This document shows positions 1 to 64,000 of a stretch of DNA of 64,000 bases, one piece after another. Source of the DNA: Nitrospirota bacterium (GTDB taxonomy: Bacteria; Nitrospirota; Nitrospiria; Nitrospirales; Nitrospiraceae). The stretch is from assembly GCA_016219645.1 (NCBI GenBank), contig JACRLR010000018.1, forward strand, positions 248,001-312,000, read 5' to 3'. Positions within the stretch are counted from its first letter, which is position 1. The number at the start of each line of letters is the position of its first letter. The position numbers and the translations under genes are program-made. The notes beneath the pieces were generated by a model that had not been told where the DNA came from, did no database searches, and saw only the letters and a program-made list of their open reading frames with translations.

Positions 1-7
1 TCACTGA

Positions 8-75
8 CGGAAGCTGAATGGCCTGCGGGCTGTTCAGAAAGGCCGTCCAGCAAGGCCGCAGCGAGCGAAGAGGCG
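8..75 (-). repeat. Partial copy (H) of the dispersed modular intergenic repeat
   Basis: This stretch matches, in reverse orientation, the right half of the copy at 32972-33115. Shared blocks include ACGGAAGCTGAATG, CTGTTCAGAAAGGCCGTCC and AGCAAGGCCGCAGCGAG. Only the right end of an element is visible; the rest either lies outside the window or is missing. It lies just upstream of the methyltransferase gene at 118. Confidence 0.7.
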
Positions 76-117
76 ACGCGTACTCTGTGTTGATTTCAAA
101 CAATCTTCGGAGAACAT

Positions 118-735
118 ATGACCACGCCCAATCAACACTGGAACGCAGTCTTCTCGACCAAATTAGACCAGGAACTCGGCTGGTACGAACGCGATGTGGC
201 GCAGACATTGAAGTTCCTGGATCTTATCCCCGGGAGCCGTACTGCTACGATATTTCTTCCCGGTGCCGGGACGTCGGTTCTCGTTGACGAGCTTCTGACA
301 CGAGGGGCGCGCGTGATCGTGAATGATGTCAGCGATGAAGCCTTGAGGAAATTGGAGAAAAGAATCGGGAATATTCAGGACAGAGTGACTTGGCTGCACC
401 ATGATATGTCCAAACCGATTCCTGCGGGCCTTCCACAAGTCGATATATGGATTGATCGTGCCGTGCTGCACTTCTTGCTTGATGACGCCGAGATTGAGGG
501 GTATTTCAGGAATTTGCGGTCCCTGCTACGGAAGGGAGGGTTTGCCCTGTTGGCCGAATTTTCAACCGCGGGAGCACCGATGTGTGCCGGGCTGGATGTG
601 CATCGCTACTCTCTTGAGGAATTGACGACACGATTGGGAGAAGGATTCGATCTTATCAAGGATGAAGATTATACATTCATCAACCCGTTTGGCGACCCCA
701 GGCCGTATGTCTATGCGCTCTACAAGAGAAAATGA
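118..735 (+). CDS. Class I SAM-dependent methyltransferase
   Basis: The 205-residue protein has a Rossmann-type methyltransferase layout. A glycine-rich motif I (FLPGAGTSVLVDEL) lies near residues 47-60, an acidic motif (VIVNDVSDEAL) near 66-76, and a motif IV-like DIWIDRAVLHFL near 109-120. It is probably a soluble small-molecule or thiol methyltransferase, but the substrate cannot be read from the sequence. A GGAG stretch lies just upstream of the ATG. The gene stands alone, with a fragment of the dispersed repeat upstream. Family assignment is firm; substrate is unknown. Confidence 0.8.
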   Translation: MTTPNQHWNAVFSTKLDQELGWYERDVAQTLKFLDLIPGSRTATIFLPGAGTSVLVDELLTRGARVIVNDVSDEALRKLEKRIGNIQDRVTWLHHDMSKPIPAGLPQVDIWIDRAVLHFLLDDAEIEGYFRNLRSLLRKGGFALLAEFSTAGAPMCAGLDVHRYSLEELTTRLGEGFDLIKDEDYTFINPFGDPRPYVYALYKRK

Positions 736-869
736 TGACCCTGACAAGGTATCGGGAACCGATTTTCGCCAATCCTACCTTCTTGCCTTCCTTCCTCAAT
801 TCTGAAATGATTCCTGCCGCCTTCCCCCTACACGCAATCTACCGTATATGCCACATGTTTGGGGTATGA

Positions 870-1250
870 ATGAAAACTGAAGAACCGGCCCTTGCTGAAA
901 AACTGCCCATCTATATGGTGGCATGGTCGCTTCCGCCCTGTTTCGTGATTCTAGCGGTAATTGTTTTGGCGTTGGATTCTTTCAACGACGCTGGGGTTGC
1001 CATACTCAAAGGCAAGTACATGTTCCTCCTGTTGGTGGGCGGGACGCTTCTGAACCTTTGGTTCTATGCCGTGCGCCAATTTAAGCTGAAACGGAAGCTC
1101 AGCCCGCTTCATATCATTGCCAGCCTGCTGTTTCCGGTCGCCTATATGAGTTTCTACTATGGAGCAGACACAACCCTAGTCATCGCGATCTGCCTGGTGG
1201 GGATTCCTGTCAGCATTTTATCGGCTCGGCAGTCTATGAATATGGTGTGA
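870..1250 (+). CDS. Small integral membrane protein, unknown function
   Basis: The 126-residue protein has about four hydrophobic segments (roughly residues 15-36, 49-65, 80-96 and 103-119). A basic loop, FKLKRKLSP, lies near the middle. There is no motif that I recognise. A modest GGGG stretch precedes the ATG. No neighbour suggests a role. It is called real because the hydrophobic pattern is regular and the reading frame has no competing ORF. Confidence 0.6.
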   Translation: MKTEEPALAEKLPIYMVAWSLPPCFVILAVIVLALDSFNDAGVAILKGKYMFLLLVGGTLLNLWFYAVRQFKLKRKLSPLHIIASLLFPVAYMSFYYGADTTLVIAICLVGIPVSILSARQSMNMV

Positions 1251-1368
1251 GTCTCTGGGCTGAGAAACATGTCTGCAGGCGGCTTAATATCAGAGAAGTC
1301 TGGCAAGGAGGAGGGCAGGGCCAATCAGGAGACGCTCGGCATGGTAGGTGTCAGAAGGTCCTTGAGGA

Positions 1369-1542
1369 TCAGTATTCATCCAATTCATCCGTTTCGTCCA
1401 ACAGCTCGGCCGTGAACTCGGTATTTCCTGGGTCCCACTTCGCCAATGGGATACCCCCAGCCTTTAGAATCGCTTCCTGCTCCGTGCCGGCCGCGATCGT
1501 GAGATCATAATGAACGGTTTGTCGCACCTGAAACATTTTCAT
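1369..1542 (-). CDS. Small acidic-tailed protein, 57 residues, unknown function
   Basis: The start is ATG at 1542, with AGAGG about six bases upstream on the minus strand. The protein begins MKMFQVRQTVHYDLTIAAGT. It continues through a QEAILKAGGIPLAKWDPG stretch and ends in a strongly acidic tail (ELLDETDELDEY). The N-terminus reads like a short beta-hairpin followed by a helix. The clear ribosome-binding site and sensible amino-acid composition argue for a real gene that falls below common length cut-offs. I do not recognise a family. Confidence 0.55.
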   Translation of the reverse strand: MKMFQVRQTVHYDLTIAAGTEQEAILKAGGIPLAKWDPGNTEFTAELLDETDELDEY

Positions 1543-1850
1543 TTGGTTGCCTCTTGACGCTGATCGTTCAAATATCTACACCCTTGACGGAATCGACGGC
1601 CAACCGAAACGGGCCTTCTCTTTCATCGCCACGGATGCGTGGCGGATTCTAGCATTGAACGAGTTCGACCGGCTACCAGGCGACTGGGCGATTTCTGATT
1701 GAGAGGGAAGAAGGAGCACGGTCATTCTAGTATTCTGCTGCTCCACCCTTTCAGCTGCCAGTTCCCATCCCCATGGGAGTTCGTTGACCGCTCAGATTTG
1801 GATCGCTATCATTGTATCGACCCGATTACGCATCCTGTTGAGTTGGGATT
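1543..1850. other. Intergenic stretch with no confident gene
   Basis: This 308-base gap separates the small minus-strand gene from the glycosyltransferase. A plus-strand frame from TTG at 1547 to a stop at 1700-1702 would encode 51 residues, ending in NEFDRLPGDWAISD. It has protein-like composition but no ribosome-binding site, and its start would sit beside the divergent gene's start. It may be a gene remnant. No promoter or terminator stands out. Confidence 0.3.
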
Positions 1851-2567
1851 ATGAAACCGATTCTCTCCGTGGCGATCCCCGCACATAACGAGGAGGAGCA
1901 CATAGCGCGATGCATTGAGAGCGTCGTTGCTGCCGCTCGCCGCGCCTCCCAGCCAGTGGAAGTGGTTGTTGCCTTAAATCGCTGTACAGATAGAACGGGC
2001 GAAGTAGCTGAATCTCTTGGCGCCAGGTGCGTCGTCGAGGATAGGAAATGCATCGCTGCCGTTCGAAACGCTGCCGTCCGTGCTTCGACTGCGTCGGCAG
2101 TAGCCACGCTTGACGCCGATAGTTGGATGTCCCCGAACACGATTTCCGAGATCCTCGAGCGGGTCTACGATAGTCGCTATGTCGGGGGAGGGTCCGTGGT
2201 AAACCTCGAGCGCTATTCGACAGGAATCGTCCTTAGCCTTCTTGCGATCGCTCCCTATCTCGTCAGGCAGCGCGTATCCATTGGGATGTTCTGGTTTTTG
2301 CGCGAGTCGTTCGATGCGATCGGCGGCTTCGACGAAACCCTGGTCAGCGTGGAAGACCTGGACTTCGCCGTGCGCCTCAAAGCACACGGGCAAAGTCGCG
2401 GGCAGCGATATGGCACCATCTGGCGCAACGGCATCACGACGTCCTGCCGGAAGTGCGATCAGTTTGGAGACTGGTATATTTTCCGCAATCCCCGCCTTGT
2501 CAAGGCACTCTTCTCCGGCAGGAACAGACAAGCGGCGGATCACTTCTGGTACGATGCGAGGCGATGA
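1851..2567 (+). CDS. Family 2 glycosyltransferase
   Basis: The 238-residue protein starts with the GT-A signature SVAIPAHNEEEHIARCIESV (residues 5-24). It has a DxD-type metal/nucleotide-sugar motif (LDADSW, about residue 89) and an acceptor-site motif (VEDLDFAVRLKAHG, about residues 167-180) whose ED pair is typical of the general base. It would transfer a sugar from a nucleotide donor, but donor and acceptor are not determinable. It lacks long C-terminal membrane helices, so it is probably cytosolic or peripheral. The gene is isolated, with about 300 bases without genes on each side. Confidence 0.85.
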   Translation: MKPILSVAIPAHNEEEHIARCIESVVAAARRASQPVEVVVALNRCTDRTGEVAESLGARCVVEDRKCIAAVRNAAVRASTASAVATLDADSWMSPNTISEILERVYDSRYVGGGSVVNLERYSTGIVLSLLAIAPYLVRQRVSIGMFWFLRESFDAIGGFDETLVSVEDLDFAVRLKAHGQSRGQRYGTIWRNGITTSCRKCDQFGDWYIFRNPRLVKALFSGRNRQAADHFWYDARR

Positions 2568-2875
2568 AGTCCTGCCTGTTCATCGATCGGACCTTGGGCC
2601 TGGTCTTGAAATCCTGCCATACTAGGATCCACAGCTGTCACATATGCCGCCAGCATGCCTGGTCAAGCAATGTCCCCTGTGGGCCATTGACCCACACAGT
2701 AACCCGATCCGATACAGGTGCAGTTCTGTATTTGCTTCCATACAATTTCTCTGCTTCATCATCTTGCAGCTATGCTCGTTATCGGAAGGCACAACATCTG
2801 CATGATCGGCACCTGTCAATCTAAAGACCCCGTGGTCTCTGTCGTTCCACATCATCATTGAAAGGAGATGTGACA
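2568..2875. other. Intergenic stretch, nothing clearly functional
   Basis: There are 308 bases between the glycosyltransferase and the metalloprotease. A short hairpin (AGACCCCGTGGTCT) lies just upstream of the protease start. It is followed by a good ribosome-binding site (AAAGGAG). No convincing ORF, RNA gene or repeat copy is seen. Confidence 0.4.
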
Positions 2876-3904
2876 ATGGACAACCGCCCAAAGGTCTGTA
2901 TCGATCGGATTCTACCCAGAGATCTGATGAGGGCTCAGTTCACCAAGCCCATGCGGGGGGGCGGAAGGAGGGCAATCGCTCCAATTGGGAAGACCTGGAT
3001 GAATGGTTCGACGCTCCGAGTGCGATTTTTGGGCGGCACTCCGACCGAGCAAACCGTCGCCAGACAACAGGCTGGCTGGTGGTCACAGGTGGCGAATCTG
3101 AAATTTGATTTCAACAACGCCTTGAATGCCGAGATTCGCATCGGGTTCGATCACAACGATGGGGCCTGGTCCTACGTCGGGACCGATAGCAGGAGCATCC
3201 CATTGGACGAACCGACGATGAACCTGGGGTTTCTGGATGGAGGGACTGCGGGACATGAGTTTGGTCACGCGATCGGATTGGCCCACGAACATCAAAACCC
3301 CGCAGGAGGGATCCAGTGGAACGAAGCAGTCGTGATTCGTGAAGCAGCGAAGGCGCCGAACTTCTGGGATGAGGCGACCACGCGGCACAATATTCTTAAG
3401 AAGTATCGCGCAGATCAGATTAATGGGACGGCGTTCGACCCGGACTCCATCATGCTGTACTTCTTCCCTCCATCCTGGACGCTCAACGGCGTCGGCACAA
3501 AGGCGAATGAAGTCCTTTCGGCGATGGACAAGGCCTTTGTCGCAGGCGCCAAAATGTATCCAAAAACAGGAGGCACGACTTCTACCGCTGTTGAGCTGCG
3601 CGTGAACGCCAAGCGCCGCACGCAGGCCTCGATCGGGAAGGTGGGAGAGGAGGATCTCTATCGGTTTACCGCCACGGTGGATGCCCGATACCTGATCGAT
3701 ACCCTGGGGCCGACAGATGTGGTGATGAAACTGTTCGGGCCGAACAGCGAGACCGCGTTAATTGCAGAGGATGACGATTCAGGGCTCGACCTCAATGCCA
3801 GGGTCGCAAGTGACCTGATCGCCGGTGAGTATTTTGTGCAGATTCGTCATTACAGTCGTCAAAGCGGGACAGGGAAATATTCGATCAAAGTCCGTAAGCT
3901 TTAG
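2876..3904 (+). CDS. Metzincin-type zinc metalloprotease with C-terminal PPC domain
   Basis: The protein has 342 residues from ATG 2876, chosen because AAAGGAG lies seven bases upstream; an upstream TTG lacks this. Residues 127-138 read HEFGHAIGLAHE, the HExxHxxGxxH zinc-binding signature of metzincins (matrixin/astacin-like). Residues from about 235 to the end resemble a bacterial pre-peptidase C-terminal domain (LYRFTATVDARYLIDTLGP ... YFVQIRHYS), usually found on secreted proteases. No signal peptide is evident, which is odd for this architecture. The following gene starts 10 bases downstream and is probably co-transcribed. Protease class is confident; substrate is unknown. Confidence 0.8.
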   Translation: MDNRPKVCIDRILPRDLMRAQFTKPMRGGGRRAIAPIGKTWMNGSTLRVRFLGGTPTEQTVARQQAGWWSQVANLKFDFNNALNAEIRIGFDHNDGAWSYVGTDSRSIPLDEPTMNLGFLDGGTAGHEFGHAIGLAHEHQNPAGGIQWNEAVVIREAAKAPNFWDEATTRHNILKKYRADQINGTAFDPDSIMLYFFPPSWTLNGVGTKANEVLSAMDKAFVAGAKMYPKTGGTTSTAVELRVNAKRRTQASIGKVGEEDLYRFTATVDARYLIDTLGPTDVVMKLFGPNSETALIAEDDDSGLDLNARVASDLIAGEYFVQIRHYSRQSGTGKYSIKVRKL

Positions 3905-3914
3905 AGGAGTGGCC

Positions 3915-4691
3915 ATGATCATTTCAGTTATCAACCATACGGCAGGGCAGGTGTCCGACGAAGAGCTGCAAAATGCCATTCGGGCGATTAATCGACAGAT
4001 TCGCGATGACTATGAGCCCTATTGGCACATCGGTGGAGAGTTGCGCTTGGAAGGGAAAAGCGGGGCCAAGCCCTCGAAGCAGAATCTCAGCGACATGCGG
4101 GGCGATGCAGTGCTGTACCTCTGGAATGCGGTGGACGTCGATGACGCGTTAGGCTACCACGACGCCAACAACCGCGGTATTCCCTATGGATTCGTGTTTA
4201 CAGAACTGGCCAAACAGCTTGGAGAGAACTGGTCGGTGACTTTGTCGCATGAGGCCCTGGAAATGTTAGGTGATTCGGAAGTGAATTTGCTCGTTCAGGG
4301 TCCGCACCCAGCTGAGCCAAGCAGGACGGTCTTTCATTGGTATGAGATGTGTGACGCAGTTCAGGCCGAGACCTATGAAATCGATGGCGTGGCAGTCTCG
4401 AACTTTGTCTTGCCGCTCTATTTTACGGGTGGAGACGAGATAGGAGGGCGCAACGACTTTCTTGGACGGACCTATAAGGGAAAGACCTTGCGGTCGTTCG
4501 GGGTGAATCCAGGTGGGTACGTTGGATTCTTCGACCCTGAGAAGGGTGATCATGACACATTCACCGCCAAGGGGGATGGTGTGGCAGCTCGCCGCCTAAA
4601 ATGGAAGTCTCGAGCAAAGGGCGCCAGGAGAGGGATTCGCTATCAGCGTTATGCGTGTCGGCCAAACCGTCCAGCCAGGAAAAGACGGTAG
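3915..4691 (+). CDS. Uncharacterised protein co-transcribed with a metalloprotease; possible HExxE metal site
   Basis: The start is ATG 3915 with GAGGAG upstream, 10 bases after the protease stop; this gives 258 residues. I do not recognise a named family. Residues 109-118 read TLSHEALEML, a helix with an HExxE arrangement. A later acidic stretch (MLGDSEVN) could complete a metal site, so a protease-like fold is possible but unproven. The C-terminal 35 residues are very basic (KWKSRAKGARRGIRYQR ... RKRR). The tight spacing suggests a function linked to the upstream metzincin. Confidence 0.6.
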   Translation: MIISVINHTAGQVSDEELQNAIRAINRQIRDDYEPYWHIGGELRLEGKSGAKPSKQNLSDMRGDAVLYLWNAVDVDDALGYHDANNRGIPYGFVFTELAKQLGENWSVTLSHEALEMLGDSEVNLLVQGPHPAEPSRTVFHWYEMCDAVQAETYEIDGVAVSNFVLPLYFTGGDEIGGRNDFLGRTYKGKTLRSFGVNPGGYVGFFDPEKGDHDTFTAKGDGVAARRLKWKSRAKGARRGIRYQRYACRPNRPARKRR

Positions 4692-4724
4692 AGTTCCAGC
4701 AGCCTGCCGGCGGACGAAGGCTCG

Positions 4725-5978
4725 CTAGCGACCTTCAATTGCATCCAGAACCGCGTTCATCTCCTCCTTGGGCAACCCCTTCAGCACCATCTCCGCTTTC
4801 TGCAGATCCTGTGCGACACCGAGGCCTTTGCCGTAGATACGTGCCAGCGCTTTCTTGGCTGGGATGAAGCCATCGGCAGCGGTGGTGGCAAAACATGCGA
4901 GGATGCGTTTGTCGAATTGAGCAAGGCTGGTATCGATGCCTGTTTCATACAAGCGCGCCAGTTCGTCGTGCGCATCTTCGCCCAGTGCAAAGGCTTCGGC
5001 AAACAGAGCGGTGATTCCGTTGGAGGCCTGGCCGCTTTTGAGCAGGGCGATACCCACTGATTCGTTCGAATTGTGCCTGCCGGCATCCGGGTAGTCGCCC
5101 CAGAGCTCACGGCGATATTGCCTGAAGGCACTCATCGCGTCCATTCGGCGCTGCTCAGGCTGGTCGGGCGAGAGGGCCTGGCGACGAAGCTGTGAAAGGG
5201 ATTCCGCTGCGCGCTGCTGACCGAACTCCAGAGCCTTGGTCCACCAGCGGATCGCGAGTGCCATGTTCTTTTCGACGCCTTGTCCGTGACGGTAGGCGTT
5301 GCCGATGGAGTACTGCGCCTGTGGAATTCCGCTGTTCGCCGCGTCCTCCATGAGGAGCGTGGCTTCCCGGTCCTGATTCGTCAGTTTCAAGACCAGCGCG
5401 AGGCGATAACGGGCGTCGTGAAAGTTCGGTCGCAGATCCAGGGCCTTGCGATAGGATTGGATTGCGGCTGGTAGGTTGCCCAGCGAATACTGGACGCTGC
5501 CCAAGCTGTAATGCGCAAGTGTTAACTGGGGGTCGAGCATGATGGCGTCCATCAAGGCGATAGAGGCTGCCTGCTCATCGTGTTTGGCCATTAGTGTGAC
5601 ACCGAGTTGCAGATAGGCTTTGGCGTTACGTGAGTCGAGCTTGATTGCCACGCGGCATTCATCGAGCGCGCTGTCGAGATCGCCGATGCGATAGAGCCCC
5701 TGTGCTAACTTCAGCCGGACGTCTGCGTCGTTCGGCGACAGAAGGGCTGCGCTACGCAATTCACCCAGCACCGTCACCTGGTCCGTCTGTTCCTGTGGGA
5801 AGAGTTCGGGTGGCTGGTTCTCATCCATAGGCGCGGGTGAGGTTTCAGAAAACGGGGGCGGGGACTCAAGCGCTGGGGCCGGTTCGTTCTCGGGCGCTTG
5901 CGCAAACGCTGACTGGCCGGAGAGTCCTGTGACGAAGGATGCACACAAGAGGGCTGCGAGCAGTAATCGACGGTTCAT
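4725..5978 (-). CDS. Exported tetratricopeptide/Sel1-repeat protein
   Basis: The 417-residue protein has an N-terminal signal peptide (LLAALLCASFVTGLSGQSAFA, residues 5-25) followed by a Pro/Glu-rich linker. Several TPR units follow at about residues 70-210 (for example AKAYLQLGVTLMAKHDEQAAS and AIQSYRKALDLRPNFHDARYR). Sel1-like units follow at about 215-260 (AQYSIGNAYRHGQGVEKNMA) and again near the C-terminus (AKKALARIYGKGLGVAQD). It is probably a periplasmic scaffold for protein contacts. It is transcribed alone, convergent with the metalloprotease pair. Confidence 0.8.
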   Translation of the reverse strand: MNRRLLLAALLCASFVTGLSGQSAFAQAPENEPAPALESPPPFSETSPAPMDENQPPELFPQEQTDQVTVLGELRSAALLSPNDADVRLKLAQGLYRIGDLDSALDECRVAIKLDSRNAKAYLQLGVTLMAKHDEQAASIALMDAIMLDPQLTLAHYSLGSVQYSLGNLPAAIQSYRKALDLRPNFHDARYRLALVLKLTNQDREATLLMEDAANSGIPQAQYSIGNAYRHGQGVEKNMALAIRWWTKALEFGQQRAAESLSQLRRQALSPDQPEQRRMDAMSAFRQYRRELWGDYPDAGRHNSNESVGIALLKSGQASNGITALFAEAFALGEDAHDELARLYETGIDTSLAQFDKRILACFATTAADGFIPAKKALARIYGKGLGVAQDLQKAEMVLKGLPKEEMNAVLDAIEGR

Positions 5979-6084
5979 TGTAAACTGCGGCCCTCCGGAT
6001 TACTTGTCAAAGATCTATAGTATATCACCGAATCGATGTCGGGAGCCCACATATGGTTCGTTGAACGGAGCAGCAATCCGTGCT

Positions 6085-6534
6085 TCAACTGACGCTCTGA
6101 AGGGCCTGCTGCAGCAGCTGAACGGCGCTCCGGAGATCAGACTCTGAGAGGAGTTTGAGATCATGCTGTACCACCCACACTGGTTTGAGGGGGGCGGGGT
6201 CGTCGGTGAGTCGGGGAATGAGATGCCAGTGGATGTGGGGGAGTTGGTTGCCGAGGAGTTCGTAGTTGATCTTCCTGGCCGCATAGACTTGGGCTAGTGA
6301 TTGAGCGACGAGACTCACTTCCTCCATCAGCTGAATCCGCTCTGTGGAAGACAAATGAAACAGTTCGGTTGCGTGGCGCTTGAAGACGACCACGGTCCAG
6401 CCGGGAAAGAACTGGTCATCGTGAAGATAGGCCTTTGACAGTCCAAGGTCGGCAATAAAATGGCCTTCTCTCGGCCAGCTGCCTAGGCATGCTTTGCAAC
6501 TTGAGTCTTTCATCGTTGATTGGCCATCCGCCAC
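6085..6534 (-). CDS. HIT-family nucleotide hydrolase/transferase
   Basis: The 149-residue protein carries the histidine triad motif HIHWHLIPR near residues 104-112, which defines HIT proteins that cleave or transfer nucleotides (AMP or ADP-linked substrates). An N-terminal CKAC pair could bind zinc, as in some HIT branches. An in-frame ATG at 6513 (MKDSSCKAC) is an alternative start that begins directly at the conserved part. The gene is divergent from the HD-domain gene at 6707. Confidence 0.85.
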   Translation of the reverse strand: MADGQSTMKDSSCKACLGSWPREGHFIADLGLSKAYLHDDQFFPGWTVVVFKRHATELFHLSSTERIQLMEEVSLVAQSLAQVYAARKINYELLGNQLPHIHWHLIPRLTDDPAPLKPVWVVQHDLKLLSESDLRSAVQLLQQALQSVS

Positions 6535-6547
6535 TCCTTAGATACTC

Positions 6548-6575
6548 GCTCAACCTTGACCTCAACCTCAGCCTT
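6548..6575. repeat. Low-complexity CAACCTTGACCTCAGCCTT-type repeat unit
   Basis: The stretch GCTCAACCTTGACCTCAACC, extended by TCAGCCTT, closely matches arms of the inverted repeats at 19767-19835 and 37225-37295. Only one arm is present here, in the gap between two divergent genes. Confidence 0.55.
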
Positions 6576-6706
6576 CCATGTGCGGTCTTCAGTAGGATAG
6601 CAGAGATCACGGCTTCTATCGAGGCCACAGACAGGCTCGCCTTGACACCTCGTTTCATCCGACGATATTCTGCTCGCGAGAGTCGGATTGTGTTCTGCAG
6701 ATTCCT

Positions 6707-7582
6707 ATGAAGCCGAATTCCTCTATTGCACGCCGTGCGCCACTGCTCGTCCCACGCTCATTGGTGTCTCAGCTCATGCGTCTGTACGACTATCCGCATC
6801 CGGTACATCCCAGGCAAGTGATTCGAGGTTACGATCGGCCCCATGCGATCAGGACTGCGCGCATGTGTGCGGCAGTTGCGACGGCATTGGGGCACGGTAC
6901 GGAACGAGTGCACCAGTATCAGATTGCCTGTCTCCTGCATGACTTGGGCCGGGCCGGGCTCGATCGCCGACTCTTCGGGAAGATCTGGTCCTGGGCCAAG
7001 GAGCGGGGGATTCCGACGAGGCCACGGGAATGGAGAGCCCGATACAAAAACACTCCCTACGGACATGAAACGGAAGCCTTCCTCAGATGCTATCGAAAAG
7101 ACCTTGAAGCCGACGGTATTCCGATGACTGCCTGGGCGAAAGAACAGGTTGAGATGCGGCTAGGGTACTCGCGCCGGCTGGCCCGCCGGTTGCGGACGGT
7201 TCGGCCAGCCCTGAGAAAGATGGGGGTGATCTGGCTCCCTTGGATGCAGCAGGTGATGCTCTATTATTATTATCCCGAGAAGCTGGCCACTGCCGGGCCC
7301 TGGGTCAGGCAGTTGGCGGAAATCCTCGTCGCCTGCGAACAGTTTGAAGCCTATAGCAATCAGCGTCGTGGGCGCGATTACTATGTGCGAGAGAAGGAAA
7401 CGTTGGCCGATGCCTTTGCCTATCTGGAGACGTTGCAGCAGGAAGGTATGTTGAGCGGCAGGGTGGTGGGGGCGTTGCGCCGGTTGACGGCGCAGGGCGA
7501 GTTTGATGCAATTCTGGAGGAGGCACGAGGTCGTGCCTTCACACGGAGCGAGCGACGCGCGCTCCGAGCGGTGGAGGCATAA
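6707..7582 (+). CDS. HD-domain phosphohydrolase
   Basis: The 291-residue protein has HD-superfamily metal-ligand spacing. A first His lies in RPHAIRTARMC (about residue 46), the HD doublet in ACLLHDLGRAG (about residues 74-84), and a further His in PYGHETEAFLR (about 120). HD domains hydrolyse phosphate esters, often of nucleotides; the specific substrate here is unknown. The C-terminal half is helical and basic. Its stop lies two bases before the yjbQ start, so the HD gene, yjbQ and the HtrA-like gene probably form one operon. Confidence 0.75.
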   Translation: MKPNSSIARRAPLLVPRSLVSQLMRLYDYPHPVHPRQVIRGYDRPHAIRTARMCAAVATALGHGTERVHQYQIACLLHDLGRAGLDRRLFGKIWSWAKERGIPTRPREWRARYKNTPYGHETEAFLRCYRKDLEADGIPMTAWAKEQVEMRLGYSRRLARRLRTVRPALRKMGVIWLPWMQQVMLYYYYPEKLATAGPWVRQLAEILVACEQFEAYSNQRRGRDYYVREKETLADAFAYLETLQQEGMLSGRVVGALRRLTAQGEFDAILEEARGRAFTRSERRALRAVEA

Positions 7583-7584
7583 AG

Positions 7585-8016
7585 ATGGCGGTCAAGACGG
7601 TGTCGTTGCGGCTTACTATGGAAGGGGGCACCCAAATCGAAAATGTGACGAAGTCCGTGGCCGAGGCCCTGGCCGGTACCGGGCTGTCGGCTGGGATCGT
7701 GACGGTGTTCGTGAAGCATACGACTGCATCGGTGATGATTATCGAAGATGAGCCTGGTATCAGAGCTGATACCAAGACCTTTTGGGATCGGGCTGTGCCG
7801 GCCGATCCAGGCTGGCAGCATAATACGAGAAATGCCGGTGAGGATAACGGCCACAGCCATTTGCGGGGTCAGCTGCAGGGACCGTCTGTGACCATTCCGT
7901 TCCGAGACGGGGTGATGTTGCTGGGAACTTGGCAACAGGTCGTCGTCGTCGATTTTGATACCAGATCTCGAACCAGGGAGCTGATTATACAAATCATGGG
8001 GGAGCGAGGGGGATGA
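7585..8016 (+). CDS. yjbQ: YjbQ/UPF0047 family protein
   Basis: The 143-residue protein matches the YjbQ family over its whole length. The conserved KHTTASVMIIEDEPG lies near residues 51-65, then the His-rich NAGEDNGHSHLRGQL, and the closing LLGTWQQVVVVDFDTRSRTRE. Family members form compact trimers, and some show weak thiamine-phosphate synthase activity; the physiological role is unsettled. It overlaps the next gene by four bases (ATGA). Confidence 0.9.
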   Translation: MAVKTVSLRLTMEGGTQIENVTKSVAEALAGTGLSAGIVTVFVKHTTASVMIIEDEPGIRADTKTFWDRAVPADPGWQHNTRNAGEDNGHSHLRGQLQGPSVTIPFRDGVMLLGTWQQVVVVDFDTRSRTRELIIQIMGERGG

Positions 8017-9125
8017 AGAAACCAATTATTTCGATGGGACTCTTGCTCATCAGCCTCTGCCCTGTCTTGGCGATGGCTGAGTGGGGGAAGCCGTTGGGCG
8101 GGAACTACACCGGGCCCGAAGGAAAACCGCGCCTCGTGGCGCCCTCACCCGTTGAGTTGGGCGCAGACGAACGGGCTACGATGGCCGTGTTCGAGCAGGC
8201 AACGAAATCCGTGGTCTTCATCGCCAATACGGCCATCAGGCGTGATCCCTGGTCGTTCGACCTGTTCGAGGCCCCTCAGGGGTCCGGTTCCGGCTTTGTG
8301 TGGAATAAGCAGGGACATATCGTCACCAATTTTCATGTCGTCTATGGAGCCAATTCGATCAAGGTGACGCTCGCCGACCGGTCCGAACATAAGGCTGTCG
8401 TGATCGGCGCCGATCCCGATCATGACCTTGCAGTGCTGCAAGTCCAAGCGCCGGACGAGGCGCTTTCGCCAGTGGTGGTGGGCACCTCGAATGATCTGCG
8501 GGTCGGGCAAAAGGTCTTGGCGATCGGCAATCCGTTTGGCCTCGATCACACGCTGACGACCGGCGTGGTGAGCGCCTTAGGGCGGACCATCAAGTCACTA
8601 TCGAATCGGACTATTGAAGGGGTCATCCAGACTGATGCCGCCATCAATCCCGGAAACTCCGGAGGGCCCTTGCTGGACAGCGCCGGCCGCTTGATCGGTG
8701 TGAATACCCAGATTGTGAGCCCGAGCGGGGCTTTTGCCGGAATCGGCTTTGCCGTGCCGGTCGATACTGTCAATCGCATTGTCCCGGAGCTGATCAAGCA
8801 CGGCAAGCTCATTCGCCCGGGGCTCGGAGTCTCACTCGTTCCCGATGCGATGGCCAAGCGGTGGGGGATAAAAGGACTGATTATCGGCAAGGTGTCCCGT
8901 GGCAGCGGGGCTGAGCGGGCGGGGTTGAAGGGCGCGCGCGAGACCTTCGCCGGGCGTGTAGAATTGGGCGATATCATTGTGGCCGTTGACGGCAAGCCAA
9001 TCGAGACCCAGGACGATCTGATGGATGTCCTGGATCGGCACAAAGTGAACGATCCGGTGACGGTAGAGATTCTGCGAGAAAAGCGCCGCGAACGTGTATC
9101 TGTGACGCTCCAAGCCATTAATTGA
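8013..9125 (+). CDS. HtrA/DegP-like periplasmic serine protease
   Basis: The 370-residue protein has a signal peptide (LLLISLCPVLAMA, ending near residue 22). Its trypsin-like domain contains the triad His in VTNFHVVYG (about 108), Asp in DPDHDLAVLQV (about 138) and Ser in NPGNSGGPLL (about 215). One PDZ domain occupies about residues 265-368 (GDIIVAVDGKPIETQDDLMDVL). This is the DegS/DegP family that degrades or senses misfolded envelope proteins; with a single PDZ it resembles DegS in domain count but has a cleavable-looking signal. Translation is coupled to yjbQ by the four-base overlap. Confidence 0.9.
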   Translation: MKKPIISMGLLLISLCPVLAMAEWGKPLGGNYTGPEGKPRLVAPSPVELGADERATMAVFEQATKSVVFIANTAIRRDPWSFDLFEAPQGSGSGFVWNKQGHIVTNFHVVYGANSIKVTLADRSEHKAVVIGADPDHDLAVLQVQAPDEALSPVVVGTSNDLRVGQKVLAIGNPFGLDHTLTTGVVSALGRTIKSLSNRTIEGVIQTDAAINPGNSGGPLLDSAGRLIGVNTQIVSPSGAFAGIGFAVPVDTVNRIVPELIKHGKLIRPGLGVSLVPDAMAKRWGIKGLIIGKVSRGSGAERAGLKGARETFAGRVELGDIIVAVDGKPIETQDDLMDVLDRHKVNDPVTVEILREKRRERVSVTLQAIN

Positions 9126-9199
9126 ACGGTTGTGATAGACGACAATCCATGAGGCCGCTATGGTAGGATCACCCATCTGTTCCGTATGGAGGACCACCG

Positions 9200-10957
9200 A
9201 TGAGTGATCGCCGACCCGCTGATCAACAGGACCCGGAGCCTAACGGAAAGACGGAGGCTGCCGCGAATCAGTCGACGCGTGCGGGAACTGATCCGCTGGA
9301 GCTCATTGAACAATGTCTTGCGTCATTTCCCGACGGCGACCCGAGGCAGAAGATTCTCTACAAGCTGCGCCATGCTGTGATCCTCGGACAAGCAGCCCAG
9401 CAGCAGCGCGAGGTCGAATTCAAGAAAGTCGCCGATGTAATTGCGAAGCTCACGGCGCCGGCAAACCGGGTAGGCACCCTGCTTGAGGTGCCTGGTGAAG
9501 GCCTCGCGCGGATTCTGGTGGGAGGGGCTGAATACTATGCCTCGGTCGATCCACGAGTGCTGGTGGCCGAGCTCAAGATCGGCGCACAGATTCTGGTCAA
9601 CGAAGCCTATGCGGTGATCAAGATCTTAGGCTATGACCGTAATGGGCCCGTGTTGAAGGTGGCGGAAGCGTTGGCGGATGGGAGATTGCGTTTCGAGCAG
9701 GAGATGGGCCGGCAGGTCTTGATTCTCCAACGATCGAGCGATCTTATCGGCGTGGATCTGAAGGCCGGCGATGAGGTGCGTATCGACTCCACCCTCCACG
9801 TGGCGATCGAAAAATTGGAAGACCGGAAGGCCAAGTCCCGCCTGCTTGACGAGGTTCCCGCTGTCACATGGGAGCAGATCGGGGGGCAAGCCGAGGCGAT
9901 CGCAGCGATCCAGAAGGCGATCGAGTATCCCCTACTCCATGCAGAGACGTTTCAGCGGTTCAAGTTTACTCAACCGAAGGGCTTTCTGCTCTATGGGCCT
10001 CCTGGCTGCGGGAAGACCTTGATCGGGCAGGCTGCTGCCGCCAGTCTCTCGAAACTGGTAGGGGAGTCGAGCCAGGGAGCATCCGATGAGAAGGGAGGCA
10101 GACCGCCGGTGACCAGGGGGGCCTTCCTCCATATCAAGGGGCCGGAGATATTGAATATGTGGCTGGGGGAATCGGAGCGGATGGTTCGGGATCTTTTCGC
10201 CCAGGCCCGGGCTCGTCGGAGCGAGGGGGCATTGCCCTTTATCTTTATTGATGAGGCTGAGTCGATTCTCGGCACGAGGCGGGCATCCCGTTCATTCAAT
10301 ATCTCCAGTACCTTGGTGCCGATGTTCTGTTCAGAGATGGACGGAATCGAATCGTTGCACGATGTGGTGATCATTCTGGCTTCGAATCGGCCTGATCTGA
10401 TAGACCCAGCTGTCCTGCGGCCAGGGCGTATCGACCGCAAGATTAAAGTGAGTCGGCCGAATCGTGACTCAGCTGCGGCGATTCTCAATGTGTACCTGAC
10501 AGAAGACCTCCCGCTGGACCGGCAATGGATCGACCAGCACGGCGGAGACCGGAAGCGAGCCTGCGCCGACCTCGTAGAGCATGCGCTCTCCGCGATCTTC
10601 TCGCGCATCGATGAGAATCGACTCTTGTCGATCAGGCTTCGAAGCGGACAGAACAAGGTCCTCTATCGGGGCGATCTGATCAGCGGCGCGATCCTGGCTT
10701 CGATCGTTCAACGGGCGAAGGAACAGGCGATCGATCGTGTGATTGCAGCAGGCGGGATTGAGCAGAGCGGTATGACCTTGGACGATTTGGTGAACTCCGT
10801 GCAGGCAGAGTTTCGGGAGGGTGAGATGCTGCCGCCCGACGATGCGGCGGAAGAATGGCTCAAGCTTCTCGATCACCATCCGGAACAGGTGGTGGGAATC
10901 TCGTCGTTCCGGAGAGGGCGGCAGTCCGAAGAGAAATTGATCAACCAAGTAATCTGA
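9200..10957 (+). CDS. arc: Proteasome-associated AAA ATPase (ARC/Mpa)
   Basis: The 585-residue protein unfolds Pup-tagged substrates and feeds them to the 20S proteasome. An N-terminal coiled-coil segment is followed by OB-type domains (RVGTLLEVPGEGLARILVGG, about residues 91-110). A single AAA domain carries Walker A GPPGCGKT (about 269-276), Walker B FIFIDEAES and the arginine-finger region RPDLIDPAVLRPGRID. A clear GGAGG precedes the ATG. It is the first gene of the cluster arc-dop-pup-prcB-prcA-pafA. Oddly, the C-terminus reads EKLINQVI and lacks the penultimate tyrosine used by mycobacterial Mpa (ending QYL) to dock on the 20S core. Confidence 0.93.
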   Translation: MSDRRPADQQDPEPNGKTEAAANQSTRAGTDPLELIEQCLASFPDGDPRQKILYKLRHAVILGQAAQQQREVEFKKVADVIAKLTAPANRVGTLLEVPGEGLARILVGGAEYYASVDPRVLVAELKIGAQILVNEAYAVIKILGYDRNGPVLKVAEALADGRLRFEQEMGRQVLILQRSSDLIGVDLKAGDEVRIDSTLHVAIEKLEDRKAKSRLLDEVPAVTWEQIGGQAEAIAAIQKAIEYPLLHAETFQRFKFTQPKGFLLYGPPGCGKTLIGQAAAASLSKLVGESSQGASDEKGGRPPVTRGAFLHIKGPEILNMWLGESERMVRDLFAQARARRSEGALPFIFIDEAESILGTRRASRSFNISSTLVPMFCSEMDGIESLHDVVIILASNRPDLIDPAVLRPGRIDRKIKVSRPNRDSAAAILNVYLTEDLPLDRQWIDQHGGDRKRACADLVEHALSAIFSRIDENRLLSIRLRSGQNKVLYRGDLISGAILASIVQRAKEQAIDRVIAAGGIEQSGMTLDDLVNSVQAEFREGEMLPPDDAAEEWLKLLDHHPEQVVGISSFRRGRQSEEKLINQVI

Positions 10958-11004
10958 CGACGTAAGGGGTGAGGGGTAGGGGAGAGTACGCCTAAGGGAA
11001 GGGC

Positions 11005-12534
11005 ATGATGCGGCTGTTTGGAATTGAAACAGAGTACGGGATTACCAGGGAAGACCAGGACCTGGTCGATCCGGTCGTGGAGTCGATGGAGCTGGTGCGG
11101 GCCCATCTCACTGCTTCGTTCGAGCGGCGCTGGGACTATGGCGGTGAAGATCCGCACGAGGATGCGAGAGGGTTTCGGGTCTCCGGCCTGCAACAAGATA
11201 AAGAGGAAGACGAGTTCGCCAAAGTTGATGCCCATCGCCCGTTTTCGTTTCACGAGATGAAAAGCGATCTGGTGCTCCCGAACGGCGCACGTTTCTATAA
11301 CGACCATACGCACCCTGAATATTCCACGCCTGAATGTCGCACGCTCTTAGCTCTCCTTGCCCATGACCGTGCAGGGGAACGGATTGTTCAGCGGGCGGCA
11401 GAACGTCGCAACCATGCGCTGGGTGGAGCCTATGTACAGCTCTACAAGAACAATACGGACTTTCACGGGCATAGTTATGGCTGCCACGATAATTATCTCG
11501 TCTCACGGTCGATCCCCTTCCCTTCGCTGACTGCGGGGTTGTTGCCGTTCCTTGTCAGCCGACAGGTGATTGCGGGAGCAGGCAAAGTTGGTGTGGAGGG
11601 TCAGGAAAGCGGATTCGTGCCGGGCCAGTATCAGTTATCGCAACGAGCGGATTTTATGGAGACTGATCTGAGCGTTGACACGATGCACAACCGGCCGATT
11701 CTGAACACGAGGGACGAACCACACGCGGCCCGGGACAAATATCGACGGCTCCATCTCATCATCGGCGACGCCAATATGTGTGAGTACAGCACGGCGTTGA
11801 AAGTCGGGACGACGCAGTTGGTGCTGGAGCTGATTGCGCGAAACGCAGTCCCCGTTGTTGAATTGGAACATCCGGTCACAGCGGTGACACAGCTGTCTCG
11901 CGATCAGAATCTGAAGGCGACGGTTCGTCAGAAAAACGGCAGCAGCATCACGGGCCTCGACATCCAAGAGCAGTACTACCTCGCGGCCAAGAAGCACTTG
12001 GCCGGTGTTGACCAGGAGACCGATTGGATCCTGCACGAATGGGCCGCCACGCTTCGGTTACTGACCGGTGATCGACGACAACTGGTCGGGCGGATTGACT
12101 GGGTCACCAAGCTCTGGCTGTTGGAAACCTTTATGCAGGAAGAACGGATCGGGTGGAATGATCCCTGGTTGGCGAGTTTGGACTTGGAGTACCACAATAT
12201 GAATCCGGATCGTGGACTCCTCCTGGGGCTTGAGGCTGAGGGGAAGGCTTGGCGGATGACCTCTGAACAGGATGTCGACTCAGCCCTGGCGACTGGTCCG
12301 GCCGATACGAGGGCGGGGATTCGCGGCCTCTGCATCAGACGGTTTCCGGATCAGATCAAATCCATGCAATGGGAGCGTATACAGTTCAGCGGCGGGCTGC
12401 TTCCGCTGACATTAGAGATGGGCGATCTCTTTCATCCGCAGGCGGTGCAGGCCTGCGCGCAGATATTCGAGCACGCGGCATCTCCGATGGACGCGCTGAA
12501 TTCATGGAACAGCAGAAAGGAATCAGGATCATGA
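11005..12534 (+). CDS. dop: Pup deamidase/depupylase Dop
   Basis: The 509-residue protein has the carboxylate-amine ligase fold shared by Dop and PafA, starting LFGIETEYGITRE (ATP-site glutamates). It is called Dop, not PafA, because it has the WDYGGEDPHEDARGF insertion typical of Dop, and because the other paralogue at 14405 has the PafA-type C-terminus. Other conserved blocks are LYKNNTDFHG, GCHDNYLVSR, NTRDEPHA and LHLIIGDANM. As the Pup partner already ends in Glu, no deamidation is needed, so the likely job is removing Pup from substrates. The stop overlaps the pup start (ATGA, 12531-12534). Confidence 0.9.
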   Translation: MMRLFGIETEYGITREDQDLVDPVVESMELVRAHLTASFERRWDYGGEDPHEDARGFRVSGLQQDKEEDEFAKVDAHRPFSFHEMKSDLVLPNGARFYNDHTHPEYSTPECRTLLALLAHDRAGERIVQRAAERRNHALGGAYVQLYKNNTDFHGHSYGCHDNYLVSRSIPFPSLTAGLLPFLVSRQVIAGAGKVGVEGQESGFVPGQYQLSQRADFMETDLSVDTMHNRPILNTRDEPHAARDKYRRLHLIIGDANMCEYSTALKVGTTQLVLELIARNAVPVVELEHPVTAVTQLSRDQNLKATVRQKNGSSITGLDIQEQYYLAAKKHLAGVDQETDWILHEWAATLRLLTGDRRQLVGRIDWVTKLWLLETFMQEERIGWNDPWLASLDLEYHNMNPDRGLLLGLEAEGKAWRMTSEQDVDSALATGPADTRAGIRGLCIRRFPDQIKSMQWERIQFSGGLLPLTLEMGDLFHPQAVQACAQIFEHAASPMDALNSWNSRKESGS

Positions 12535-12725
12535 GCTACATCTCAATGCCGGAACGCCGTGAAGGGCCAAGCAATCCGATGCCGAAGGCCCCGAGTCCGT
12601 CTGATGAGGGCGGTGGGCCGAAACGGCCTGAGACAGGGTCCCCCGATAAAGATAATTTGCTCAAGCGTATGCGCAAGGTTGATCCGAAACAGGCTGAGAG
12701 ATATCGGCAGAGAACAGGAGAGTAA
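12531..12725 (+). CDS. pup: Prokaryotic ubiquitin-like protein, UBact type
   Basis: The 64-residue, highly charged and probably disordered protein has a C-terminal half (KDNLLKRMRKVDPKQAERYR) that resembles the ARC-binding helix of Pup. It ends RQRTGE. Actinobacterial Pup ends GGQ and must be deamidated; this one ends in Glu and can be ligated directly by its C-terminal side chain to substrate lysines. The RTGE ending fits UBact, the Pup-like modifier reported from Nitrospirae and some other Gram-negative phyla. Its position between dop and prcB supports the call. Confidence 0.9.
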   Translation: MSYISMPERREGPSNPMPKAPSPSDEGGGPKRPETGSPDKDNLLKRMRKVDPKQAERYRQRTGE

Positions 12726-12806
12726 GGACGTTAGGGGTGAGGGGGTAGGTTCTGAGATCCGATCGCCTGACGCTTCACGTTTCACGCTTCACGAGGGGTT
12801 TTCAAG

Positions 12807-13580
12807 ATGGGGATGCAAGGTGATTTCTATCAACTACTCAAAGAGCAGGGCTATACATTGGGAAGTTCAGGCCAGGCCGGGACTGGTCATGCGCTCACGA
12901 ATGCCACGACGATATTGGCCTTCAAATATCGCGATGGTGTGCTGGTGGCGGGAGATCGTCGTGCGACCGCCGGCAATATGGTGATGTACGATCGCACGGA
13001 TAAGGTGTTGGAGATCGATCGCCACAGCGTGATGGCGATTGCCGGCGTTCCGGCGACCGCCTATGAAATGGTGCGAATCCTGGAACACTCTTTCAAATAT
13101 TACCGGAGGACGCAATTACAAGAATTAAGTTTCGACGGCAAACTTCGCGCGGTCTCGAAGCTTTTGAAGGAGAATGTGCCTGCGGCATTGGCCGGGACCG
13201 GCGCGGTCGTCCCGGTGTTCGCCGGCTATGATATGGACCAGGGTTCAGCAAAAATCTATTTCTACGATATTCTCGGGGCGGAGTTTGAAGGAGTGGAATA
13301 TGCTGTGTCCGGGTCCGGTTCCCCCACGATCCGGGGGATCTTGCACTATCTGAATACATGGGGTGAGCAGCCCCTCAATGCGCTACCTCAAGAGCAGGCG
13401 ATGGTGCAGGCCTTACGATTGCTCGCAAGTGCAGCGGAATTCGATTCGGCGACAGGAGGGGTCAATAGGGAAGCGAGTCTCTACCCTGTCATCAAGTTGA
13501 TCACTGGGGCCGGTGTGCAGACCGTACTGGACGCGACATTGAAACCCCTCTACGAATCGCAGGTGGTGCGCTATGTATGA
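12807..13580 (+). CDS. prcB: 20S proteasome beta subunit (PrcB)
   Basis: The 257-residue protein has a propeptide of about 33 residues and then TTILAFKYRDGVLVAGDRRA, with Thr34 as the predicted mature N-terminal nucleophile after autocleavage. The DRRAT and catalytic-lysine context match bacterial PrcB. It forms the proteolytic inner rings of the 20S core. The 80-base gap from pup contains short repeated CTTCACG units. The last codons overlap the prcA start by eight bases. Confidence 0.92.
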   Translation: MGMQGDFYQLLKEQGYTLGSSGQAGTGHALTNATTILAFKYRDGVLVAGDRRATAGNMVMYDRTDKVLEIDRHSVMAIAGVPATAYEMVRILEHSFKYYRRTQLQELSFDGKLRAVSKLLKENVPAALAGTGAVVPVFAGYDMDQGSAKIYFYDILGAEFEGVEYAVSGSGSPTIRGILHYLNTWGEQPLNALPQEQAMVQALRLLASAAEFDSATGGVNREASLYPVIKLITGAGVQTVLDATLKPLYESQVVRYV

Positions 13581-14403
13581 AGAGCCCTATCGCTGGGTGG
13601 AAGCAGTCGGCAATCGGCGGCAGTATCTCGACGATCAATTCAAGCAGGGGAGCCCGGTTGTCGCGCTGACCTATGAAGGGGGCATTCTTCTGACGACGGT
13701 CAGCAAGGGGACACCGAAGCTCTACGAGATCTACGACCGGTTGGCGTTGGGGGGGATGGGGCACCCCACGGATTTGGAAAAGCTGCGCTTCAGTCTGCTT
13801 GAAATGGCGCATGTCGAAGGGTTCAACCGCTCACCGGCCGATGTGACGGGATCGAGACTGGTGAAATACGGTATTGCTCCTGTGATCAAACAGGCTTTCG
13901 AGGAAGTATACAAGGCGCCGTTCATCGTACGCATTCTAGTGGCCGAGTTGGGTTTGAAGCCGGAGAAGGACGCGCTTCTGACGATCAACTACGATGGTAC
14001 GTTTGAGGAAACGACTGGCTGCGCGGTCCTGGCTGCCGCCCCGGCTATCCAAACGAAGATGCTGGCCTATCTTAAGGAGCAACAGCCAGTCACACTATCA
14101 TTGGAACAGGCGTTGAATTTGGCATTGCGTGGTTGGGCAATCGGTTCGATGGCCCAGCAACAGGCTGAGGCGGATCAAGAGACTGAAGCCAAGTCGGCGG
14201 CGACCGGAGTCGGCTCATCAGCTCCTGCCATTCCAAGCAATGACACCTTGATCGCACACGTGCGTGGCCTTGCCGGTGAACGGACGATCGAATGTGCAGT
14301 CCTCGAACGGCAGGCTCCCGGCACCTCCAAGTATCGTTCGCTCAAGCAGGCAGAACTTTCACAGCTCCTGCCGAAGGTGCTTCAATCCGTTGTGGCTGAT
14401 TGA
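13573..14403 (+). CDS. prcA: 20S proteasome alpha subunit (PrcA)
   Basis: The 276-residue protein forms the outer rings of the 20S core, which gate entry and dock the ARC ATPase. It has the alpha-type proteasome fold without a catalytic threonine (GSPVVALTYEGGILLTTVSKGTPKLYEIYDRLALG at about residues 25-59 in the beta-sandwich). A long, low-conservation C-terminal tail follows about residue 190, with an Ala/Glu-rich stretch (QQQAEADQETEAKSAA). It overlaps prcB by eight bases and is followed by pafA one base after its stop, so translation is tightly coupled. Confidence 0.9.
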   Translation: MYEEPYRWVEAVGNRRQYLDDQFKQGSPVVALTYEGGILLTTVSKGTPKLYEIYDRLALGGMGHPTDLEKLRFSLLEMAHVEGFNRSPADVTGSRLVKYGIAPVIKQAFEEVYKAPFIVRILVAELGLKPEKDALLTINYDGTFEETTGCAVLAAAPAIQTKMLAYLKEQQPVTLSLEQALNLALRGWAIGSMAQQQAEADQETEAKSAATGVGSSAPAIPSNDTLIAHVRGLAGERTIECAVLERQAPGTSKYRSLKQAELSQLLPKVLQSVVAD

Positions 14404-14404
14404 G

Positions 14405-15889
14405 ATGTTGAACCGTATTTTCGGACTTGAAACCGAATACGGACTCTTGGTGAATCACGACCGGCCTGATCATTCCCCCACCTGGTTTGCCCACAAGATC
14501 CGAGACCATCTCTTTCACGTCCAACGGCGAGGCGTTCTCGACCTGCACCACCGGGGACATGATGAACCGCCGGGCAACGGAGGATTTCTCACCAATGCTG
14601 GGCGCATGTACCTCGACATGGGACATCTGGAGTGGGCTTCACCGGAGTGTGAATCGCTCACTGATGTGGTCGCTGCCGACCGTGCAGGCGATCAGTTGCT
14701 GCAGGATGTGATTCAAGACCTTGGTCTGGCCGATATGGTCTCGTTGATCAAGAACAATGTGGACCATGAAACCGACGCGACCTTTGGATCGCATGAAAAC
14801 TACCTCGTGTCACGCCGGTTCCCCTTTACCAGACACGGCCTCGGACCGTTGGTGACCTTCCTGGTTACCAGACAGATTTTTACGGGGGCCGGACGTGTCG
14901 GCACGGCTGGTCCCCAGGATGCCTGGATTCAGAGGGACCGGCTCATTGTGCCGAGAGGAACCAACTATCGCCACACGCAGCAGCCTCTCCTCCCGTTTCA
15001 GATTTCTCAGCGTGCAGATTATATCGTCAATGACTTCTTCGAATGGGTGCAGCAGAATCGCGCCATTGTGAATACCAGAGATGAGCCGCTGGCTGACCCG
15101 AATCAATACCGCCGAATTCATCTTTTGTTGGGCGATTCCAATATGGCTGAGGTGGCAACGGCGTTGAAGTTAGGCACGACAGGACTGGTCCTTCAACTGA
15201 TCGAAGAGGGCCATGCGCCACTCGACCTTGAGATCCATGAACCGGTGGAAACTATGCAGGAATTGTCGCAGGATCAGGGTCGACAATGGATCGTTCGGTT
15301 GGACTCAGGGAAGTCGATTTCTGCAATCGACATTCAGGAGGCGTTTGTTGCTGCGGCGCAGGCGCATTATCGGGGGCAAGACGAAGAGACTGATTGGGTG
15401 CTCGATCAATGGGAAGCGGTTTTGCAAGACCTCCGCGGAGACTACCAGGCACTAGTCGGACGGGTCGATTGGGCTTCGAAGTTGTGGCTGCTCGAAACCT
15501 TTCGTGAGACGGAACAGATGACATGGGCAGATCCGGCCTTGAAGAGTCTGGATCTGGAGTATCACAATCTCCATCAAGGCAAGGGGCTATATTATGGGCT
15601 CATGGAAGAAGGGCGGGTTCCACGGCTCACTACGGACAAGGCAATTGCGTTGTCCATGGACCATCCGCCTCGTAACACAAGAGCGTTTGGGAGGGGTGAA
15701 CTTATCCGACATTTGCTAGCCTGTGAACATCCTGGCGAGCCGGTTGATCCCGAATCGGAAGCACGGTTTTCTCCCTCGTATGTGATCAACTGGTCCATCT
15801 TTCAGCTGCGTGGTCACACGCCATTTCCCATGCCGGATCCCTTCAAAACCTACGTACAGGAAGTGCGCGCCCATCTTCAGACAACCTGA
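14405..15889 (+). CDS. pafA: Pup ligase PafA
   Basis: The start is ATG 14405, one base after the prcA stop, giving MLNRIFGLETEYGLL; a longer upstream frame inside prcA is not needed. The 494-residue protein uses ATP to join the C-terminal glutamate of Pup to substrate lysines. Diagnostic blocks are GLETEYG, NGGFLTNAGRMYLDMGHLEW, IKNNVD, GSHENYLVSR, NTRDEPLA, LLLGDSNMAE and a C-terminal SPSYVINWSIFQLRG ... PDPF block that aligns with PafA, not Dop. It is the last gene of the proteasome cluster. Confidence 0.9.
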   Translation: MLNRIFGLETEYGLLVNHDRPDHSPTWFAHKIRDHLFHVQRRGVLDLHHRGHDEPPGNGGFLTNAGRMYLDMGHLEWASPECESLTDVVAADRAGDQLLQDVIQDLGLADMVSLIKNNVDHETDATFGSHENYLVSRRFPFTRHGLGPLVTFLVTRQIFTGAGRVGTAGPQDAWIQRDRLIVPRGTNYRHTQQPLLPFQISQRADYIVNDFFEWVQQNRAIVNTRDEPLADPNQYRRIHLLLGDSNMAEVATALKLGTTGLVLQLIEEGHAPLDLEIHEPVETMQELSQDQGRQWIVRLDSGKSISAIDIQEAFVAAAQAHYRGQDEETDWVLDQWEAVLQDLRGDYQALVGRVDWASKLWLLETFRETEQMTWADPALKSLDLEYHNLHQGKGLYYGLMEEGRVPRLTTDKAIALSMDHPPRNTRAFGRGELIRHLLACEHPGEPVDPESEARFSPSYVINWSIFQLRGHTPFPMPDPFKTYVQEVRAHLQTT

Positions 15890-15912
15890 TCCGGTTGCTG
15901 TTCAGACCTATC

Positions 15913-16038
15913 TCATTTTGCCCGAGATGCCTCAGCCTTCGTTGGGCTGCTGTGCTGAAACGGTTTTTTCTTGCCTGTGAGGCATTCTTTCCAGCAATAC
16001 TTCTTGTAGTAAAGAAGGTGGGCTGAGTGTCGTTTCAA
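15913..16038 (-). CDS. Possible 41-residue basic small protein
   Basis: A minus-strand frame from TTG at 16038, with AGGA about five bases upstream, encodes a lysine-rich 41-mer containing YYKKYCWKECLTGKKKPFQH. The regular composition and the paired cysteines suggest it may be real. The non-standard start and short length keep this tentative. It sits in the 205-base gap between pafA and the aldolase-like gene. Confidence 0.3.
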   Translation of the reverse strand: MKRHSAHLLYYKKYCWKECLTGKKKPFQHSSPTKAEASRAK

Positions 16039-16094
16039 GGCATCCTAAGCAGGATGCCGATAGCGAGGTTCAGAAGGAAACAGGGGGAGGGAGT

Positions 16095-16733
16095 ATGCTG
16101 ACGGCAATTGGCGACGTGATGCGGCGGGCGTATGAACGGGGATGGATTACGACCAGAGACGGCAACATCAGTATGCGAAAGCGAGAGGGGAAGTATCTCT
16201 ATATCACGCCTTCAGGTTGGCGGAAGACGATTGTCCACCCGGAACATGTCGTGCGACTGGAGATTATGGAAGACCCGGTGACGCACAAGCTGATTCCGAA
16301 TGTCCGTGATGGACAAAGTCCTTCGGGCGAGCTGTGGATGCATTGGAATTTGCAGCGTGATTCGAAACGCACCAGGACGGTCGTGCATGTGCATGCGACT
16401 CACATCGTGGCTGCGATATATGCGGGCGTCGATCTGCAGAAAATTAGCGCCGAGTTTCCCGAAATTGCCCGCTATACGCGTGTGGGACCGACCGTGCCGA
16501 CGCTGCCGGCGCTGTCTCGTGAATTGGCCGACGCAACGGCAGAATGTCTCGGGTTGAAGCATGATGGGATGTTGGCTTTCGATATTGTGGGGCAATCCAA
16601 CCACGGGGTCTGTGCCGTTGCGCAGGATCCATGGGCCGCCTATGAGCACATTGAACGGCTCGACCATGTCTGTGAGATTGTTCTCAAGAGCGGTGTGGCG
16701 GCACTCGCCTCCACTCAACCAGCAGGCTGTTGA
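16095..16733 (+). CDS. Class II aldolase/adducin-family protein
   Basis: The 212-residue protein has the class II aldolase fold. Conserved blocks are TRDGNISMR (about residues 20-28), YITPSGW, the metal-binding VVHVHATHI (about 98-106) and a late His in SNHGVCAVAQDPWAAYEHIE. Relatives include L-fuculose-phosphate and ribulose-phosphate aldolases; the substrate is not clear. Its stop codon (TGA at 16731) lies inside the left end of the dispersed repeat that begins at 16722, so the last residues AGC are encoded by the repeat. Confidence 0.82.
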   Translation: MLTAIGDVMRRAYERGWITTRDGNISMRKREGKYLYITPSGWRKTIVHPEHVVRLEIMEDPVTHKLIPNVRDGQSPSGELWMHWNLQRDSKRTRTVVHVHATHIVAAIYAGVDLQKISAEFPEIARYTRVGPTVPTLPALSRELADATAECLGLKHDGMLAFDIVGQSNHGVCAVAQDPWAAYEHIERLDHVCEIVLKSGVAALASTQPAGC

Positions 16734-17151
16734 TAAAGTCCGCCAGCAGAGAGAGATGGCCCGGTGAGTCCCCTGTGCTCGCGCAACGCGCGGCCTCAGC
16801 AGGTGCGGTGCAAGGGCGTAAGGAGCTTTCTTTGCTCCCGGAGCGTGCGCCCTGAGAAGGGCCTCGCTCGACGGCCGCAGTCGAAAGCTCCTCACGCCCT
16901 TGCTGGCCTTGGTATTGGCATGAAGAAAAGAATAGGAATGGACGCGCGCAGTGGGGGACTCATCCGGGTCATCCTTTGGATACCGTAAACGAGCGAGCCT
17001 GGAAGAACGATCTTTGGTCGCTTGCTGCGGCCTTGCACGCGGAACGGTGCGTCCTTGGGCGAGGAGGTTGTCTTGGCAACCTCTGGGCGGGCGGGTGGAG
17101 TGACTGCCGGGGTTGGGCGGGTGAGAAGGCTAGCCTTTCTTAATAGCCTGC
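16722..17151. repeat. Dispersed modular intergenic repeat, copy A (about 430 bp)
   Basis: It starts GCAGGCTGTTGATAAAG and ends CTTTCTTAATAGCCTGC, an imperfect terminal inverted pair. Inside are the shared modules TGCTCGCGCAACGCGCGGCC, GACGCGCGCAG and TTGGGCGGGTGAGAAGG. A further internal inverted repeat (CAAGGGCGTAAGGAGCTTTC against GAAAGCTCCTCACGCCCTTG) is also present. No convincing gene lies within it. Confidence 0.75.
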
Positions 17152-17213
17152 GATTGGCTTCTCAACGGGTCTACGAGTATCCTCACTGGCGGCCTAAGAG
17201 CTAGACCGCATGG

Positions 17214-17256
17214 CACAAAAAAAGACTATTGGCGCATATGCCAATAGCCCTTTTTG
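17214..17256 (-). terminator. Rho-independent terminator after tRNA-Asn
   Basis: The stem is CTATTGGC (17226-17233) with GCCAATAG (17240-17247), loop GCATAT. A run of seven A's on the plus strand (T's in the minus transcript) follows the hairpin for minus-strand transcription. A T5 run on the other side could also make it work in the plus direction. Confidence 0.85.
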
Positions 17257-17261
17257 TATTG

Positions 17262-17337
17262 TGGCTCCCCGGGCAGGACTCGAACCTGCGACCAGCCGGT
17301 TAACAGCCGGCTGCTCTACCAACTGAGCTACCGGGGA
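17262..17337 (-). tRNA. tRNA-Asn (anticodon GTT)
   Basis: A 76-base cloverleaf with the CCA end encoded. The acceptor stem TCCCCGG pairs with CCGGGGA, the D arm is GCTC/GAGC, and the anticodon stem GCCGG/CCGGC closes the loop CTGTTAA, giving anticodon GTT. The T arm is GCAGG/CCTGC with TTCGAGT. All stems pair fully. A terminator follows at 17214-17256. Confidence 0.97.
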
Positions 17338-17443
17338 ACGAGATCGTCCATATTCGGGAGTTGCATTCTAGCAAAAGATGTAGGTTGGGAGGGAGATTTT
17401 TTTCAATCAAGGCAGGTCGCCCGCCCTGCATGCTTCCGCCTCT

Positions 17444-17713
17444 TTATACATCAAAATCTTCGGTCTCATCCTCATCCGAGCTTGCATCCGTGTTGCCTGA
17501 TGCAACGGAGGCGTAGTGCTTCGCCCAGGTCAGATAAAGATTTCCGCTGTCACGCATGGTATCGGCAGCCTTGACGAGTGTCTGTGCCAATTCCGGGTCT
17601 TTCCCGCTGGCATGAATATCGGCTGCGCGCCGTTCGAGCGCTTTCGGGTACTCGTGAATCAGACCGGCAATCTCCCGGACGAGCTCATCAATGACATTGT
17701 CTTCGGTTTTCAT
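17444..17713 (-). CDS. Small hypothetical protein, helical with acidic tail
   Basis: The 89-residue protein appears all-helical (VIDELVREIAGLIHEYPKAL, then DPELAQTLVKAADTMRDSG). It ends in a very acidic, probably disordered tail (SSDEDETEDFDV). No family is recognised. It lies between the tRNA and the terminator of the oxidoreductase operon and is transcribed in the same direction as both. The reading frame and composition look real. Confidence 0.6.
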   Translation of the reverse strand: MKTEDNVIDELVREIAGLIHEYPKALERRAADIHASGKDPELAQTLVKAADTMRDSGNLYLTWAKHYASVASGNTDASSDEDETEDFDV

Positions 17714-17735
17714 CTGAATCCCTCCACAACACCAA

Positions 17736-17768
17736 CAAAAAACCCCATAGCGCAGGCGCCATGGGGTC
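17736..17768 (-). terminator. Rho-independent terminator of the 2-oxoacid oxidoreductase operon
   Basis: A hairpin with arms CCCCAT and ATGGGG around a GC-rich centre is followed, in the minus direction, by a six-base T run. It lies 30 bases beyond the stop of the ferredoxin-subunit gene. Confidence 0.8.
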
Positions 17769-17797
17769 TTGCGCGGGAGACCCGCTACACGAAACGG

Positions 17798-18076
17798 TTA
17801 GCCTTGGTAAGCCTGCCCCAGTGCGGCGGATTCGCCTTTTTGCGACATCAGTTTTCCGGTGGCGCTGACTGCCTGCATGGTGATGGCATAATGCTTGGCC
17901 GCGTCGCAGACGATCACACAGAGTTCACAACCTTTACAGCGATCAATGAAGACCTCGGCCACCATTTTCCCCGGATTGAGGTCGAGGCAGTTGGCCTCAG
18001 GACAATACATGATGCAGAGCCGACATCCCTTCTTGGCCACGCATTTCTCATCGATGACTTGCGCAACGTTATACAT
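17798..18076 (-). CDS. 2-oxoacid:ferredoxin oxidoreductase, delta (ferredoxin-like) subunit
   Basis: The 92-residue protein has two [4Fe-4S] motifs: CVAKKGCRLCIMYCPE (about residues 13-28) and CKGCELCVIVCDA (about 49-61). It carries electrons between the catalytic subunits and soluble ferredoxin. It is the last gene of a minus-strand operon with gamma (18100), beta (18831), alpha (19845) and epsilon (21103) subunits. The set matches the five-subunit pyruvate or 2-oxoglutarate:ferredoxin oxidoreductases of Hydrogenobacter and Nitrospira (PorD/ForD). The sequence does not settle which substrate. Confidence 0.88.
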   Translation of the reverse strand: MYNVAQVIDEKCVAKKGCRLCIMYCPEANCLDLNPGKMVAEVFIDRCKGCELCVIVCDAAKHYAITMQAVSATGKLMSQKGESAALGQAYQG

Positions 18077-18099
18077 GCGAGCTGGTTCCTTCTCTCTCG

Positions 18100-18807
18100 T
18101 TAGGCTGCAACGGCGGGATTACCGACCCGTAGCTCGTACTTATTCTTGTCGGCCCACTCACTGGCGATGTCGTAAGCCGCTTTCACCGTTGCCAGGTTCT
18201 TGGCCAGCAACATTTCTTTCTTGGCAAATTTCTTCTTGATCGCTTCGTCCAGGGAGGCGGTTCCACCGGAGGCGACGAACTTCTTCCCGAACCGTTCCTG
18301 TAAGGCGCCGTCCAGGGCATCCATCGACACGCACTTGGTAATGCCTGCAACCGATCCAAGCATCGCCATATTCGTCGAGAGCTCGGTGCCGGCCACCTCG
18401 ATGGCGAGCTCAGTGCCTGCGATATAAAATAATGCGACGTTGAGATCCTTCAGCCGCTGGATATCTTCGTCAGACAGAAGAGGCTGGTCGGAGTTGATGA
18501 TGACCAGCCCGCCTTCCTTCACGCCGGAGTAGAAGGGCATGGTATAGCTCTTCCCCATGGTGATGACTTGGGGATGAAAGACCTGGATGACGTCGGGAAA
18601 CACCAACTCGCCACGGTCGTAGATCCGTTCGATGCCGATCCGGCAATAGCTCTCCGCCGGCGCCATGCGTTTTTCGGCGCCGAAGAAGGGATTGGAGATC
18701 GAAAACTTGCCGTCGCGATTGGCAGCCATGGCCAGGACATGCGCGGCGGTGACGGCGCCCTGTCCGCCTAATCCCGACATTCGGACGTTCAGTCTTTTCT
18801 TGATCAT
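18100..18807 (-). CDS. 2-oxoacid:ferredoxin oxidoreductase, gamma subunit
   Basis: The 235-residue protein has the gamma-subunit signature RMSGLGGQGAVTAAHVLA (about residues 9-26) and the family core through VINSDQPLLSD. It closes the 2-oxoacid oxidoreductase complex and contributes to CoA binding. It lies 23 bases downstream of the beta gene and 23 bases upstream of the ferredoxin-like gene. It is the PorG/ForG equivalent. The C-terminal 60 residues are lysine-rich and helical. Confidence 0.87.
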   Translation of the reverse strand: MIKKRLNVRMSGLGGQGAVTAAHVLAMAANRDGKFSISNPFFGAEKRMAPAESYCRIGIERIYDRGELVFPDVIQVFHPQVITMGKSYTMPFYSGVKEGGLVIINSDQPLLSDEDIQRLKDLNVALFYIAGTELAIEVAGTELSTNMAMLGSVAGITKCVSMDALDGALQERFGKKFVASGGTASLDEAIKKKFAKKEMLLAKNLATVKAAYDIASEWADKNKYELRVGNPAVAA

Positions 18808-18830
18808 GGTCGTCTCTCCCGAGATTCGGT

Positions 18831-19736
18831 TTAGGCCCCTTGCGCGGCGAGCTGCTTCGCAGCGGCCTTCTTTTCCTTGTCCTTGGCAGCCAGCTCCGCC
18901 AACAGTTCCTTGGCTGGCTCACTGATAAATTCCTTGTACGCGAACCGCTCGGTCGGCTTCTCAGAATCCCGCATTTCCTGGAGCCCTTCCATGCTGTTCT
19001 TCCCGATTTCGAGAATGCAGGGCGTGTAGAGCTGGAGATAGGTCGGGCCGATTTCGCGCGCGATCATGACCGCGTTCCGGACCACCTTCTCAACAAGCGA
19101 TGGTTTACTGACGGTGCAGGAGATCACGTAATGACAGCCTGATTCGCGAGCGATTTCCGGCAGACGGACCTTGTCGAAAAGCTTTCCGACCGGGGCCATC
19201 TTCGCGACGAACCCCTTCTGCATCAAGCCGCTCTCCTGGCCGCCGGTATTGGCGTACAGTTCGTTATCGAAACAGATCGTGGTGAACTTCTCTTGGCGAA
19301 ACCAGGCTTGCAGTGTCATGTCGAGGCCGATATCGACGGTGGCGCCGTCGCCGGCGAGCACGACGACGTCTTTTGTCCGGCCAGGGAAACGGACGGTTAA
19401 GGCGCGCTTCAAGCCGGAAGCGATGGCGTTTTGATTACCGAAGAGGGAGTGAATGTTGTGCACGGCGACCATGGGGAACACCAAGCTGGTGCAACCGGTG
19501 GAGCCGACCATGACTGTGTCTTCGGGGTTCGGCAAAGAGGCCAGGATGTAACGGAAGGCCATGGATTCCGGGCAGCCGGCGCAGAGGGAGTGCTGCTCGA
19601 TCAATTCCTTGCTGTTCCCGATATCCTTCCAGCCTCGGTCCTCCTTACCATAGGTCGCGCTCTTGACCAGGTCTTGATAGTCGGACGGCATAATGTCGTA
19701 TAGGTCTTCCGAAATCTTGATACGCTCCTTGCTCAT
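18831..19736 (-). CDS. 2-oxoacid:ferredoxin oxidoreductase, beta (TPP-binding) subunit
   Basis: The 301-residue protein carries the thiamine-diphosphate motif GDGATVDIGLDMTLQAW ... NELYANTGGQ (about residues 128-166), and the cluster-ligand region LCAGCPESMAFR near residues 50-61. With the alpha subunit it cleaves the 2-oxoacid and forms the acyl-CoA; in the reductive TCA direction it fixes CO2. The C-terminus is Lys/Ala-rich. A 108-base gap with a strong inverted repeat separates it from the upstream alpha gene, unusual within this otherwise compact operon. Confidence 0.9.
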   Translation of the reverse strand: MSKERIKISEDLYDIMPSDYQDLVKSATYGKEDRGWKDIGNSKELIEQHSLCAGCPESMAFRYILASLPNPEDTVMVGSTGCTSLVFPMVAVHNIHSLFGNQNAIASGLKRALTVRFPGRTKDVVVLAGDGATVDIGLDMTLQAWFRQEKFTTICFDNELYANTGGQESGLMQKGFVAKMAPVGKLFDKVRLPEIARESGCHYVISCTVSKPSLVEKVVRNAVMIAREIGPTYLQLYTPCILEIGKNSMEGLQEMRDSEKPTERFAYKEFISEPAKELLAELAAKDKEKKAAAKQLAAQGA

Positions 19737-19766
19737 GATGGCCTCCTCGTTCGAATGATTATAGAA

Positions 19767-19835
19767 GGTTAAGGCTGAGGTTGAGTGGAAGGCAGATAGC
19801 TTGTTCTTCCCTTGACCTTAGCCTCGACCTTAACC
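19767..19835. repeat. Inverted low-complexity repeat inside the oxidoreductase operon
   Basis: The left arm GGTTAAGGCTGAGGTTGAG (from 19767) and the right arm ending GCCTCGACCTTAACC (to 19835) are largely complementary and could form a long hairpin in the mRNA between the alpha and beta genes. The arms belong to the same sequence family as 6548-6575 and 37225-37295. Confidence 0.7.
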
Positions 19836-19844
19836 TGTATCCTA

Positions 19845-21056
19845 TCAGCTACCACGACCGGCCAACGACATGGCACGCATGCCGAGCAGGTTCTTGATCT
19901 CGGAAACAATAATTTCCGGTGGCATCGTCATGCCTCCGCAGACACGCGGACCGGCGTTCAGACGATCGCTGTTGGGGATGCTGGCTCTAATTTCCTTTGC
20001 CAACCACCCGGTCACGTTGAACTCCGGGACGACGATGTACTTGGCGTTCTTTGTGGCTTCACGGATTTCCTCGCCCGGCCAAGGCCGCAAAGCCTTGATC
20101 TTGACCAGACCGCAACGGATACCTTCATCCTCGAGGAGCCGGATGGCTTCACGACCCTGTGACACTGCTGTACCAGAGGAGACAATGACGACCTCGGCAT
20201 CGGTATTTTCTGTCTCGATCAATCCATTGATCCACTTGATCGTGTGCTTGCGGGACCGTTCCACTGCCGCCCAGACTTCTTGCTGCCAGGATGCGTGGGT
20301 GGCATAGCTGATGTAGTTGCTCTTCATGACAAACGGGTCGCGCATCATTCGGACTGGCGGGCATTCCATATCCATACAGGGCACGGGGGAGCGGTATGGG
20401 TCATAGGGTGGAAGGCACATGTCGGCTGGGGTGAGGTTGACCACATCCTTCGTGTGGGTCACAAAGAATCCATCGCAGCAGAGGGCTAAAGGTAGGTGGA
20501 CATCAGGTTCTTCCGACACCATGTAGCCTTTGAGGATCCAATCGAAGAAGTCCTGTGCGGTTTCCGCATGCCAGACGAGCATACCGGTGTTCAAAAGATA
20601 TGAAATCTCCAGAGTGTCAGGCTGGATCGACAGCGGCGAGTTGATGCCACGACAGGTGACGATCATTTGAATCGGCAACCGTGCGCCGGCCCACATCGGA
20701 AAGTTCTCCATCGCGCGCATTGTGCCGGGCCCCGCCGTCGTCGTAAATACCCGGGCTCCGCCGAAGGCCGCTCCTGCGCATTGCGACATGACTGCGAATT
20801 CGCTTTCGCCGCGGAAGTAGTCGCCGATGTAACCCTCGGCAAAGAGTTCGCCGATCAAGGCGGCTGCTTCGCTCTGTGGTGTAATCGGGTAGGCGATCAT
20901 GACGTCACAACTGGCCCGTCGGAGTGCTTCCTTGATGACTTCGCTGCCCGTATAGAACGACGGCGTGCGGGGCGCTTCGTGCATCATTGTCCAAGTATCG
21001 GTAAACGTCTGCCCTTTTTTATTTTTTGTGCCGATGACTGAGTGTGTGTCTGCCAT
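19845..21056 (-). CDS. 2-oxoacid:ferredoxin oxidoreductase, alpha subunit
   Basis: The 403-residue protein shows the alpha-subunit domain order. A pyrimidine-binding-type N-terminal domain contains YPITPQSEAA and TTAGPGTMRAMENFPMWAGA (about residues 56-130). It is followed by the C-terminal domain VVIVSSGTAVSQGREAIRLLEDEGIR ... ALRPWPGEEI. It binds the 2-oxoacid with the beta subunit. The gene lies 46 bases after the epsilon gene. It is the PorA/ForA equivalent; substrate preference (pyruvate or 2-oxoglutarate) is not decided by anything I can see. Confidence 0.9.
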   Translation of the reverse strand: MADTHSVIGTKNKKGQTFTDTWTMMHEAPRTPSFYTGSEVIKEALRRASCDVMIAYPITPQSEAAALIGELFAEGYIGDYFRGESEFAVMSQCAGAAFGGARVFTTTAGPGTMRAMENFPMWAGARLPIQMIVTCRGINSPLSIQPDTLEISYLLNTGMLVWHAETAQDFFDWILKGYMVSEEPDVHLPLALCCDGFFVTHTKDVVNLTPADMCLPPYDPYRSPVPCMDMECPPVRMMRDPFVMKSNYISYATHASWQQEVWAAVERSRKHTIKWINGLIETENTDAEVVIVSSGTAVSQGREAIRLLEDEGIRCGLVKIKALRPWPGEEIREATKNAKYIVVPEFNVTGWLAKEIRASIPNSDRLNAGPRVCGGMTMPPEIIVSEIKNLLGMRAMSLAGRGS

Positions 21057-21102
21057 GGGTCACGCTCCTTTCACGATCATCAGAGTCTCAGACGACGTAG
21101 CG

Positions 21103-21738
21103 TTAATTTGAGGCTCCGCTTTTGGCTGATGTCAGCCGTGGTTGGACTGTCCCTTTCAATTTTCTCACCCACTCGGCCAGTTTCATAATCTTTTCGACCG
21201 ATGCGTCACGGAACGAGAGCATGGCATCTTCATGGCCGGCTTGCGCGCACATGGCAATCGTGTAGCAAGACGTGCCGCCTCGAATAATTTTGAGCGACAA
21301 ATTCGCTTGATGGCAGTGGACCCCGATGAACATGCAGCAATCGATTTTGTTGTGCCAGATGGTCAGGTTCGGATGGTTGGGATTGATCTCGACTTCAGGG
21401 TTGATCTTGGGGTATTTGGGGCGGTAGTCCGGCATCGGGATCAACATGGGCGTTTGCCCCGGCTGCACACATTCCTTGAGCGTATTGTACAGGTGGCGGA
21501 TGGCGGTGGCTTTCTTGGCCGCTTTTTCGTTCCAGGCCCATAGGACTAAGGGGCCGGGGAAGAGGGTCGGCACCTTGGCCATGAGAAATTGTTTCGCCGC
21601 TTCCTCGTAGGCCTTTTCCTCTGGGACGATGACGCCGTTGATATGAGCTTCCCCAGGGTTTGGCAAATAAATGCCCATACTTGCCGCCGCTGGAGGAAGA
21701 AAATGTTCCGGGCCTGGAAGGACGCGATACTGACTCAT
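21103..21738 (-). CDS. 2-oxoacid:ferredoxin oxidoreductase, epsilon subunit (PorE/ForE-like)
   Basis: The 211-residue protein is the first gene of the minus-strand operon. It matches in position, size and general sequence (WHNKIDCCMFIGVHCHQANLS; several Cys and His) the extra fifth subunit found only in the Hydrogenobacter/Nitrospira type of 2-oxoacid:ferredoxin oxidoreductase. Its biochemical function is not established. A promoter lies at 21968-21997, leaving a leader of about 220 nt. Confidence 0.78.
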   Translation of the reverse strand: MSQYRVLPGPEHFLPPAAASMGIYLPNPGEAHINGVIVPEEKAYEEAAKQFLMAKVPTLFPGPLVLWAWNEKAAKKATAIRHLYNTLKECVQPGQTPMLIPMPDYRPKYPKINPEVEINPNHPNLTIWHNKIDCCMFIGVHCHQANLSLKIIRGGTSCYTIAMCAQAGHEDAMLSFRDASVEKIMKLAEWVRKLKGTVQPRLTSAKSGASN

Positions 21739-21967
21739 TACAGATACTCTCCGGCAAGGGGTTAAAGAACGAGAAATGCAAATTTTCCAACATACTCAAC
21801 GATGCTCACTCTAAGCTCTTTCTGTGCCCCCTGCAACGTGGCAGAAGGCCCACCCTTCGGAAATTTGGGGCTATAGAGCAAACAAGAGTTAGGCCCTTTG
21901 TCCTAAGATGAGGGCCGTGCTCATAGGCGCCAGTCGCGCCTATATCGTTCCTACTTTAAGCGTGCGC

Positions 21968-21997
21968 ATTATAGGGTTGGCCTGTCCGGTCTGTCAA
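21968..21997 (-). promoter_or_regulatory. Strong sigma-70-type promoter for the oxidoreductase operon
   Basis: On the minus strand TTGACA (21992-21997) and TATAAT (21968-21973) are both perfect consensus, 18 bases apart. Transcription would start near 21961, about 220 bases upstream of the first ATG at 21738. The leader (21739-21960) contains GC-rich inverted segments but no ORF or riboswitch that I recognise. Confidence 0.8.
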
Positions 21998-22092
21998 ACC
22001 TCGTCTTCAGGAAGTCAGGTCACGACGGGCTGGCTGGAGGCTGGTCGGTTTGATTGTGAGATGCTATTAGAATGCGGAGATATTACGCAATG

Positions 22093-23358
22093 TTACGGCA
22101 ATTGTTCACAGGACGAATTAGATCCCAGGACACAGGCTCGCTCAAAGTCTTCCTTGGCGAGCCGACCCTGTGATCGTTCTTGATACAGCTTCGCCCTGGT
22201 TACCAGAGCGGCAAGATTGGTGGGGTCGGCGCGAATAACGGTGGACAGATCTTCAAGCGCCTCTTCCGGCTGATTCAGCTTGAGATAAATTTCACTCCGT
22301 AGTGTATAGGCCTCCTTTTGGTAGGGGATCCAGCTTTGTGGTGTTTCAGCCTTGAGGAGCTTCTTCAGTGTTGCCAATGCTTGACGCCAGGACTTGGCGC
22401 CAGCCTGGCGGCGGGCTTGTGTCGTGTATAGGTCGATGAGACGTAGGCGGGCGATATCAGCAAACGGATCAAGATCAAGAACTTGCTCGTAGGCCGCGGC
22501 AGCTTCCTCCCACTGTTTTCGCCACGCGAGTACATCTCCCTTTCCAATCCATGCCCATATGTTCTTGTCGTCGAGCCTGAGAGCGAGATCGAAGTCTATC
22601 CCGGCTTTGTCCAGATAGTTCGTATACTGTGCTGGTCGAGTTTGTTGGGAAAAGGCCAGTGAAACCAGCCGAAGATAGGTTTGTCCTCGCACAATCAGGG
22701 GATCGACGTAGCGATCGTCGAGAGTGGCGGCATCGGTCGTGAGCTGGATCTTGTCCCATAGATTCGAGGTGTGGAGGGCAGTCTCGACCATCGCGCGTGC
22801 CCGTTGTTGTGAGGTGGACTTCCCAGTCGGATCGATTGACAGCATTCGGACGCCAGTCGGTTGCCGTTGAAGTTCTTGCAGTTGCGAGCGCAATTGGTGA
22901 TTTTCGTGCTGGAGTTGGCGAAAGTGCTGCGCAAGTTTCTGGTCGGATTGAAGCCGGCTGATCGCCTCCGCCAGAGTGGCTATGTTGACCGTCGCACGAA
23001 TCCGTATGAAGAAAACGGGACGGTCCAGGTTGAAGGAACGCCTGGTTTCGAGGATTTCCGTTTCCGTGATGGCGGCAGCAATGGTTCTGATCTCCAACGA
23101 ACTGGTCTGTGTGGTTTTTCCGCCGGACTCTTTCTCTACATCGAGGAATGTAGATTCGAGATACATGCCGGCTTCCTCCACTGCCCTGCGTTGGGCTCGT
23201 TGGAGGACTTTCTCTTCTGCCCCGGCTAAGGTATCGCCATCGGCCATCACATATTCGGCGTCGGCGATGACGGTTTTCGTGGAAGCGCTGTATGCAGGGG
23301 TTCCCACTAGAAGGAATAGGAAAAGGGAGGGATAGAGCAATATTCGGGAGAGTTTCAT
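22093..23358 (-). CDS. Exported protein: N-terminal duplicated-type domain, coiled coil and TPRs
   Basis: The 421-residue protein has a signal peptide (LLYPSLFLFLLVGTPAYS). A domain at about residues 28-130 has an Ala-rich helix (EEKVLQRAQRRAVEEAGMYLESTFLDV) and beta strands (FFIRIRATVNI). A short coiled coil follows (SRLQSDQKLAQHFRQLQHEN). TPR-type repeats occupy about 215-410. The N-terminal domain and coiled coil resemble those of the protein at 31674. It is probably periplasmic; function is unknown. It ends in a CVLGSNSSCEQLP tail. Transcribed alone. Confidence 0.75.
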   Translation of the reverse strand: MKLSRILLYPSLFLFLLVGTPAYSASTKTVIADAEYVMADGDTLAGAEEKVLQRAQRRAVEEAGMYLESTFLDVEKESGGKTTQTSSLEIRTIAAAITETEILETRRSFNLDRPVFFIRIRATVNIATLAEAISRLQSDQKLAQHFRQLQHENHQLRSQLQELQRQPTGVRMLSIDPTGKSTSQQRARAMVETALHTSNLWDKIQLTTDAATLDDRYVDPLIVRGQTYLRLVSLAFSQQTRPAQYTNYLDKAGIDFDLALRLDDKNIWAWIGKGDVLAWRKQWEEAAAAYEQVLDLDPFADIARLRLIDLYTTQARRQAGAKSWRQALATLKKLLKAETPQSWIPYQKEAYTLRSEIYLKLNQPEEALEDLSTVIRADPTNLAALVTRAKLYQERSQGRLAKEDFERACVLGSNSSCEQLP

Positions 23359-23451
23359 TCAGATAACTATACCGCTCACTGGCTGGAGGGGCAATGCAAC
23401 CAAAGTGGGGCGGAAGAAGTAAGGACTGAAAGAGAGGCAGTAGGCCTTCGG

Positions 23452-23730
23452 CTACCGCTCCTTTGGGAAAACCTGAGTAAATGGATGGACTTCAACCCGT
23501 TCAAATACCCCATTGACTGTATAGGGGTCTTCGCGAGCAAACCGTTGGGCATCTTCCAGCGAGTCTGCCTCGATAACGATCAGACTTCCTGTCTTATCCA
23601 TGAGAGGACCGGCTAGCACAATCAGGCCCTGGGCATCGAGAGGTTCCATCTTGGCGAGATGCGCCGGGCGATAGATTTTTCTCTTGGCCTCTCCGTCGGG
23701 CCCATCAAATCCGAGAATGACAAATTTCAT
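23452..23730 (-). CDS. YciI-like (YCII domain) protein
   Basis: The 92-residue protein has the YCII fold pattern: MKFVILGFDGPDG at the start, the conserved His in YRPAHLAKMEPL (about 24), GPLMDKTGSLIVIEADSLEDAQRFAREDPY, and VEVHPFTQVF at the end. These small dimeric proteins are ferredoxin-like folds, a few with hydrolase activity; the role here is unknown. It overlaps the upstream DUF2203 gene by four bases, so the two are translationally coupled. Confidence 0.85.
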   Translation of the reverse strand: MKFVILGFDGPDGEAKRKIYRPAHLAKMEPLDAQGLIVLAGPLMDKTGSLIVIEADSLEDAQRFAREDPYTVNGVFERVEVHPFTQVFPKER

Positions 23731-24170
23731 GAACGTCCTAAGCCTTCCAGCGGACAGCGATCTTTGTAGCCGGTGGTCGTTTCATGCCACCAGAGAATCT
23801 CTTGTTCTCCGAACTTCCAGCAGAGATAGACCACTCGTCCGTCGAGAAGATGGGGGAAATCACAGAGGCCGAGATCCAGGTCCTTGACCAGGATGCCAAG
23901 TTCTTGAATTGCCTGAAGATTCGCACTGACTTGTTGAAGGGCTGAGATATACAGGTGCCCAACGGTGCTGCCTCCACCGTATTCAGCCTGGGCACTGGCT
24001 TTCTCTGTGTCTTCTTTCGTGCGCGCCAAGATCATCTTGGCGCGTTGAACCGATGTCAGTTTGGCGTTGAGTTCCGGGATGAGACAATTGGCTTCGGCTA
24101 AGGTAAATATTCGCTCGTGCTGTCCCTGTTCATCATCGTGCGCCATACTGTGCCTCCGCGAGCCCCTCAT
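23727..24170 (-). CDS. DUF2203 family protein
   Basis: The frame encodes 147 residues, or 139 from the more likely ATG at 24146. The sequence follows the DUF2203 pattern: RIFTLAEANCLIPELNAKL at the start, ILVKDLDLGLCDFPHLLDGR, and VYLCWKFGEQEILWWHETTTGYKDRCPL at the end. Function is unknown across the family. The stop overlaps the YCII gene start. It is divergent from the LexA-like gene. Confidence 0.85.
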   Translation of the reverse strand: MRGSRRHSMAHDDEQGQHERIFTLAEANCLIPELNAKLTSVQRAKMILARTKEDTEKASAQAEYGGGSTVGHLYISALQQVSANLQAIQELGILVKDLDLGLCDFPHLLDGRVVYLCWKFGEQEILWWHETTTGYKDRCPLEGLGRS

Positions 24171-24310
24171 TTAACACACCACTCTTTTGTGCTGCAACCT
24201 AAGCGTTCGAGTAAGTAATTGCGTCAAAGCAGGAAGGAGGCTTGGCTAGGCTGGTTGTGCGAGGTGAGGGCTCAGAAAGGCTAGAACGACAGAACCCCTT
24301 TGCCCCCCAC

Positions 24311-24339
24311 TTGACAGTCCTTACTTCGATATGTAACAT
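24311..24339 (+). promoter_or_regulatory. Promoter of the LexA-like/mutagenesis cassette
   Basis: TTGACA (24311-24316), a 17-base spacer, then TAACAT (24334-24339). The predicted transcription start is near 24346, within a few bases of the ATG at 24348, so the mRNA would be leaderless or almost so. The adjacent palindrome overlaps the -10 element. Confidence 0.75.
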
Positions 24340-24349
24340 TTTGTGACAT
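24331..24349 (+). promoter_or_regulatory. Predicted LexA-like operator
   Basis: The palindrome ATGTAACA-TTT-TGTGACAT has one mismatch between arms. It covers the -10 box, the start point and the first bases of the start codon, the expected position for autorepression by the encoded HTH-S24 repressor. Confidence 0.65.
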
Positions 24350-24893
24350 GACGGCTAAACAGTTCAGGCAGGCGCGGGTTCGGTTGGGATACACGCAGGC
24401 GAAGTTGGCGGAGGTGCTGCAGCTGAGCCGCATGACGATCAGCCGCTATGAGGCCGGCACGTGGGAGGTGCCTTTGTCGGTCGAGATGGCTTTGGACCAG
24501 TTAGGATCGGCGCAGATTCCGATGCTCGGGATGGTGGCGGCAGGGGCGCCGATCGAACCGATCACGCAAGCTGAATTGGTGGCGGTGCTGCCGCCGCTGT
24601 TGCGAGGAGGAGAGACCTTCGCGCTGCGGGTGAAAGGCGAGTCGATGAAAGACGACGGCATTTTCCCCGGCGATCTGGTCGTGGTCCGGAAGCAGGGTAC
24701 TGCGCGGAACGGGCAGACGGTGGTGGCGCTGGTGAATAACGAAGCGACGATCAAGAAGTATTACCGCAAGGACGGCCGAATCGAACTGCATCCGGCGAAT
24801 ACAGCGATGAAGCCGATCGTCGTGTCGTCAGGGGACGAGTTTTCCATTCAGGGGATTGTTGCGGGTGTGATCCGCCACTTCAACGAATCGTGA
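24348..24893 (+). CDS. LexA-like self-cleaving transcriptional repressor (HTH-XRE + peptidase S24)
   Basis: The 181-residue protein has an N-terminal XRE-type helix-turn-helix (FRQARVRLGYTQAKLAEVLQ, about residues 6-25, then MTISRYEAGTWEVP). The C-terminal domain is LexA/UmuD-like: Ala65-Gly66 cleavage site in MVAAGAP, nucleophile Ser99 in VKGESMKDDG, and Lys136 in ATIKKYYRK. Such repressors are inactivated through RecA-stimulated self-cleavage after DNA damage. It probably represses its own operon through the palindrome at 24331-24349. It differs from classical LexA, whose DNA-binding domain is winged-helix. It is followed by the RecA/ImuA-like gene with a GTGA/TGA overlap. Confidence 0.85.
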   Translation: MTAKQFRQARVRLGYTQAKLAEVLQLSRMTISRYEAGTWEVPLSVEMALDQLGSAQIPMLGMVAAGAPIEPITQAELVAVLPPLLRGGETFALRVKGESMKDDGIFPGDLVVVRKQGTARNGQTVVALVNNEATIKKYYRKDGRIELHPANTAMKPIVVSSGDEFSIQGIVAGVIRHFNES

Positions 24894-24901
24894 GGTGCTC
24901 T

Positions 24902-25612
24902 ATGGCTCTGGTCCAGCAACAAACGATGGAGTTTCCGTTTCGCACAGAGAATGGCGGCGTGGTCATCGATGCGCCTCGCCGCCTGTTGGCTGCGTTGCGG
25001 CGGAGTGCTGTGTCGACCGATCAGCCGAAGGGGTTGGTGCTCTTGTCCGGACCGCCATCTGTCTATCGACTGGGCCTCTGTGCGGCAGTCGATCGCGCGT
25101 TGGCCGGTGAACCGGTCTTGTATCTGGCCGGCGCCAATGTCTTTGATCCGTTCTTAGTGGGGCGGCTGGCAAGGGCCAGTCGGGTGGCACCGGCTCATGT
25201 GCTGCAGCAGATTCACGTCTCACGGGCCTTCACCTGTCATCAGATGGTCCGGTTGGTCACGGATTGTCTCCCGTCGGCGTTGCGTAGCTATGATGCGCGA
25301 TTCGTCATTCTCGCCGGTCCGCTCGACACGTTGTACGACCAGTCGGTGCCGGAAACGGAAGCGATGCGCCTCTTTCGTGCCATGACGGAGGCTCTTCATG
25401 ATATGGCCGGCCATGGCGTACAAGTGCTGTGTGTGACTCCGCTCGCGCTGCCTGAATCCGGCGGGCGCAGCCGATTTATGGAGACACTTCGTGCGCAGGC
25501 ACGCCGGGCGATCGACCTGCGAGAGGCCGAGGATGGGCTGTGGCTTCAGGAAGAGGGAGGGCTTGAGCCCAGACGCTGGAGGATTCCGCGTCCGCTCTGG
25601 AATCGGTTATAG
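24902..25612 (+). CDS. RecA/ImuA-like protein without an intact P-loop
   Basis: The ATG at 24902 (GAGGTG upstream) gives 236 residues; an in-frame GTG at 24890 overlaps the previous stop and is an alternative. The order of strands and helices resembles ImuA/RecA-fold proteins: LVLLSGPPSVYRLGLCAAVDRAL at the Walker A position, PVLYLAGANVFDP, and FVILAGPLDTLYD at the Walker B position. The Walker A site lacks the GK[ST] residues, so ATP hydrolysis is unlikely. ImuA-type proteins accompany error-prone polymerases under LexA control. Here the partner is a family-B polymerase. The fold call is by pattern only. Confidence 0.6.
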   Translation: MALVQQQTMEFPFRTENGGVVIDAPRRLLAALRRSAVSTDQPKGLVLLSGPPSVYRLGLCAAVDRALAGEPVLYLAGANVFDPFLVGRLARASRVAPAHVLQQIHVSRAFTCHQMVRLVTDCLPSALRSYDARFVILAGPLDTLYDQSVPETEAMRLFRAMTEALHDMAGHGVQVLCVTPLALPESGGRSRFMETLRAQARRAIDLREAEDGLWLQEEGGLEPRRWRIPRPLWNRL

Positions 25613-25614
25613 GC

Positions 25615-25905
25615 ATGGGCCGCACGCTTGTCACGCTCACACAATTGGTCCAGCAGGAAATCGACTCGTGGAGCCGCTACCGGCGTGCGTTGCGGCGCGA
25701 GGATCAGCAGGCGCTCGATGTATTGTTCGCCGCAGCCCGCCACCATGCGTCGGCCGGCGCCTATCTCGCGCGTGAAACTCCGTTCGAAGTGATGCTGCTG
25801 TCGATGTTGATTGAACAGCAGAAACAGGTCGGCATATTGCAACAGAAAGTGATGATTCTTGAAACCCGCATGCTCCACGACTCGACTCACGGGGTGGCTT
25901 CTTGA
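25615..25905 (+). CDS. Small helical protein of the LexA-ImuA-PolB cassette
   Basis: The 96-residue, mostly helical protein (LVQQEIDSWSRYRRALRRED, then MLLSMLIEQQKQVGILQQKV, which looks coiled-coil). It starts two bases after the ImuA-like stop and overlaps the polymerase gene by about 47 bases. Small proteins in this position accompany archaeal PolB2-type polymerase operons as I recall, so it may be an accessory factor of the polymerase. No named family is recognised. Confidence 0.55.
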   Translation: MGRTLVTLTQLVQQEIDSWSRYRRALRREDQQALDVLFAAARHHASAGAYLARETPFEVMLLSMLIEQQKQVGILQQKVMILETRMLHDSTHGVAS

Positions 25906-26320
25906 TGTCTATCCGGCGCAAGAGGGTATGGTCGTCTGGCTCCTTTGCGAGGATGGTCGCCGCATCCGGGCCGTCGATCCCTTTGTGCCGACCTGCTACC
26001 TGTCGGCTCCGCCGTCTATCCGAGAACAGGTGCTTCGGCTACTCCGCCATGCCTCCTGTCGTATCAGCACCAGAGAGGTGGAACGATACCAACTCGGTGC
26101 GCTTCGCCCGATTCCGGTGCTGGAGGTCTCGGTTCATGCTCCCGCGCAGTTTTCGTCCATCACACGACGTCTGATCCGCGTCTGTCCGGACGCGCAGTTC
26201 TTTCACGTCGATGTGTCACTGCCGCAGCGCTATTTTTACGATCGGCAGCTCTTCCCTCTCGCCCATTGTGAGGCAGACTTCACAGCCGAAGGCCTGATTC
26301 AATCGATTCAGGCGCTGTAG
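25859..26320 (+). pseudogene. Family-B DNA polymerase, N-terminal fragment (ends at in-frame TAG)
   Basis: The frame begins near TTG 25859 and encodes LTGWLLDVYPAQEGMVVWLL ..., typical of the start of this polymerase group. It stops at TAG 26318-26320 after IQSIQAL. The same frame resumes directly with SPWDTDYGLPPLTIMELSPD and runs into the polymerase domain, so the TAG interrupts one continuous gene. The fragment alone (about 153 residues) has no catalytic part. Either the gene is inactivated, or the TAG is read through, or the base is an assembly error. Confidence 0.75.
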
Positions 26321-26362
26321 TCCCCCTGGGACACGGATTATGGCCTCCCGCCTCTTACGATT

Positions 26363-28027
26363 ATGGAACTGTCCCCGGACAGTCCGTCACCCAACCCGAA
26401 TCATGGTGGAGGTGGCCCGCTCGTGGTGCGAATAGACGGGAAGGAGCGTCTGTTGGAAGGCGATGATGCCGATGTAATCCAGCGCCTCGACCAGCTGCTC
26501 GCGCGAGAGGACCCCGACATTCTCTTGACGGACTGGGGCGATTCCTATTTGCTGCCTCGTCTCATGACCATGGCGAACCGGTTATGTCTGCCGCTTGCAC
26601 TCAATGGCGATCCCCGCCGATCCATCGGTGCCAGGAAGCCCCATTCGTATTTTTCATATGGCCGTATTCTGTCCCATGCCGGATCCTGCACCCTGTCGGG
26701 ACGATTGCACCTTGACCGGCACAATTCCTTTGCGTTGGCGGAGACGGGCCTGGCAGGCCTTATCGAGCAGGCCCGTGTCGCGAAGGTCGATTTGCAGCAG
26801 ATGGCTCGCACGACGACCGGGACGGGGATCACGTCGATGCAGCTCGAGACGGCTTGTCGAGACGGCCTGTTGATTCCCTATCGCAAGCAGGAGCCGGAAA
26901 CCTTCAAATCCGCGCTCGAGTTGCTGCGCACCGACCAGGGTGGGCTGGTATTTGCCCCGATCGTCGGCTATCACGAACAGGTCGGCGAACTGGATTTCTC
27001 TTCGATGTATCCCTCCATCATGACGCGCTTCAACATCTCGCCTGAGACGGTCAATTGCCGGTGCTGTCGCCATGATCCCACTGCACGGGTGCCGGAGATC
27101 GGCCACCACACCTGCCGACATCGTCAGGGCTTGGTGCCCCGCACACTGGCCCCATTGCTCGACAAACGTGCGCGATACAAACGGCTCATGACCGCTGCGA
27201 CACAGCCGGCGGAAAGGGCCGTGCTCGACCAACGACAAACGGCGCTCAAGTGGCTGCTCGTCGTCTCCTTCGGCTATTTGGGATATAAGAACGCCCGGTT
27301 CGGCCGGATCGAAGCGCACGAGGCGGTTACGGCTTACAGCCGCGAGCTGCTGCTGCAGGCCAAGGAGGTTGCCGAGCAGCAGGGCTATCGCCTGCTGCAC
27401 GCGATTGTGGACTCGCTCTGGCTCGTCAAGCCCGGCGCTGTCAGGACGGATTACGACAGACTTGCGCAGGCGATCACCGAGCGAACGGGGCTCTCGATCG
27501 GTGTGGAAGGGGTCTATCATTGGATTGGGTTTCTTCCGTCACGGGTCAATCCACTCATGCCGGTGCCGAATCAGTTCGTGGGCCTGTTTGACCATGGCGC
27601 GATGAAGATCCGCGGCATCGAGATCCGTCGCAGCGATGCGCCGCCGCTTGTTAGGCGAGCGCAAGCAGAGATGCTGCGCTGTCTGAGCCAGGCACGGACG
27701 TTGGTTGAGTTACGTGAACGGATTCCGCAGGCATTGGAGACCATCCGTGCCTACCGGCGCTATCTTCAGGATGGTCTTGCCACGGTTGAAGAATTGGCCA
27801 TCACGAAATCGCTCGCAAAAAAACCGCAGACCTATCGTCATCAGACTTTGTCGATGATTGCCGCGCAGGAGCTGCTGGCTCGGGGTGTTCCACGCAAGCG
27901 GGTGACACGATTCATTACATCATCACGGACGCGAAGGCGGCTTATCCTGCAGACCGTGTACGGGCGGTGGCCGGACTCGATGGGACCTGGAGCTGCGATG
28001 TCTCGGTCTATGACAACCTGCTTCTGA
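26363..28027 (+). pseudogene. Family-B DNA polymerase (PolB2-like), exonuclease-like and polymerase domains
   Basis: The second part of the same gene, in the same frame as 25859-26320. Polymerase motif A is ELDFSSMYPSIM (nt about 26986-27021) and motif B is LKWLLVVSFGYLGYKNARFG. Motif C reads HAIVDSLWL: the first Asp of the usual DTD is missing, the second is kept. The exonuclease region is degenerate (IMELSPDSP; DPDILLTDWGDSYLL). After RVTRF (nt about 27910) this frame becomes meaningless. The frame two bases on reads HYIITDAKAAYPADRV ... YDNLLLKAALVLLTPLGV and ends at TGA 28099-28101, inside a repeat element. A one-base deletion in a T run at about 27912 explains this. Related polymerases act in damage tolerance. 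Confidence 0.75.
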
Positions 28028-28089
28028 AGGCGGCCCTCGTGCTATTGACGCCGTTGGGCGTGACAGCGACCTCACTGAACGAATCTACT

Positions 28090-28306
28090 GCAGGATGCTG
28101 AAAAAGTCGCTCTTCTCACCCGCCCAACCCGGACGCGCCGAGACGCGTCTTTCCCCATGCGCGTTCTCCCATCGAAAGCATCCTCAACGTAGCCCACTCG
28201 GAGAATAAGCTGTCTTGGCAGCTTGGGGTGGGCGGGTGAGAAATGCTACGCCTCCGGTGCTTTCATCGGCTGCGGCCTTGCTGGACGAACTTTTTGAGCA
28301 TCCTGC
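28090..28306. repeat. Dispersed modular intergenic repeat, copy B (217 bp)
   Basis: The ends are GCAGGATGCTGAAAAAG and CTTTTTGAGCATCCTGC, a near-perfect inverted pair. Modules inside are TCTCACCCGCCCAACCC, GGTGGGCGGGTGAGAA and TGCGGCCTTGCTGGACG. It supplies the stop codon (TGA 28099) of the reframed polymerase gene. The following 230 bases up to 28536 hold no convincing gene. Confidence 0.8.
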
Positions 28307-28536
28307 CCAGTATTCTCCCATTGCCCCAGACAGGCTGATGTTCATCGTGCACAATAATATTGCGGAGCCCGGAGAGGGCGACGTTCAAACCTGTCCATAC
28401 CGCCGGCCCTTGCCTGCGGATAGAGGGTGCACAGAGCCTGTTTCTGCGGGGTTATCCATGGCACCCATCTTGCTTAATGCCTTGGGTTCCAGGCGTGCTG
28501 TAGGGGGCATCACATCAACATGAAAAGGGGGATCAC

Positions 28537-29403
28537 ATGGCACCAGTGTTGGAGCTCGATCGGCAGACAGACTCGTTTGTGCGGCAACTCGAAGAACAAC
28601 GGAAACTTGAAAAGACTCTGCTGGTTGAACGGGTTCGTGGAACGAAAGAGGGGCTAGAGTCGGTCTTCAGCGACATCAAGAGCCGTGTAGCGGTGCTGGA
28701 AAAGCTGAACGGGTTGGCGAGTGCCAGCTGCATTGCGCCGGTCGGCTGGAGCAAGCTGATCTTTACCGGAGCGGATAGTGTCTCGGCGCCGAACACCATC
28801 GGATTCGGTGATCGGGATGAAACATTGTGCAAGCTCGATCAGATCAAATATCTTGAGGACACGCACTATCTCCGGCTTGCCGCAAATCCCTACTACGTGG
28901 AGCATAGGCTCCCGAGTAAATCACTTCAGGCGCGCGTCGGGGCCAATCCGTCACTATGGGATACGCTTGGGTATGTCCATGCTGCTTACACGACCCTATT
29001 GCAGATTCCCGCCTCATTGGAGCCGACGACTGTGTCCATCATGTCACGGGTGAACACACTGTTTAACTGGGTTGAAGCTAATGCGGTCGGAGACCAGTGG
29101 TATGCCCATGTGTCGGCCGCCGTGCGACTGTGGGTCACCTATGATGGCGAGTTTCGTCAGGCGCCGTCCGCTCAGCTCGTGAACCTTCTTGCCTCGCCAA
29201 GGCAATTGCGGACCCATCAGGACATTGCGTCGCATGCGCCGAGCGCAGCTCTCACGATGCAAGTCTCGGTCTCAGCCGGCAGTGGCACGACGATCAGCGT
29301 CTACGAATCCATTGAACTCGTCGCCACCACACCGAACGGCCACGCCTATCTTGACGGCATCTTTTCGTGGGAACCGTTGGCGGTGCAGTTGCGCGAAGGG
29401 TAG
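28537..29403 (+). CDS. Uncharacterised protein, 288 residues
   Basis: I recognise no family. The first 65 residues look coiled-coil (FVRQLEEQRKLEKTLLVERV ... SDIKSRVAVLEKLN). The middle contains Trp/Tyr-rich helices (LWDTLGYVHAAYTTLLQIP). The C-terminus looks beta-rich (LTMQVSVSAGSGTTISVYES). There is no signal peptide. AGGGGG lies upstream of the ATG. The TAG stop shares its G with the first base of repeat copy C. Confidence 0.6.
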   Translation: MAPVLELDRQTDSFVRQLEEQRKLEKTLLVERVRGTKEGLESVFSDIKSRVAVLEKLNGLASASCIAPVGWSKLIFTGADSVSAPNTIGFGDRDETLCKLDQIKYLEDTHYLRLAANPYYVEHRLPSKSLQARVGANPSLWDTLGYVHAAYTTLLQIPASLEPTTVSIMSRVNTLFNWVEANAVGDQWYAHVSAAVRLWVTYDGEFRQAPSAQLVNLLASPRQLRTHQDIASHAPSAALTMQVSVSAGSGTTISVYESIELVATTPNGHAYLDGIFSWEPLAVQLREG

Positions 29404-29748
29404 CAGGACGCTGAAAAAGAGGGATGGGGTAGCTGGGACGATCCCCTTGCTCGCGCAACGCGTGGCCTCAGAAAGATGCAAGGGAACAGGCAGACCGTTC
29501 TTCTTGCTCGCAGAGTCCCCACGATAAAGCGGTGGTCGCTCGATGCGCGCAGTAAAGAACAATCTGCCTGCTCCCTCTGGGAAAGTTGGAGACCCAGAAG
29601 GCCCTCGCCCGGGCAAATGGCACGTCTCGGCGTGCCAGTGAGTGGGCGGGTGAGAATGTTGCGCGCAGTTGGGATCATCCCACCCACCACCCCATACTAA
29701 AGAGACAGCTCGCTACGGCCTTGCTGAGAGGCCCTTTTGAACATCCTT
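29403..29748. repeat. Dispersed modular intergenic repeat, copy C (about 346 bp)
   Basis: It starts GCAGGACGCTGAAAAAG and ends near GCCCTTTTGAACATCC. It contains TGCTCGCGCAACGCGTGGCC, GATGCGCGCAGTAAAG, GAAGGCCCTCGCC and AGTGGGCGGGTGAGAA, all shared with copies A, F and G. Nothing else is seen in this 370-base gap. Confidence 0.75.
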
Positions 29749-29773
29749 GGGGTTGGTGGTCGAGGATGGCTCT

Positions 29774-31039
29774 CTATGAATAGAGTGTGTGCACGATTTC
29801 AGCTGTATTGAACAGCATCGCATTCATGCGTGTATAGGCAGCGTGGCCAAAATAATGGTCGCGCACATTCGTCGACCCGGTGGAATCCTTGTAGTCGGCA
29901 AGAATCCCCAATCCCTCGCTGGGGATTCGGACAGCACGGCGGGCGCACTCTAGCCATCGTTCAAACCCATCAAACGGCTCCACGATCTCCCACACGGCTT
30001 TATTGGCTGCCCTTCCAGCATCGGTGACCGGTACGGCATCGCTGCCGGCTACGGCCAATTGCTGAATGTAGTCGCCGCCCCAGGCAATCGGCATCTCCAT
30101 GGTGATCTGGGGCAGCTCCATCTTCGAGAGCCAGGTCTTTCCATCGGTCCGAAGATTTCGATGGTTGACGATGTGCAATAGCCTGCCTAGTCCAGAGGGA
30201 TCCCACCCGTAGCGTACCGGCGCGCCCAACGTGACGGCGTCCAGCATCGCTTCATTGAGGAGCGTGCCGCTCGACAACAAAGGAGCGATACGTTGGATCG
30301 TCGTCGTGATGTCAGGTCGATTGGCTTGTGAGGCAAATGCCGTCAGGATGTCGAACAGCCTTGTCCGGCTGCTGGTCGATGTCATACATAAGAGGTTCGA
30401 AACAAGGGCGAGGACTAATCCTGCCTGTCCATGGGCCTGGATGAGTATCCGGTCTCCCTGGCCCAGCTTGTAGGTTTCACACCAGTCACGAAGATGCCCG
30501 AGGATCGAGACTGCCGCCGAGGCCCGGCCCAGGTGGTGGTGTTCACAGGACCAGAGCTTCCGGACACAATGGATTGGGCGATCCAAGCTACGGTTGAGCG
30601 ATTGTCTCATGAGTTCCACATAGGTGTTCGTGAAATTACCGGCGTCCCCAATCTGTTCATCGAGCAGCTTCTTGGTGGCATCATCGTCTACGAGGGGAGG
30701 CTTCAACCAACCGGGCGCTGGTGGGATGCCATTACTCTGCTCGCGCATGAGAGCCAGTAAGGCGTCGAGTCCCGCCACACCGCGTGAGTAGCCACGCTTG
30801 AGTCCGCCCAGCTCATCCAACCGTTGCACCCCAAAGACGTCGGTTCCGATAATGGAACCGTGTAGCAGGACGATCACACGAACACCGGTTTGCGAGAGAC
30901 GTGTGCCGAGCGTAGCCATGGTATCTTGGCCAGGAGGCGATTCTGATAGAGACGTCAGCGTGACCTCGCGAACGGTGATCCGTTCGCCAGGATTCTTTCG
31001 GGACAATTCGTCGTGCTGAAAACTGTTTTCGGCCGGCAT
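29774..31039 (-). CDS. Alpha/beta-hydrolase-like protein with altered nucleophile elbow
   Basis: The 421-residue protein has a strand-turn VRVIVLLHGSIIGTDVFG (about residues 52-69) like the oxyanion region of alpha/beta hydrolases. A later DRILIQAHGQAGLVLALV occupies the position of the GxSxG elbow, but the serine is replaced. It may therefore be a non-catalytic relative, or the fold call may be wrong. A C-terminal His (DHYFGHAAYTR) is present. No signal peptide. It is downstream of the LPP20-like and Gly-rich exported genes on the same strand with a 67-base gap. Confidence 0.45.
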   Translation of the reverse strand: MPAENSFQHDELSRKNPGERITVREVTLTSLSESPPGQDTMATLGTRLSQTGVRVIVLLHGSIIGTDVFGVQRLDELGGLKRGYSRGVAGLDALLALMREQSNGIPPAPGWLKPPLVDDDATKKLLDEQIGDAGNFTNTYVELMRQSLNRSLDRPIHCVRKLWSCEHHHLGRASAAVSILGHLRDWCETYKLGQGDRILIQAHGQAGLVLALVSNLLCMTSTSSRTRLFDILTAFASQANRPDITTTIQRIAPLLSSGTLLNEAMLDAVTLGAPVRYGWDPSGLGRLLHIVNHRNLRTDGKTWLSKMELPQITMEMPIAWGGDYIQQLAVAGSDAVPVTDAGRAANKAVWEIVEPFDGFERWLECARRAVRIPSEGLGILADYKDSTGSTNVRDHYFGHAAYTRMNAMLFNTAEIVHTLYS

Positions 31040-31106
31040 GGAGAGTTACATACCCGATGTCGAACGTAGACTGCAACGGAAGAGCCGGTAGGAGGCAGTC
31101 AGACCG

Positions 31107-31670
31107 TTATCGAACCACTGTTGGGGTTGCTTCGAGGCGGTCCGGCGCTGGGTTAGGCTGGATCTGGCTCTTGGGCATGACGGCAGTGGCGCTACACGTT
31201 TTGTTGCCTTCGTCGATTTGGCGATCGACGATTTTCACACCTTGTAAATATTCTTGAACGATTTCCTCCCGCGTGACTTCGATATCCTGCTCTGTCTCGC
31301 GGCCGGTCCGCTCGCGGATGCGGTCGACCATATGTTCTTTCACCAGAATGCGGATTTGTTTCGCGAGGTCGGTGCGGGCAGAGAGTTCCGATACGCGCTG
31401 GCAGACGATCGGACCCTTGGCCATATCACCCTGACCCTTGCCGATGAGGTATTGGTCTGATGAATAGCTATGACGATCGTCAATCTTGGTAGATAACCTC
31501 GACGGTGCCCTTGAAGAGTCTTGTTGCATGCTCTGCTGCTTGAGTTGATCAAAGGATTGTTCTGCATGGGTTCGAACATCGCCTGAATCCGCAGCAAACG
31601 AATACAGCTGCAGCAAGACTGCGCAACCAGCGGCGATCAACGCGACCAACTGACTACCTCTGCTTCTCAC
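31107..31670 (-). CDS. Exported LPP20-like protein
   Basis: The 187-residue protein has a signal peptide (LVALIAAGCAVLLQLYSFA). A core at about residues 75-165 (YLIGKGQGDMAKGPIVCQRV ... LAKQIRILVKEHMVDRI ... EYLQGVKIVDRQID) resembles the LPP20 lipoprotein fold, which has an N-terminal G-x-G motif followed by a long helix and strands. The Cys in the signal region (AAGC) is not in a classic lipobox. It starts three bases after the stop of the upstream exported gene, so the two are one operon. Probably periplasmic. Confidence 0.55.
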   Translation of the reverse strand: MRSRGSQLVALIAAGCAVLLQLYSFAADSGDVRTHAEQSFDQLKQQSMQQDSSRAPSRLSTKIDDRHSYSSDQYLIGKGQGDMAKGPIVCQRVSELSARTDLAKQIRILVKEHMVDRIRERTGRETEQDIEVTREEIVQEYLQGVKIVDRQIDEGNKTCSATAVMPKSQIQPNPAPDRLEATPTVVR

Positions 31671-31673
31671 TCG

Positions 31674-32774
31674 TTACCTCCCTCGTCCTCCGCCCCCACC
31701 GTGCCCGCTCCCCGATCCTCCGCCTCCTCGACCGCTGCCCCCTTGATGTTCGCCTCTACCGAAACCATGGGGCGCAATCTGAGGGGACATCTGTGGTATG
31801 TGCCGGAAGGTTTGCGGATGGATTTGATTCATCGCCGGGGCAATTTGGCTTGTCATAGGTGATATGCCTGGCGAGGGCGGCATCTGATTCATGAGGCCGG
31901 GTTGATGGCTTGTGTACGGTTGCCCTGTTGGTGTGTGATACGTGATTTCGTTCAACGTTCGTCGAACGGTCTGGGATCCCGGCGCAGGTGTGATCTGATG
32001 GCGTGGCATTGTCGCTGGTCTCGCTCCCGGTTCAGGGGGAATGGGCGGTTGTGGCGGCGCCGGCGGCTGTCTTGTCGTAGTCACTTGCTGTGCCACATGG
32101 ACATGCGGGCTTGTGGAATATAAGCCTTGTGCGGCGGCCAGAAGAGTCTGGATGTGGGCCAACCCCATCTGGGAAGAGGGATAGACCGCCGGTGAGATGA
32201 GCAACCAATCCGTCCAAGCTTGCGAGACCATGGCGTTCGATTGCACTCGATTCAAGATGCTTTGGCGGTGCTGGGCCGCCAGCCGTGTCTGCTCCGTGGT
32301 CGAGGCTTGTGCCAAAGCCTGGTTCGCCGCGGCGAGTTCTTGCTGCAGTTGGTCATTTTCCTGTTGCAGCGCGACGAGTTGATGCCAGGCGTCCTTGTTC
32401 TCCCGCAAGGTCGCGATGGCCTGTCGCACTTCTTCCGTATCGATCTGGGCCACCAGATCCGTTCTGACGACGATGGTATTTCCATCAAGCGTCGTGTTGG
32501 TCGCCTGCTCCAGGACAAAAACCAGGCCAGCGGTATAGGTTCGAATTTCGTCTTTCGTCACATCAAGACCGTTCACGATGGTGATGTTCTCGAGGTAGAC
32601 GGCGACCTGTTCCAGGGCGTTTCGCTTAGCTGTTTCGGTGGCCAGGCGGATGGCGTCTTCTCTGGTGTCACGGTCTCCCATCCTGTGTTCGCCCTGGGCG
32701 GCCACCACTCGGATTTCTGCCAGAGCAATTGCCGGCCAGGCAAATAGGATTATGAACAGAGTAATGAGGCGCAT
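31674..32774 (-). CDS. Exported protein with N-terminal domain, coiled coil and Pro/Gly-rich tail
   Basis: The start at ATG 32774 is chosen because it begins a clean signal peptide (MRLITLFIILFAWPAIALAE) and has AAGGA close upstream; a longer frame to 32951 lacks both. The protein has 366 residues. Residues about 20-130 (AIRLATETAKRNALEQVAVY; TIVVRTDLVAQI) resemble the N-terminal domain of the protein at 22093. A coiled coil follows (HQLVALQQENDQLQQELAAA). Next is a Pro/Met/Gln-rich region, and the end is a Gly/Arg-rich tail (GGGGSGSGHGGGGGRGR). The architecture suggests an envelope structural or binding protein. Confidence 0.65.
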   Translation of the reverse strand: MRLITLFIILFAWPAIALAEIRVVAAQGEHRMGDRDTREDAIRLATETAKRNALEQVAVYLENITIVNGLDVTKDEIRTYTAGLVFVLEQATNTTLDGNTIVVRTDLVAQIDTEEVRQAIATLRENKDAWHQLVALQQENDQLQQELAAANQALAQASTTEQTRLAAQHRQSILNRVQSNAMVSQAWTDWLLISPAVYPSSQMGLAHIQTLLAAAQGLYSTSPHVHVAQQVTTTRQPPAPPQPPIPPEPGARPATMPRHQITPAPGSQTVRRTLNEITYHTPTGQPYTSHQPGLMNQMPPSPGISPMTSQIAPAMNQIHPQTFRHIPQMSPQIAPHGFGRGEHQGGSGRGGGGSGSGHGGGGGRGR

Positions 32775-32971
32775 CGTCCTTACCATATTAGAATAGAACC
32801 GCCGCATCCCGAGCCGAGTCGTCGATAGTCGGGAAGCTACTGATAAGCATACACTGACATTGACGGTCCTGCCAGGAGCGGCTACCCCTATGAATCCTGA
32901 AGGATCGTGCAGGTCGAGCCTGGCCTCGCTTGCCTTGGCGGAAATGGCCATGATAGCGTAGAAGTCTTCTG

Positions 32972-33115
32972 GCAGGCTGTTGATAAAGCCCGCCAGCGGC
33001 GTTCTCGCATCGTTCAGAGGCTCAACGTACCGAAGTGTACGCCGCGCCTCTTCACTCGCTGCGGCCTTGCTGGACGGCCTTTCTGAACAGTCTGCCGGTC
33101 ATTCAGCTTCCGTCG
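32972..33115. repeat. Dispersed modular intergenic repeat, copy D
   Basis: It starts GCAGGCTGTTGATAAAGC, includes CGCCAGCGGCG, a short inverted pair around GTACCGAAGTGTAC, then CTGCGGCCTTGCTGGACGGC. It ends CTGAACAGTCTGCC. Homology to the copy at 8-75 continues about 20 bases past this end. It lies in the divergent gap 32775-33200, which otherwise shows nothing clear. Confidence 0.8.
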
Positions 33116-33200
33116 GTGGTCTTGGGCTAAGGAGTCGTTTCCGACGTCGTTATCTCGTTCGTCAACGAACTGCTAGGCGAAGAAGAGAAGGAACAGATCT

Positions 33201-34229
33201 GTGTACAAGCTATTCAGCTTTGGTCGCGGGTGGTCGATTCGGATGCTGGCCATATCATTGTTCTCTCTCTGTCTGCTTTCCCAGAGTGGGACAACAGTGG
33301 TTGCTGGCTCGGCGGCGGCTCAGGTCTCTGCCTCAGTGGCTCCAACTGAACATGTGATTCTGTTCGTCCTCGAGGGTTTCGGGGAGAACTCTCTAAAAGG
33401 CGGTACGATGCCAACCCTCAGCCGGTTGATCAAGGAAGGGGCTGTTACCTGGTCAGCCACGGCGGTAAGGCCTGCTTTGCGACTGCCGACGATGGCGTCA
33501 CTCATTACGGGGATGCCGGTCGAGAAACATGGCATTACCTGGAACACCTTTGAATTCAGCCGCGGTTACCCGCGCACGCCGAGCCTGTTCGACTATCTCG
33601 ATTTAAGCGGAGGGCGTGACAGCGCGATTTTCTTTATGGACGAGTCGCTCTATCAACTGGCGAGACCGGAACCCTACACCGATTACCAGATGTGCGGGCC
33701 CCTGAAACCTGAATGCAGTACAGATCGGATCGTGTCCTACATCCGTCAATATTTCCAGAAAGCAGCCAGCGGTCATGGCTACGGACATGCGATCCTTTCG
33801 CTCCCGCATTTCTTGGTTGTGCATCTTCCCGAGGCTGGTCGAGTGGGTGTATCGAAAGGCTGGACCTCGAAGGAGTACCGTGACGCCCTTCGCTCGGTGG
33901 ATAAGGCGATCCACTCTGTGTTGGATATCTATCACGAGCGGGGGCTGACCAAGCGGACAACCCTCTTTGTCACGTCGCTCAGTGCTGACGGCAGGGACAC
34001 GAGCCAAGAAGCGGCTGATGGGAGCGTTCCGATGGTTCCTTGGATTGCTTCGGGAGTGGGGATTAAACCTGGTTATGCCATTCACCAGCCGGTCTCCATC
34101 TTAGATACCGGCGCAACGGTGATGCGGACGTTGGGATTGCAGACCCATACCGAGTGGGAGAGTCAGGCCGTGGAAGAAATTTTTCAGGCAGCCTTTGCCG
34201 CAGCTTCACAAGGATCCAGCCTGCAATAG
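33201..34229 (+). CDS. Exported alkaline-phosphatase/phosphodiesterase-fold protein, probably inactive
   Basis: The 342-residue protein starts at GTG with AAGGAA upstream and has a signal/anchor segment (LAISLFSLCLLSQSGTTVVAG). The fold pattern is that of type I phosphodiesterases: VILFVLEGFG (first metal-ligand strand), MPTLSRLIKEGAV and RLPTMASLITGMPVEKHGI (nucleophile region). The metal ligands look lost: Asp to Glu in LEG, the D-x-x-x-H pair replaced in LPEAGRVGVSKG, and no DH after VTSLSADG. It may therefore bind rather than cleave. It starts a run of co-oriented genes leading to the HEAT cluster. Confidence 0.65.
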   Translation: MYKLFSFGRGWSIRMLAISLFSLCLLSQSGTTVVAGSAAAQVSASVAPTEHVILFVLEGFGENSLKGGTMPTLSRLIKEGAVTWSATAVRPALRLPTMASLITGMPVEKHGITWNTFEFSRGYPRTPSLFDYLDLSGGRDSAIFFMDESLYQLARPEPYTDYQMCGPLKPECSTDRIVSYIRQYFQKAASGHGYGHAILSLPHFLVVHLPEAGRVGVSKGWTSKEYRDALRSVDKAIHSVLDIYHERGLTKRTTLFVTSLSADGRDTSQEAADGSVPMVPWIASGVGIKPGYAIHQPVSILDTGATVMRTLGLQTHTEWESQAVEEIFQAAFAAASQGSSLQ

Positions 34230-34237
34230 GTCGCGTC

Positions 34238-34672
34238 ATGCAGAAGGTGACAAGGTACATGATCCTTTGCCTGGTTGGAGGGTTGTTGGGCTCTGCGGCG
34301 GTGGTCTCGCCGGTCGTGGCTGGTCAACCGGCTGCCTACACCCAGGAACATACGATTACCATCGATGCCACTACGATAAATCCTCAGACTTGGTGGCAAG
34401 TGCCCGGCGTTACTCCATCCATCTACGGTTCCGATCCAGAGTCCATGGACGCTTACAGGACGACCGAGTTGCGGGTCCTCAAACTGAAGCCGGGGAAATA
34501 TAAGTTTGTGAGCTTCACATTTGATTTTCCGTTCGCGGTGAACATAGAAGGGAAATTGGAAATCGCCCAGTCGTTCGACCAATGTGTGGAGGGGCGAGGG
34601 ACCCAAACTCTGATTGTCCGCTGCAGCCGGACCTTTCCGTACAGCGGTCAACGTGATTACCAGTATCAGTAG
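34238..34672 (+). CDS. Small exported protein, unknown function
   Basis: The ATG at 34238 gives 144 residues with a hydrophobic signal (YMILCLVGGLLGSAAVVSPVVAG). An in-frame ATG at 34259 would shorten the N-region. The mature part looks beta-rich (ELRVLKLKPGKYKFVSFTFDFPF) and has two cysteines (FDQCVEGRG, LIVRCSRTF) that could form a disulfide. It begins eight bases after the preceding gene and ends 13 bases before the first HEAT gene, so it is probably in the same transcript. Confidence 0.6.
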   Translation: MQKVTRYMILCLVGGLLGSAAVVSPVVAGQPAAYTQEHTITIDATTINPQTWWQVPGVTPSIYGSDPESMDAYRTTELRVLKLKPGKYKFVSFTFDFPFAVNIEGKLEIAQSFDQCVEGRGTQTLIVRCSRTFPYSGQRDYQYQ

Positions 34673-34685
34673 AGGAGCGGTACCG

Positions 34686-36068
34686 ATGGCCCAGACGCTC
34701 GAAGATCTGTTAGACGCACTCGAGGATGTCGACGATGCGACTCGAGAAGAGGCATCCAAGGCTCTTGGGGAACTCGCTGACCCCGCGACGTTGGACGTGC
34801 TTATCGGCGCCTGTGGGGACGAATATTGGACTGTGCGGGCCCATGCTGGTTGGGGAGTGGCCAGGATCGGCGGGCCGAAGGCGGTGGAAGCGCTGATCGT
34901 CCTGTTCAACGATTCGATCATGGAGGTGCGGAACGAAGCTGTGGCTGCTATGGCCTCAATGGGGGCCACGGTCGTTGACCGTCTGAACATTGCATTAAAG
35001 GATGAACGGTGGCGTGTCCGCGAACATGCCGCAAAGACCTGTGGGGAGATAAAGGATCGGAAAACCGTCGAGGCGCTCATACCTGTGTGTCGAGATCGCG
35101 ATGGAGCCGTAAAGAGTGCGGTGGCAGAGGCGCTGGGTAAGATCGGCGATCCGAGGGCGATCACTGTCCTCATCAAGTTTTTCCGTGACCCGTCGAAAAC
35201 GGTTCGGGAAACAGCCGGGACTGCGCTCATCTCCATCGGCCAGCCTTCCGTCGATCCGTTGATTGACTGTCTCAAGGACAAGGATTTTGTCGTCAGGTGT
35301 CACGCGGCCCGCGCACTCGGGGGGATGACTACCGACTATCAAATCGGCCGAACCTGGGTACGGGATTCTAAAGTTGTCGATGCCCTGATTGCTGCGCTGA
35401 AAGATCCGGATCGGGCTGTCCGCGAAGATGCCACGATTGCCCTGGGCCAGATCGCCGATCCAAGGGCGATCGATGCCTTGATCGAGGCGATGAAAGACGG
35501 AGCGGTCAAGCGGCATGCCATTGCATCGCTCGGTATGATCGGCGATCCCCGCGCCTTGCCTCCTGTCCTGGATGCATTGAAGGGGAAGGGTATTCGACAG
35601 GATGGGGCCCCGACTCCAGGCTGCATCGTCAGTGAGGACGCATTTATCAAGGAAGCGGCAGCGACGGCGCTCGGCCAGTTTCGCGATCCTCGCGTCATTC
35701 CCGACCTGATCATGTTGTTGAAGGATGGAGTGTTGCGTGAGAAGGCCAGCGCCGCGCTGGCAACGATCGGGGATACGGCAATCGAACCATTGATCGCCTT
35801 TCTGTATGATCCGAAAGCATCCGAAGTCGTTGCAGAAGGGGAGCGGGTGCTCTCCTATGCATCGGTCCGACTGACGGCGAAAGATGCCTTGCGGCAACTA
35901 GCGCTCGAAACACTTGAGAAATTGGGGTGGATACCGTCCCCGGAAGACGTCGTCGTCAATTCGAGCGCGGTCGACAATGCTCGGGTGGACATGCCGCTTG
36001 GCGACTCAGGCCGATTCGGCCCTTCGGGTGATTTTGCACAGGGGTCTAGGGGCATAAAGGCTAGATGA
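34686..36068 (+). CDS. HEAT-repeat protein 1 (PBS-lyase-type repeats)
   Basis: The start ATG 34686 has AGGAG upstream; the protein has 460 residues. It consists of about 12 HEAT/PBS-lyase-type repeats of about 31 residues, recognisable by A-x-x-A-L-G-x-I-x-D-P-R-A (for example AVAEALGKIGDPRAITVLI, ATIALGQIADPRAIDALIEA). Such solenoids bind proteins; some PBS-lyase relatives attach or detach bilins, but nothing here suggests phycobilin chemistry. There is no signal peptide, so it is cytosolic. It is the first of five adjacent HEAT genes. Confidence 0.85.
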   Translation: MAQTLEDLLDALEDVDDATREEASKALGELADPATLDVLIGACGDEYWTVRAHAGWGVARIGGPKAVEALIVLFNDSIMEVRNEAVAAMASMGATVVDRLNIALKDERWRVREHAAKTCGEIKDRKTVEALIPVCRDRDGAVKSAVAEALGKIGDPRAITVLIKFFRDPSKTVRETAGTALISIGQPSVDPLIDCLKDKDFVVRCHAARALGGMTTDYQIGRTWVRDSKVVDALIAALKDPDRAVREDATIALGQIADPRAIDALIEAMKDGAVKRHAIASLGMIGDPRALPPVLDALKGKGIRQDGAPTPGCIVSEDAFIKEAAATALGQFRDPRVIPDLIMLLKDGVLREKASAALATIGDTAIEPLIAFLYDPKASEVVAEGERVLSYASVRLTAKDALRQLALETLEKLGWIPSPEDVVVNSSAVDNARVDMPLGDSGRFGPSGDFAQGSRGIKAR

Positions 36069-36108
36069 CCATTGATTGGGTAGGTACCTCTTGGAATCAA
36101 GGTCAGGC

Positions 36109-37191
36109 ATGGCTGATACGGTAGCCGAACAGATCGCGGCTCTTGAGGACGAGGATTGGGCGATCCGCGAAGAGGCTGCCACGATGCTTGGCACGTTTCG
36201 GGATCCGAGGGCTGTGGCGCCGTTGGTCTCCATGCTTCGCGATCGCGATCGCGCGGTTCGTGATGCAGCGATCGGGGCTCTCTTGGCCATGGGAGAGCCG
36301 GCTGTGTTGCCGCTGGGGGATTGTCTGTCTGATCCGGTGCTCACCGTTCAGGAGCTGGCCTCATCGGTATTGGCGACTATTGCCGATGCCAGAGTCCTCA
36401 CCCCGCTGATGGCGGCGCTCTCGAGTCCCGATTGGATTGTGCGGATGCACGCGGCCAAGGCGTTGGGTCGGATTCAAGATCCTGAAGCTGTTGGCGTATT
36501 GGTTCCGCGCCTCCAAGACTCGGTGAAGGCTGTGCGTGAGGAGGCGTCGACGGCCCTCGCGGCCATCGGAGAAGCAGCGCTCTCGTCGTTGCTTGCTGCG
36601 CTGACCCACGGCGAATGGTTGGTGCGGTTGCATGCGGTTGAGGCCTTGGGGAAGACAAGATCCTCCCAGGCTGTGGTCCCGCTGTTGTCGGTACTCTTTA
36701 ACGATCAGGACAGGGCGGTCCGTGAGGATGCAGTCCGCGCGCTCGGTCAGATCGGAGATGCGCGCGCCGTGGAATTCCTCGTGATGGTGATGAAAGAACC
36801 GGGGCTGCAGCCCCTGGCCATTGAGGCGCTGGGCCGGATCGGTGATCGCCGCGCAGTGCCGGTTCTGATCGATGTGCTTGAAGGCGTGGATCGACCGAAG
36901 GCCTCGCAGCCGATCGACAGCTGCGGTGATCATTGGAATGAGGACATCATCGTATTAGGCGTCGCTGCCAAGGCCTTAGGGGTGATCCGAGACGAGGCGG
37001 CCATCCCATCACTCATCAAGGCGCTTCGCTATACGATGACACGAACAGATGCCGCCGACGCCTTGACTCGATTCGGGAATCGCGTGATTGCGCCGTTGCT
37101 GGCGCTGTTGGCACAGGAATCGGATGACAACATCCGCTACCATGTCAAAGAGACGTTGGCGAAGGTGGGCTGGCGGGCAGGGCGCATCTAG
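36109..37191 (+). CDS. HEAT-repeat protein 2
   Basis: The start ATG 36109 (MADTVAEQIAALEDEDWAIR) gives 360 residues. About ten HEAT repeats run through the protein (LRDRDRAVRDAAIGALLAMG, DAVRALGQIGDARAVEFLVM and similar). Its opening, an acidic DEDWAIREEA helix, resembles the repeats of the neighbouring HEAT proteins, consistent with duplication. The TAG stop shares its G with the start of repeat copy E. Confidence 0.85.
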   Translation: MADTVAEQIAALEDEDWAIREEAATMLGTFRDPRAVAPLVSMLRDRDRAVRDAAIGALLAMGEPAVLPLGDCLSDPVLTVQELASSVLATIADARVLTPLMAALSSPDWIVRMHAAKALGRIQDPEAVGVLVPRLQDSVKAVREEASTALAAIGEAALSSLLAALTHGEWLVRLHAVEALGKTRSSQAVVPLLSVLFNDQDRAVREDAVRALGQIGDARAVEFLVMVMKEPGLQPLAIEALGRIGDRRAVPVLIDVLEGVDRPKASQPIDSCGDHWNEDIIVLGVAAKALGVIRDEAAIPSLIKALRYTMTRTDAADALTRFGNRVIAPLLALLAQESDDNIRYHVKETLAKVGWRAGRI

Positions 37192-37340
37192 CAGGATGCT
37201 GAAAAAGCCGCCAGCGGTATTGGGGAAGGTTGAGGCTAAGGTTAAGGTTGAAGTGAGGGACCTCTGAATCTTGCTCAACCTTGACCTCAGCCTTATTCAG
37301 ACGCTGCGGCCTTGCTGAACGGCCTTTTTGAGCATCCTGT
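37191..37340. repeat. Dispersed modular intergenic repeat, copy E, carrying the CAACCTTGACC inverted repeat
   Basis: It starts GCAGGATGCTGAAAAAGCCG and ends CTTTTTGAGCATCCTG. Its interior is the low-complexity inverted pair AAGGTTGAGGCTAAGG (from 37226) with CAACCTTGACCTCAGCCTT (37276-37294), then GCGGCCTTGCTGAACGGC. It thus combines the two dispersed repeat families seen in the window. Confidence 0.8.
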
Positions 37341-37416
37341 TGGGCCAATGTGTAATGGTGAATGTTGAATTGTGAATTGATCGCTCAGCGTTTATTGCAA
37401 GTCAGACCGTCGAGCT

Positions 37417-38517
37417 ATGCCAAAGGAAACGATCGAAACGCTGGTCTCTGAGCTGGTCCACGAAGAAGACTGGCGACGGATGCGGGCGACTGCAGCCTGT
37501 CTCTCTGGCGGGCCTCGCGCAGTTCAGGCACTTATTTCCGCGTTGCAGACCGGCTCGTCATCGTTGAAAGCCGAAGCAGCGGCCATGCTGGCACGTGTGA
37601 ATGATCCTCAGGCCGGCGTGCCCTTGGTCGGGTTACTGTGCGATGAAGATGAGGCGGTTCGTAAGGCAGGCGCATCAGCCTTGGAACACATGGCGGGCGT
37701 GCTCGATGAGACGACCGCTTCAGCGCTGACTTCGTTGCTCTATGCCTCGAAGGACGAAGGAGTTCGTATCGCTGCTTCGGGGTTGTTGGGAGTCATCCCG
37801 AATGCAATCGCCCCGCTCTGCAAGATGTTGGCCCATCAGGACCCGGAAGCGCAGATCATGGCTGCAAAGATGTTGGAGCATCTGCTCGATCCCCGTTCGG
37901 CGGATGCGTTCATCAGTGCGATGGGGCAGCCTGCTGTTTGCGATATTGCTGTTCGGGCGCTGAAGAAGTTGAGCGCCATTCGTGAACGTATCGACGAGAT
38001 GTTCGATGAGCTTCGCGCAATTGAAGAGTTGAGCGAACGGGAAGAGGCCCGCATGAGCACCGTGATCAATCTTCTGGCCATCGGGCGTCCCAGCGTGGAG
38101 ATTTTGATCGAGTATCTGGAGGATGACGATTGGCTGGTTCGTGAAGCTGCCGCCGATTTGCTGGGGAAGATCGGCGATGTACGCGCGGTCGAGCCCTTGA
38201 TGCGCCGGTTGCAAGTCGACAAGGATACGGGTGTGAAGGAATTGGCGATGAAATCACTGGGCTTGATCGGCGATGCCAGGCCTGCCGAACTCTATATCGA
38301 GGCTATTCCCATTCGACCGCTGCGGGTCTATGCCATGGAGGCCCTGGCCAAGGTGAAAGACGTAGAGGTGTTGCGGCCGCACAAAGAACTGTTCAATCGG
38401 TTGAGGACAGACCGAGACGGTCTGGTTGCCTACAATTCAGGGTTGATCGCCGACAAGCTGGAAGCGCTCGACGGGACACCTGTCGGGGGTCAGGCGGGAC
38501 AGGATGACGATGAGTGA
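37417..38517 (+). CDS. HEAT-repeat protein 3
   Basis: The 366-residue protein has HEAT repeats in two blocks (about residues 10-190 and 215-330), separated by a charged helical linker (RIDEMFDELRAIEELSEREE). Typical repeat text is YLEDDDWLVREAAADLLGKI. The C-terminus is Gly/Gln/Asp-rich (GGQAGQDDDE). The last 14 bases overlap the next HEAT gene, so translation is coupled. Confidence 0.85.
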   Translation: MPKETIETLVSELVHEEDWRRMRATAACLSGGPRAVQALISALQTGSSSLKAEAAAMLARVNDPQAGVPLVGLLCDEDEAVRKAGASALEHMAGVLDETTASALTSLLYASKDEGVRIAASGLLGVIPNAIAPLCKMLAHQDPEAQIMAAKMLEHLLDPRSADAFISAMGQPAVCDIAVRALKKLSAIRERIDEMFDELRAIEELSEREEARMSTVINLLAIGRPSVEILIEYLEDDDWLVREAAADLLGKIGDVRAVEPLMRRLQVDKDTGVKELAMKSLGLIGDARPAELYIEAIPIRPLRVYAMEALAKVKDVEVLRPHKELFNRLRTDRDGLVAYNSGLIADKLEALDGTPVGGQAGQDDDE

Positions 38518-39274
38518 GGATGGGCAGGCTGAACGGATTGAACAATTGATCGGGGCCCTGCGGGACGACAATGATGCGCTCCGCGACCATGCGATTGCCA
38601 GCCTGAGTCAAGTAGGCGAAGGCGCGGTTGGGCCGCTGATCGGGCTGATGGCTGATGAAGATGTACTGATCCGGGAAGCGGCGACCAGTGCGATTGTGCG
38701 AATCGGTCCTTCCGTCGTCGATCCGTTGATTGAGGCGTTGAGGGATGATGAATGGGCGATTCGCGAGCAGGCTGCATCGGGATTGGGCAAGCTGAAGGAC
38801 CCTCGGGGGGTTGATCCCCTTGTGAAGGCGCTCAAGGATAAGGATGGCGCAGTCCGAACGGCCGCCGTCTGGGCGCTTGAGCGAATCGGTGATGCGCGAG
38901 CGGTGCCTGGGTTGGTCGAGGCGCTGACTGATCATACGGTGCGTGAGGATGCGGCGCGTGTGCTGAAAAAAATCGGCGACGCGCGGGCCGTTGACGCCTT
39001 AATCGAAGGTCTACTGGGTAATAATTGGATGGTGCGGCGTCATGCCGCTGAAGCCTTGGGCAAGATCGGCGATGCCCGTGGAGTCTCCCCGTTGATCGAA
39101 TCGCTCAAGGATGAAGATTGGCTGGTGCGTCGGAATGCTGCCGAGTCGCTTGCGCGGCTCGGGGCGAAGCAGGCGATCGACCCCCTGCTTTCACTGCTAG
39201 AAGATGAAAATACGATGGTGCAGGAAACAGTAGAAGGTGTACTCGCGAGTCTCGGTTGGCGCGCGAAATCGTAA
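38504..39274 (+). CDS. HEAT-repeat protein 4
   Basis: The 256-residue protein is composed almost wholly of about eight HEAT repeats with very regular text (ALRDDEWAIREQAASGLGKL, ESLKDEDWLVRRNAAESLAR). It starts inside the end of the previous gene (ATG 38504 or 38510). The high similarity of repeats within and between the neighbouring genes suggests recent repeat expansion. Confidence 0.85.
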   Translation: MTMSEDGQAERIEQLIGALRDDNDALRDHAIASLSQVGEGAVGPLIGLMADEDVLIREAATSAIVRIGPSVVDPLIEALRDDEWAIREQAASGLGKLKDPRGVDPLVKALKDKDGAVRTAAVWALERIGDARAVPGLVEALTDHTVREDAARVLKKIGDARAVDALIEGLLGNNWMVRRHAAEALGKIGDARGVSPLIESLKDEDWLVRRNAAESLARLGAKQAIDPLLSLLEDENTMVQETVEGVLASLGWRAKS

Positions 39275-39303
39275 TCTTTCGTTCGACGTAAAGGATATAG
39301 ATC

Positions 39304-40014
39304 ATGGCAGATGAAGTTCCTCCGAAGCTGATTCAGATCGGTCCGAAAGGCGGAGTGAAGAAGGACGGATTCAATCTCGTGACGGAACGAGTCGTCGCGG
39401 TGAACCCTGAGGCTAAACAGCTCGAAGTCGAACTGTTGGCATACGACGGGAAGACGGTCGTGCTGGACGTCGACGATGGGGCGTTGGAGGAGCTGAAGCA
39501 GATCAAGGTGGGGGATGGTGCGACGATTCGTGTCGTCGAAGAAGGCGGGCGACGGGTCGCCAAGAGTTTTCGGATTCGCGCGAAGGATCCCAATGCGGCA
39601 CGCGCCGACGCGATGCTTTTGGACCTGAAAGATACCCACTGGCTCAATCGAAAGTATGCGGCTGAAGTGCTGGGTGAGCTCAAAGACATTCGCGCTGTGC
39701 ATCCATTGGTCGATGCCTTGACGGATGAAGTCGGCGATGTTCGGCAGCGGGCCTATGATTCGTTGATTAAGATCGGCGGGCCTGCTGTACCGTCGCTCGT
39801 GCCCCTGTTGGTTTCGGAGGAAGACGAGATCAGACAATCCGTAACCGAAATCATCCGCAAAATCGGAAAGCCGGCGGTTGAGCCGTTGGCCACAGCGCTC
39901 GCCGAGGCCGATGACCGTCTGAAGACTAGGGTGATGAAGGTGTTGGACCGGATGGGCTACAAACCGAAAGTCAATGATGGGGCCAAGTCCGTCGAAGTGC
40001 CGCGACTCACGTGA
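39304..40014 (+). CDS. HEAT-repeat protein 5 with distinct N-terminal beta domain
   Basis: The 236-residue protein differs from the other four. Residues about 15-95 form a beta-rich domain (VAVNPEAKQLEVELLAYDGK ... IRVVEEGGRRVAKSFRIRAK) of unknown type. Four to five HEAT repeats follow (AAEVLGELKDIRAVHPLVDA). The combination suggests an adaptor with a separate ligand-binding domain. It is 29 bases after HEAT gene 4 and closes the HEAT array. Confidence 0.8.
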   Translation: MADEVPPKLIQIGPKGGVKKDGFNLVTERVVAVNPEAKQLEVELLAYDGKTVVLDVDDGALEELKQIKVGDGATIRVVEEGGRRVAKSFRIRAKDPNAARADAMLLDLKDTHWLNRKYAAEVLGELKDIRAVHPLVDALTDEVGDVRQRAYDSLIKIGGPAVPSLVPLLVSEEDEIRQSVTEIIRKIGKPAVEPLATALAEADDRLKTRVMKVLDRMGYKPKVNDGAKSVEVPRLT

Positions 40015-40222
40015 GGAGGGGATGGAGGCTGATGACCTTCTGTGCTCGCGCAACGCGCGGCCTCAGAAGGCCCTCGTTGGACGCGCGCAGTAGAAGATCA
40101 ATCAGCCCCCATCCCAGCAAGCTTGGAGGGACATCGCTATCGCTCGACACCCGCATTAGCATTAGAGGATCGACCAGGTTACCCTTCACATCCCTTGCTG
40201 CGAAACGTTCTAAACATCCTGC
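40015..40222. repeat. Dispersed modular intergenic repeat, copy F (left end altered)
   Basis: Shared core modules are TGCTCGCGCAACGCGCGGCC, GAAGGCCCTCGTTGGACGC and GCGCAGTAGAAG. They are framed by an inverted pair (GGGATGGAGGCTGAT against ATCAGCCCCCATCCC). The right end is CTAAACATCCTGC followed by TA. The usual left end is not present. Confidence 0.65.
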
Positions 40223-40242
40223 TAATGCAATTGTTACTTCGG

Positions 40243-41559
40243 CTAGGAAGGAGTCTTGGTCGGCCTTCCAACCGAAATGTGTCGCAGACCAAAGGCTGCG
40301 ACTCGGTCAGGTTCATAGACATTGCGTAAATCGAAGAAGATGGGTTGGCGCAGTGCCGTTTTCAGTCTCTCGAAGTCAAGCGTTCGGAACTGGTTCCATT
40401 CGGTCATGAGAATCAACGCATCTGCTCCCTCTGCCGCTTCATAGGCATCTTTGCAGGGGACAAGGCCCGGCACTGTTTGGCAGGCCTCCTCAAGTGCGGC
40501 GGGGTCGTACACTCGAAGCGTTGCGCCCTGTTTGATGAGTTCTTGCGCGATAGCCAGGGCCGGCGCATCCCGCAGGTCGTTGGTATTGGGTTTGAACGAC
40601 AGCCCCAACATGGCGAAGGTCTTTCCTTTAAGTTCCCCGACCGTCTTCGTAATCTTTTCAACCATTCGGCCCCGCTGCTGTTCATTGACAAGGGCCGCAG
40701 CGCTGGCAATCTGCATGGGGTAGCCGACTCGCTCCCCTGTCTGGACGAGGGCTGCCAGATCTTTCGGGAAACAGGACCCACCGAACCCCGGTCCTGCATG
40801 GAGAAACTTCGATCCAATCCGGTTGTCGAGCCCCATGCCTTTCGCCACCATTTGCACGTTGGCGCCCACTCGCTCACAGACTGTCGCGATTTCGTTGATG
40901 AATGAAATCTTGGTGGCGAGGAAGGCGTTGGAGGCGTATTTGATCATTTCAGCAGTCGGGATGTCAGTCACGACGAACGGGGTCTCGATGAGGTAGAGCG
41001 GGCGATAGAGGTCTTTCATGATGGCAACCGCCTGCTCGCTATCAGCCCCGATGACGACCCGGTTCGGCCGCATGAAGTCTTCGATGGCGGATCCTTCCCG
41101 AAGAAATTCAGGGTTGGAGACGATGTCAAACCGAAATTTGCCGGACTGATTCGCATTGATCACTTCACGCAACTTTTCTCCGGTTCCGACGGGGACAGTC
41201 GACTTCGTGACAATGACCTTGTACCCGGTCATGGTTCTGGCGATACCTCGGCCGACTTCTTCTACGTAGGAGAGATCTGCTGACCCGTCTGGTTTCGGCG
41301 GAGTTCCGACCGCGATGAAGATGACGAGGGCTTTGTCAACGGCTTTGGCGACGTCCGTGGTAAAGCTGATCCGGTTCTCGCGAATACCTTTTGCGACAAG
41401 CTCCGTGATCCCTGGCTCATAGAAGGGGACATCACCCTTCTCAAGTCTGGCGATCCGTTTGGCGTCTGTGTCCATGCAGGTCACGTTGACACCGAACTCC
41501 GAAAAACAGGCTCCTGTGACCAATCCGACATAGCCGGTTCCAATCACGCTGATATGCAT
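40243..41559 (-). CDS. ugd: UDP-glucose 6-dehydrogenase
   Basis: The start ATG 41559 with GGAGGACGGAG upstream gives 438 residues; a longer frame is rejected. The N-terminal NAD-binding motif is VIGTGYVGLVTG (residues 5-16). The catalytic cysteine is in GFGGSCFPKDLAAL (about residue 262), and the C-terminal UDP-sugar domain contains GLSFKPNTNDLRDAPAL. It oxidises UDP-glucose to UDP-glucuronate for surface polysaccharides. Monocistronic, divergent from the CBS gene. Confidence 0.93.
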   Translation of the reverse strand: MHISVIGTGYVGLVTGACFSEFGVNVTCMDTDAKRIARLEKGDVPFYEPGITELVAKGIRENRISFTTDVAKAVDKALVIFIAVGTPPKPDGSADLSYVEEVGRGIARTMTGYKVIVTKSTVPVGTGEKLREVINANQSGKFRFDIVSNPEFLREGSAIEDFMRPNRVVIGADSEQAVAIMKDLYRPLYLIETPFVVTDIPTAEMIKYASNAFLATKISFINEIATVCERVGANVQMVAKGMGLDNRIGSKFLHAGPGFGGSCFPKDLAALVQTGERVGYPMQIASAAALVNEQQRGRMVEKITKTVGELKGKTFAMLGLSFKPNTNDLRDAPALAIAQELIKQGATLRVYDPAALEEACQTVPGLVPCKDAYEAAEGADALILMTEWNQFRTLDFERLKTALRQPIFFDLRNVYEPDRVAAFGLRHISVGRPTKTPS

Positions 41560-41665
41560 AGGCTCCGTCCTCCATGAACATGAACGATTTTTGTCGAGTA
41601 TATCAATGGTATATGGGTCGATCAACAAAGTAATGGAAGGCACGATCAACGTGAGGAACCGCGCG

Positions 41666-41694
41666 TTGACAGGTGCAGAAGGGCTGAGTACTAT
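41666..41694 (+). promoter_or_regulatory. Sigma-70-type promoter for the CBS-domain gene
   Basis: TTGACA (41666-41671), a 17-base spacer and TACTAT (41689-41694). The predicted start point is near 41701, giving a leader of about 25 bases to ATG 41725. Confidence 0.65.
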
Positions 41695-41724
41695 TTGCTC
41701 CCTACGTCGGACGGATCCTATCGT

Positions 41725-42135
41725 ATGACGACTCAGAGCAGACCTCTTCAGCGGCCGCTTGTAATGATGATGTGCCGGACCTTGCGTACGATCAGTCCGG
41801 ACGCGACATTATTGGAGGCCGCTTGGCTCATGCGTGACGAAAAGGTCGGTGCCCTGCTCGTCCAAGAGGCAGGCCACTATAGTGGCCTCATCAGCGAATC
41901 AGACCTGGTCCGCAAGGGAATGGCCGAATCGCGTCCGGCGCACGAGACCCTGGTCCGTGCCGTGATGAGTCGCCCACTGTTGTCGATTGACAGTGCGAGC
42001 TCAGCCCATGAAGCGAGTGAGAAAATGGCGGAGCATGGGATCCGCCATCTGGCAGTTTCCGATGAAGGACAGATCGTCGGGATCGTCTCCGTCCGCGACC
42101 TGTTACGCTACTTCAAAAACTGGGGCGACGTGTGA
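41725..42135 (+). CDS. CBS-domain pair protein
   Basis: ATG 41725 gives 136 residues. It has two CBS motifs: TLRTISPDATLLEAAWLMRD with ALLVQEAGHYSGLISESDLV, and SIDSASSAHEASEKMAEHGI with HLAVSDEGQIVGIVSVRDLL. Stand-alone CBS pairs bind adenine nucleotides and act as sensors. No partner enzyme is fused. It has its own promoter (41666-41694). Confidence 0.85.
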   Translation: MTTQSRPLQRPLVMMMCRTLRTISPDATLLEAAWLMRDEKVGALLVQEAGHYSGLISESDLVRKGMAESRPAHETLVRAVMSRPLLSIDSASSAHEASEKMAEHGIRHLAVSDEGQIVGIVSVRDLLRYFKNWGDV

Positions 42136-42193
42136 TCATGTGGGCTCGCAGGGCAGGGCCGTCTTGTTTCCCTACCCTATATGATGTTTCCGC

Positions 42194-43765
42194 ATGAGTG
42201 TTGTCATCCGTTCGCCCCATGCCCCCCGATGGTTTCTTCTGATGACGGCGCTGGCCACCGGCGCGGTGGTCATGGCGTTGGAAATTGTGGGAAGCCGTCT
42301 TCTCGCTCCCGTCTTCGGAAACTCACTCTTTGTCTGGGGCGCGTTGATCGGAGTGATTCTTGCCGCCATGAGCGGCGGGTATGCTTTCGGCGGGTGGATT
42401 TCCGACCGGTACCCCGATGCACGAGCGTTAGCCGGTCTGTTGTTGTGCTCCGGGGCCTGGACCTTTCTGATTGCCTGGCTTGGCCAGCCGGTACTCTTTA
42501 AGGTGGCGGCTGCGGTTGAGGATCCTCGGTGGGGGCCCTGTATTGCCGCGGCGTTGCTCCTGGGACCACCGGCTTTTGGTCTGAGCGGCGTGCTGCCGGC
42601 TATGTTGCGACTCGCGGTGTTGGATTTTGAGTATCTCGGTCGGCACACCGGTCGGATGATCGCGCTCTCGACCATGGGGAGTTTGGCAGGAACATGGGGG
42701 ACGGCGTTTTTCTTTCTGTCCTGGATCGGGAGCCAGGCGCTGATCGCCTGGCTCGGCGCCATTCAGGCCCTGCTTGGCCTCTGGTGGTTGATCAGGGGGA
42801 TGACCGCACGGCCACTAGTGATCGGAACGCTGGCCCTCGGCGTCGCAGGGTTGGGGACTGGTGCCTGGTTCCCGATCCAAGTGTTGCCGGTGCCGGTGTA
42901 TCAGGAGGACAGCCCATACCAGCAAGTACGGATTCGGGATGACGACCTGTTTCGCTATCTGATCTTGGACCGGACCTACCACGCAGTGATGTGGAAGGCA
43001 GATCCGATTGCCCTGTTTCTTCCCTATAGTCAATTGATGGTCGCGTCGTTGGCCTTGGTGCCCGAACCAAAACGAGGTTTGATCCTCGGGCACGGAGGCG
43101 GATCGCTGGCGAAATGGCTCGCGTCTCGATGGCCTGAACTTGAACTGGATGTGGTCGAGATCGATCCTGCGGTCGTCCGCATGGCCGAAGAATATTTTTC
43201 CTACCATCCCCCTCCCCAACACCATGTGCACGTTCGGGACGCCAGGGTATTTCTCAATTCCACGAAGCGGACGTATGAGCTCATTTGGGTCGATGCATTT
43301 GCCAGACAGATGATTCCGTTTCACCTGACCACGGTGGAGTTTTTCGCGGAATTACGCGCCCATCTTGCGCCGAACGGTGTTCTGGCACTTAATTTAGCCT
43401 CATCTGGCGAAGGTGGAGATCTGTTGCGGGCCGATGCGGTCATGCAGACGATGAGGCAGTCGTTTCCCAATATCGAATCCTTTGCAGTGAAGGGGCCATG
43501 GCAGTCCTCTCAGGCGAGATCGGCTAATCTGGTTTTTTTTGCCGGCGGGCCAATCGGCCAGGAGATGCCTTCAACCATCGTGGCCGATGTAAATCGGCTG
43601 GTTGAGAAACAGCTTCTTCCATTTGAAGCCGTTACCTTGCTGGGCACCCATCGTATGGAGCCTTGGAAGACAGGTGTCGTGTTGACCGACGACTATGCGC
43701 CGTTTGATCTCTTGATCGGGTCTACAGCTCAAGAAAGCCAGCCGGAGGCGGCTGGCGTAAAGTAA
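42194..43765 (+). CDS. Membrane-anchored spermidine-synthase-like protein
   Basis: The 523-residue protein has an N-terminal region of about seven membrane helices (residues 10-220; GAVVMALEIVGSRLLAPVFG, characteristic of fused synthase-like proteins). A Rossmann domain follows with GLILGHGGGSLAKWLASRWP (SAM-type glycine motif) and LDVVEIDPAVVRMAEEYF. It is related to polyamine aminopropyltransferases, but whether it makes polyamines is uncertain for the membrane-fused type. It starts 58 bases after the CBS gene. Confidence 0.75.
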   Translation: MSVVIRSPHAPRWFLLMTALATGAVVMALEIVGSRLLAPVFGNSLFVWGALIGVILAAMSGGYAFGGWISDRYPDARALAGLLLCSGAWTFLIAWLGQPVLFKVAAAVEDPRWGPCIAAALLLGPPAFGLSGVLPAMLRLAVLDFEYLGRHTGRMIALSTMGSLAGTWGTAFFFLSWIGSQALIAWLGAIQALLGLWWLIRGMTARPLVIGTLALGVAGLGTGAWFPIQVLPVPVYQEDSPYQQVRIRDDDLFRYLILDRTYHAVMWKADPIALFLPYSQLMVASLALVPEPKRGLILGHGGGSLAKWLASRWPELELDVVEIDPAVVRMAEEYFSYHPPPQHHVHVRDARVFLNSTKRTYELIWVDAFARQMIPFHLTTVEFFAELRAHLAPNGVLALNLASSGEGGDLLRADAVMQTMRQSFPNIESFAVKGPWQSSQARSANLVFFAGGPIGQEMPSTIVADVNRLVEKQLLPFEAVTLLGTHRMEPWKTGVVLTDDYAPFDLLIGSTAQESQPEAAGVK

Positions 43766-43823
43766 ATGATTGAAATAATTCTGACTTGCCTATTGATGCG
43801 GGCATTTTTGTCGAAAGGGGAGT

Positions 43824-43967
43824 CTGGAAAAGAATTCGATCAAGGTCCTTGCTTCCGTTTTTGTCGTGGTGTTATTTATAGGGGGTCTTCTCCAAGTGAG
43901 AAATGTGGTAGGGAATGAAAGGGCGATCGATAGAGAAATAGTTTCGGCCACGTGGGATTGGCGGTAG
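43824..43967 (+). CDS. Possible 47-residue single-span membrane protein with CTG start
   Basis: From CTG 43824, preceded by AAAGG five bases upstream, the frame reads (M)EKNSIKVLASVFVVVLFIGG and then LLQVRNVVGNERAID, ending ATWDWR. The basic N-terminus, one clean hydrophobic span and a polar tail look like a genuine small membrane protein. The absence of ATG, GTG or TTG in frame upstream keeps confidence low. It precedes the cupredoxin gene at 44016. Confidence 0.3.
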   Translation: MEKNSIKVLASVFVVVLFIGGLLQVRNVVGNERAIDREIVSATWDWR

Positions 43968-44015
43968 GTTTTCACCGGTTCTAATTTCATCTCTTCTTTT
44001 TTAAGGAGGTAGGTC

Positions 44016-44495
44016 ATGGGCAAGGCGATGTTGGGGGTCTTCTTCGGCCTCGTGATGGTCGTGGCTGGGGCATCTGCGGCGTTTGCGCTCCAGGCAGGTG
44101 GAGTCGAAGTCGGAGATTTGGAGACCGGCTCCGTCGTAGGTCAGTCGTTCAAAGAGTTGGATGTCGATGCCTCGCTGTTCTCGGTCGAGATTGGAGATAT
44201 GAAGACGTGGTATCCACCGGTCACGATCATCGACTTCAAAGTCCGGCCTGGTCGTCCTGTCCTACTGAAGGTGACGAACAAAGCCACCGCTGAGCATGGA
44301 TTTCAGATGACCGATGCCCCGAACGCTGGTTCACCGTTTGTGATGAAAGCCGAAGTGGTGTTGAAGCCGGGCGAAACCAAGTATATCGGTATTCCGACCA
44401 GCGACATGTTTTATGCCACTCAGGGGAATACGCTGATCTATCGCTGTCACCTGCACCCTGGGCATGTCGGTGGCAAGCTTCTCATGCTCAAGTAA
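44016..44495 (+). CDS. Exported cupredoxin-domain protein
   Basis: The 159-residue protein has a signal peptide (LGVFFGLVMVVAGASAAFA). The cupredoxin fold ends in TLIYRCHLHPGHVGGKLLML, with Cys and two His as expected copper ligands. A further His occurs in ATAEHGFQM. It is probably a periplasmic blue-copper electron carrier, or a copper-binding domain related to cytochrome oxidase subunit II. Copper electron carriers fit nitrite-oxidiser metabolism, but that is inference. A perfect AAGGAGG lies upstream. Monocistronic with terminator at 44522. Confidence 0.85.
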   Translation: MGKAMLGVFFGLVMVVAGASAAFALQAGGVEVGDLETGSVVGQSFKELDVDASLFSVEIGDMKTWYPPVTIIDFKVRPGRPVLLKVTNKATAEHGFQMTDAPNAGSPFVMKAEVVLKPGETKYIGIPTSDMFYATQGNTLIYRCHLHPGHVGGKLLMLK

Positions 44496-44521
44496 TTACG
44501 TCGAATGGTGTGAAGTAGAAA

Positions 44522-44556
44522 GGCCCTGCTTTTCAGAGAAAAGCAGGGCCTTCTTT
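44522..44556. terminator. Bidirectional Rho-independent terminator
   Basis: A 13-base-pair perfect stem, GGCCCTGCTTTTC with GAAAAGCAGGGCC, loop AGA, is followed by TTCTTTG on the plus side and TTTCT on the minus side. It separates the convergent cupredoxin and ferredoxin genes. Confidence 0.85.
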
Positions 44557-44575
44557 GTTGAATCTCGATGAGAAA

Positions 44576-44971
<396 letters not shown>

Positions 44972-45134
44972 TCACCCCGTCACGACCATGATGCGTGGCG
45001 CGATGTGGGCGTCATTCTAGTCCGCCGCTCTTTTCCAAGTCAACAGAACGACACTTGCTCAGAAGGCCTAGACCCCCTATATTTGTGGGCCTTTGGGCTC
45101 AGGGGAGTTACGGTAGTCGTAAGAAGGAATGTGT

Positions 45135-45629
45135 ATGGCCACTTCACCGCCAAGCGATGGAGGGCAGAAAAAGAAGCGCATCATCACGCTTGGCCTCATG
45201 GCGGTTTTCTTGATGAGCGCGTCGTTTTTCCTCATCGATCGGAAAGAAGAGACGATCATTGTCGTGACCTTTCCAAGTGGCCGTGAACTTGAGATGGAAG
45301 TGGCGGATACACCGGAGAAACTGCTCGTCGGTCTTGCCTTTCGAGAGACGCTGCCAGCGAATGGTGGAATGCTTTATATCTTCGAGTCGACCGGTCAGAA
45401 CCACGTCTGGACCAAGGAGTATCGCTTTCCGGTAGATGTGATGTGGGTTGATGAAAGCCATCATATCGTGGGGCTCAAAGAAAATGTCGCCCCCTGCCGG
45501 GAATCTGACTGCCCCAGATATAGTTCCTCTCCGGAAGCGGTCCGGTACGCGATTCAGGCAGAAGCGGGTTTTATCAAGCAGGAAGGGATTATCCTGGGCC
45601 AGGAGCTGAAATATACGCTTCGAATGTGA
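45135..45629 (+). CDS. DUF192 family protein, membrane-anchored
   Basis: ATG 45135 is preferred over 45129 because AGAAGG is then correctly spaced; the protein has 164 residues. An N-terminal membrane span (IITLGLMAVFLMSASFFLI) precedes the DUF192 domain (LEMEVADTPEKLLVGLAFRE ... GGMLYIFESTG ... YRFPVDVMWVD ... ECP-like CPRYSS). Function is unknown. It is followed by the Rieske and I42-like genes with close spacing. Confidence 0.85.
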   Translation: MATSPPSDGGQKKKRIITLGLMAVFLMSASFFLIDRKEETIIVVTFPSGRELEMEVADTPEKLLVGLAFRETLPANGGMLYIFESTGQNHVWTKEYRFPVDVMWVDESHHIVGLKENVAPCRESDCPRYSSSPEAVRYAIQAEAGFIKQEGIILGQELKYTLRM

Positions 45630-45682
45630 CAGGCTGTGAGCAGAAGACGCGGCGGACCACAGAAGGAAAGGAGCAAGAGAGC

Positions 45683-46003
45683 ATGCTAGAGGGGTTTCAA
45701 TCCGTCGCGCTGGCCAACGAGTTACCGCCCGGTCAGGCCAAAGTCGTGATGGTGAACAATCGGGAGATGGCGCTGTTCAATATCGAGGGAACATATTTCG
45801 CAATCCATAATCGATGTCCCCATGAAGGTGGACCCTTGTGTGAAGGACGCGTGAAGGGTTTTGTCGTAGCCTGTCCGTGGCACGATTTGGCATTCGACGT
45901 TCGAAATGGGCGAGGGACGGACGGCGGTGGATATTGTGTGGGGAGTTATGACGTGCAGGTGGAAGGAGAGGAGATTTTTGTCGGACCTCGGCGGAAACCA
46001 TGA
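45683..46003 (+). CDS. Rieske [2Fe-2S] ferredoxin
   Basis: ATG 45683 with AAAGGAG upstream gives 106 residues. The Rieske ligands are in NRCPHEGGPLCEG and VACPWHDLAFD (CxH...CxxH). It resembles the small NirD/BphA3-type ferredoxins that pass electrons to an oxygenase or reductase; no such partner is adjacent. It overlaps the next gene start by four bases. Confidence 0.9.
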   Translation: MLEGFQSVALANELPPGQAKVVMVNNREMALFNIEGTYFAIHNRCPHEGGPLCEGRVKGFVVACPWHDLAFDVRNGRGTDGGGYCVGSYDVQVEGEEIFVGPRRKP

Positions 46004-46356
46004 GCACAATCTCTGGGCACGACCATGGTGGGGCCACCAACAAGGATGGAGCCAAGGTCATTGAGACAACTCTTGAGCAGCCGGTCCAGATTAATCTTTG
46101 GGAGGACAGAACCAGAGGAGAACTCTGGGTCCCGACCTATGATCCTACGGGGCTCGAGTTGCTAGCCGATGACTACCTTCGCATCGCGGGGAATAATGCG
46201 GTCGATAACGGCCAGCGGACATTCGAGTTTAAAGCGGTCAAGCTGGGGACTCACCGCGTGTTGTTTGAAAAACGCATGGGGTGGAAATTTACCGCTGAAG
46301 ATCGGCGCGTGTTTGACGTGACGGTCGCTGACCCCTCCTTCCGGAAGAGTGGGTGA
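46000..46356 (+). CDS. Chagasin/I42-like protease inhibitor domain protein
   Basis: The 118-residue protein has a region from about residue 25 that resembles the I42 (chagasin) cysteine-protease inhibitor fold: ELWVPTYDPTGLELLADDYL, GQRTFEFKAVKLGTHRVLFE and a closing VFDVTV strand. The usual RPW loop is altered (KRMGWKF). There is no signal peptide; the N-terminus is His-rich (GHDHGG). It is coupled to the Rieske gene (four-base overlap) and to the aminotransferase gene. Confidence 0.6.
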   Translation: MSTISGHDHGGATNKDGAKVIETTLEQPVQINLWEDRTRGELWVPTYDPTGLELLADDYLRIAGNNAVDNGQRTFEFKAVKLGTHRVLFEKRMGWKFTAEDRRVFDVTVADPSFRKSG

Positions 46357-46358
46357 TC

Positions 46359-47198
46359 ATGCCGGATGTGGCCTTTATCAATGGAGCGTTCATGCCGCTG
46401 GCCGAGGCGAAAGTTTCGATCGAAGATCGAGGCTTTCAATTTGGTGATGGCGTCTATGAAGTCGCGCGTACGTATGGCGGGCGGCCCTTCGCGCTTGAAA
46501 CCCATCTGGCTCGACTCGATCGCAGCGCGAAGGCGCTTGATTTGACGCAACCCTATTCCAGCGTCGAGTGGACAGGCCATGTGTTGGAAGGCATTAGACT
46601 GGCTGCCTATCCTGAAGCAAAAATCTACATTCAGGTTACCAGGGGTGTCGCTCCCCGTGATCATGCCTATTCAGCCGAAGCGACGCCCACGGTCGTCATG
46701 ACGGTACGTGAGTTTCATGCGCTCGATCGGTCGATACAGGCAGCCGGTGTGGAAGCGATGACGGTGGAAGACATCCGATGGGGGCGCTGTGACATCAAGA
46801 GTGTCAATCTCTTGGCCAACGTCCTTGCGCGGCAACAGGTGAAGCAGGCTCGAGTCTTCGAAGCTATTCTGGTTCGAGCGGGCCTGGTCACCGAAGGGGC
46901 AGTCAGCAACGTGATGATGGTTCAAAGGGGAGCAGTGGTGACGGCTCCCGAAGGCCCGCGCATTCTGTCCGGGGTCACGAGAGCCATGGTGTTGAACCTC
47001 GCTCTACGCGAAGGCCTACCGGTTCAGGAACGTTTTGTTGCTCAGGCAGACCTCTATGATGCTGAAGAAGTGTTTCTTACAGGGACCACGGTCGAGGTCT
47101 TGGCCGTCGTCCGTATAGACGGGAAAGTCATTGGAAATGGACGGCCTGGTCCGATCACCCAACGGCTTGCTGCTCGCTTCACGAAGCGGGTCGACTAG
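46359..47198 (+). CDS. Class IV aminotransferase (D-amino-acid/branched-chain type)
   Basis: ATG 46359 gives 279 residues; GTG 46353 is an alternative. Class IV PLP-enzyme motifs are EDRGFQFGDGVYEVARTYGG (residues about 20-39), the PLP lysine in RWGRCDIKSVNLLANVLARQ (about residue 147), EGAVSNVMMV and VFLTGTTVEVLAVVRIDG. The pattern fits D-alanine aminotransferase or aminodeoxychorismate lyase. It is last in the DUF192-Rieske-I42 run. Confidence 0.85.
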   Translation: MPDVAFINGAFMPLAEAKVSIEDRGFQFGDGVYEVARTYGGRPFALETHLARLDRSAKALDLTQPYSSVEWTGHVLEGIRLAAYPEAKIYIQVTRGVAPRDHAYSAEATPTVVMTVREFHALDRSIQAAGVEAMTVEDIRWGRCDIKSVNLLANVLARQQVKQARVFEAILVRAGLVTEGAVSNVMMVQRGAVVTAPEGPRILSGVTRAMVLNLALREGLPVQERFVAQADLYDAEEVFLTGTTVEVLAVVRIDGKVIGNGRPGPITQRLAARFTKRVD

Positions 47199-47202
47199 CC
47201 CC

Positions 47203-47231
47203 TTGCTTTGGCATAGGTAGCGTGCTATGGT
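47203..47231 (+). promoter_or_regulatory. Candidate promoter ahead of the rimP leader hairpin
   Basis: TTGCTT (47203-47208), a 17-base spacer and TATGGT (47226-47231). If used, the transcript starts near 47238 and at once forms the hairpin-terminator at 47243-47266, an attenuator arrangement. Confidence 0.45.
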
Positions 47232-47242
47232 CCTCGGACTGG

Positions 47243-47266
47243 AAGTGGGCTCATGCCCACTTTTTT
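47243..47266 (+). terminator. Terminator/attenuator hairpin immediately before rimP
   Basis: AAGTGGGC (47243-47250), loop TCAT, GCCCACTT (47255-47262), with a T6 run overlapping and following. The ATG at 47253 lies in the hairpin, so it is unlikely to be the rimP start. A similar hairpin before rimP is known from proteobacteria as a leader element. Confidence 0.7.
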
Positions 47267-47309
47267 GTTTGATCTCTTGAATGAGCTATCCAAAAATACG
47301 GGGCCGGAG

Positions 47310-47792
47310 GTGTCGCGGAAGGAGTCCCGACCAGTTGTCGATCGTATCAGTGAGGTGGTGTCGCCCATCCTCTGGGCACTGGGTTTAGAATTGATCGACA
47401 TTGTGTGTGTGGGGCAAGGCGCGCGGTCAATCGTTCGCGTGTATATCGATAAATCGGGCGGCGTTACGGTAGAGGATTGCGGGCGTGCACACCTTGCGAT
47501 CGGTCCGGCCCTGGATGTGGCTGATCCGTTCCCCCATGCCTATACATTGGAAGTCTCCTCGCCTGGTCTGGATCGAGCCTTCAAAGGGATTCAGGATTAT
47601 CGTCGGGCATTGGGGAAGCAAGTGAACGTGAAGCTCAGGCAGCCGATCAACGGGCAGTGGCGTGTGGTCGGAGAGCTGATGGAAGTGAATGAACAGGGCG
47701 TGACAGTCGTGGTGCACGATCGGCGTTCGGAGCGGAAGGTTATGCTTGAGTTCGGCTCAATTACTGACGCTCGGCGTGCCGTGACGTTTTAG
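47310..47792 (+). CDS. rimP: Ribosome maturation factor RimP
   Basis: The frame is open from ATG 47253, but that start lies in a terminator hairpin and would encode the atypical MPTFLFDLL. GTG 47310 gives 160 residues beginning MSRKESRPVVDRISEVV, the usual RimP beginning. Conserved parts are ALGLELIDIVCVG, VRVYIDKSGGVTVEDCGRAH and YTLEVSSPGLDRAFKGIQDY. It assists 30S subunit maturation. It starts the classical rimP-nusA-infB-ylxP-rbfA-truB-rpsO-pnp order. Confidence 0.85.
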   Translation: MSRKESRPVVDRISEVVSPILWALGLELIDIVCVGQGARSIVRVYIDKSGGVTVEDCGRAHLAIGPALDVADPFPHAYTLEVSSPGLDRAFKGIQDYRRALGKQVNVKLRQPINGQWRVVGELMEVNEQGVTVVVHDRRSERKVMLEFGSITDARRAVTF

Positions 47793-47861
47793 GCTGTCTC
47801 GGGGTAGATCACCGCAGTGTGGAGACCGAAACTGATAGGAACGGTTGCCGGAGAGTGAGCT

Positions 47862-49043
47862 ATGAATCGAGAATTGATTTCAGTCATCGATGAACTTGGT
47901 CGGCAAAAGGGTATTGAAAAGAGCCGAGTCATCGGGGCGATCGAAGCCGCCCTTCAAGTAGCTGCCAAGAAGCGGTTTGGACAGGCAGAGAATATTCAAG
48001 TTGAGATCGACCCGAAGACAGGTGAGATCTCCGTCGTATCGAAGAAGACCATTGTCGATGCGGTCATCAATCCGAAAACGGAAGTGTCCCTTCAAGAAGC
48101 TCGCCAGTTCGACAACGAAGCAGAAGTCGGTGATGAGATTGGATCGCTTATCGAGATGAGCGATTTGGGACGCATCGCCGCGCAAACCGCTAAACAAGTC
48201 ATCTTCCAAAAGGTCCGTGAGGCGGAGTGGGAGGCAGTCCAAAAAGAATACTCCACGCGGCAAGGAGATCTGGTCAATGGCATCATTCTCGGGGTGGAGC
48301 GCCGGAACTACTTGGTGGATTTAGGTAAGACCGAGGCGGTGTTGCCGATTCAGGAGCAGATTCCGCGAGAAACCTATCGCGGTGGTGATCGGGTAAAGGC
48401 CATGCTCTTAGAAGTGCGACGGACTCCCAAGGATGTCCAGGTGATCTTGACTCGGAGTCATCCGCAGTTTGTGGCGAAACTCTTCGAGTTGGAAGTGCCG
48501 GAAGTGCTCGAGAAAATCGTTGAGATCAAATCCATTGTTCGGGAGCCTGGTGATCGGACCAAGATCGCCGTGACGTCCCGCGAGAAGGCTGTTGATCCGG
48601 TCGGGGCCTGCGTCGGGATCAAAGGGTCACGGGTTCAAGCGGTTGTTCGCGAGCTGCGCGGGGAGAAAATCGACATCATCACCTGGACCTCAGATCCGCG
48701 GGTGTTCATCGCCGAGGCCTTGAATCCTGCGAGCATCGAGAAGGTCGGCGTCGATGAGGAAAAAAAATCGGCGTTGGTTGTGGTGGCAGATTCACAGCTG
48801 TCATTGGCCATCGGAAAGAATGGTCAAAATGTGCGGTTGGCAGCGCGTCTGACCGGCTGGAAGATTGATATCATCAGCGCGACGGAATACGAAAAAGAAA
48901 AGGCCGAACGGGATAAAGAGATTAAAGCGGCGTTGGCGGAGGAGACCGAAGCGCTGCATCAGCAGGAAGAGGCCCGTGAACTGGAATTGAAAGCTCGGGC
49001 GGAATCGGATGCCGGACAGGGGGAGCCGGACAAAGAGGAGTAG
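47862..49043 (+). CDS. nusA: Transcription termination/antitermination factor NusA
   Basis: The 393-residue protein has an N-terminal RNA-polymerase-binding domain, an S1 domain ([20 protein letters not shown], about residues 130-150), then two KH domains ([19 protein letters not shown] and [20 protein letters not shown]). It lacks the C-terminal acidic repeat domains of enterobacterial NusA and ends in a charged helical tail ([20 protein letters not shown]). It binds RNA polymerase and nascent RNA. Confidence 0.93.
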
Positions 49044-49056
49044 GTGCCAAATTCTT

Positions 49057-51630
49057 ATGCGCGTGTATGCGTTGGCTAAACAGCTAGGGATGGAAAACCG
49101 CGACCTTATTCCGGAATTGAAACGGATGGGGATCACGGTCGCGTCGCATAGCAGCGCGTTGGATGATGATGTGGTTCAGAAGGTATTGGAGAAGCTTGGA
49201 CCAAAACTCAAGGCTCACGGGAAAACGACGGGTGAGACGGCAGAGGCCGATGCGGGGCGGGGTGAGCGGATCAAGATCGGTAGTGCGCCTGAGCACGCGA
49301 CGGGAACCAGGGCCGGTTCGTTCCCGGCAACTTCGACTGCGGAGGAGCCTGCCAAATCCGACAAGCGCCGCATTCTGATCAAGCGCAAACGACCCGATGA
49401 ACTTCCAGCGGATGAGGCGCTGTCGGTACCGGCAGTTGAATCAGCAGGCGCAAGCGGATCGCCCGGCGATACTGTGGTGGTGAGCCCGCCGCCTGTCGTG
49501 CACCCGCACACGGGAACTCCACCCGTTGCGCCGGTTGACCTGACGGTCACATCAGACCAGCCGCACGTGATCGGAGCGACAACCCCTCCTGCTCCTGCGC
49601 CCGTTGTCAAGCCCGCTGTCGTGCCCAGCATCGATATCATCACAGGAAAAAGAAAAACCCTCTCTCTTGATGAGATGCAGGCTGAAGGTCTGAAAGAGAA
49701 GGCGAAGAAAGTTCGTAAGCCGGGCCGTACGCGAGAGGAAGAGGAGCTTCGGCTTCGGGAGGATGCAGCTCGCTGGCAGGACCTTCGTGCTATTCCGATG
49801 CAGGCGCGTCGCGATGACCGTAGTAAGCACGCGCATCACAGCACCCCCGGGGAGGTCACCAAGCCACGAAGGAAGAGCTTCAAGTTTGTGCCAGGCATGA
49901 CGGTGAAGGAATTTGCCGAACTGATCGGGCAGCGCCCGGCCGACATCATGCGCAAACTGATGGATATGGGCCAGATGCTCACGTTCAATCAAACCATGAA
50001 CGTCGACGCAGCCGGGATTATTGCGGAGGAGCATGGAGTCAAGATCGACGTCTCGATAGAGAAGGCCGGAGAAGAGTTGCTGGATTCCATCGTGCAAACG
50101 GATGAGAATGTCCAGCTTGAGCCGCGGCCGCCGGTCGTGACGATCATGGGCCATGTCGATCATGGCAAGACCTCGCTGCTTGATGCCATCAGGCAAACGA
50201 AGGTGGCGGAAGGAGAGGCGGGGGGGATCACACAGCATATCGGTGCATACACGGTCGGGGTGCGCGGGAAGCAGGTGACGTTCCTGGACACACCAGGCCA
50301 CGAAGCCTTCACTGCCATGCGAGGTCGTGGCGCCAAGATTACGGATATCGTCATCCTGGTCGTGGCAGCGGATGATGGAGTGATGCCGCAAACGATCGAA
50401 GCGATCCATCATGCCAAGGCCGCGTCCGTTCCGATTATCGTGGCCATCAACAAGATCGATAAGCCCGGCGCCAATGCCGACCGTGTCAAAAACGCCTTGT
50501 CCGAGCATGGACTCATTTCAGAGTCCTGGGGCGGTGACACGATCATGGTTGAGGTCTCGGCCAAAGAGAAGATCGGCCTGGATACCTTGCTGGAGATGAT
50601 TCTTCTGCAGTCCGAAGTGCTGGAGCTGAAGGCAGATCCACATCGCATGGCTAAGGGCGTGGTGGTGGAAGCCAAGCTTGAGCGAGGGCGTGGTCCTGTG
50701 GCGACGGTGCTGGTACAGGGCGGAACACTGCGCGTAGGCGACGTGTTTGTCGTTGGGACTGTGAGCGGGAAGGTTCGCGCCTTGATTGCACATACGGGGG
50801 CAAAAGTCCAAGAGGCCGGTCCTTCTATTCCTGTTGAAGTGGCTGGGCTCCCAGGTGTGCCGTCCGCCGGTGATGTATTTCAAGTCGTCAAAGACGAGCG
50901 GATTGCGCGAGAAATTGCGGAGGACCGAGCTCGTAAACAGCGAACGGCTGATCTGTCTGTGTCAGCGAAGGTCACGCTGGACGACCTGTTCTCCAAGATT
51001 ACGGAAGGATCCGTGAAGGAGCTGGCACTGGTGATTAAGTCTGATGTCCAGGGGTCGGCGGAAGCGCTGACCGCAGGTGTTGAAAAACTTACGACCGATG
51101 CTGTCAAGCTGCGCGTCATCCACAGCGGTGTCGGCGGGATCACAGAGTCCGATGTGCTGCTGGCTGCTGCGTCCAACGCCATCATTGTCGGGTTCAATGT
51201 CAGGCCTGAGCCGAAGGCCTCCGCGCTGGCCGAACAGCAAGGTGTCGACATCCGTCTGTACACCATTATTTACGACGCCATGGCAGAAATTAAGGCCGCG
51301 ATGGAGGGATTGCTGGAGCCGACGCTGAAGGAGCGGACGTTGGGGCGGGCCGAAGTGCGACAGGTCTTCACGGTGTCCAAAGCTGGCATTATTGCGGGGT
51401 CTTATGTGGTGGATGGCACGATCACCCGCGCGGCTGTCGGAGTCCGAGTGATTCGCGATAACGTAGTGGTCTATGAGGGGAAGCTCGGATCGTTGCGTCG
51501 CTTCAAGGACGACGTCCGTGAAGTGCAGCAGGGTTACGAGTGTGGAATCAGCGTCGAGAATTTCAACGACGTCAAGGCAGGGGACATCATCGAAGCCTAT
51601 GCAATCGACAAGATTGCCGCAAAACTCTAA
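49057..51630 (+). CDS. infB: Translation initiation factor IF-2
   Basis: The ATG at 49057 gives [20 protein letters not shown], the normal IF2 N-terminal domain; the protein has 857 residues. A long Pro/Val-rich linker follows, then a second N-type domain ([20 protein letters not shown]), and the GTPase with [14 protein letters not shown] (about residues 365-378), DTPGHEAF and NKID. The C-terminal fMet-tRNA-binding domains follow. It overlaps no gene but begins 13 bases after nusA ends. Confidence 0.95.
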
Positions 51631-51645
51631 GGTATAAGTCTGCCC

Positions 51646-51933
51646 GTGGGTATCATCGTCGGGCTCTGCACGGTCGAGTTGTTCATTCCCGAGAGTCAGT
51701 CATTGAAGGACAAGCGGCAAGTGCTCTTGAGTCTCAAAGATCGGTTGCGGGACAAGTTCAACCTCTCGGTTGCCGAAGTCGATGGACAGGACCTGTGGCA
51801 GAAAGCCGTCTTGGGCCTTGCCTGTGTGGCCAACGAAGGACGATACGTCAATCAAGTGTGTGAGCAGGCGCTGAATCTGATTCGAAGCGTGCCTGCAGTG
51901 GAGATCGTCCAGTCTCGAGTGGAATTGCTGTAA
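51646..51933 (+). CDS. ylxP: DUF503/YlxP family protein
   Basis: The 95-residue protein matches DUF503 throughout: MGIIVGLCTVELFIPESQSL, KDKRQVLLSLKDRLRDKFNL, SVAEVDGQDLWQKAVLGLAC and SVPAVEIVQSRVELL. YlxP proteins lie between infB and rbfA in many bacteria, and a role in ribosome or RNA metabolism is assumed. It is followed by repeat copy G, which separates it from rbfA. Confidence 0.9.
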   Translation: MGIIVGLCTVELFIPESQSLKDKRQVLLSLKDRLRDKFNLSVAEVDGQDLWQKAVLGLACVANEGRYVNQVCEQALNLIRSVPAVEIVQSRVELL

Positions 51934-51948
51934 CGGCGATATGCCCGT

Positions 51949-52212
51949 CAGGGTGCTCAAAAAGGCCACGGTTCTCACCCGCCCAAACCCAGCGCGCCAA
52001 GACGCGCTGTTCCGCGGGCAAGGCCGCAGCAAGCGATTGGGGACAGCCACCTTTCCGGTTGGTGGCCCTCGAGCCTCTGAGTGGAGCGAGAACGAAGCTT
52101 GGGGAAAGGCGCGGCCCTGGGTGAAGAGGCTGTCTTGGCAGACACAGGGTGGGTGGGTGAGATGATCGCCGGGATTGGGCGGGTGAGAAGGACGACTTTT
52201 TCAGCATCCTGC
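51949..52212. repeat. Dispersed modular intergenic repeat, copy G, between ylxP and rbfA
   Basis: The left end is GGGTGCTCAAAAAGGCC and the right end is CTTTTTCAGCATCCTGC. Modules are TTCTCACCCGCCCAAACCC, GCGCGCCAAGACGCGC, GAGGCTGTCTTGGCAGAC and TTGGGCGGGTGAGAAGG. It interrupts the otherwise compact translation-factor operon, so transcription must cross it or restart within. Confidence 0.8.
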
Positions 52213-52227
52213 TAGGCGGAGTGTGCG

Positions 52228-52617
52228 GTGGCCAAGACGGGGTACCATCGGGCTGACCGTGTCGCCGATCAAATCCGCATGGAAGTGGCGGATATCCTCA
52301 TGCGGAGGATCAAGGACCCGCGTGTGCAGTCCGTGACCGTCACCGACGTGAAATTGACCAGCGATCTGCGAATTGCTCGTGTATTCGTGACGGCCATGGG
52401 TACGGAAGAAGAAGAACGGAAGGTCTTTGTTGGGTTGGCCCAAGCCAGCGGGTTTGTGCGCGGTGAGCTGGGGCGTCGCCTCTCGCTCAGGTATTTGCCG
52501 GAAATCGTATTTGCCAAGGATATCAGCGGACCGAGGGGGGATCACGTGTTGAAGTTATTGGATGATCTGCATGCCAAAGCCAATGGCGAGCCGTCTGAAG
52601 AGAATAGGAACTCGTAG
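52228..52617 (+). CDS. rbfA: Ribosome-binding factor A
   Basis: The 129-residue protein starts at GTG. RbfA features are YHRADRVADQIRMEVADILM, RIKDPRVQSVTVTDVKLTSD and the KH-type LRYLPEIVFAKD. It helps mature the 16S rRNA 5' region. It lies 15 bases after repeat copy G; truB follows 16 bases downstream. Confidence 0.92.
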   Translation: MAKTGYHRADRVADQIRMEVADILMRRIKDPRVQSVTVTDVKLTSDLRIARVFVTAMGTEEEERKVFVGLAQASGFVRGELGRRLSLRYLPEIVFAKDISGPRGDHVLKLLDDLHAKANGEPSEENRNS

Positions 52618-52633
52618 GAACGGGGATGCAATA

Positions 52634-53587
52634 ATGGGGCTCGTACAGGGTTGTGCCATCGCCGACGGTGTTCTGACGATCAACAAGGAAGCCGGTTGGA
52701 CATCCCACGATGTCGTGGCGAAGGTGCGGCATCTTCTCGGCGGAGTCAAGGTCGGTCATGCCGGCACCCTTGATCCTGCTGCAACGGGAGTCTTGCCTCT
52801 GCTGATCGGGCGGGGGACCCGCATCGCTGAATACCTTCTCGAATGGGATAAAGAGTATCTCGCGGTACTTCGCCTAGGTGAAACAACTGATACGCAGGAT
52901 GCGACAGGAACGGTGCTGGTGAGCCGGGACCACGATCAGTTGACCCCGGAGGCGATCCAGGAGGTCGTCGATCGATTTCGCGGGCCGATTGAGCAGGTTC
53001 CGCCGATGTATTCGGCGGTCAAGGTCGGAGGTGTCCCTCTATATAAATCCGCTCGGGCGGGTCACACGATTGCGCGGGAGAAACGAACGGTCGTCATTCA
53101 TACCCTTGAGGTGCTGGCCATTGAAGGGCGGGACGTGACCTTGCGCATTGTCTGCTCGAAGGGGACCTATGTGCGGACGCTCTGTGCCGACATGGGAGAG
53201 GCTCTGGGTATCGGAGGCCACATGTTGACGTTGCAGCGGCGACGAGTAGGGCCTTTGACGATCGATCATGCGCTGACGGTCGATGAGGCGGTCAACCGTC
53301 ACGCGCTCGGTCGATTGGGAGACGATCTCCTGTCACTCGATCAGGCGTTGGACCGACTGGCCATTATGGTGGTAGATGGGCAGACCGCTGACCGCGTGCG
53401 GCACGGGGCTCCGGTGCCTGCGGCCAAGATCCTTCGCTGGGATAGGGTGGCCGATCGAATGTACGGGTCACGCAGGCCGGTCCGTATCCACGATATCGAC
53501 GGATGTCTGGTCGCGATCGCAATATGTCCGGAGACTTCGGATGGTTCATTCAAAGTAGAAAAGGTGTTGACCGGTCAGGAGATCTGA
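52634..53587 (+). CDS. truB: tRNA pseudouridine(55) synthase TruB
   Basis: ATG 52634 gives 317 residues; a longer upstream frame lies within rbfA and is rejected. The catalytic Asp47 is in [15 protein letters not shown]. Other TruB blocks are [35 protein letters not shown] and [17 protein letters not shown]-terminal PUA-like domain follows (about residues 245-317). It modifies U55 of tRNAs. Confidence 0.94.
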
Positions 53588-53630
53588 CACTTCATTGCTG
53601 GTGCAGGAAGGAACAGGAAGGAAAGAGCCC

Positions 53631-53900
53631 ATGGCATTACTCAAGGAAGCGAAGACCGAGTTGATCAAGCAGTACCGGCAGCATGAGACGGATTCCGGCT
53701 CACCGGAAGTCCAGATTGCGGTGTTGACCAACCGGATCACGTATATCACGGAGCATTTCAAACTCCATAAGAAAGATCATCACTCACGACGTGGCCTGCT
53801 CCTCTTGGTTGGGCGTCGCCGGCGGTTGCTCGACTATCTTCGCGGCGTCAGCGATGCACGCTATCGTGCGGTGATCGAGCGATTGGGCATCAGAAAGTAG
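53631..53900 (+). CDS. rpsO: Ribosomal protein S15
   Basis: The 89-residue protein matches S15: [40 protein letters not shown] and [23 protein letters not shown] 53631 with AAGGAAAG upstream. It binds 16S rRNA helix 22. It is upstream of pnp as in most bacteria, separated by a 215-base gap with a strong hairpin. Confidence 0.95.
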
Positions 53901-53999
53901 CGTCCCGTCTCGCCGTTGCGCCAGGGGGCGCACCGCGGGCAGTCATCAGCCGCACAGGTGAACACTGAGCTGCGCTCACGGCCAATAGTTTTCAGTTGT

Positions 54000-54047
54000 G
54001 AGTGTTGAGTTCTGAGTTATCCGGAATACACTCAAAACTCAGCACTC
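54000..54047 (+). repeat. Inverted repeat/hairpin between rpsO and pnp
   Basis: GAGTGTTGAGTTCTGAG (54000-54016) and CTCAAAACTCAGCACTC (54031-54047) are complementary at 15 of 17 positions with a 14-base loop. In E. coli a hairpin at this location is an RNase III site for PNPase autoregulation; here the sequence is low-complexity and may be another dispersed element. Confidence 0.6.
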
Positions 54048-54115
54048 ATGACTCGACACTTTTGGATGAGCGCATCTCTGTGGGCATCTGTGAGGCCTAA
54101 CCAGAGGAGTCACAG

Positions 54116-56233
54116 ATGGTACACACAGTTGAGTTAGAGGTTGCCGGGCGTATCCTGCGGCTTGAGACAGGTCGTGTGGCACGCCAAGCAGACGGTTCGA
54201 TTTGGGCCTCGTACGGCGACACCGTCGTACTAGCGACAGCCGTGGCGTCTCAGGTTGCCAAGTCGGGGGTAGATTTTCTTCCCCTCACGGTCGATTATCA
54301 GGAAAAATCCTTCGCAGCAGGTAAGATTCCAGGGGGGTATTTCAAGCGAGAAGCGCGTCCATCCGAAAAAGCGGTGCTGACCAGCCGGCTGATCGATCGG
54401 CCGCTCCGTCCTCTTTTCCCCGAAGGCTACTACTTCGAAACTCAAGTCATCGCTTCAGTCCTTTCGGCTGATCAGACAGGTTCGTCCGACATCCTCGCCA
54501 TTATTGCCTCCTCTGCGGCCCTGACCATCTCGAATATTCCGTTCGACAATCCGATCGCAGGTGTGAGGATCGGGCGGCTGAACGGCAACTTCGTGGTCAA
54601 CCCCGATCTTGAGACCGTGGCGAAAAGCGAGCTGCAACTCGTCGTGGCTGGGACGGCTGATGCGGTCATGATGGTCGAAGCAGGGGCGAACGAATTGTCC
54701 GAAGCCATCATGCTCGAGGCAATCGAGCTTGCCCATCTCGAGATCAAGAAGATTGTGGCCAAGATTCGCGAGTTACAGTCCGTTGCCGGGAAGCCCAAGC
54801 GGAAAGTGGAAAAGGAGCAGATCGATTCCGCGCTCGCCGCGCAGGTGAAGGCCCTGGTGGCGCAAGGCATTCGCGAGGCCATCATGATCCCGAACAAAGC
54901 GGCGAGGCAGGAACGGTTGGATGAAATTAAAAGCGACGCCGTCCAAAAACTCCAAAATGTGGGCGATCCGAATCGGGAGCGGCACGTCAAGTTGGTGTTT
55001 CATGAACTGGAGTATACGGAAGTCCGGAACATGATCCTGGAGAAAGGCTCGAGGGCGGATGGACGTGGTCCCGCTGATATTCGCCCGATCACCTGCGAAG
55101 TCGGTGCGCTGCCACGGACCCACGGTTCTGCGATCTTCACCAGGGGCGAGACCCAAAGTTTGGCTGTGGTGACGCTCGGAACCACGGACGACGAGCAGCG
55201 AATCGATGCGTTGGAAGGGGAATACATGCGGACGTTCATGCTTCATTACAATTTTCCGCCGTTCAGTGTCGGCGAAGCGCGGCCGCTTCGCTCACCGGGG
55301 CGCCGGGAAGTGGGTCATGGCGCATTGGCAGAACGGGCATTGGGTTCGGTGGTGCCCAGCAAGGAGGCATTCCCCTATACGCTTCGCATTGTGTCAGACA
55401 TCCTCGAATCCAACGGATCCTCCTCGATGGCGACCGTCTGTGGGGGGAGTCTTGCCATGATGGATGCAGGGGTACCGATTAGAGAAGCCGTTGCCGGGAT
55501 CGCCATGGGATTGATCAAGGAAGGTGATCGAGTCATGATCCTCTCAGATATCCTCGGGCTGGAGGATCACTTGGGGGACATGGATTTTAAGGTGTGCGGT
55601 ACGAGGCAAGGTGTGACGGCATTGCAGATGGATATCAAGATCGGCGGCATTACGTCGGCATTGATGCAAAAGGCTTTGGAACAGGCCAAGGCAGGCCGAT
55701 TGCACATTCTGAGCTGTATGGAGAAGACGCTCCAAGCGCCACGAACAACCCTGTCGGCCTATGCGCCACGGATTTTCACGATGAAGGTCAAGCAGGACAA
55801 GATCCGCGAGATCATCGGTCCCGGCGGCAAAACGATTCGCGGTATCATTGCGGATTGCGGGGTCAAGATCAATGTTGACGACAGCGGGACTGTGACGATC
55901 GCATCGGTTGATGGAGCGTCGGCTGAAAAGGCCAAAGACATGATCAGTCGGATCACCGAAGAGGTCGAGATCGGAAAGATTTATATGGGTACGGTTCGGA
56001 AGATCATGGACTTCGGCGCGTTTGTCGAAGTCTTGCCGGGAACCGATGGGCTCGTGCACATCTCACAGTTGGCGCACCATCGAGTTCAAGCTGTGTCCGA
56101 CGAGGTGAAAGAAGGCGATCAAATTCTTGTGAAGGTCCTGGAAGTGGATCGCCAAGGAAAGATTCGTCTCAGCCGCAAGGAAGCCATGCCGGCTCCGACC
56201 GGAGCTGGTGCGCCAGATCCGTCTGCCAGGTAA
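54116..56233 (+). CDS. pnp: Polyribonucleotide nucleotidyltransferase
   Basis: The 705-residue protein has two RNase PH domains (the second beginning about residue 305, RADGRGPADIRPITCEVGAL; active-site region LGLEDHLGDMDFKVCGTRQG). A KH domain follows (IREIIGPGGKTIRGIIADCG, about residues 562-581), then an S1 domain (GKIYMGTVRKIMDFGAFVEV). It degrades RNA phosphorolytically from the 3' end. Full length. The M16 peptidase gene starts five bases after its stop. Confidence 0.96.
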   Translation: MVHTVELEVAGRILRLETGRVARQADGSIWASYGDTVVLATAVASQVAKSGVDFLPLTVDYQEKSFAAGKIPGGYFKREARPSEKAVLTSRLIDRPLRPLFPEGYYFETQVIASVLSADQTGSSDILAIIASSAALTISNIPFDNPIAGVRIGRLNGNFVVNPDLETVAKSELQLVVAGTADAVMMVEAGANELSEAIMLEAIELAHLEIKKIVAKIRELQSVAGKPKRKVEKEQIDSALAAQVKALVAQGIREAIMIPNKAARQERLDEIKSDAVQKLQNVGDPNRERHVKLVFHELEYTEVRNMILEKGSRADGRGPADIRPITCEVGALPRTHGSAIFTRGETQSLAVVTLGTTDDEQRIDALEGEYMRTFMLHYNFPPFSVGEARPLRSPGRREVGHGALAERALGSVVPSKEAFPYTLRIVSDILESNGSSSMATVCGGSLAMMDAGVPIREAVAGIAMGLIKEGDRVMILSDILGLEDHLGDMDFKVCGTRQGVTALQMDIKIGGITSALMQKALEQAKAGRLHILSCMEKTLQAPRTTLSAYAPRIFTMKVKQDKIREIIGPGGKTIRGIIADCGVKINVDDSGTVTIASVDGASAEKAKDMISRITEEVEIGKIYMGTVRKIMDFGAFVEVLPGTDGLVHISQLAHHRVQAVSDEVKEGDQILVKVLEVDRQGKIRLSRKEAMPAPTGAGAPDPSAR

Positions 56234-56238
56234 CTGCG

Positions 56239-57492
56239 TTGTACCGCAAGCTTGTCCTGGACAATGGGGTGCGGGTGGTAACCGAACGGCTACCGACGCT
56301 CAAGTCGGTCACCGTGGGCATATGGGTCAACTCTGGGTCGCGGGACGAGCAGCTTTCCGAGGCAGGCTATTCTCACTTCATCGAACACATGCTCTTCAAG
56401 GGAACGAGCACACGATCCTCCGCCGAAATCTCGCGTGAAATTGACGCGCTCGGCGGAGAGATGAACGCCTTTACGTCGCGTGAGACGACCACCTATTACG
56501 TGAAGGTGTTGGATCTGCAACTACCGCGGGCGGTCGAACTCCTTTCCGATCTGTTTTACCATTCACGTTTCGAATCCAAAGAAGTCGAAAAAGAAAAACA
56601 AGTCGTGTTGGAAGAAGTTCGCATGGTCCGGGACGATCCCGAGGACCTCGTGCAAGAGCTTCACTCGGGTCAAGTGCTGAAACGCCATCCGCTCGGCCGC
56701 CCTATTCTGGGCCGGGAGAAGACAATCGGAGGGCTTCGTCGACAAGACCTCCTGCACTTCATTGACACCCATTATGATCCGGCGCAGACGATCGTTGCCA
56801 TTGCCGGGAACTTCGATCAGGCTTATCTTGATCCGATGGTCGCGAGGTATTTTGGCAAAGATCGAGGGCCAATGACAAATAGCGTTAACGGGCGTCGTCC
56901 TCCCGACCTGCATGGCGGTGTCTTGTTGAAGAAGAAACGGTTAGAGCAGGTGCATTTGTGCCTTGGTCTCAAAGGCATCGCTGCTGGCCATAAGGATCGT
57001 TATGCACTCTATGCGCTCAATAGTGTGTTAGGTGGCAGTGTGAGTTCACGTTTATTTCAAGAAATACGAGAAAAGAGGGGCCTTGCCTACTCGATTTACT
57101 CCTTTCTGTCAGGCTACTCTGACGGCGGCATGATCACGGTCTATGCAGCGACAAGGCCGAAGGAAGTGGACCGTGTTGTAGACCTCGTTTGCCGAGAAAT
57201 ACGGAGAATCGGGGCCCATGGCGTCGGACGGAAAGAGCTTGAAGGAGCTAAGACCCAAATGAAGGGCAGCCTGATGCTGAGCTTGGAGAGTTCTCACAGC
57301 CGTATGAGTAAGCTTGCGAAGGATGAACTGACATATGGGCGGCATATGTCCCTGGAAGACATGTTGGCGCAAATCGATTCTGTCAATGAGGAGCAGGCCC
57401 TCAACGTGGCCCGCCAATTGTTCAGGCTGGACTCCCTCGCGATCACAGGGCTCGGGCCCCTCGCTTCGCGTAGTCTTCAAGGTTACACATAA
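56239..57492 (+). CDS. M16-family zinc peptidase (inverzincin)
   Basis: The 417-residue protein starts at TTG. The inverted zinc motif HFIEH lies at residues 46-50 (HxxEH), with the distal Glu in the EEVRMVRDDPED helix. This is a single-chain processing-type peptidase like those encoded next to pnp in many bacteria. No signal peptide. Its substrate is unknown. It is probably co-transcribed with pnp. Confidence 0.9.
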   Translation: MYRKLVLDNGVRVVTERLPTLKSVTVGIWVNSGSRDEQLSEAGYSHFIEHMLFKGTSTRSSAEISREIDALGGEMNAFTSRETTTYYVKVLDLQLPRAVELLSDLFYHSRFESKEVEKEKQVVLEEVRMVRDDPEDLVQELHSGQVLKRHPLGRPILGREKTIGGLRRQDLLHFIDTHYDPAQTIVAIAGNFDQAYLDPMVARYFGKDRGPMTNSVNGRRPPDLHGGVLLKKKRLEQVHLCLGLKGIAAGHKDRYALYALNSVLGGSVSSRLFQEIREKRGLAYSIYSFLSGYSDGGMITVYAATRPKEVDRVVDLVCREIRRIGAHGVGRKELEGAKTQMKGSLMLSLESSHSRMSKLAKDELTYGRHMSLEDMLAQIDSVNEEQALNVARQLFRLDSLAITGLGPLASRSLQGYT

Positions 57493-57622
57493 GAATTTTC
57501 TAATCCCCCACTTGTCGAGCCCAAGTAGCGTCGGCGATGGTTCAACGAGAATACATCTAACATATTGATTGCATTACTCTAATTTGGCCATAATCGACAA
57601 ACATAACAGGGCCAATAATTCC

Positions 57623-57651
57623 TTGACACAGTTTCATGATTTCAGTACCAT
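57623..57651 (+). promoter_or_regulatory. Candidate sigma-70 promoter for the two exported-protein genes
   Basis: TTGACA (57623-57628), a 17-base spacer and TACCAT (57646-57651). It lies in the AT-richer 346-base gap 57493-57838 that otherwise shows no gene. The leader would be about 180 bases. Confidence 0.55.
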
Positions 57652-57838
57652 GACCAAAATTTTACAATAGTTTTCAATCGAAGAAGCACTACACCAAGTA
57701 GCACAAAGAGATACAGCAGAGTCAAACATCGCTCTGGTTTTTTTGGATCACCGAATCTGTTTTTCGAGATTTGTCGTTCCTGAAATAGTGTCCATCGGTT
57801 ATTGTGGCTGTTATTTTTTTATGGAGGAGGGACTAGGT

Positions 57839-58348
57839 ATGTCAAAGGCCATACTTATAGCCGTCGTTGCAGCATTTTCCGCGCTCGGTATGCTGACGGG
57901 CGAGTTCGCCGTTGCTGCCGATGCGCCAACTGGGGCTGGCCCGGTCGACAACATCGTCGGCGGTAAGCCCATGAAGGGTGAGGTTACCAAGACTCTCAAG
58001 GGTCGGGTATGGTCCCAGTGGGCCGACAACCCGGATGGGGAATTGCTCTTCGGCATTCAATATTGGAACAGCGGCGAGCCTGGGTCGGGAACCCCGGCCG
58101 GCCGGTCGTCCTCCAACCTTGATGTGAAACCACCGGATCCCCTGTTTTCCTGCTGTGGTTGGGGGTTTGTGGGTGGCACCGATAAGAACAATCCATATTC
58201 TGGTTGGTACCATGCCTCGACAACCGTTCGGTTGGCAGTGAAGGATAAGGCCCTTATGGACCAAATCATCAAGGCCTCTCAGGAACTCGTTGCCATGGAA
58301 GTAAGTCTGGATGGTCGGACGATTACCGGCTTTAAAGTTCTTAAGTAA
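57839..58348 (+). CDS. Exported protein of unknown function (pair member 1)
   Basis: ATG 57839 with GGAGGAGG upstream gives 169 residues; an upstream in-frame start lacks a ribosome-binding site. A signal peptide is present (ILIAVVAAFSALGMLTGEFAVA). The mature part contains a Cys-Cys pair (LFSCCGWGFVGG), Trp/Gly-rich turns and LKGRVWSQWADNPDGELLFG. No family is recognised. Probably periplasmic. The next exported gene follows 52 bases downstream with an equally strong ribosome-binding site. Confidence 0.65.
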   Translation: MSKAILIAVVAAFSALGMLTGEFAVAADAPTGAGPVDNIVGGKPMKGEVTKTLKGRVWSQWADNPDGELLFGIQYWNSGEPGSGTPAGRSSSNLDVKPPDPLFSCCGWGFVGGTDKNNPYSGWYHASTTVRLAVKDKALMDQIIKASQELVAMEVSLDGRTITGFKVLK

Positions 58349-58400
58349 TAGGCCTTGACAAGCATTTATTCTTTCATGTTCTGTTAAGGAGGATGCGATT

Positions 58401-59078
58401 ATGACGTTTCATCCGAAAGGCTGGGCCGTGATGGCAGCAGCGGCGCTGGTGGTTTCTGTCGCCTCCACTGCACTGGCGATCGAATCATTTCAGGAACGGT
58501 TTGAGTGGGGGGACTTGAGCAAGCCGACAACATTGCAGGGCCGCGTGATCGTGCTGGATCCTTACGATGAAGCGGTCTGGATCAATGTCGCAGTGTTCGG
58601 AGGCAACGCCGAGAGTGGCCTTTACTGGCAGAAGATTCACCCAGGTAAGAATCTCAAGTTTTACGCCGACAAGGGGGCGTGGGAAGAGCTAAAAAAAATG
58701 GGTCGTCTTCATGCAGGACCGGCAGCGGCCAAGGAAGTGCCGCCGTCCAGTACGACCGATTTGATCGAATTTACCGTGACAGAGCCGGAGCAGAATCACC
58801 GTGTCATTTCTTCGGTCAAGAAGCTTCAGGAAGTGGCCGGTTCCATGGGGAAGCCGCTTAGCATCTCCGGTCTTCGATTAAAGGAGTGTGCGGGAAAAAG
58901 CGAAGTCGAGGCAGGCTGTGCGGCAGCAAAGCAGCAGCTCAATACCTCACCGATGTCTCCGGATGGGTCCCAGGTCCTCATGCAGTACGATGTATTGCTC
59001 CCCGGTGGGCAACCCGTTGCCGGATTGATTCCCTGGACCGCGAAATACAACACTGGCGCCGGCGCTGCTCATCACTAA
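58401..59078 (+). CDS. Exported protein of unknown function (pair member 2)
   Basis: The 225-residue protein has AAGGAGG upstream and a signal peptide (AVMAAAALVVSVASTALA). The mature part has a beta-rich segment (TLQGRVIVLDPYDEAVWINV), two cysteines (LKECAGKSEVEAGCAAAK) and ends GAGAAHH. No family recognised. The strong ribosome-binding sites of this pair suggest high expression. A terminator follows at 59103. Confidence 0.65.
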   Translation: MTFHPKGWAVMAAAALVVSVASTALAIESFQERFEWGDLSKPTTLQGRVIVLDPYDEAVWINVAVFGGNAESGLYWQKIHPGKNLKFYADKGAWEELKKMGRLHAGPAAAKEVPPSSTTDLIEFTVTEPEQNHRVISSVKKLQEVAGSMGKPLSISGLRLKECAGKSEVEAGCAAAKQQLNTSPMSPDGSQVLMQYDVLLPGGQPVAGLIPWTAKYNTGAGAAHH

Positions 59079-59102
59079 ACTGAGTCAGTCTCTGTCTATG
59101 GA

Positions 59103-59136
59103 GGCGGCATTTCCGAAAGGAGATGCCGCCTTTTTT
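59103..59136 (+). terminator. Rho-independent terminator after the exported-protein pair
   Basis: GGCGGCAT (59103-59110) pairs with ATGCCGCC (59123-59130), followed by T6. It lies 25 bases after the stop. The T run overlaps the end of mutS on the other strand. Confidence 0.85.
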
Positions 59137-61801
59137 ACTTGTCTCGGTTGTCTGGGCCGGTTGGACCGATCCGTCGCTGGATGTCAGCGAGGCGATTGAG
59201 TGCGTCGAGCGGTGTCATGGAGAAGAGGTCAATTTGTTTCATTTCCTCGATAATCGGGTGCGGCTGGGGAAGGGAACCGCATGTTGCTTCCTTCTCCGAA
59301 GATAGGGGCCTGTTCTCGGTGGCAGCGTCCGGTTGTTCCAATTGGGCCAGGACTTGTTGCGCCCTGGCGATGACTGTTTGTGGAAGACCCGCCAGCTTGG
59401 CGACATGAATACCATAGCTGCGGTCTGCACCCCCCGGCACAATTTTACGGAGGAATACCACGTCGCCGTCGCGTTCTTGGACTGCTACGCAGTAATTCTT
59501 GATCCCCTCCCGTAACCCTTCCAATTGCGTCATCTCATGATAGTGAGTCGCGAACAGGGTTCTGGCTCCCAAGTGTCGGCGGTCTTGGATATGCTCCGCG
59601 ATAGCCCAGGCGATGCTGAGTCCATCATATGTGCTGGTCCCTCGGCCAATCTCATCCAAGAGAATCAAGCTGCGGGAAGTCGCACTGTTCAGGATGTGAG
59701 CGGACTCAATCATCTCCACCATGAAGGTGCTCTGCCCTGCAGCCAAGTTGTCCGAGGCTCCGACCCGTGTGAAAATTCTGTCGACCAGTCCGATACGCGC
59801 CTCGGCGGCCGGCACGAAGCTTCCGATCTGCGCCAAGAGGACAATCAGGGCGACTTGGCGGAGATAGGTGCTTTTCCCTGCCATGTTGGGTCCAGTGAGG
59901 ATCACAAGCCGGTTACCTGCACAGTCGAGGTCCGTGTCGTTGGGAACGAACGTCAGGTCGTGACTGAGCTGCTCGACCACAGGGTGGCGGCCTTCTCGAA
60001 TACAGATCGAACCGCCCCCATCGACCAGGGGCTTGACGTAGCGATGTAATGCGGCAGTCTCGGCTAGCCCGGCGAGGACATCGAGCAAGGCGACGGTGTG
60101 GGCCATCGTTTGCAGGCGCGGCATTGCATCTGCCAAGCGCAGGCGCAATTGCTCGAATAGTTCTTGCTCAAGTGCCAACAGTTTAATTTCAGCGCCTGTG
60201 ACACGCTCTTCCAGCTCTTTCAGCTCCGGCGTCATGAATCGTTCGGCATTGACCAGTGTTTGCTTGCGAGTATAATCAGGCGGGACACGGGCGAGGTGCG
60301 TTTTGGTAATTTCGATGTAGTAGCCGAACACCTGATTGTAACGAACCTTGAGTGAGTCGATCCCTGTGCGCGCTCGCTCTTTGGCTTCCAGTGAAGCGAT
60401 CCATTGCTTGCCTTCCGTGCTCGCCTTGCGCAGCTCATCGACCATGGGATCGTAGCCTTCCCGAATCGTGCCACTGTCGCGGAGCGATATCGGCGCATCA
60501 GGCTTGATGGCTTGGTCAACCGCATCATACACATCACGACAATCGTCCCACGACTTGCGAGCGGCGGTCAGCAACGACGCATCGAACGGCTGCAGGTGGG
60601 ACCGTAGCTCCGGCAGGGCACTCACGGACTGTTTCAAGGCGAGCAGTTCGCGAGGCCCGATGACACCGAGCGTCACACGGCTGCTCAGGCGGGCGATGTC
60701 TTGGATGTCACGGAGCGTGGTCCGGAGCGACACCCGTTGTTGAATCCGGTCTTTCAGCTCACCGACCGCATCGAGCCGAGCTTGAATGGCGCTGCAATCG
60801 AGGAGTGGTCTGAGGAGCCAATCGCGTAACAAGCGACTGCCCATCGCCGTTGCCGTGCGGTCCAAGATAGACAAGACTGTCGGCCGGCCCTGTCCCGATC
60901 GTGGCTCACTGGCTTCCGATGGTTGAACGAGTTCGAGGTTGCGAATCGTTGCGCTGTCCAGATGCATGCTGTCACCGCTCCAGCGCGGCTGCAGGCGCCG
61001 GAGGTGTGCGAGAGAGGCGGACGGTTGGGTTTCACGAAAATATCGCAGAACCGCTCCAGCGGATCCGATCCCGACGGTCAGGCCGCGACAACCGAATCCC
61101 TCGAGCGAGTGCACCGCAAACTGCGCCTGGAGTAGTCGTGCGGCCTCTTTGGGATTGAAGAAGGCTGAGGGTTTGGCGCAGAGACGTGCTCCTGACAGTC
61201 GAGTCAGGCATGATATGGCGTTGGTGTCCGAATCGGGATGAAGCACTTCTCGTGGCTCCAGTCGGGCCAGCTCATCCATCAGTTGAATCCCTGCCCCTTC
61301 TCCCTCGAACTCTGTCACCCAAAACTCTCCAGTGGAGACGTCAAGACAGGCCAGCCCCGCGATGGGGCCTCGCTTGAGAGACGGGGCCATGACGTCGGAA
61401 AAGGCGACGGCCGCCAGGAAGTACGATTCTCCGGGGGAGAGAAACTCGGTATCGACCAACGTCCCGGGTGTATAGAGACGAACGACTTCACGGCGCACAA
61501 GACTCTTGGAGAGTTTTGGATCCTCCACCTGTTCGCAGAGCGCGACAGTTCGCCCGGCCTTGAGGAGCTTTGCAATATAGCCTTGCGCGGCATGGTGAGG
61601 CACTCCACAGAGAGGCACTGGGTCGATACTGGACTTATCACGAGAGGTCAGGGTGATGGAGAGGAGCTTGGAGGCAATCTTTGCATCCTCGTAAAACATT
61701 TCGTAGAAGTCGCCGACGCGGAACAGCAAAATAGCATCGGAGTAGCTGCGCTTGATTTCGCGGTATTGCCGCATCAACGGTGAGGCGTCCGCGTCACTCA
61801 T
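59135..61801 (-). CDS. mutS: DNA mismatch repair protein MutS
   Basis: The 888-residue protein has the mismatch-binding domain I with the Phe-x-Glu wedge (RVGDFYEMFYEDA, about residues 25-37), connector and clamp domains, and the ATPase (ILTGPNMAGKSTYLRQVAL, about residue 634 on; LILLDEIGRGTSTYDGLSIA). A C-terminal dimerisation segment is present. It recognises mismatches; no mutL is in the window. It is the last gene of a minus-strand run with lapA-like, tsaE and nnrD/E. Confidence 0.96.
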   Translation of the reverse strand: MSDADASPLMRQYREIKRSYSDAILLFRVGDFYEMFYEDAKIASKLLSITLTSRDKSSIDPVPLCGVPHHAAQGYIAKLLKAGRTVALCEQVEDPKLSKSLVRREVVRLYTPGTLVDTEFLSPGESYFLAAVAFSDVMAPSLKRGPIAGLACLDVSTGEFWVTEFEGEGAGIQLMDELARLEPREVLHPDSDTNAISCLTRLSGARLCAKPSAFFNPKEAARLLQAQFAVHSLEGFGCRGLTVGIGSAGAVLRYFRETQPSASLAHLRRLQPRWSGDSMHLDSATIRNLELVQPSEASEPRSGQGRPTVLSILDRTATAMGSRLLRDWLLRPLLDCSAIQARLDAVGELKDRIQQRVSLRTTLRDIQDIARLSSRVTLGVIGPRELLALKQSVSALPELRSHLQPFDASLLTAARKSWDDCRDVYDAVDQAIKPDAPISLRDSGTIREGYDPMVDELRKASTEGKQWIASLEAKERARTGIDSLKVRYNQVFGYYIEITKTHLARVPPDYTRKQTLVNAERFMTPELKELEERVTGAEIKLLALEQELFEQLRLRLADAMPRLQTMAHTVALLDVLAGLAETAALHRYVKPLVDGGGSICIREGRHPVVEQLSHDLTFVPNDTDLDCAGNRLVILTGPNMAGKSTYLRQVALIVLLAQIGSFVPAAEARIGLVDRIFTRVGASDNLAAGQSTFMVEMIESAHILNSATSRSLILLDEIGRGTSTYDGLSIAWAIAEHIQDRRHLGARTLFATHYHEMTQLEGLREGIKNYCVAVQERDGDVVFLRKIVPGGADRSYGIHVAKLAGLPQTVIARAQQVLAQLEQPDAATENRPLSSEKEATCGSLPQPHPIIEEMKQIDLFSMTPLDALNRLADIQRRIGPTGPDNRDK

Positions 61802-62126
61802 CGTGTAACTCGTCAGTCAGGGTGGGGGCTACTTGACTGGTAGCCTTTTCGAGCGAGTGGCGCAATCGTTCTAGGTCCACCTCAGCTTCCTGCAGTGCCT
61901 TGGTCTTTCGGCGAAGTTCGATCCGACCCCGTATCCATGGGGGGAAGAGAAGGATTCCTGAAACCAGCAGACCCATTCCGAATCCGGCGAGGATAGGTTT
62001 ATAGATCGGAGTGGAGGCTTCGAATAAACCAAAGAAGTACCACAGTGTGACTTCCTGCTCCTGGTTCTGAAGGAAAAATGCCAGGGAGAGGAGCAGCAAA
62101 ACTCCTACCAGAATCAGTCTAATCAT
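61794..62126 (-). CDS. LapA-domain (DUF1049) membrane protein
   Basis: The 110-residue protein has two membrane spans (LILVGVLLLLSLAFFLQNQE and ILAGFGMGLLVSGILLFPPW) with the LapA pattern QNQEQEVTLWYFFG between them. A coiled-coil tail follows (LRRKTKALQEAEVDLERLRH). In other bacteria LapA/LapB act in lipopolysaccharide assembly. It overlaps mutS by eight bases and tsaE by eight bases. Confidence 0.8.
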   Translation of the reverse strand: MIRLILVGVLLLLSLAFFLQNQEQEVTLWYFFGLFEASTPIYKPILAGFGMGLLVSGILLFPPWIRGRIELRRKTKALQEAEVDLERLRHSLEKATSQVAPTLTDELHDE

Positions 62127-62742
62127 GGCCTAGTTGGTTCTTCCCTGTCATAGCCTGGTTGCTTGCTCGATGCCTCTTGGCGCTCTTGCTGTACTGCCGC
62201 CGAGCGAGAGTGAGGACCTCCTGAGACTTCGGACCAGTTACGTTCAACCGAATTGTCCGACTCCGTGCGGCACGGTGGTTCAGCGCAATCTCGATCCGGT
62301 CCTGCGGTAGTTCGGCCAAGCCCTTGTCTGCCCATTCGATGGCTGTGACGGTTTGGCCGGAGAAATATTCGATCAGTCCTGTCGATTCAAGCTCGCGCAA
62401 TGAACGGATACGATACAGATCCACATGCGCGAGCGGCAGGCGCCCTTGGTATTCGTGAATGACGACGAAGGTCGGGCTGGTTACGGCTGTCGGCGATGCG
62501 TTCAGGCCCACAGCGATTCCGCGGACGAGCGCCGTCTTGCCGGCTCCGAGCGGTCCGTAGAGCGCAATCGTTTCCCCTCCGCGAAGCACACGGCCAATCG
62601 CTTGCCCCAGCCGAGTCGTATGCTGGTGCGATGTAGAGACCAGTTCCCACGGGAGGTCCGATGCAGATGCACGGAGAGCGGAATGCCGTCCTGCTCTCGT
62701 TGGCCTGGTCGCCTTAGATTGTTGTGGTTCGCTGGAGTGCAT
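62119..62742 (-). CDS. tsaE: tRNA threonylcarbamoyladenosine biosynthesis ATPase TsaE
   Basis: ATG 62742 gives 207 residues; the longer frame upstream lies antisense-free inside nnrD/E and is rejected because its first 78 residues do not look like TsaE. The Walker A motif is ALYGPLGAGKTALVRGIAVG, followed by SPTFVVIHEYQG and HVDLYRIRSLREL and the IEWADKG block. It works with TsaB/TsaD in forming t6A37. The start lies 29 bases inside the end of nnrD/E. Confidence 0.9.
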   Translation of the reverse strand: MHSSEPQQSKATRPTRAGRHSALRASASDLPWELVSTSHQHTTRLGQAIGRVLRGGETIALYGPLGAGKTALVRGIAVGLNASPTAVTSPTFVVIHEYQGRLPLAHVDLYRIRSLRELESTGLIEYFSGQTVTAIEWADKGLAELPQDRIEIALNHRAARSRTIRLNVTGPKSQEVLTLARRQYSKSAKRHRASNQAMTGKNQLGHD

Positions 62743-64000
62743 AAGGAATCTGAGCGATGAGGTCACTGGCAAGCATCCCTGGTTGTCCGAGCTGTCGGGC
62801 AGCCAAGTCGCCGGCCAAGCCATGAAAATAGGTTGCGGTACAGGCGGCCTCCCATGCCGAGACCCCTTGTCCCAGCAAACCGACGACCATGCCGGTGAGT
62901 ACATCACCGGTCCCTGCTGTGGCCATGCCGGGATTGCCGGTTGGGCAAATGGCAACGAGGCCATCGGGGCGGGCAATAACGGTGCGGGCGCCTTTTAAGA
63001 CGACGAACACGCCACGTTCCTGGGCAAACCGTTTGGCCGTACCTATTCGGTCTGCATTGACGCTTTGGGTCGTGGCATCGGTTCCGAGTCGAGCCATCTC
63101 ACCAGGGTGCGGGGTCAGAATGGGGGGTATTTTACATTCTGTCAGCAACAAGGCGCGACCGGCCAAGGCGTTGAGCGCATCGGCATCGAGGACGCAGGGC
63201 CGATCCAGATGTTTCATGATCGACTGGACGAGTTCGACGGTTTCGTGATGTGTGGAGAGCCCGGGACCAATGGCGATTGCCTTGCGTGCCTGGATAAAGG
63301 CCAAGATTCGGTCGAGGCCTGAACGGGCCAGGGTACGAGCTTTCGTTTCGGGAAGAGGCATCGTCATCGCTTCCAATAGCTTTGCTTCCAGGACATCGTT
63401 GACGCTGCTTGGGGTAGCGACAGTCACCAGGCCGGCTCCGATGCGGAGGGCCGCCTGGGCCGCCAACGCTGCCGCGCCGGTCTTCCCTACAGACCCTGCA
63501 ATAATTCCCACATGGCCAAAGGTTCCCTTATGCGCGGAGACTATGCGTTCCGGTAATGACTGAAAAGCACCGTCCTGTGTCAGGAGGAAGGTCCGGCTCT
63601 CAATCGCATCCACATAGGCTGGTGGAATGCCGATATCTGCGACGCGAATTGCGCCGGCCTGGTCGATCCCAGCGCCAACATAGAGGCCGAGTTTCGGGAG
63701 ACCACATGCGACAGTCAACGTGGCGCGGATCGACCGACCTAGGATCGTGCCGGTATCGGCATGGAGGCCGGAGGGGATATCAACCGCAATGACCGGTTTC
63801 CCCGCGCTGTTGATGAGATCAATGGCCTCGCGATAGGTTCCGGTCACGACTGACGATAAGCCAGTACCAAGGAGCGCATCAATGAGGATATCACTGGAGG
63901 CGAAGAGGGATTGCATCTGGTCGGCAGACCGGAATCGAACGATCGCTGCTTGTCCCGCGACCTTGGTGAAGCGACGGTACATGATCGCGGCATCGCGATT
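62714..64000 (-). CDS. nnrDE: Bifunctional NAD(P)H-hydrate epimerase/dehydratase (5' end outside window)
   Basis: At least 428 residues are in the window, with the open frame running off the edge upstream of the Met at 63982. The visible N-terminal part is the end of the epimerase domain (DILIDALLGTGLSSVVTGTY, VDIPSGLHADTG). The C-terminal domain is the ADP/ATP-dependent NAD(P)HX dehydratase (GTFGHVGIIAGSVGKTGAAA, LTPHPGEMARL, GNPGMATAGTGDVLTGMVVG). It repairs hydrated NADH/NADPH. Fused NnrE-NnrD is common in bacteria, often next to tsaE as here. Confidence 0.92.
   Translation of the reverse strand, partial: NRDAAIMYRRFTKVAGQAAIVRFRSADQMQSLFASSDILIDALLGTGLSSVVTGTYREAIDLINSAGKPVIAVDIPSGLHADTGTILGRSIRATLTVACGLPKLGLYVGAGIDQAGAIRVADIGIPPAYVDAIESRTFLLTQDGAFQSLPERIVSAHKGTFGHVGIIAGSVGKTGAAALAAQAALRIGAGLVTVATPSSVNDVLEAKLLEAMTMPLPETKARTLARSGLDRILAFIQARKAIAIGPGLSTHHETVELVQSIMKHLDRPCVLDADALNALAGRALLLTECKIPPILTPHPGEMARLGTDATTQSVNADRIGTAKRFAQERGVFVVLKGARTVIARPDGLVAICPTGNPGMATAGTGDVLTGMVVGLLGQGVSAWEAACTATYFHGLAGDLAARQLGQPGMLASDLIAQIPYALQRTTTI

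Follow-up and report, generated by a model that had tools for sequence, protein, structure and literature searches.

A probable bacterial PolB2 mutasome operon behind a LexA-type switch of its own, with a broken polymerase gene, in a Nitrospira-like genome

We analysed a 64,000-nucleotide stretch of DNA (the window) from contig 18 of the 71 contigs of a 3.65 Mb Nitrospira-like genome, and we conclude with high confidence that one locus in it represents the bacterial PolB2 mutasome operon, that this copy has its own LexA-type switch, and that its polB2 gene is broken. The locus (24311-28101) consists of a promoter followed by four co-oriented genes: lexA-like, iRadA, PPB2 and polB2. The co-oriented iRadA-PPB2-PolB2 order required of a PolB2 mutasome operon is present, and the best named relatives of the cassette were MAGs labelled Nitrospira or Nitrospirae. 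A preliminary description had recognized four co-oriented genes, which our results confirm and identify as those for a LexA-type repressor (HTH_3-S24), iRadA, PPB2 and a PolB2-type polymerase. It had also called the genes overlapping; we found that overlap is limited to PPB2 and polB2 (47 bp), with gaps of 8 bp between lexA and iRadA and of 2 bp between iRadA and PPB2. The end point that it gave, 28101, is the stop codon of a frame entered after a deletion, and polB2 is not one open frame. At the 3' end of polB2 lies a small element with inverted termini, GCAGGATGCTGAAAAAGT (28090..28306, unstranded), and loci L025 and L026 show the same junction as this element.

The lexA-like gene (24348..24893, + strand) is predicted to encode a non-canonical repressor of 181 amino acids. 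Profile searches matched its product to Peptidase_S24 at 4e-30 and to HTH_3 at 1e-8, and the product passed the NCBI cut-off for LexA (TIGR00498, 126 bits against 111). The motifs read from the sequence are a VAAG cleavage site, GESM and ATIKK, and the S24 domain has the AG cleavage site and the Ser and Lys that LexA requires. The canonical winged helix, PF01726, is absent from the window LexA, with HTH_3 in its place. The S24, HTH_3 and cleavage-site motifs bear out the earlier call of an HTH-S24 repressor, and the protein would be expected to dimerize and to cleave itself.

The product of the second gene (24902..25612, + strand; 236 amino acids) was proposed earlier to have a RecA/ImuA fold without a P-loop, with a structure-based search as the suggested check. 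An AF2 model built from 31 relatives (pLDDT 83.8) matched DMC1, RadA and Rad51 in Foldseek, the best match being to DMC1/RadA at 3.5e-11, and a profile of the family searched against the PDB found a solved RadA at 6e-10. The GxxGxGKT loop (Walker A motif) is absent from the product, as is the N-terminal domain. Thus, the check returned a RecA/Rad51 fold, and both the fold and the loss of the P-loop stood; the ImuA label did not, the nearest proteins being RadA, Rad51 and DMC1 and the family being iRadA. Judging from the model and the profile, the 24902-25612 product is iRadA, nearest to RadA/Rad51.

PPB2 (25615..25905, + strand) encodes an arCOG07300-like protein of 96 amino acids with an MGRT N-terminus. 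MGRT is kept in nearly all of 38 PPB2 relatives, with M1, G2 and T4 invariant in the alignment, and the AF2 model (pLDDT 87.8) consists of helices with a long C-terminal one. The product therefore has both the MGRT N-terminal arm and the helical fold required of PPB2, and the small protein noticed earlier is indeed present as an all-helical one. Foldseek of PPB2 against the PDB gave no meaningful match. A simple regular expression for the beta-clamp motif Q[LMVI]x[LF], which is present only in some members and is not required, had no match in the iRadA or PolB2 of the window.

The polymerase gene belongs to family B (PF00136 at 1.6e-36), as had been described; its two truncating lesions had been missed. 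The 5' piece (25859..26320, + strand) starts at a TTG, overlaps PPB2 and ends at an in-frame TAG (26318-26320) where nine relatives with available sequence have GAG. The central piece (26321..28027, + strand) carries the palm and fingers, and its frame is lost at a 1-bp deletion at 27893/27894, where the nine relatives have one more base. Both lesions are unique to the window genome. The 3' end lies in a shifted frame (27894..28101, + strand) and matches the C-terminus of Nitrospira and family relatives at 67-88% identity. Because of the in-frame TAG and the deletion, polB2 is in three pieces; an intact full-length PolB2 frame is missing from the window and present in relatives, whose open frames extend over 656 to 775 amino acids, some of them ending at contig ends. 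In motif C the first Asp of DxD is replaced, giving IVD, and the same residues are invariant in the aligned relatives. A decayed proofreading domain is expected of a mutasome PolB2; profiles matched no exonuclease domain anywhere in the window polB2, the N-terminal piece included, and a PF00136 search found no other family-B polymerase in the whole genome.

We considered whether the lesions reflect relaxed selection and rejected this, as counts of private changes show none. In the window polB2 there are 10 nonsynonymous and 47 synonymous private changes, compared with 39 and 89 pooled in six relatives, a difference that runs toward stronger constraint (Fisher p 0.07). For lexA, iRadA and PPB2 the counts are 6 and 22, compared with 35 and 68 in relatives. 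With no relaxation visible, the gene was under constraint up to a very recent time, and the lesions are either very recent or assembly errors. If both were assembly or consensus errors, the operon would be intact and functional in the organism; the purifying selection still visible on the window branch fits this explanation, as does an assembly of 71 contigs with 4.3% estimated contamination. However, polB2 has two independent lesions whereas lexA, iRadA and PPB2 are free of them, and a crude frame survey found no obviously split genes in the other ~60 kb of the window. Elsewhere in the phylum, G160, G290 and G171 also hold decayed or fragmentary polB2 copies, and loss is therefore not unusual. 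We consider assembly error a minority possibility that deserves to be taken seriously and, from the absence of split genes elsewhere and the decayed polB2 in other genomes, we favour a real and recent loss, with which polymerase function would have disappeared from the window genome.

Two other explanations appear improbable to differing degrees. Breakage of polB2 might be no accident, either because the locus now serves as a LexA-regulated iRadA-PPB2 module or because a truncated polymerase is restarted at ATG 26363. The intact lexA, iRadA and PPB2 with their few nonsynonymous private changes would suit such a module, and the ATG, 43 bp after the TAG, does open a 554-amino-acid frame with palm and fingers. 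Yet the same arrangement was seen in no other genome examined, the restarted piece would be without the N-terminal domain and a proper C-terminus, and decay is a simpler account of two lesions, which leaves this explanation improbable. Still harder to credit is the view that an ImuA-ImuB-DnaE2-type cassette has exchanged its polymerase for another. The lexA-imuA-imuB-dnaE2 cassette brings together a self-regulated LexA, an error-prone polymerase and an accessory protein of RecA fold, and the window shares the plan of LexA, RecA-fold accessory, small protein and polymerase in one operon. In contrast to that cassette, the window operon has neither the Y-family ImuB nor DnaE2, its polymerase is of family B, and the nearest relatives of its accessory protein are the archaeal and eukaryotic RadA, Rad51 and DMC1. 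In addition, the sole Y-family gene of the genome is located elsewhere, and PPB2 has no counterpart in the ImuA-ImuB-DnaE2 cassette. Taken together, we retain the reading of a PolB2 mutasome operon that has probably lost its polymerase recently.

Relatives within the genus have the same gene order, with identities of 94-97% for lexA, 86-91% for iRadA, 88-92% for PPB2 and 83-91% for polB2. A cassette scan that covered 84,980 species found 49 loci. The order lexA-iRadA-PPB2-polB2 occurred in all 34 of the loci with a LexA match, which span Nitrospirota, NC10 (L106), Aquificota (L113, L119) and Muiribacterium (L115), and most of the remaining loci are contig-end truncations. A survey of gene neighbourhoods had been suggested earlier as a check, and the four genes do stay together in related genomes. 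A Chloroflexi locus has iRadA and PPB2 with no LexA match in reach, and in the two Caldarchaeum loci the bacterial profiles for LexA, iRadA and PPB2 matched nothing. Within the phylum, 60 of 395 genomes had a match, some of these matches probably being to other family-B polymerases.

The promoter has a -35 box, TTGACA (24311..24316, + strand), 17 bp before TAACAT (24334-24339), and a putative LexA operator, ATGTAACATTTTGTGACAT (24331..24349, unstranded), spans the -10 box and extends into the start codon of lexA. In seven relatives aligned with the window, TTGACAG is invariant and each genus or family relative has at most one base changed in ATGTAACATTTTGTGACAT; promoter and operator are nearly invariant, and the ~100 bp upstream of them could not be aligned among the same seven. 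The same -35 box is found near lexA in many further cassette loci. A palindrome on the -10 box had been reported earlier, correctly as to its location; as a single sequence it is not significant, with 7 of 9 pairs matching (shuffle p about 0.19). A perfect 9/9 palindrome, ATGTGACAATTTGTCACAT, occurs in L084 and L090 (p 0.003-0.007). We therefore call the operator because it is conserved across species, and not from palindrome statistics in the window. If initiation occurs about 7 bp past the -10 box, the lexA message would be nearly leaderless.

Within one mismatch, the operator occurs in the genome at the cassette and at position 23515 of contig 19 (C19:23515), and nowhere else. The recA promoter and the dinB locus are without an operator site, and therefore we regard the switch as private to the cassette. 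A wider regulon was rejected on the same two loci and on genome searches with the operator, TGTNACN5GTNACA and GTAACCN3GGTTAC, none of which rose above a reversed-pattern control beyond lexA promoters. The distribution of sites suggests that the window LexA most likely regulates nothing beyond its own operon.

Across cassettes, the repressor head and the palindrome differ together. The Nitrospiraceae cassettes have an HTH_3 head and TGTNACA-type operators. The cassette LexAs of L085, L096, L106, L108, L111, L113, L115 and L119 have the canonical winged helix PF01726, and in several cassettes of other lineages the palindrome near lexA is a different one, for example GGTGAACATTTGTTCACC or GGTGTACAAATGTACACC. 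Most Nitrospira genomes also have a separate HTH_3 LexA (on contig 16 here) with TGTAACCATTGGTTACA at its start codon, and a PF00717 search found no canonical LexA in the window genome. In two genomes (L093 and L120) the mutasome stands behind a lexA of this genomic type, and in L093 two small genes that belong to the genomic lexA locus lie in the gap between lexA and the mutasome. A tree of HTH_3 LexAs nests L093 and L120 among the genomic LexAs and keeps the main Nitrospira cassettes separate (100/100). We read this as a sign that the same mutasome may have been repeatedly re-coupled to whichever LexA was at hand.

The copies also differ in their location. The sister genome G018, for which the search found no PolB2, shows the empty site of the cassette: only 165 bp separate the two flanks that enclose 24200-28509 in the window. 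The L074 cassette lies between the same flanks as in the window, and the cassettes of L076, L077, L079, L080 and L081 lie among other genes on at least one side. At the second operator match in the window genome, C19:23515, the -35 box and the operator are preserved together with about 39 bases that can be aligned to the lexA start, 62 of 76 bases being identical overall; a TAG stands in frame, and beyond this stretch nothing is left. The site is thus a decayed lexA remnant, left by a further copy. A plasmid source was rejected, as the plasmid matches were haloarchaeal PolBs at about 31-36% identity, and so was a phage source: two contigs filed as viral hold a distant PolB2, one of them together with PPB2 and without an iRadA or LexA match, and neither is a close source. 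We consider it an even question whether LexA control of the mutasome arose several times, with different heads (winged-helix LexA, an HTH_3 LexA paralogue, the genomic HTH_3 LexA of L093 and L120) and matching operators, making the cassette a compact, mobile and self-contained SOS unit with a private switch in each, whose copies come and go and leave remnants such as the broken polB2 and the lexA on contig 19.

The model that we propose for intact copies is that a LexA-like dimer on the operator covers the -10 box and represses its own operon. RecA filaments on damaged DNA would cause LexA to cleave itself at the AG site, after which iRadA, PPB2 and PolB2 would be produced together. The three could then assemble a translesion complex, with iRadA in place of a recombinase subunit and PolB2 extending primers past lesions; in a PolB2 mutasome this would be a heteropentamer in which a PPB2 trimer joins PolB2 and iRadA. 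In the window genome the switch and the two accessory subunits would remain, and with two truncating lesions in polB2 a full-length polymerase could not be made.

In prokaryotes, PolB2 complexes form a family-B equivalent of the Pol V mutasome; we know of no bacterial PolB2 complex that has been tested. Both damage control of bacterial PolB2 and its role in mutagenesis can be tested directly, since nature supplies, besides the conserved operator, three repressor types, a copy without polymerase and, in a sister genome, an empty site. Further, the LexA found throughout the genus Nitrospira, a group of nitrifiers, is non-canonical and of the HTH_3 type, and we found no description of the Nitrospira SOS system in the literature searched.

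The PolB2 family and its bacterial members have been known since 2008 (PMC2527604), and Timinskas et al. 2025 described the bacterial mutasome operon iRadA-PPB2-PolB2, a damage-bypass polymerase system of archaeal origin, with lexA enriched beside it (PMC11791011). The preliminary description was thus right to draw a parallel with archaeal PolB2 operons and to propose a bacterial counterpart; its novelty fell away, as the lexA-adjacent bacterial operon was already published (PMC11791011). The window resembles the published operon in gene order, in an MGRT PPB2, in an iRadA without ATPase motifs, in a lexA neighbour and in a PolB2 motif C without the first Asp (IID in Sulfolobus; PMC11791011), and differs in its truncated polB2 and in a LexA of the HTH_3 type. 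Sulfolobus Dpo2 (PolB2), which is damage-induced, does not proofread and extends mispaired ends (PMC8764526), belongs to an operon with the same three subunits; unlike the window operon, that operon is archaeal, lacks LexA, is under Orc1/Cdc6-type control (PMC11791011) and has an intact polymerase. The non-canonical LexA of Bacteroidetes likewise joins S24 to a repressor-type HTH instead of a winged helix, and lexA duplicates there carry diverged operators (PMC8565304). It belongs to another phylum and has other operators, whereas the window repressor sits on a PolB2 operon with no site found at recA or dinB. The mutasome, its bacterial order and the lexA link are therefore already published (PMC11791011), as is non-canonical LexA in Bacteroidetes (PMC8565304). 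In contrast to the main text of PMC11791011, operator and promoter are defined here across lineages; as far as the literature searched shows, these operators, the way LexA head and operator change in step, the evidence for a private switch, the remnant, the empty site and the broken polymerase are new.

A decayed remnant of the cassette lexA lies on contig 19 of the same genome (23515-23533; 1501-1519 of locus L038). It retains the promoter, the operator and the initial ~39 bases of the gene, with a stop. The other cassette genes were not found at this locus.

Directly at the 3' end of polB2, the short repeat GCAGGATGCTGAAAAAGT occurs as a pair of inverted ends ~217 bp apart (28090-28306), and further copies of it lie at 29403-29420, 37191-37208 and 52195-52212. 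The 64-kb window holds five matches to GCAGGATGCTGAAAAAGT, with zero expected. The junction between the polB2 3' end and the repeat is also present in two related genomes. The element looks like a MITE or a REP-type repeat.

The same genome encodes, on contig 16 (L035, 1324-1869), a genus-wide HTH_3-S24 LexA with the operator TGTAACCATTGGTTACA, which appears to be the main LexA of Nitrospira. Downstream of its gene lie two small ORFs, one coiled-coil-like and the other cysteine-rich (CxxC). At two compared loci, L093 and L120, lexA of this genomic type directly precedes the PolB2 mutasome genes, and in L093 its two small genes sit in between.

An IMG/VR contig filed as viral (L213, 4690-7307) carries PPB2 (MGRT) and a PolB2 at 37% identity; no match to iRadA or LexA was found on it. 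The window iRadA lacks a beta-clamp motif of the kind found in a Chloroflexi iRadA (L109, 4188-4697), whose C-terminal end reads QLALF, a textbook example of such a motif.
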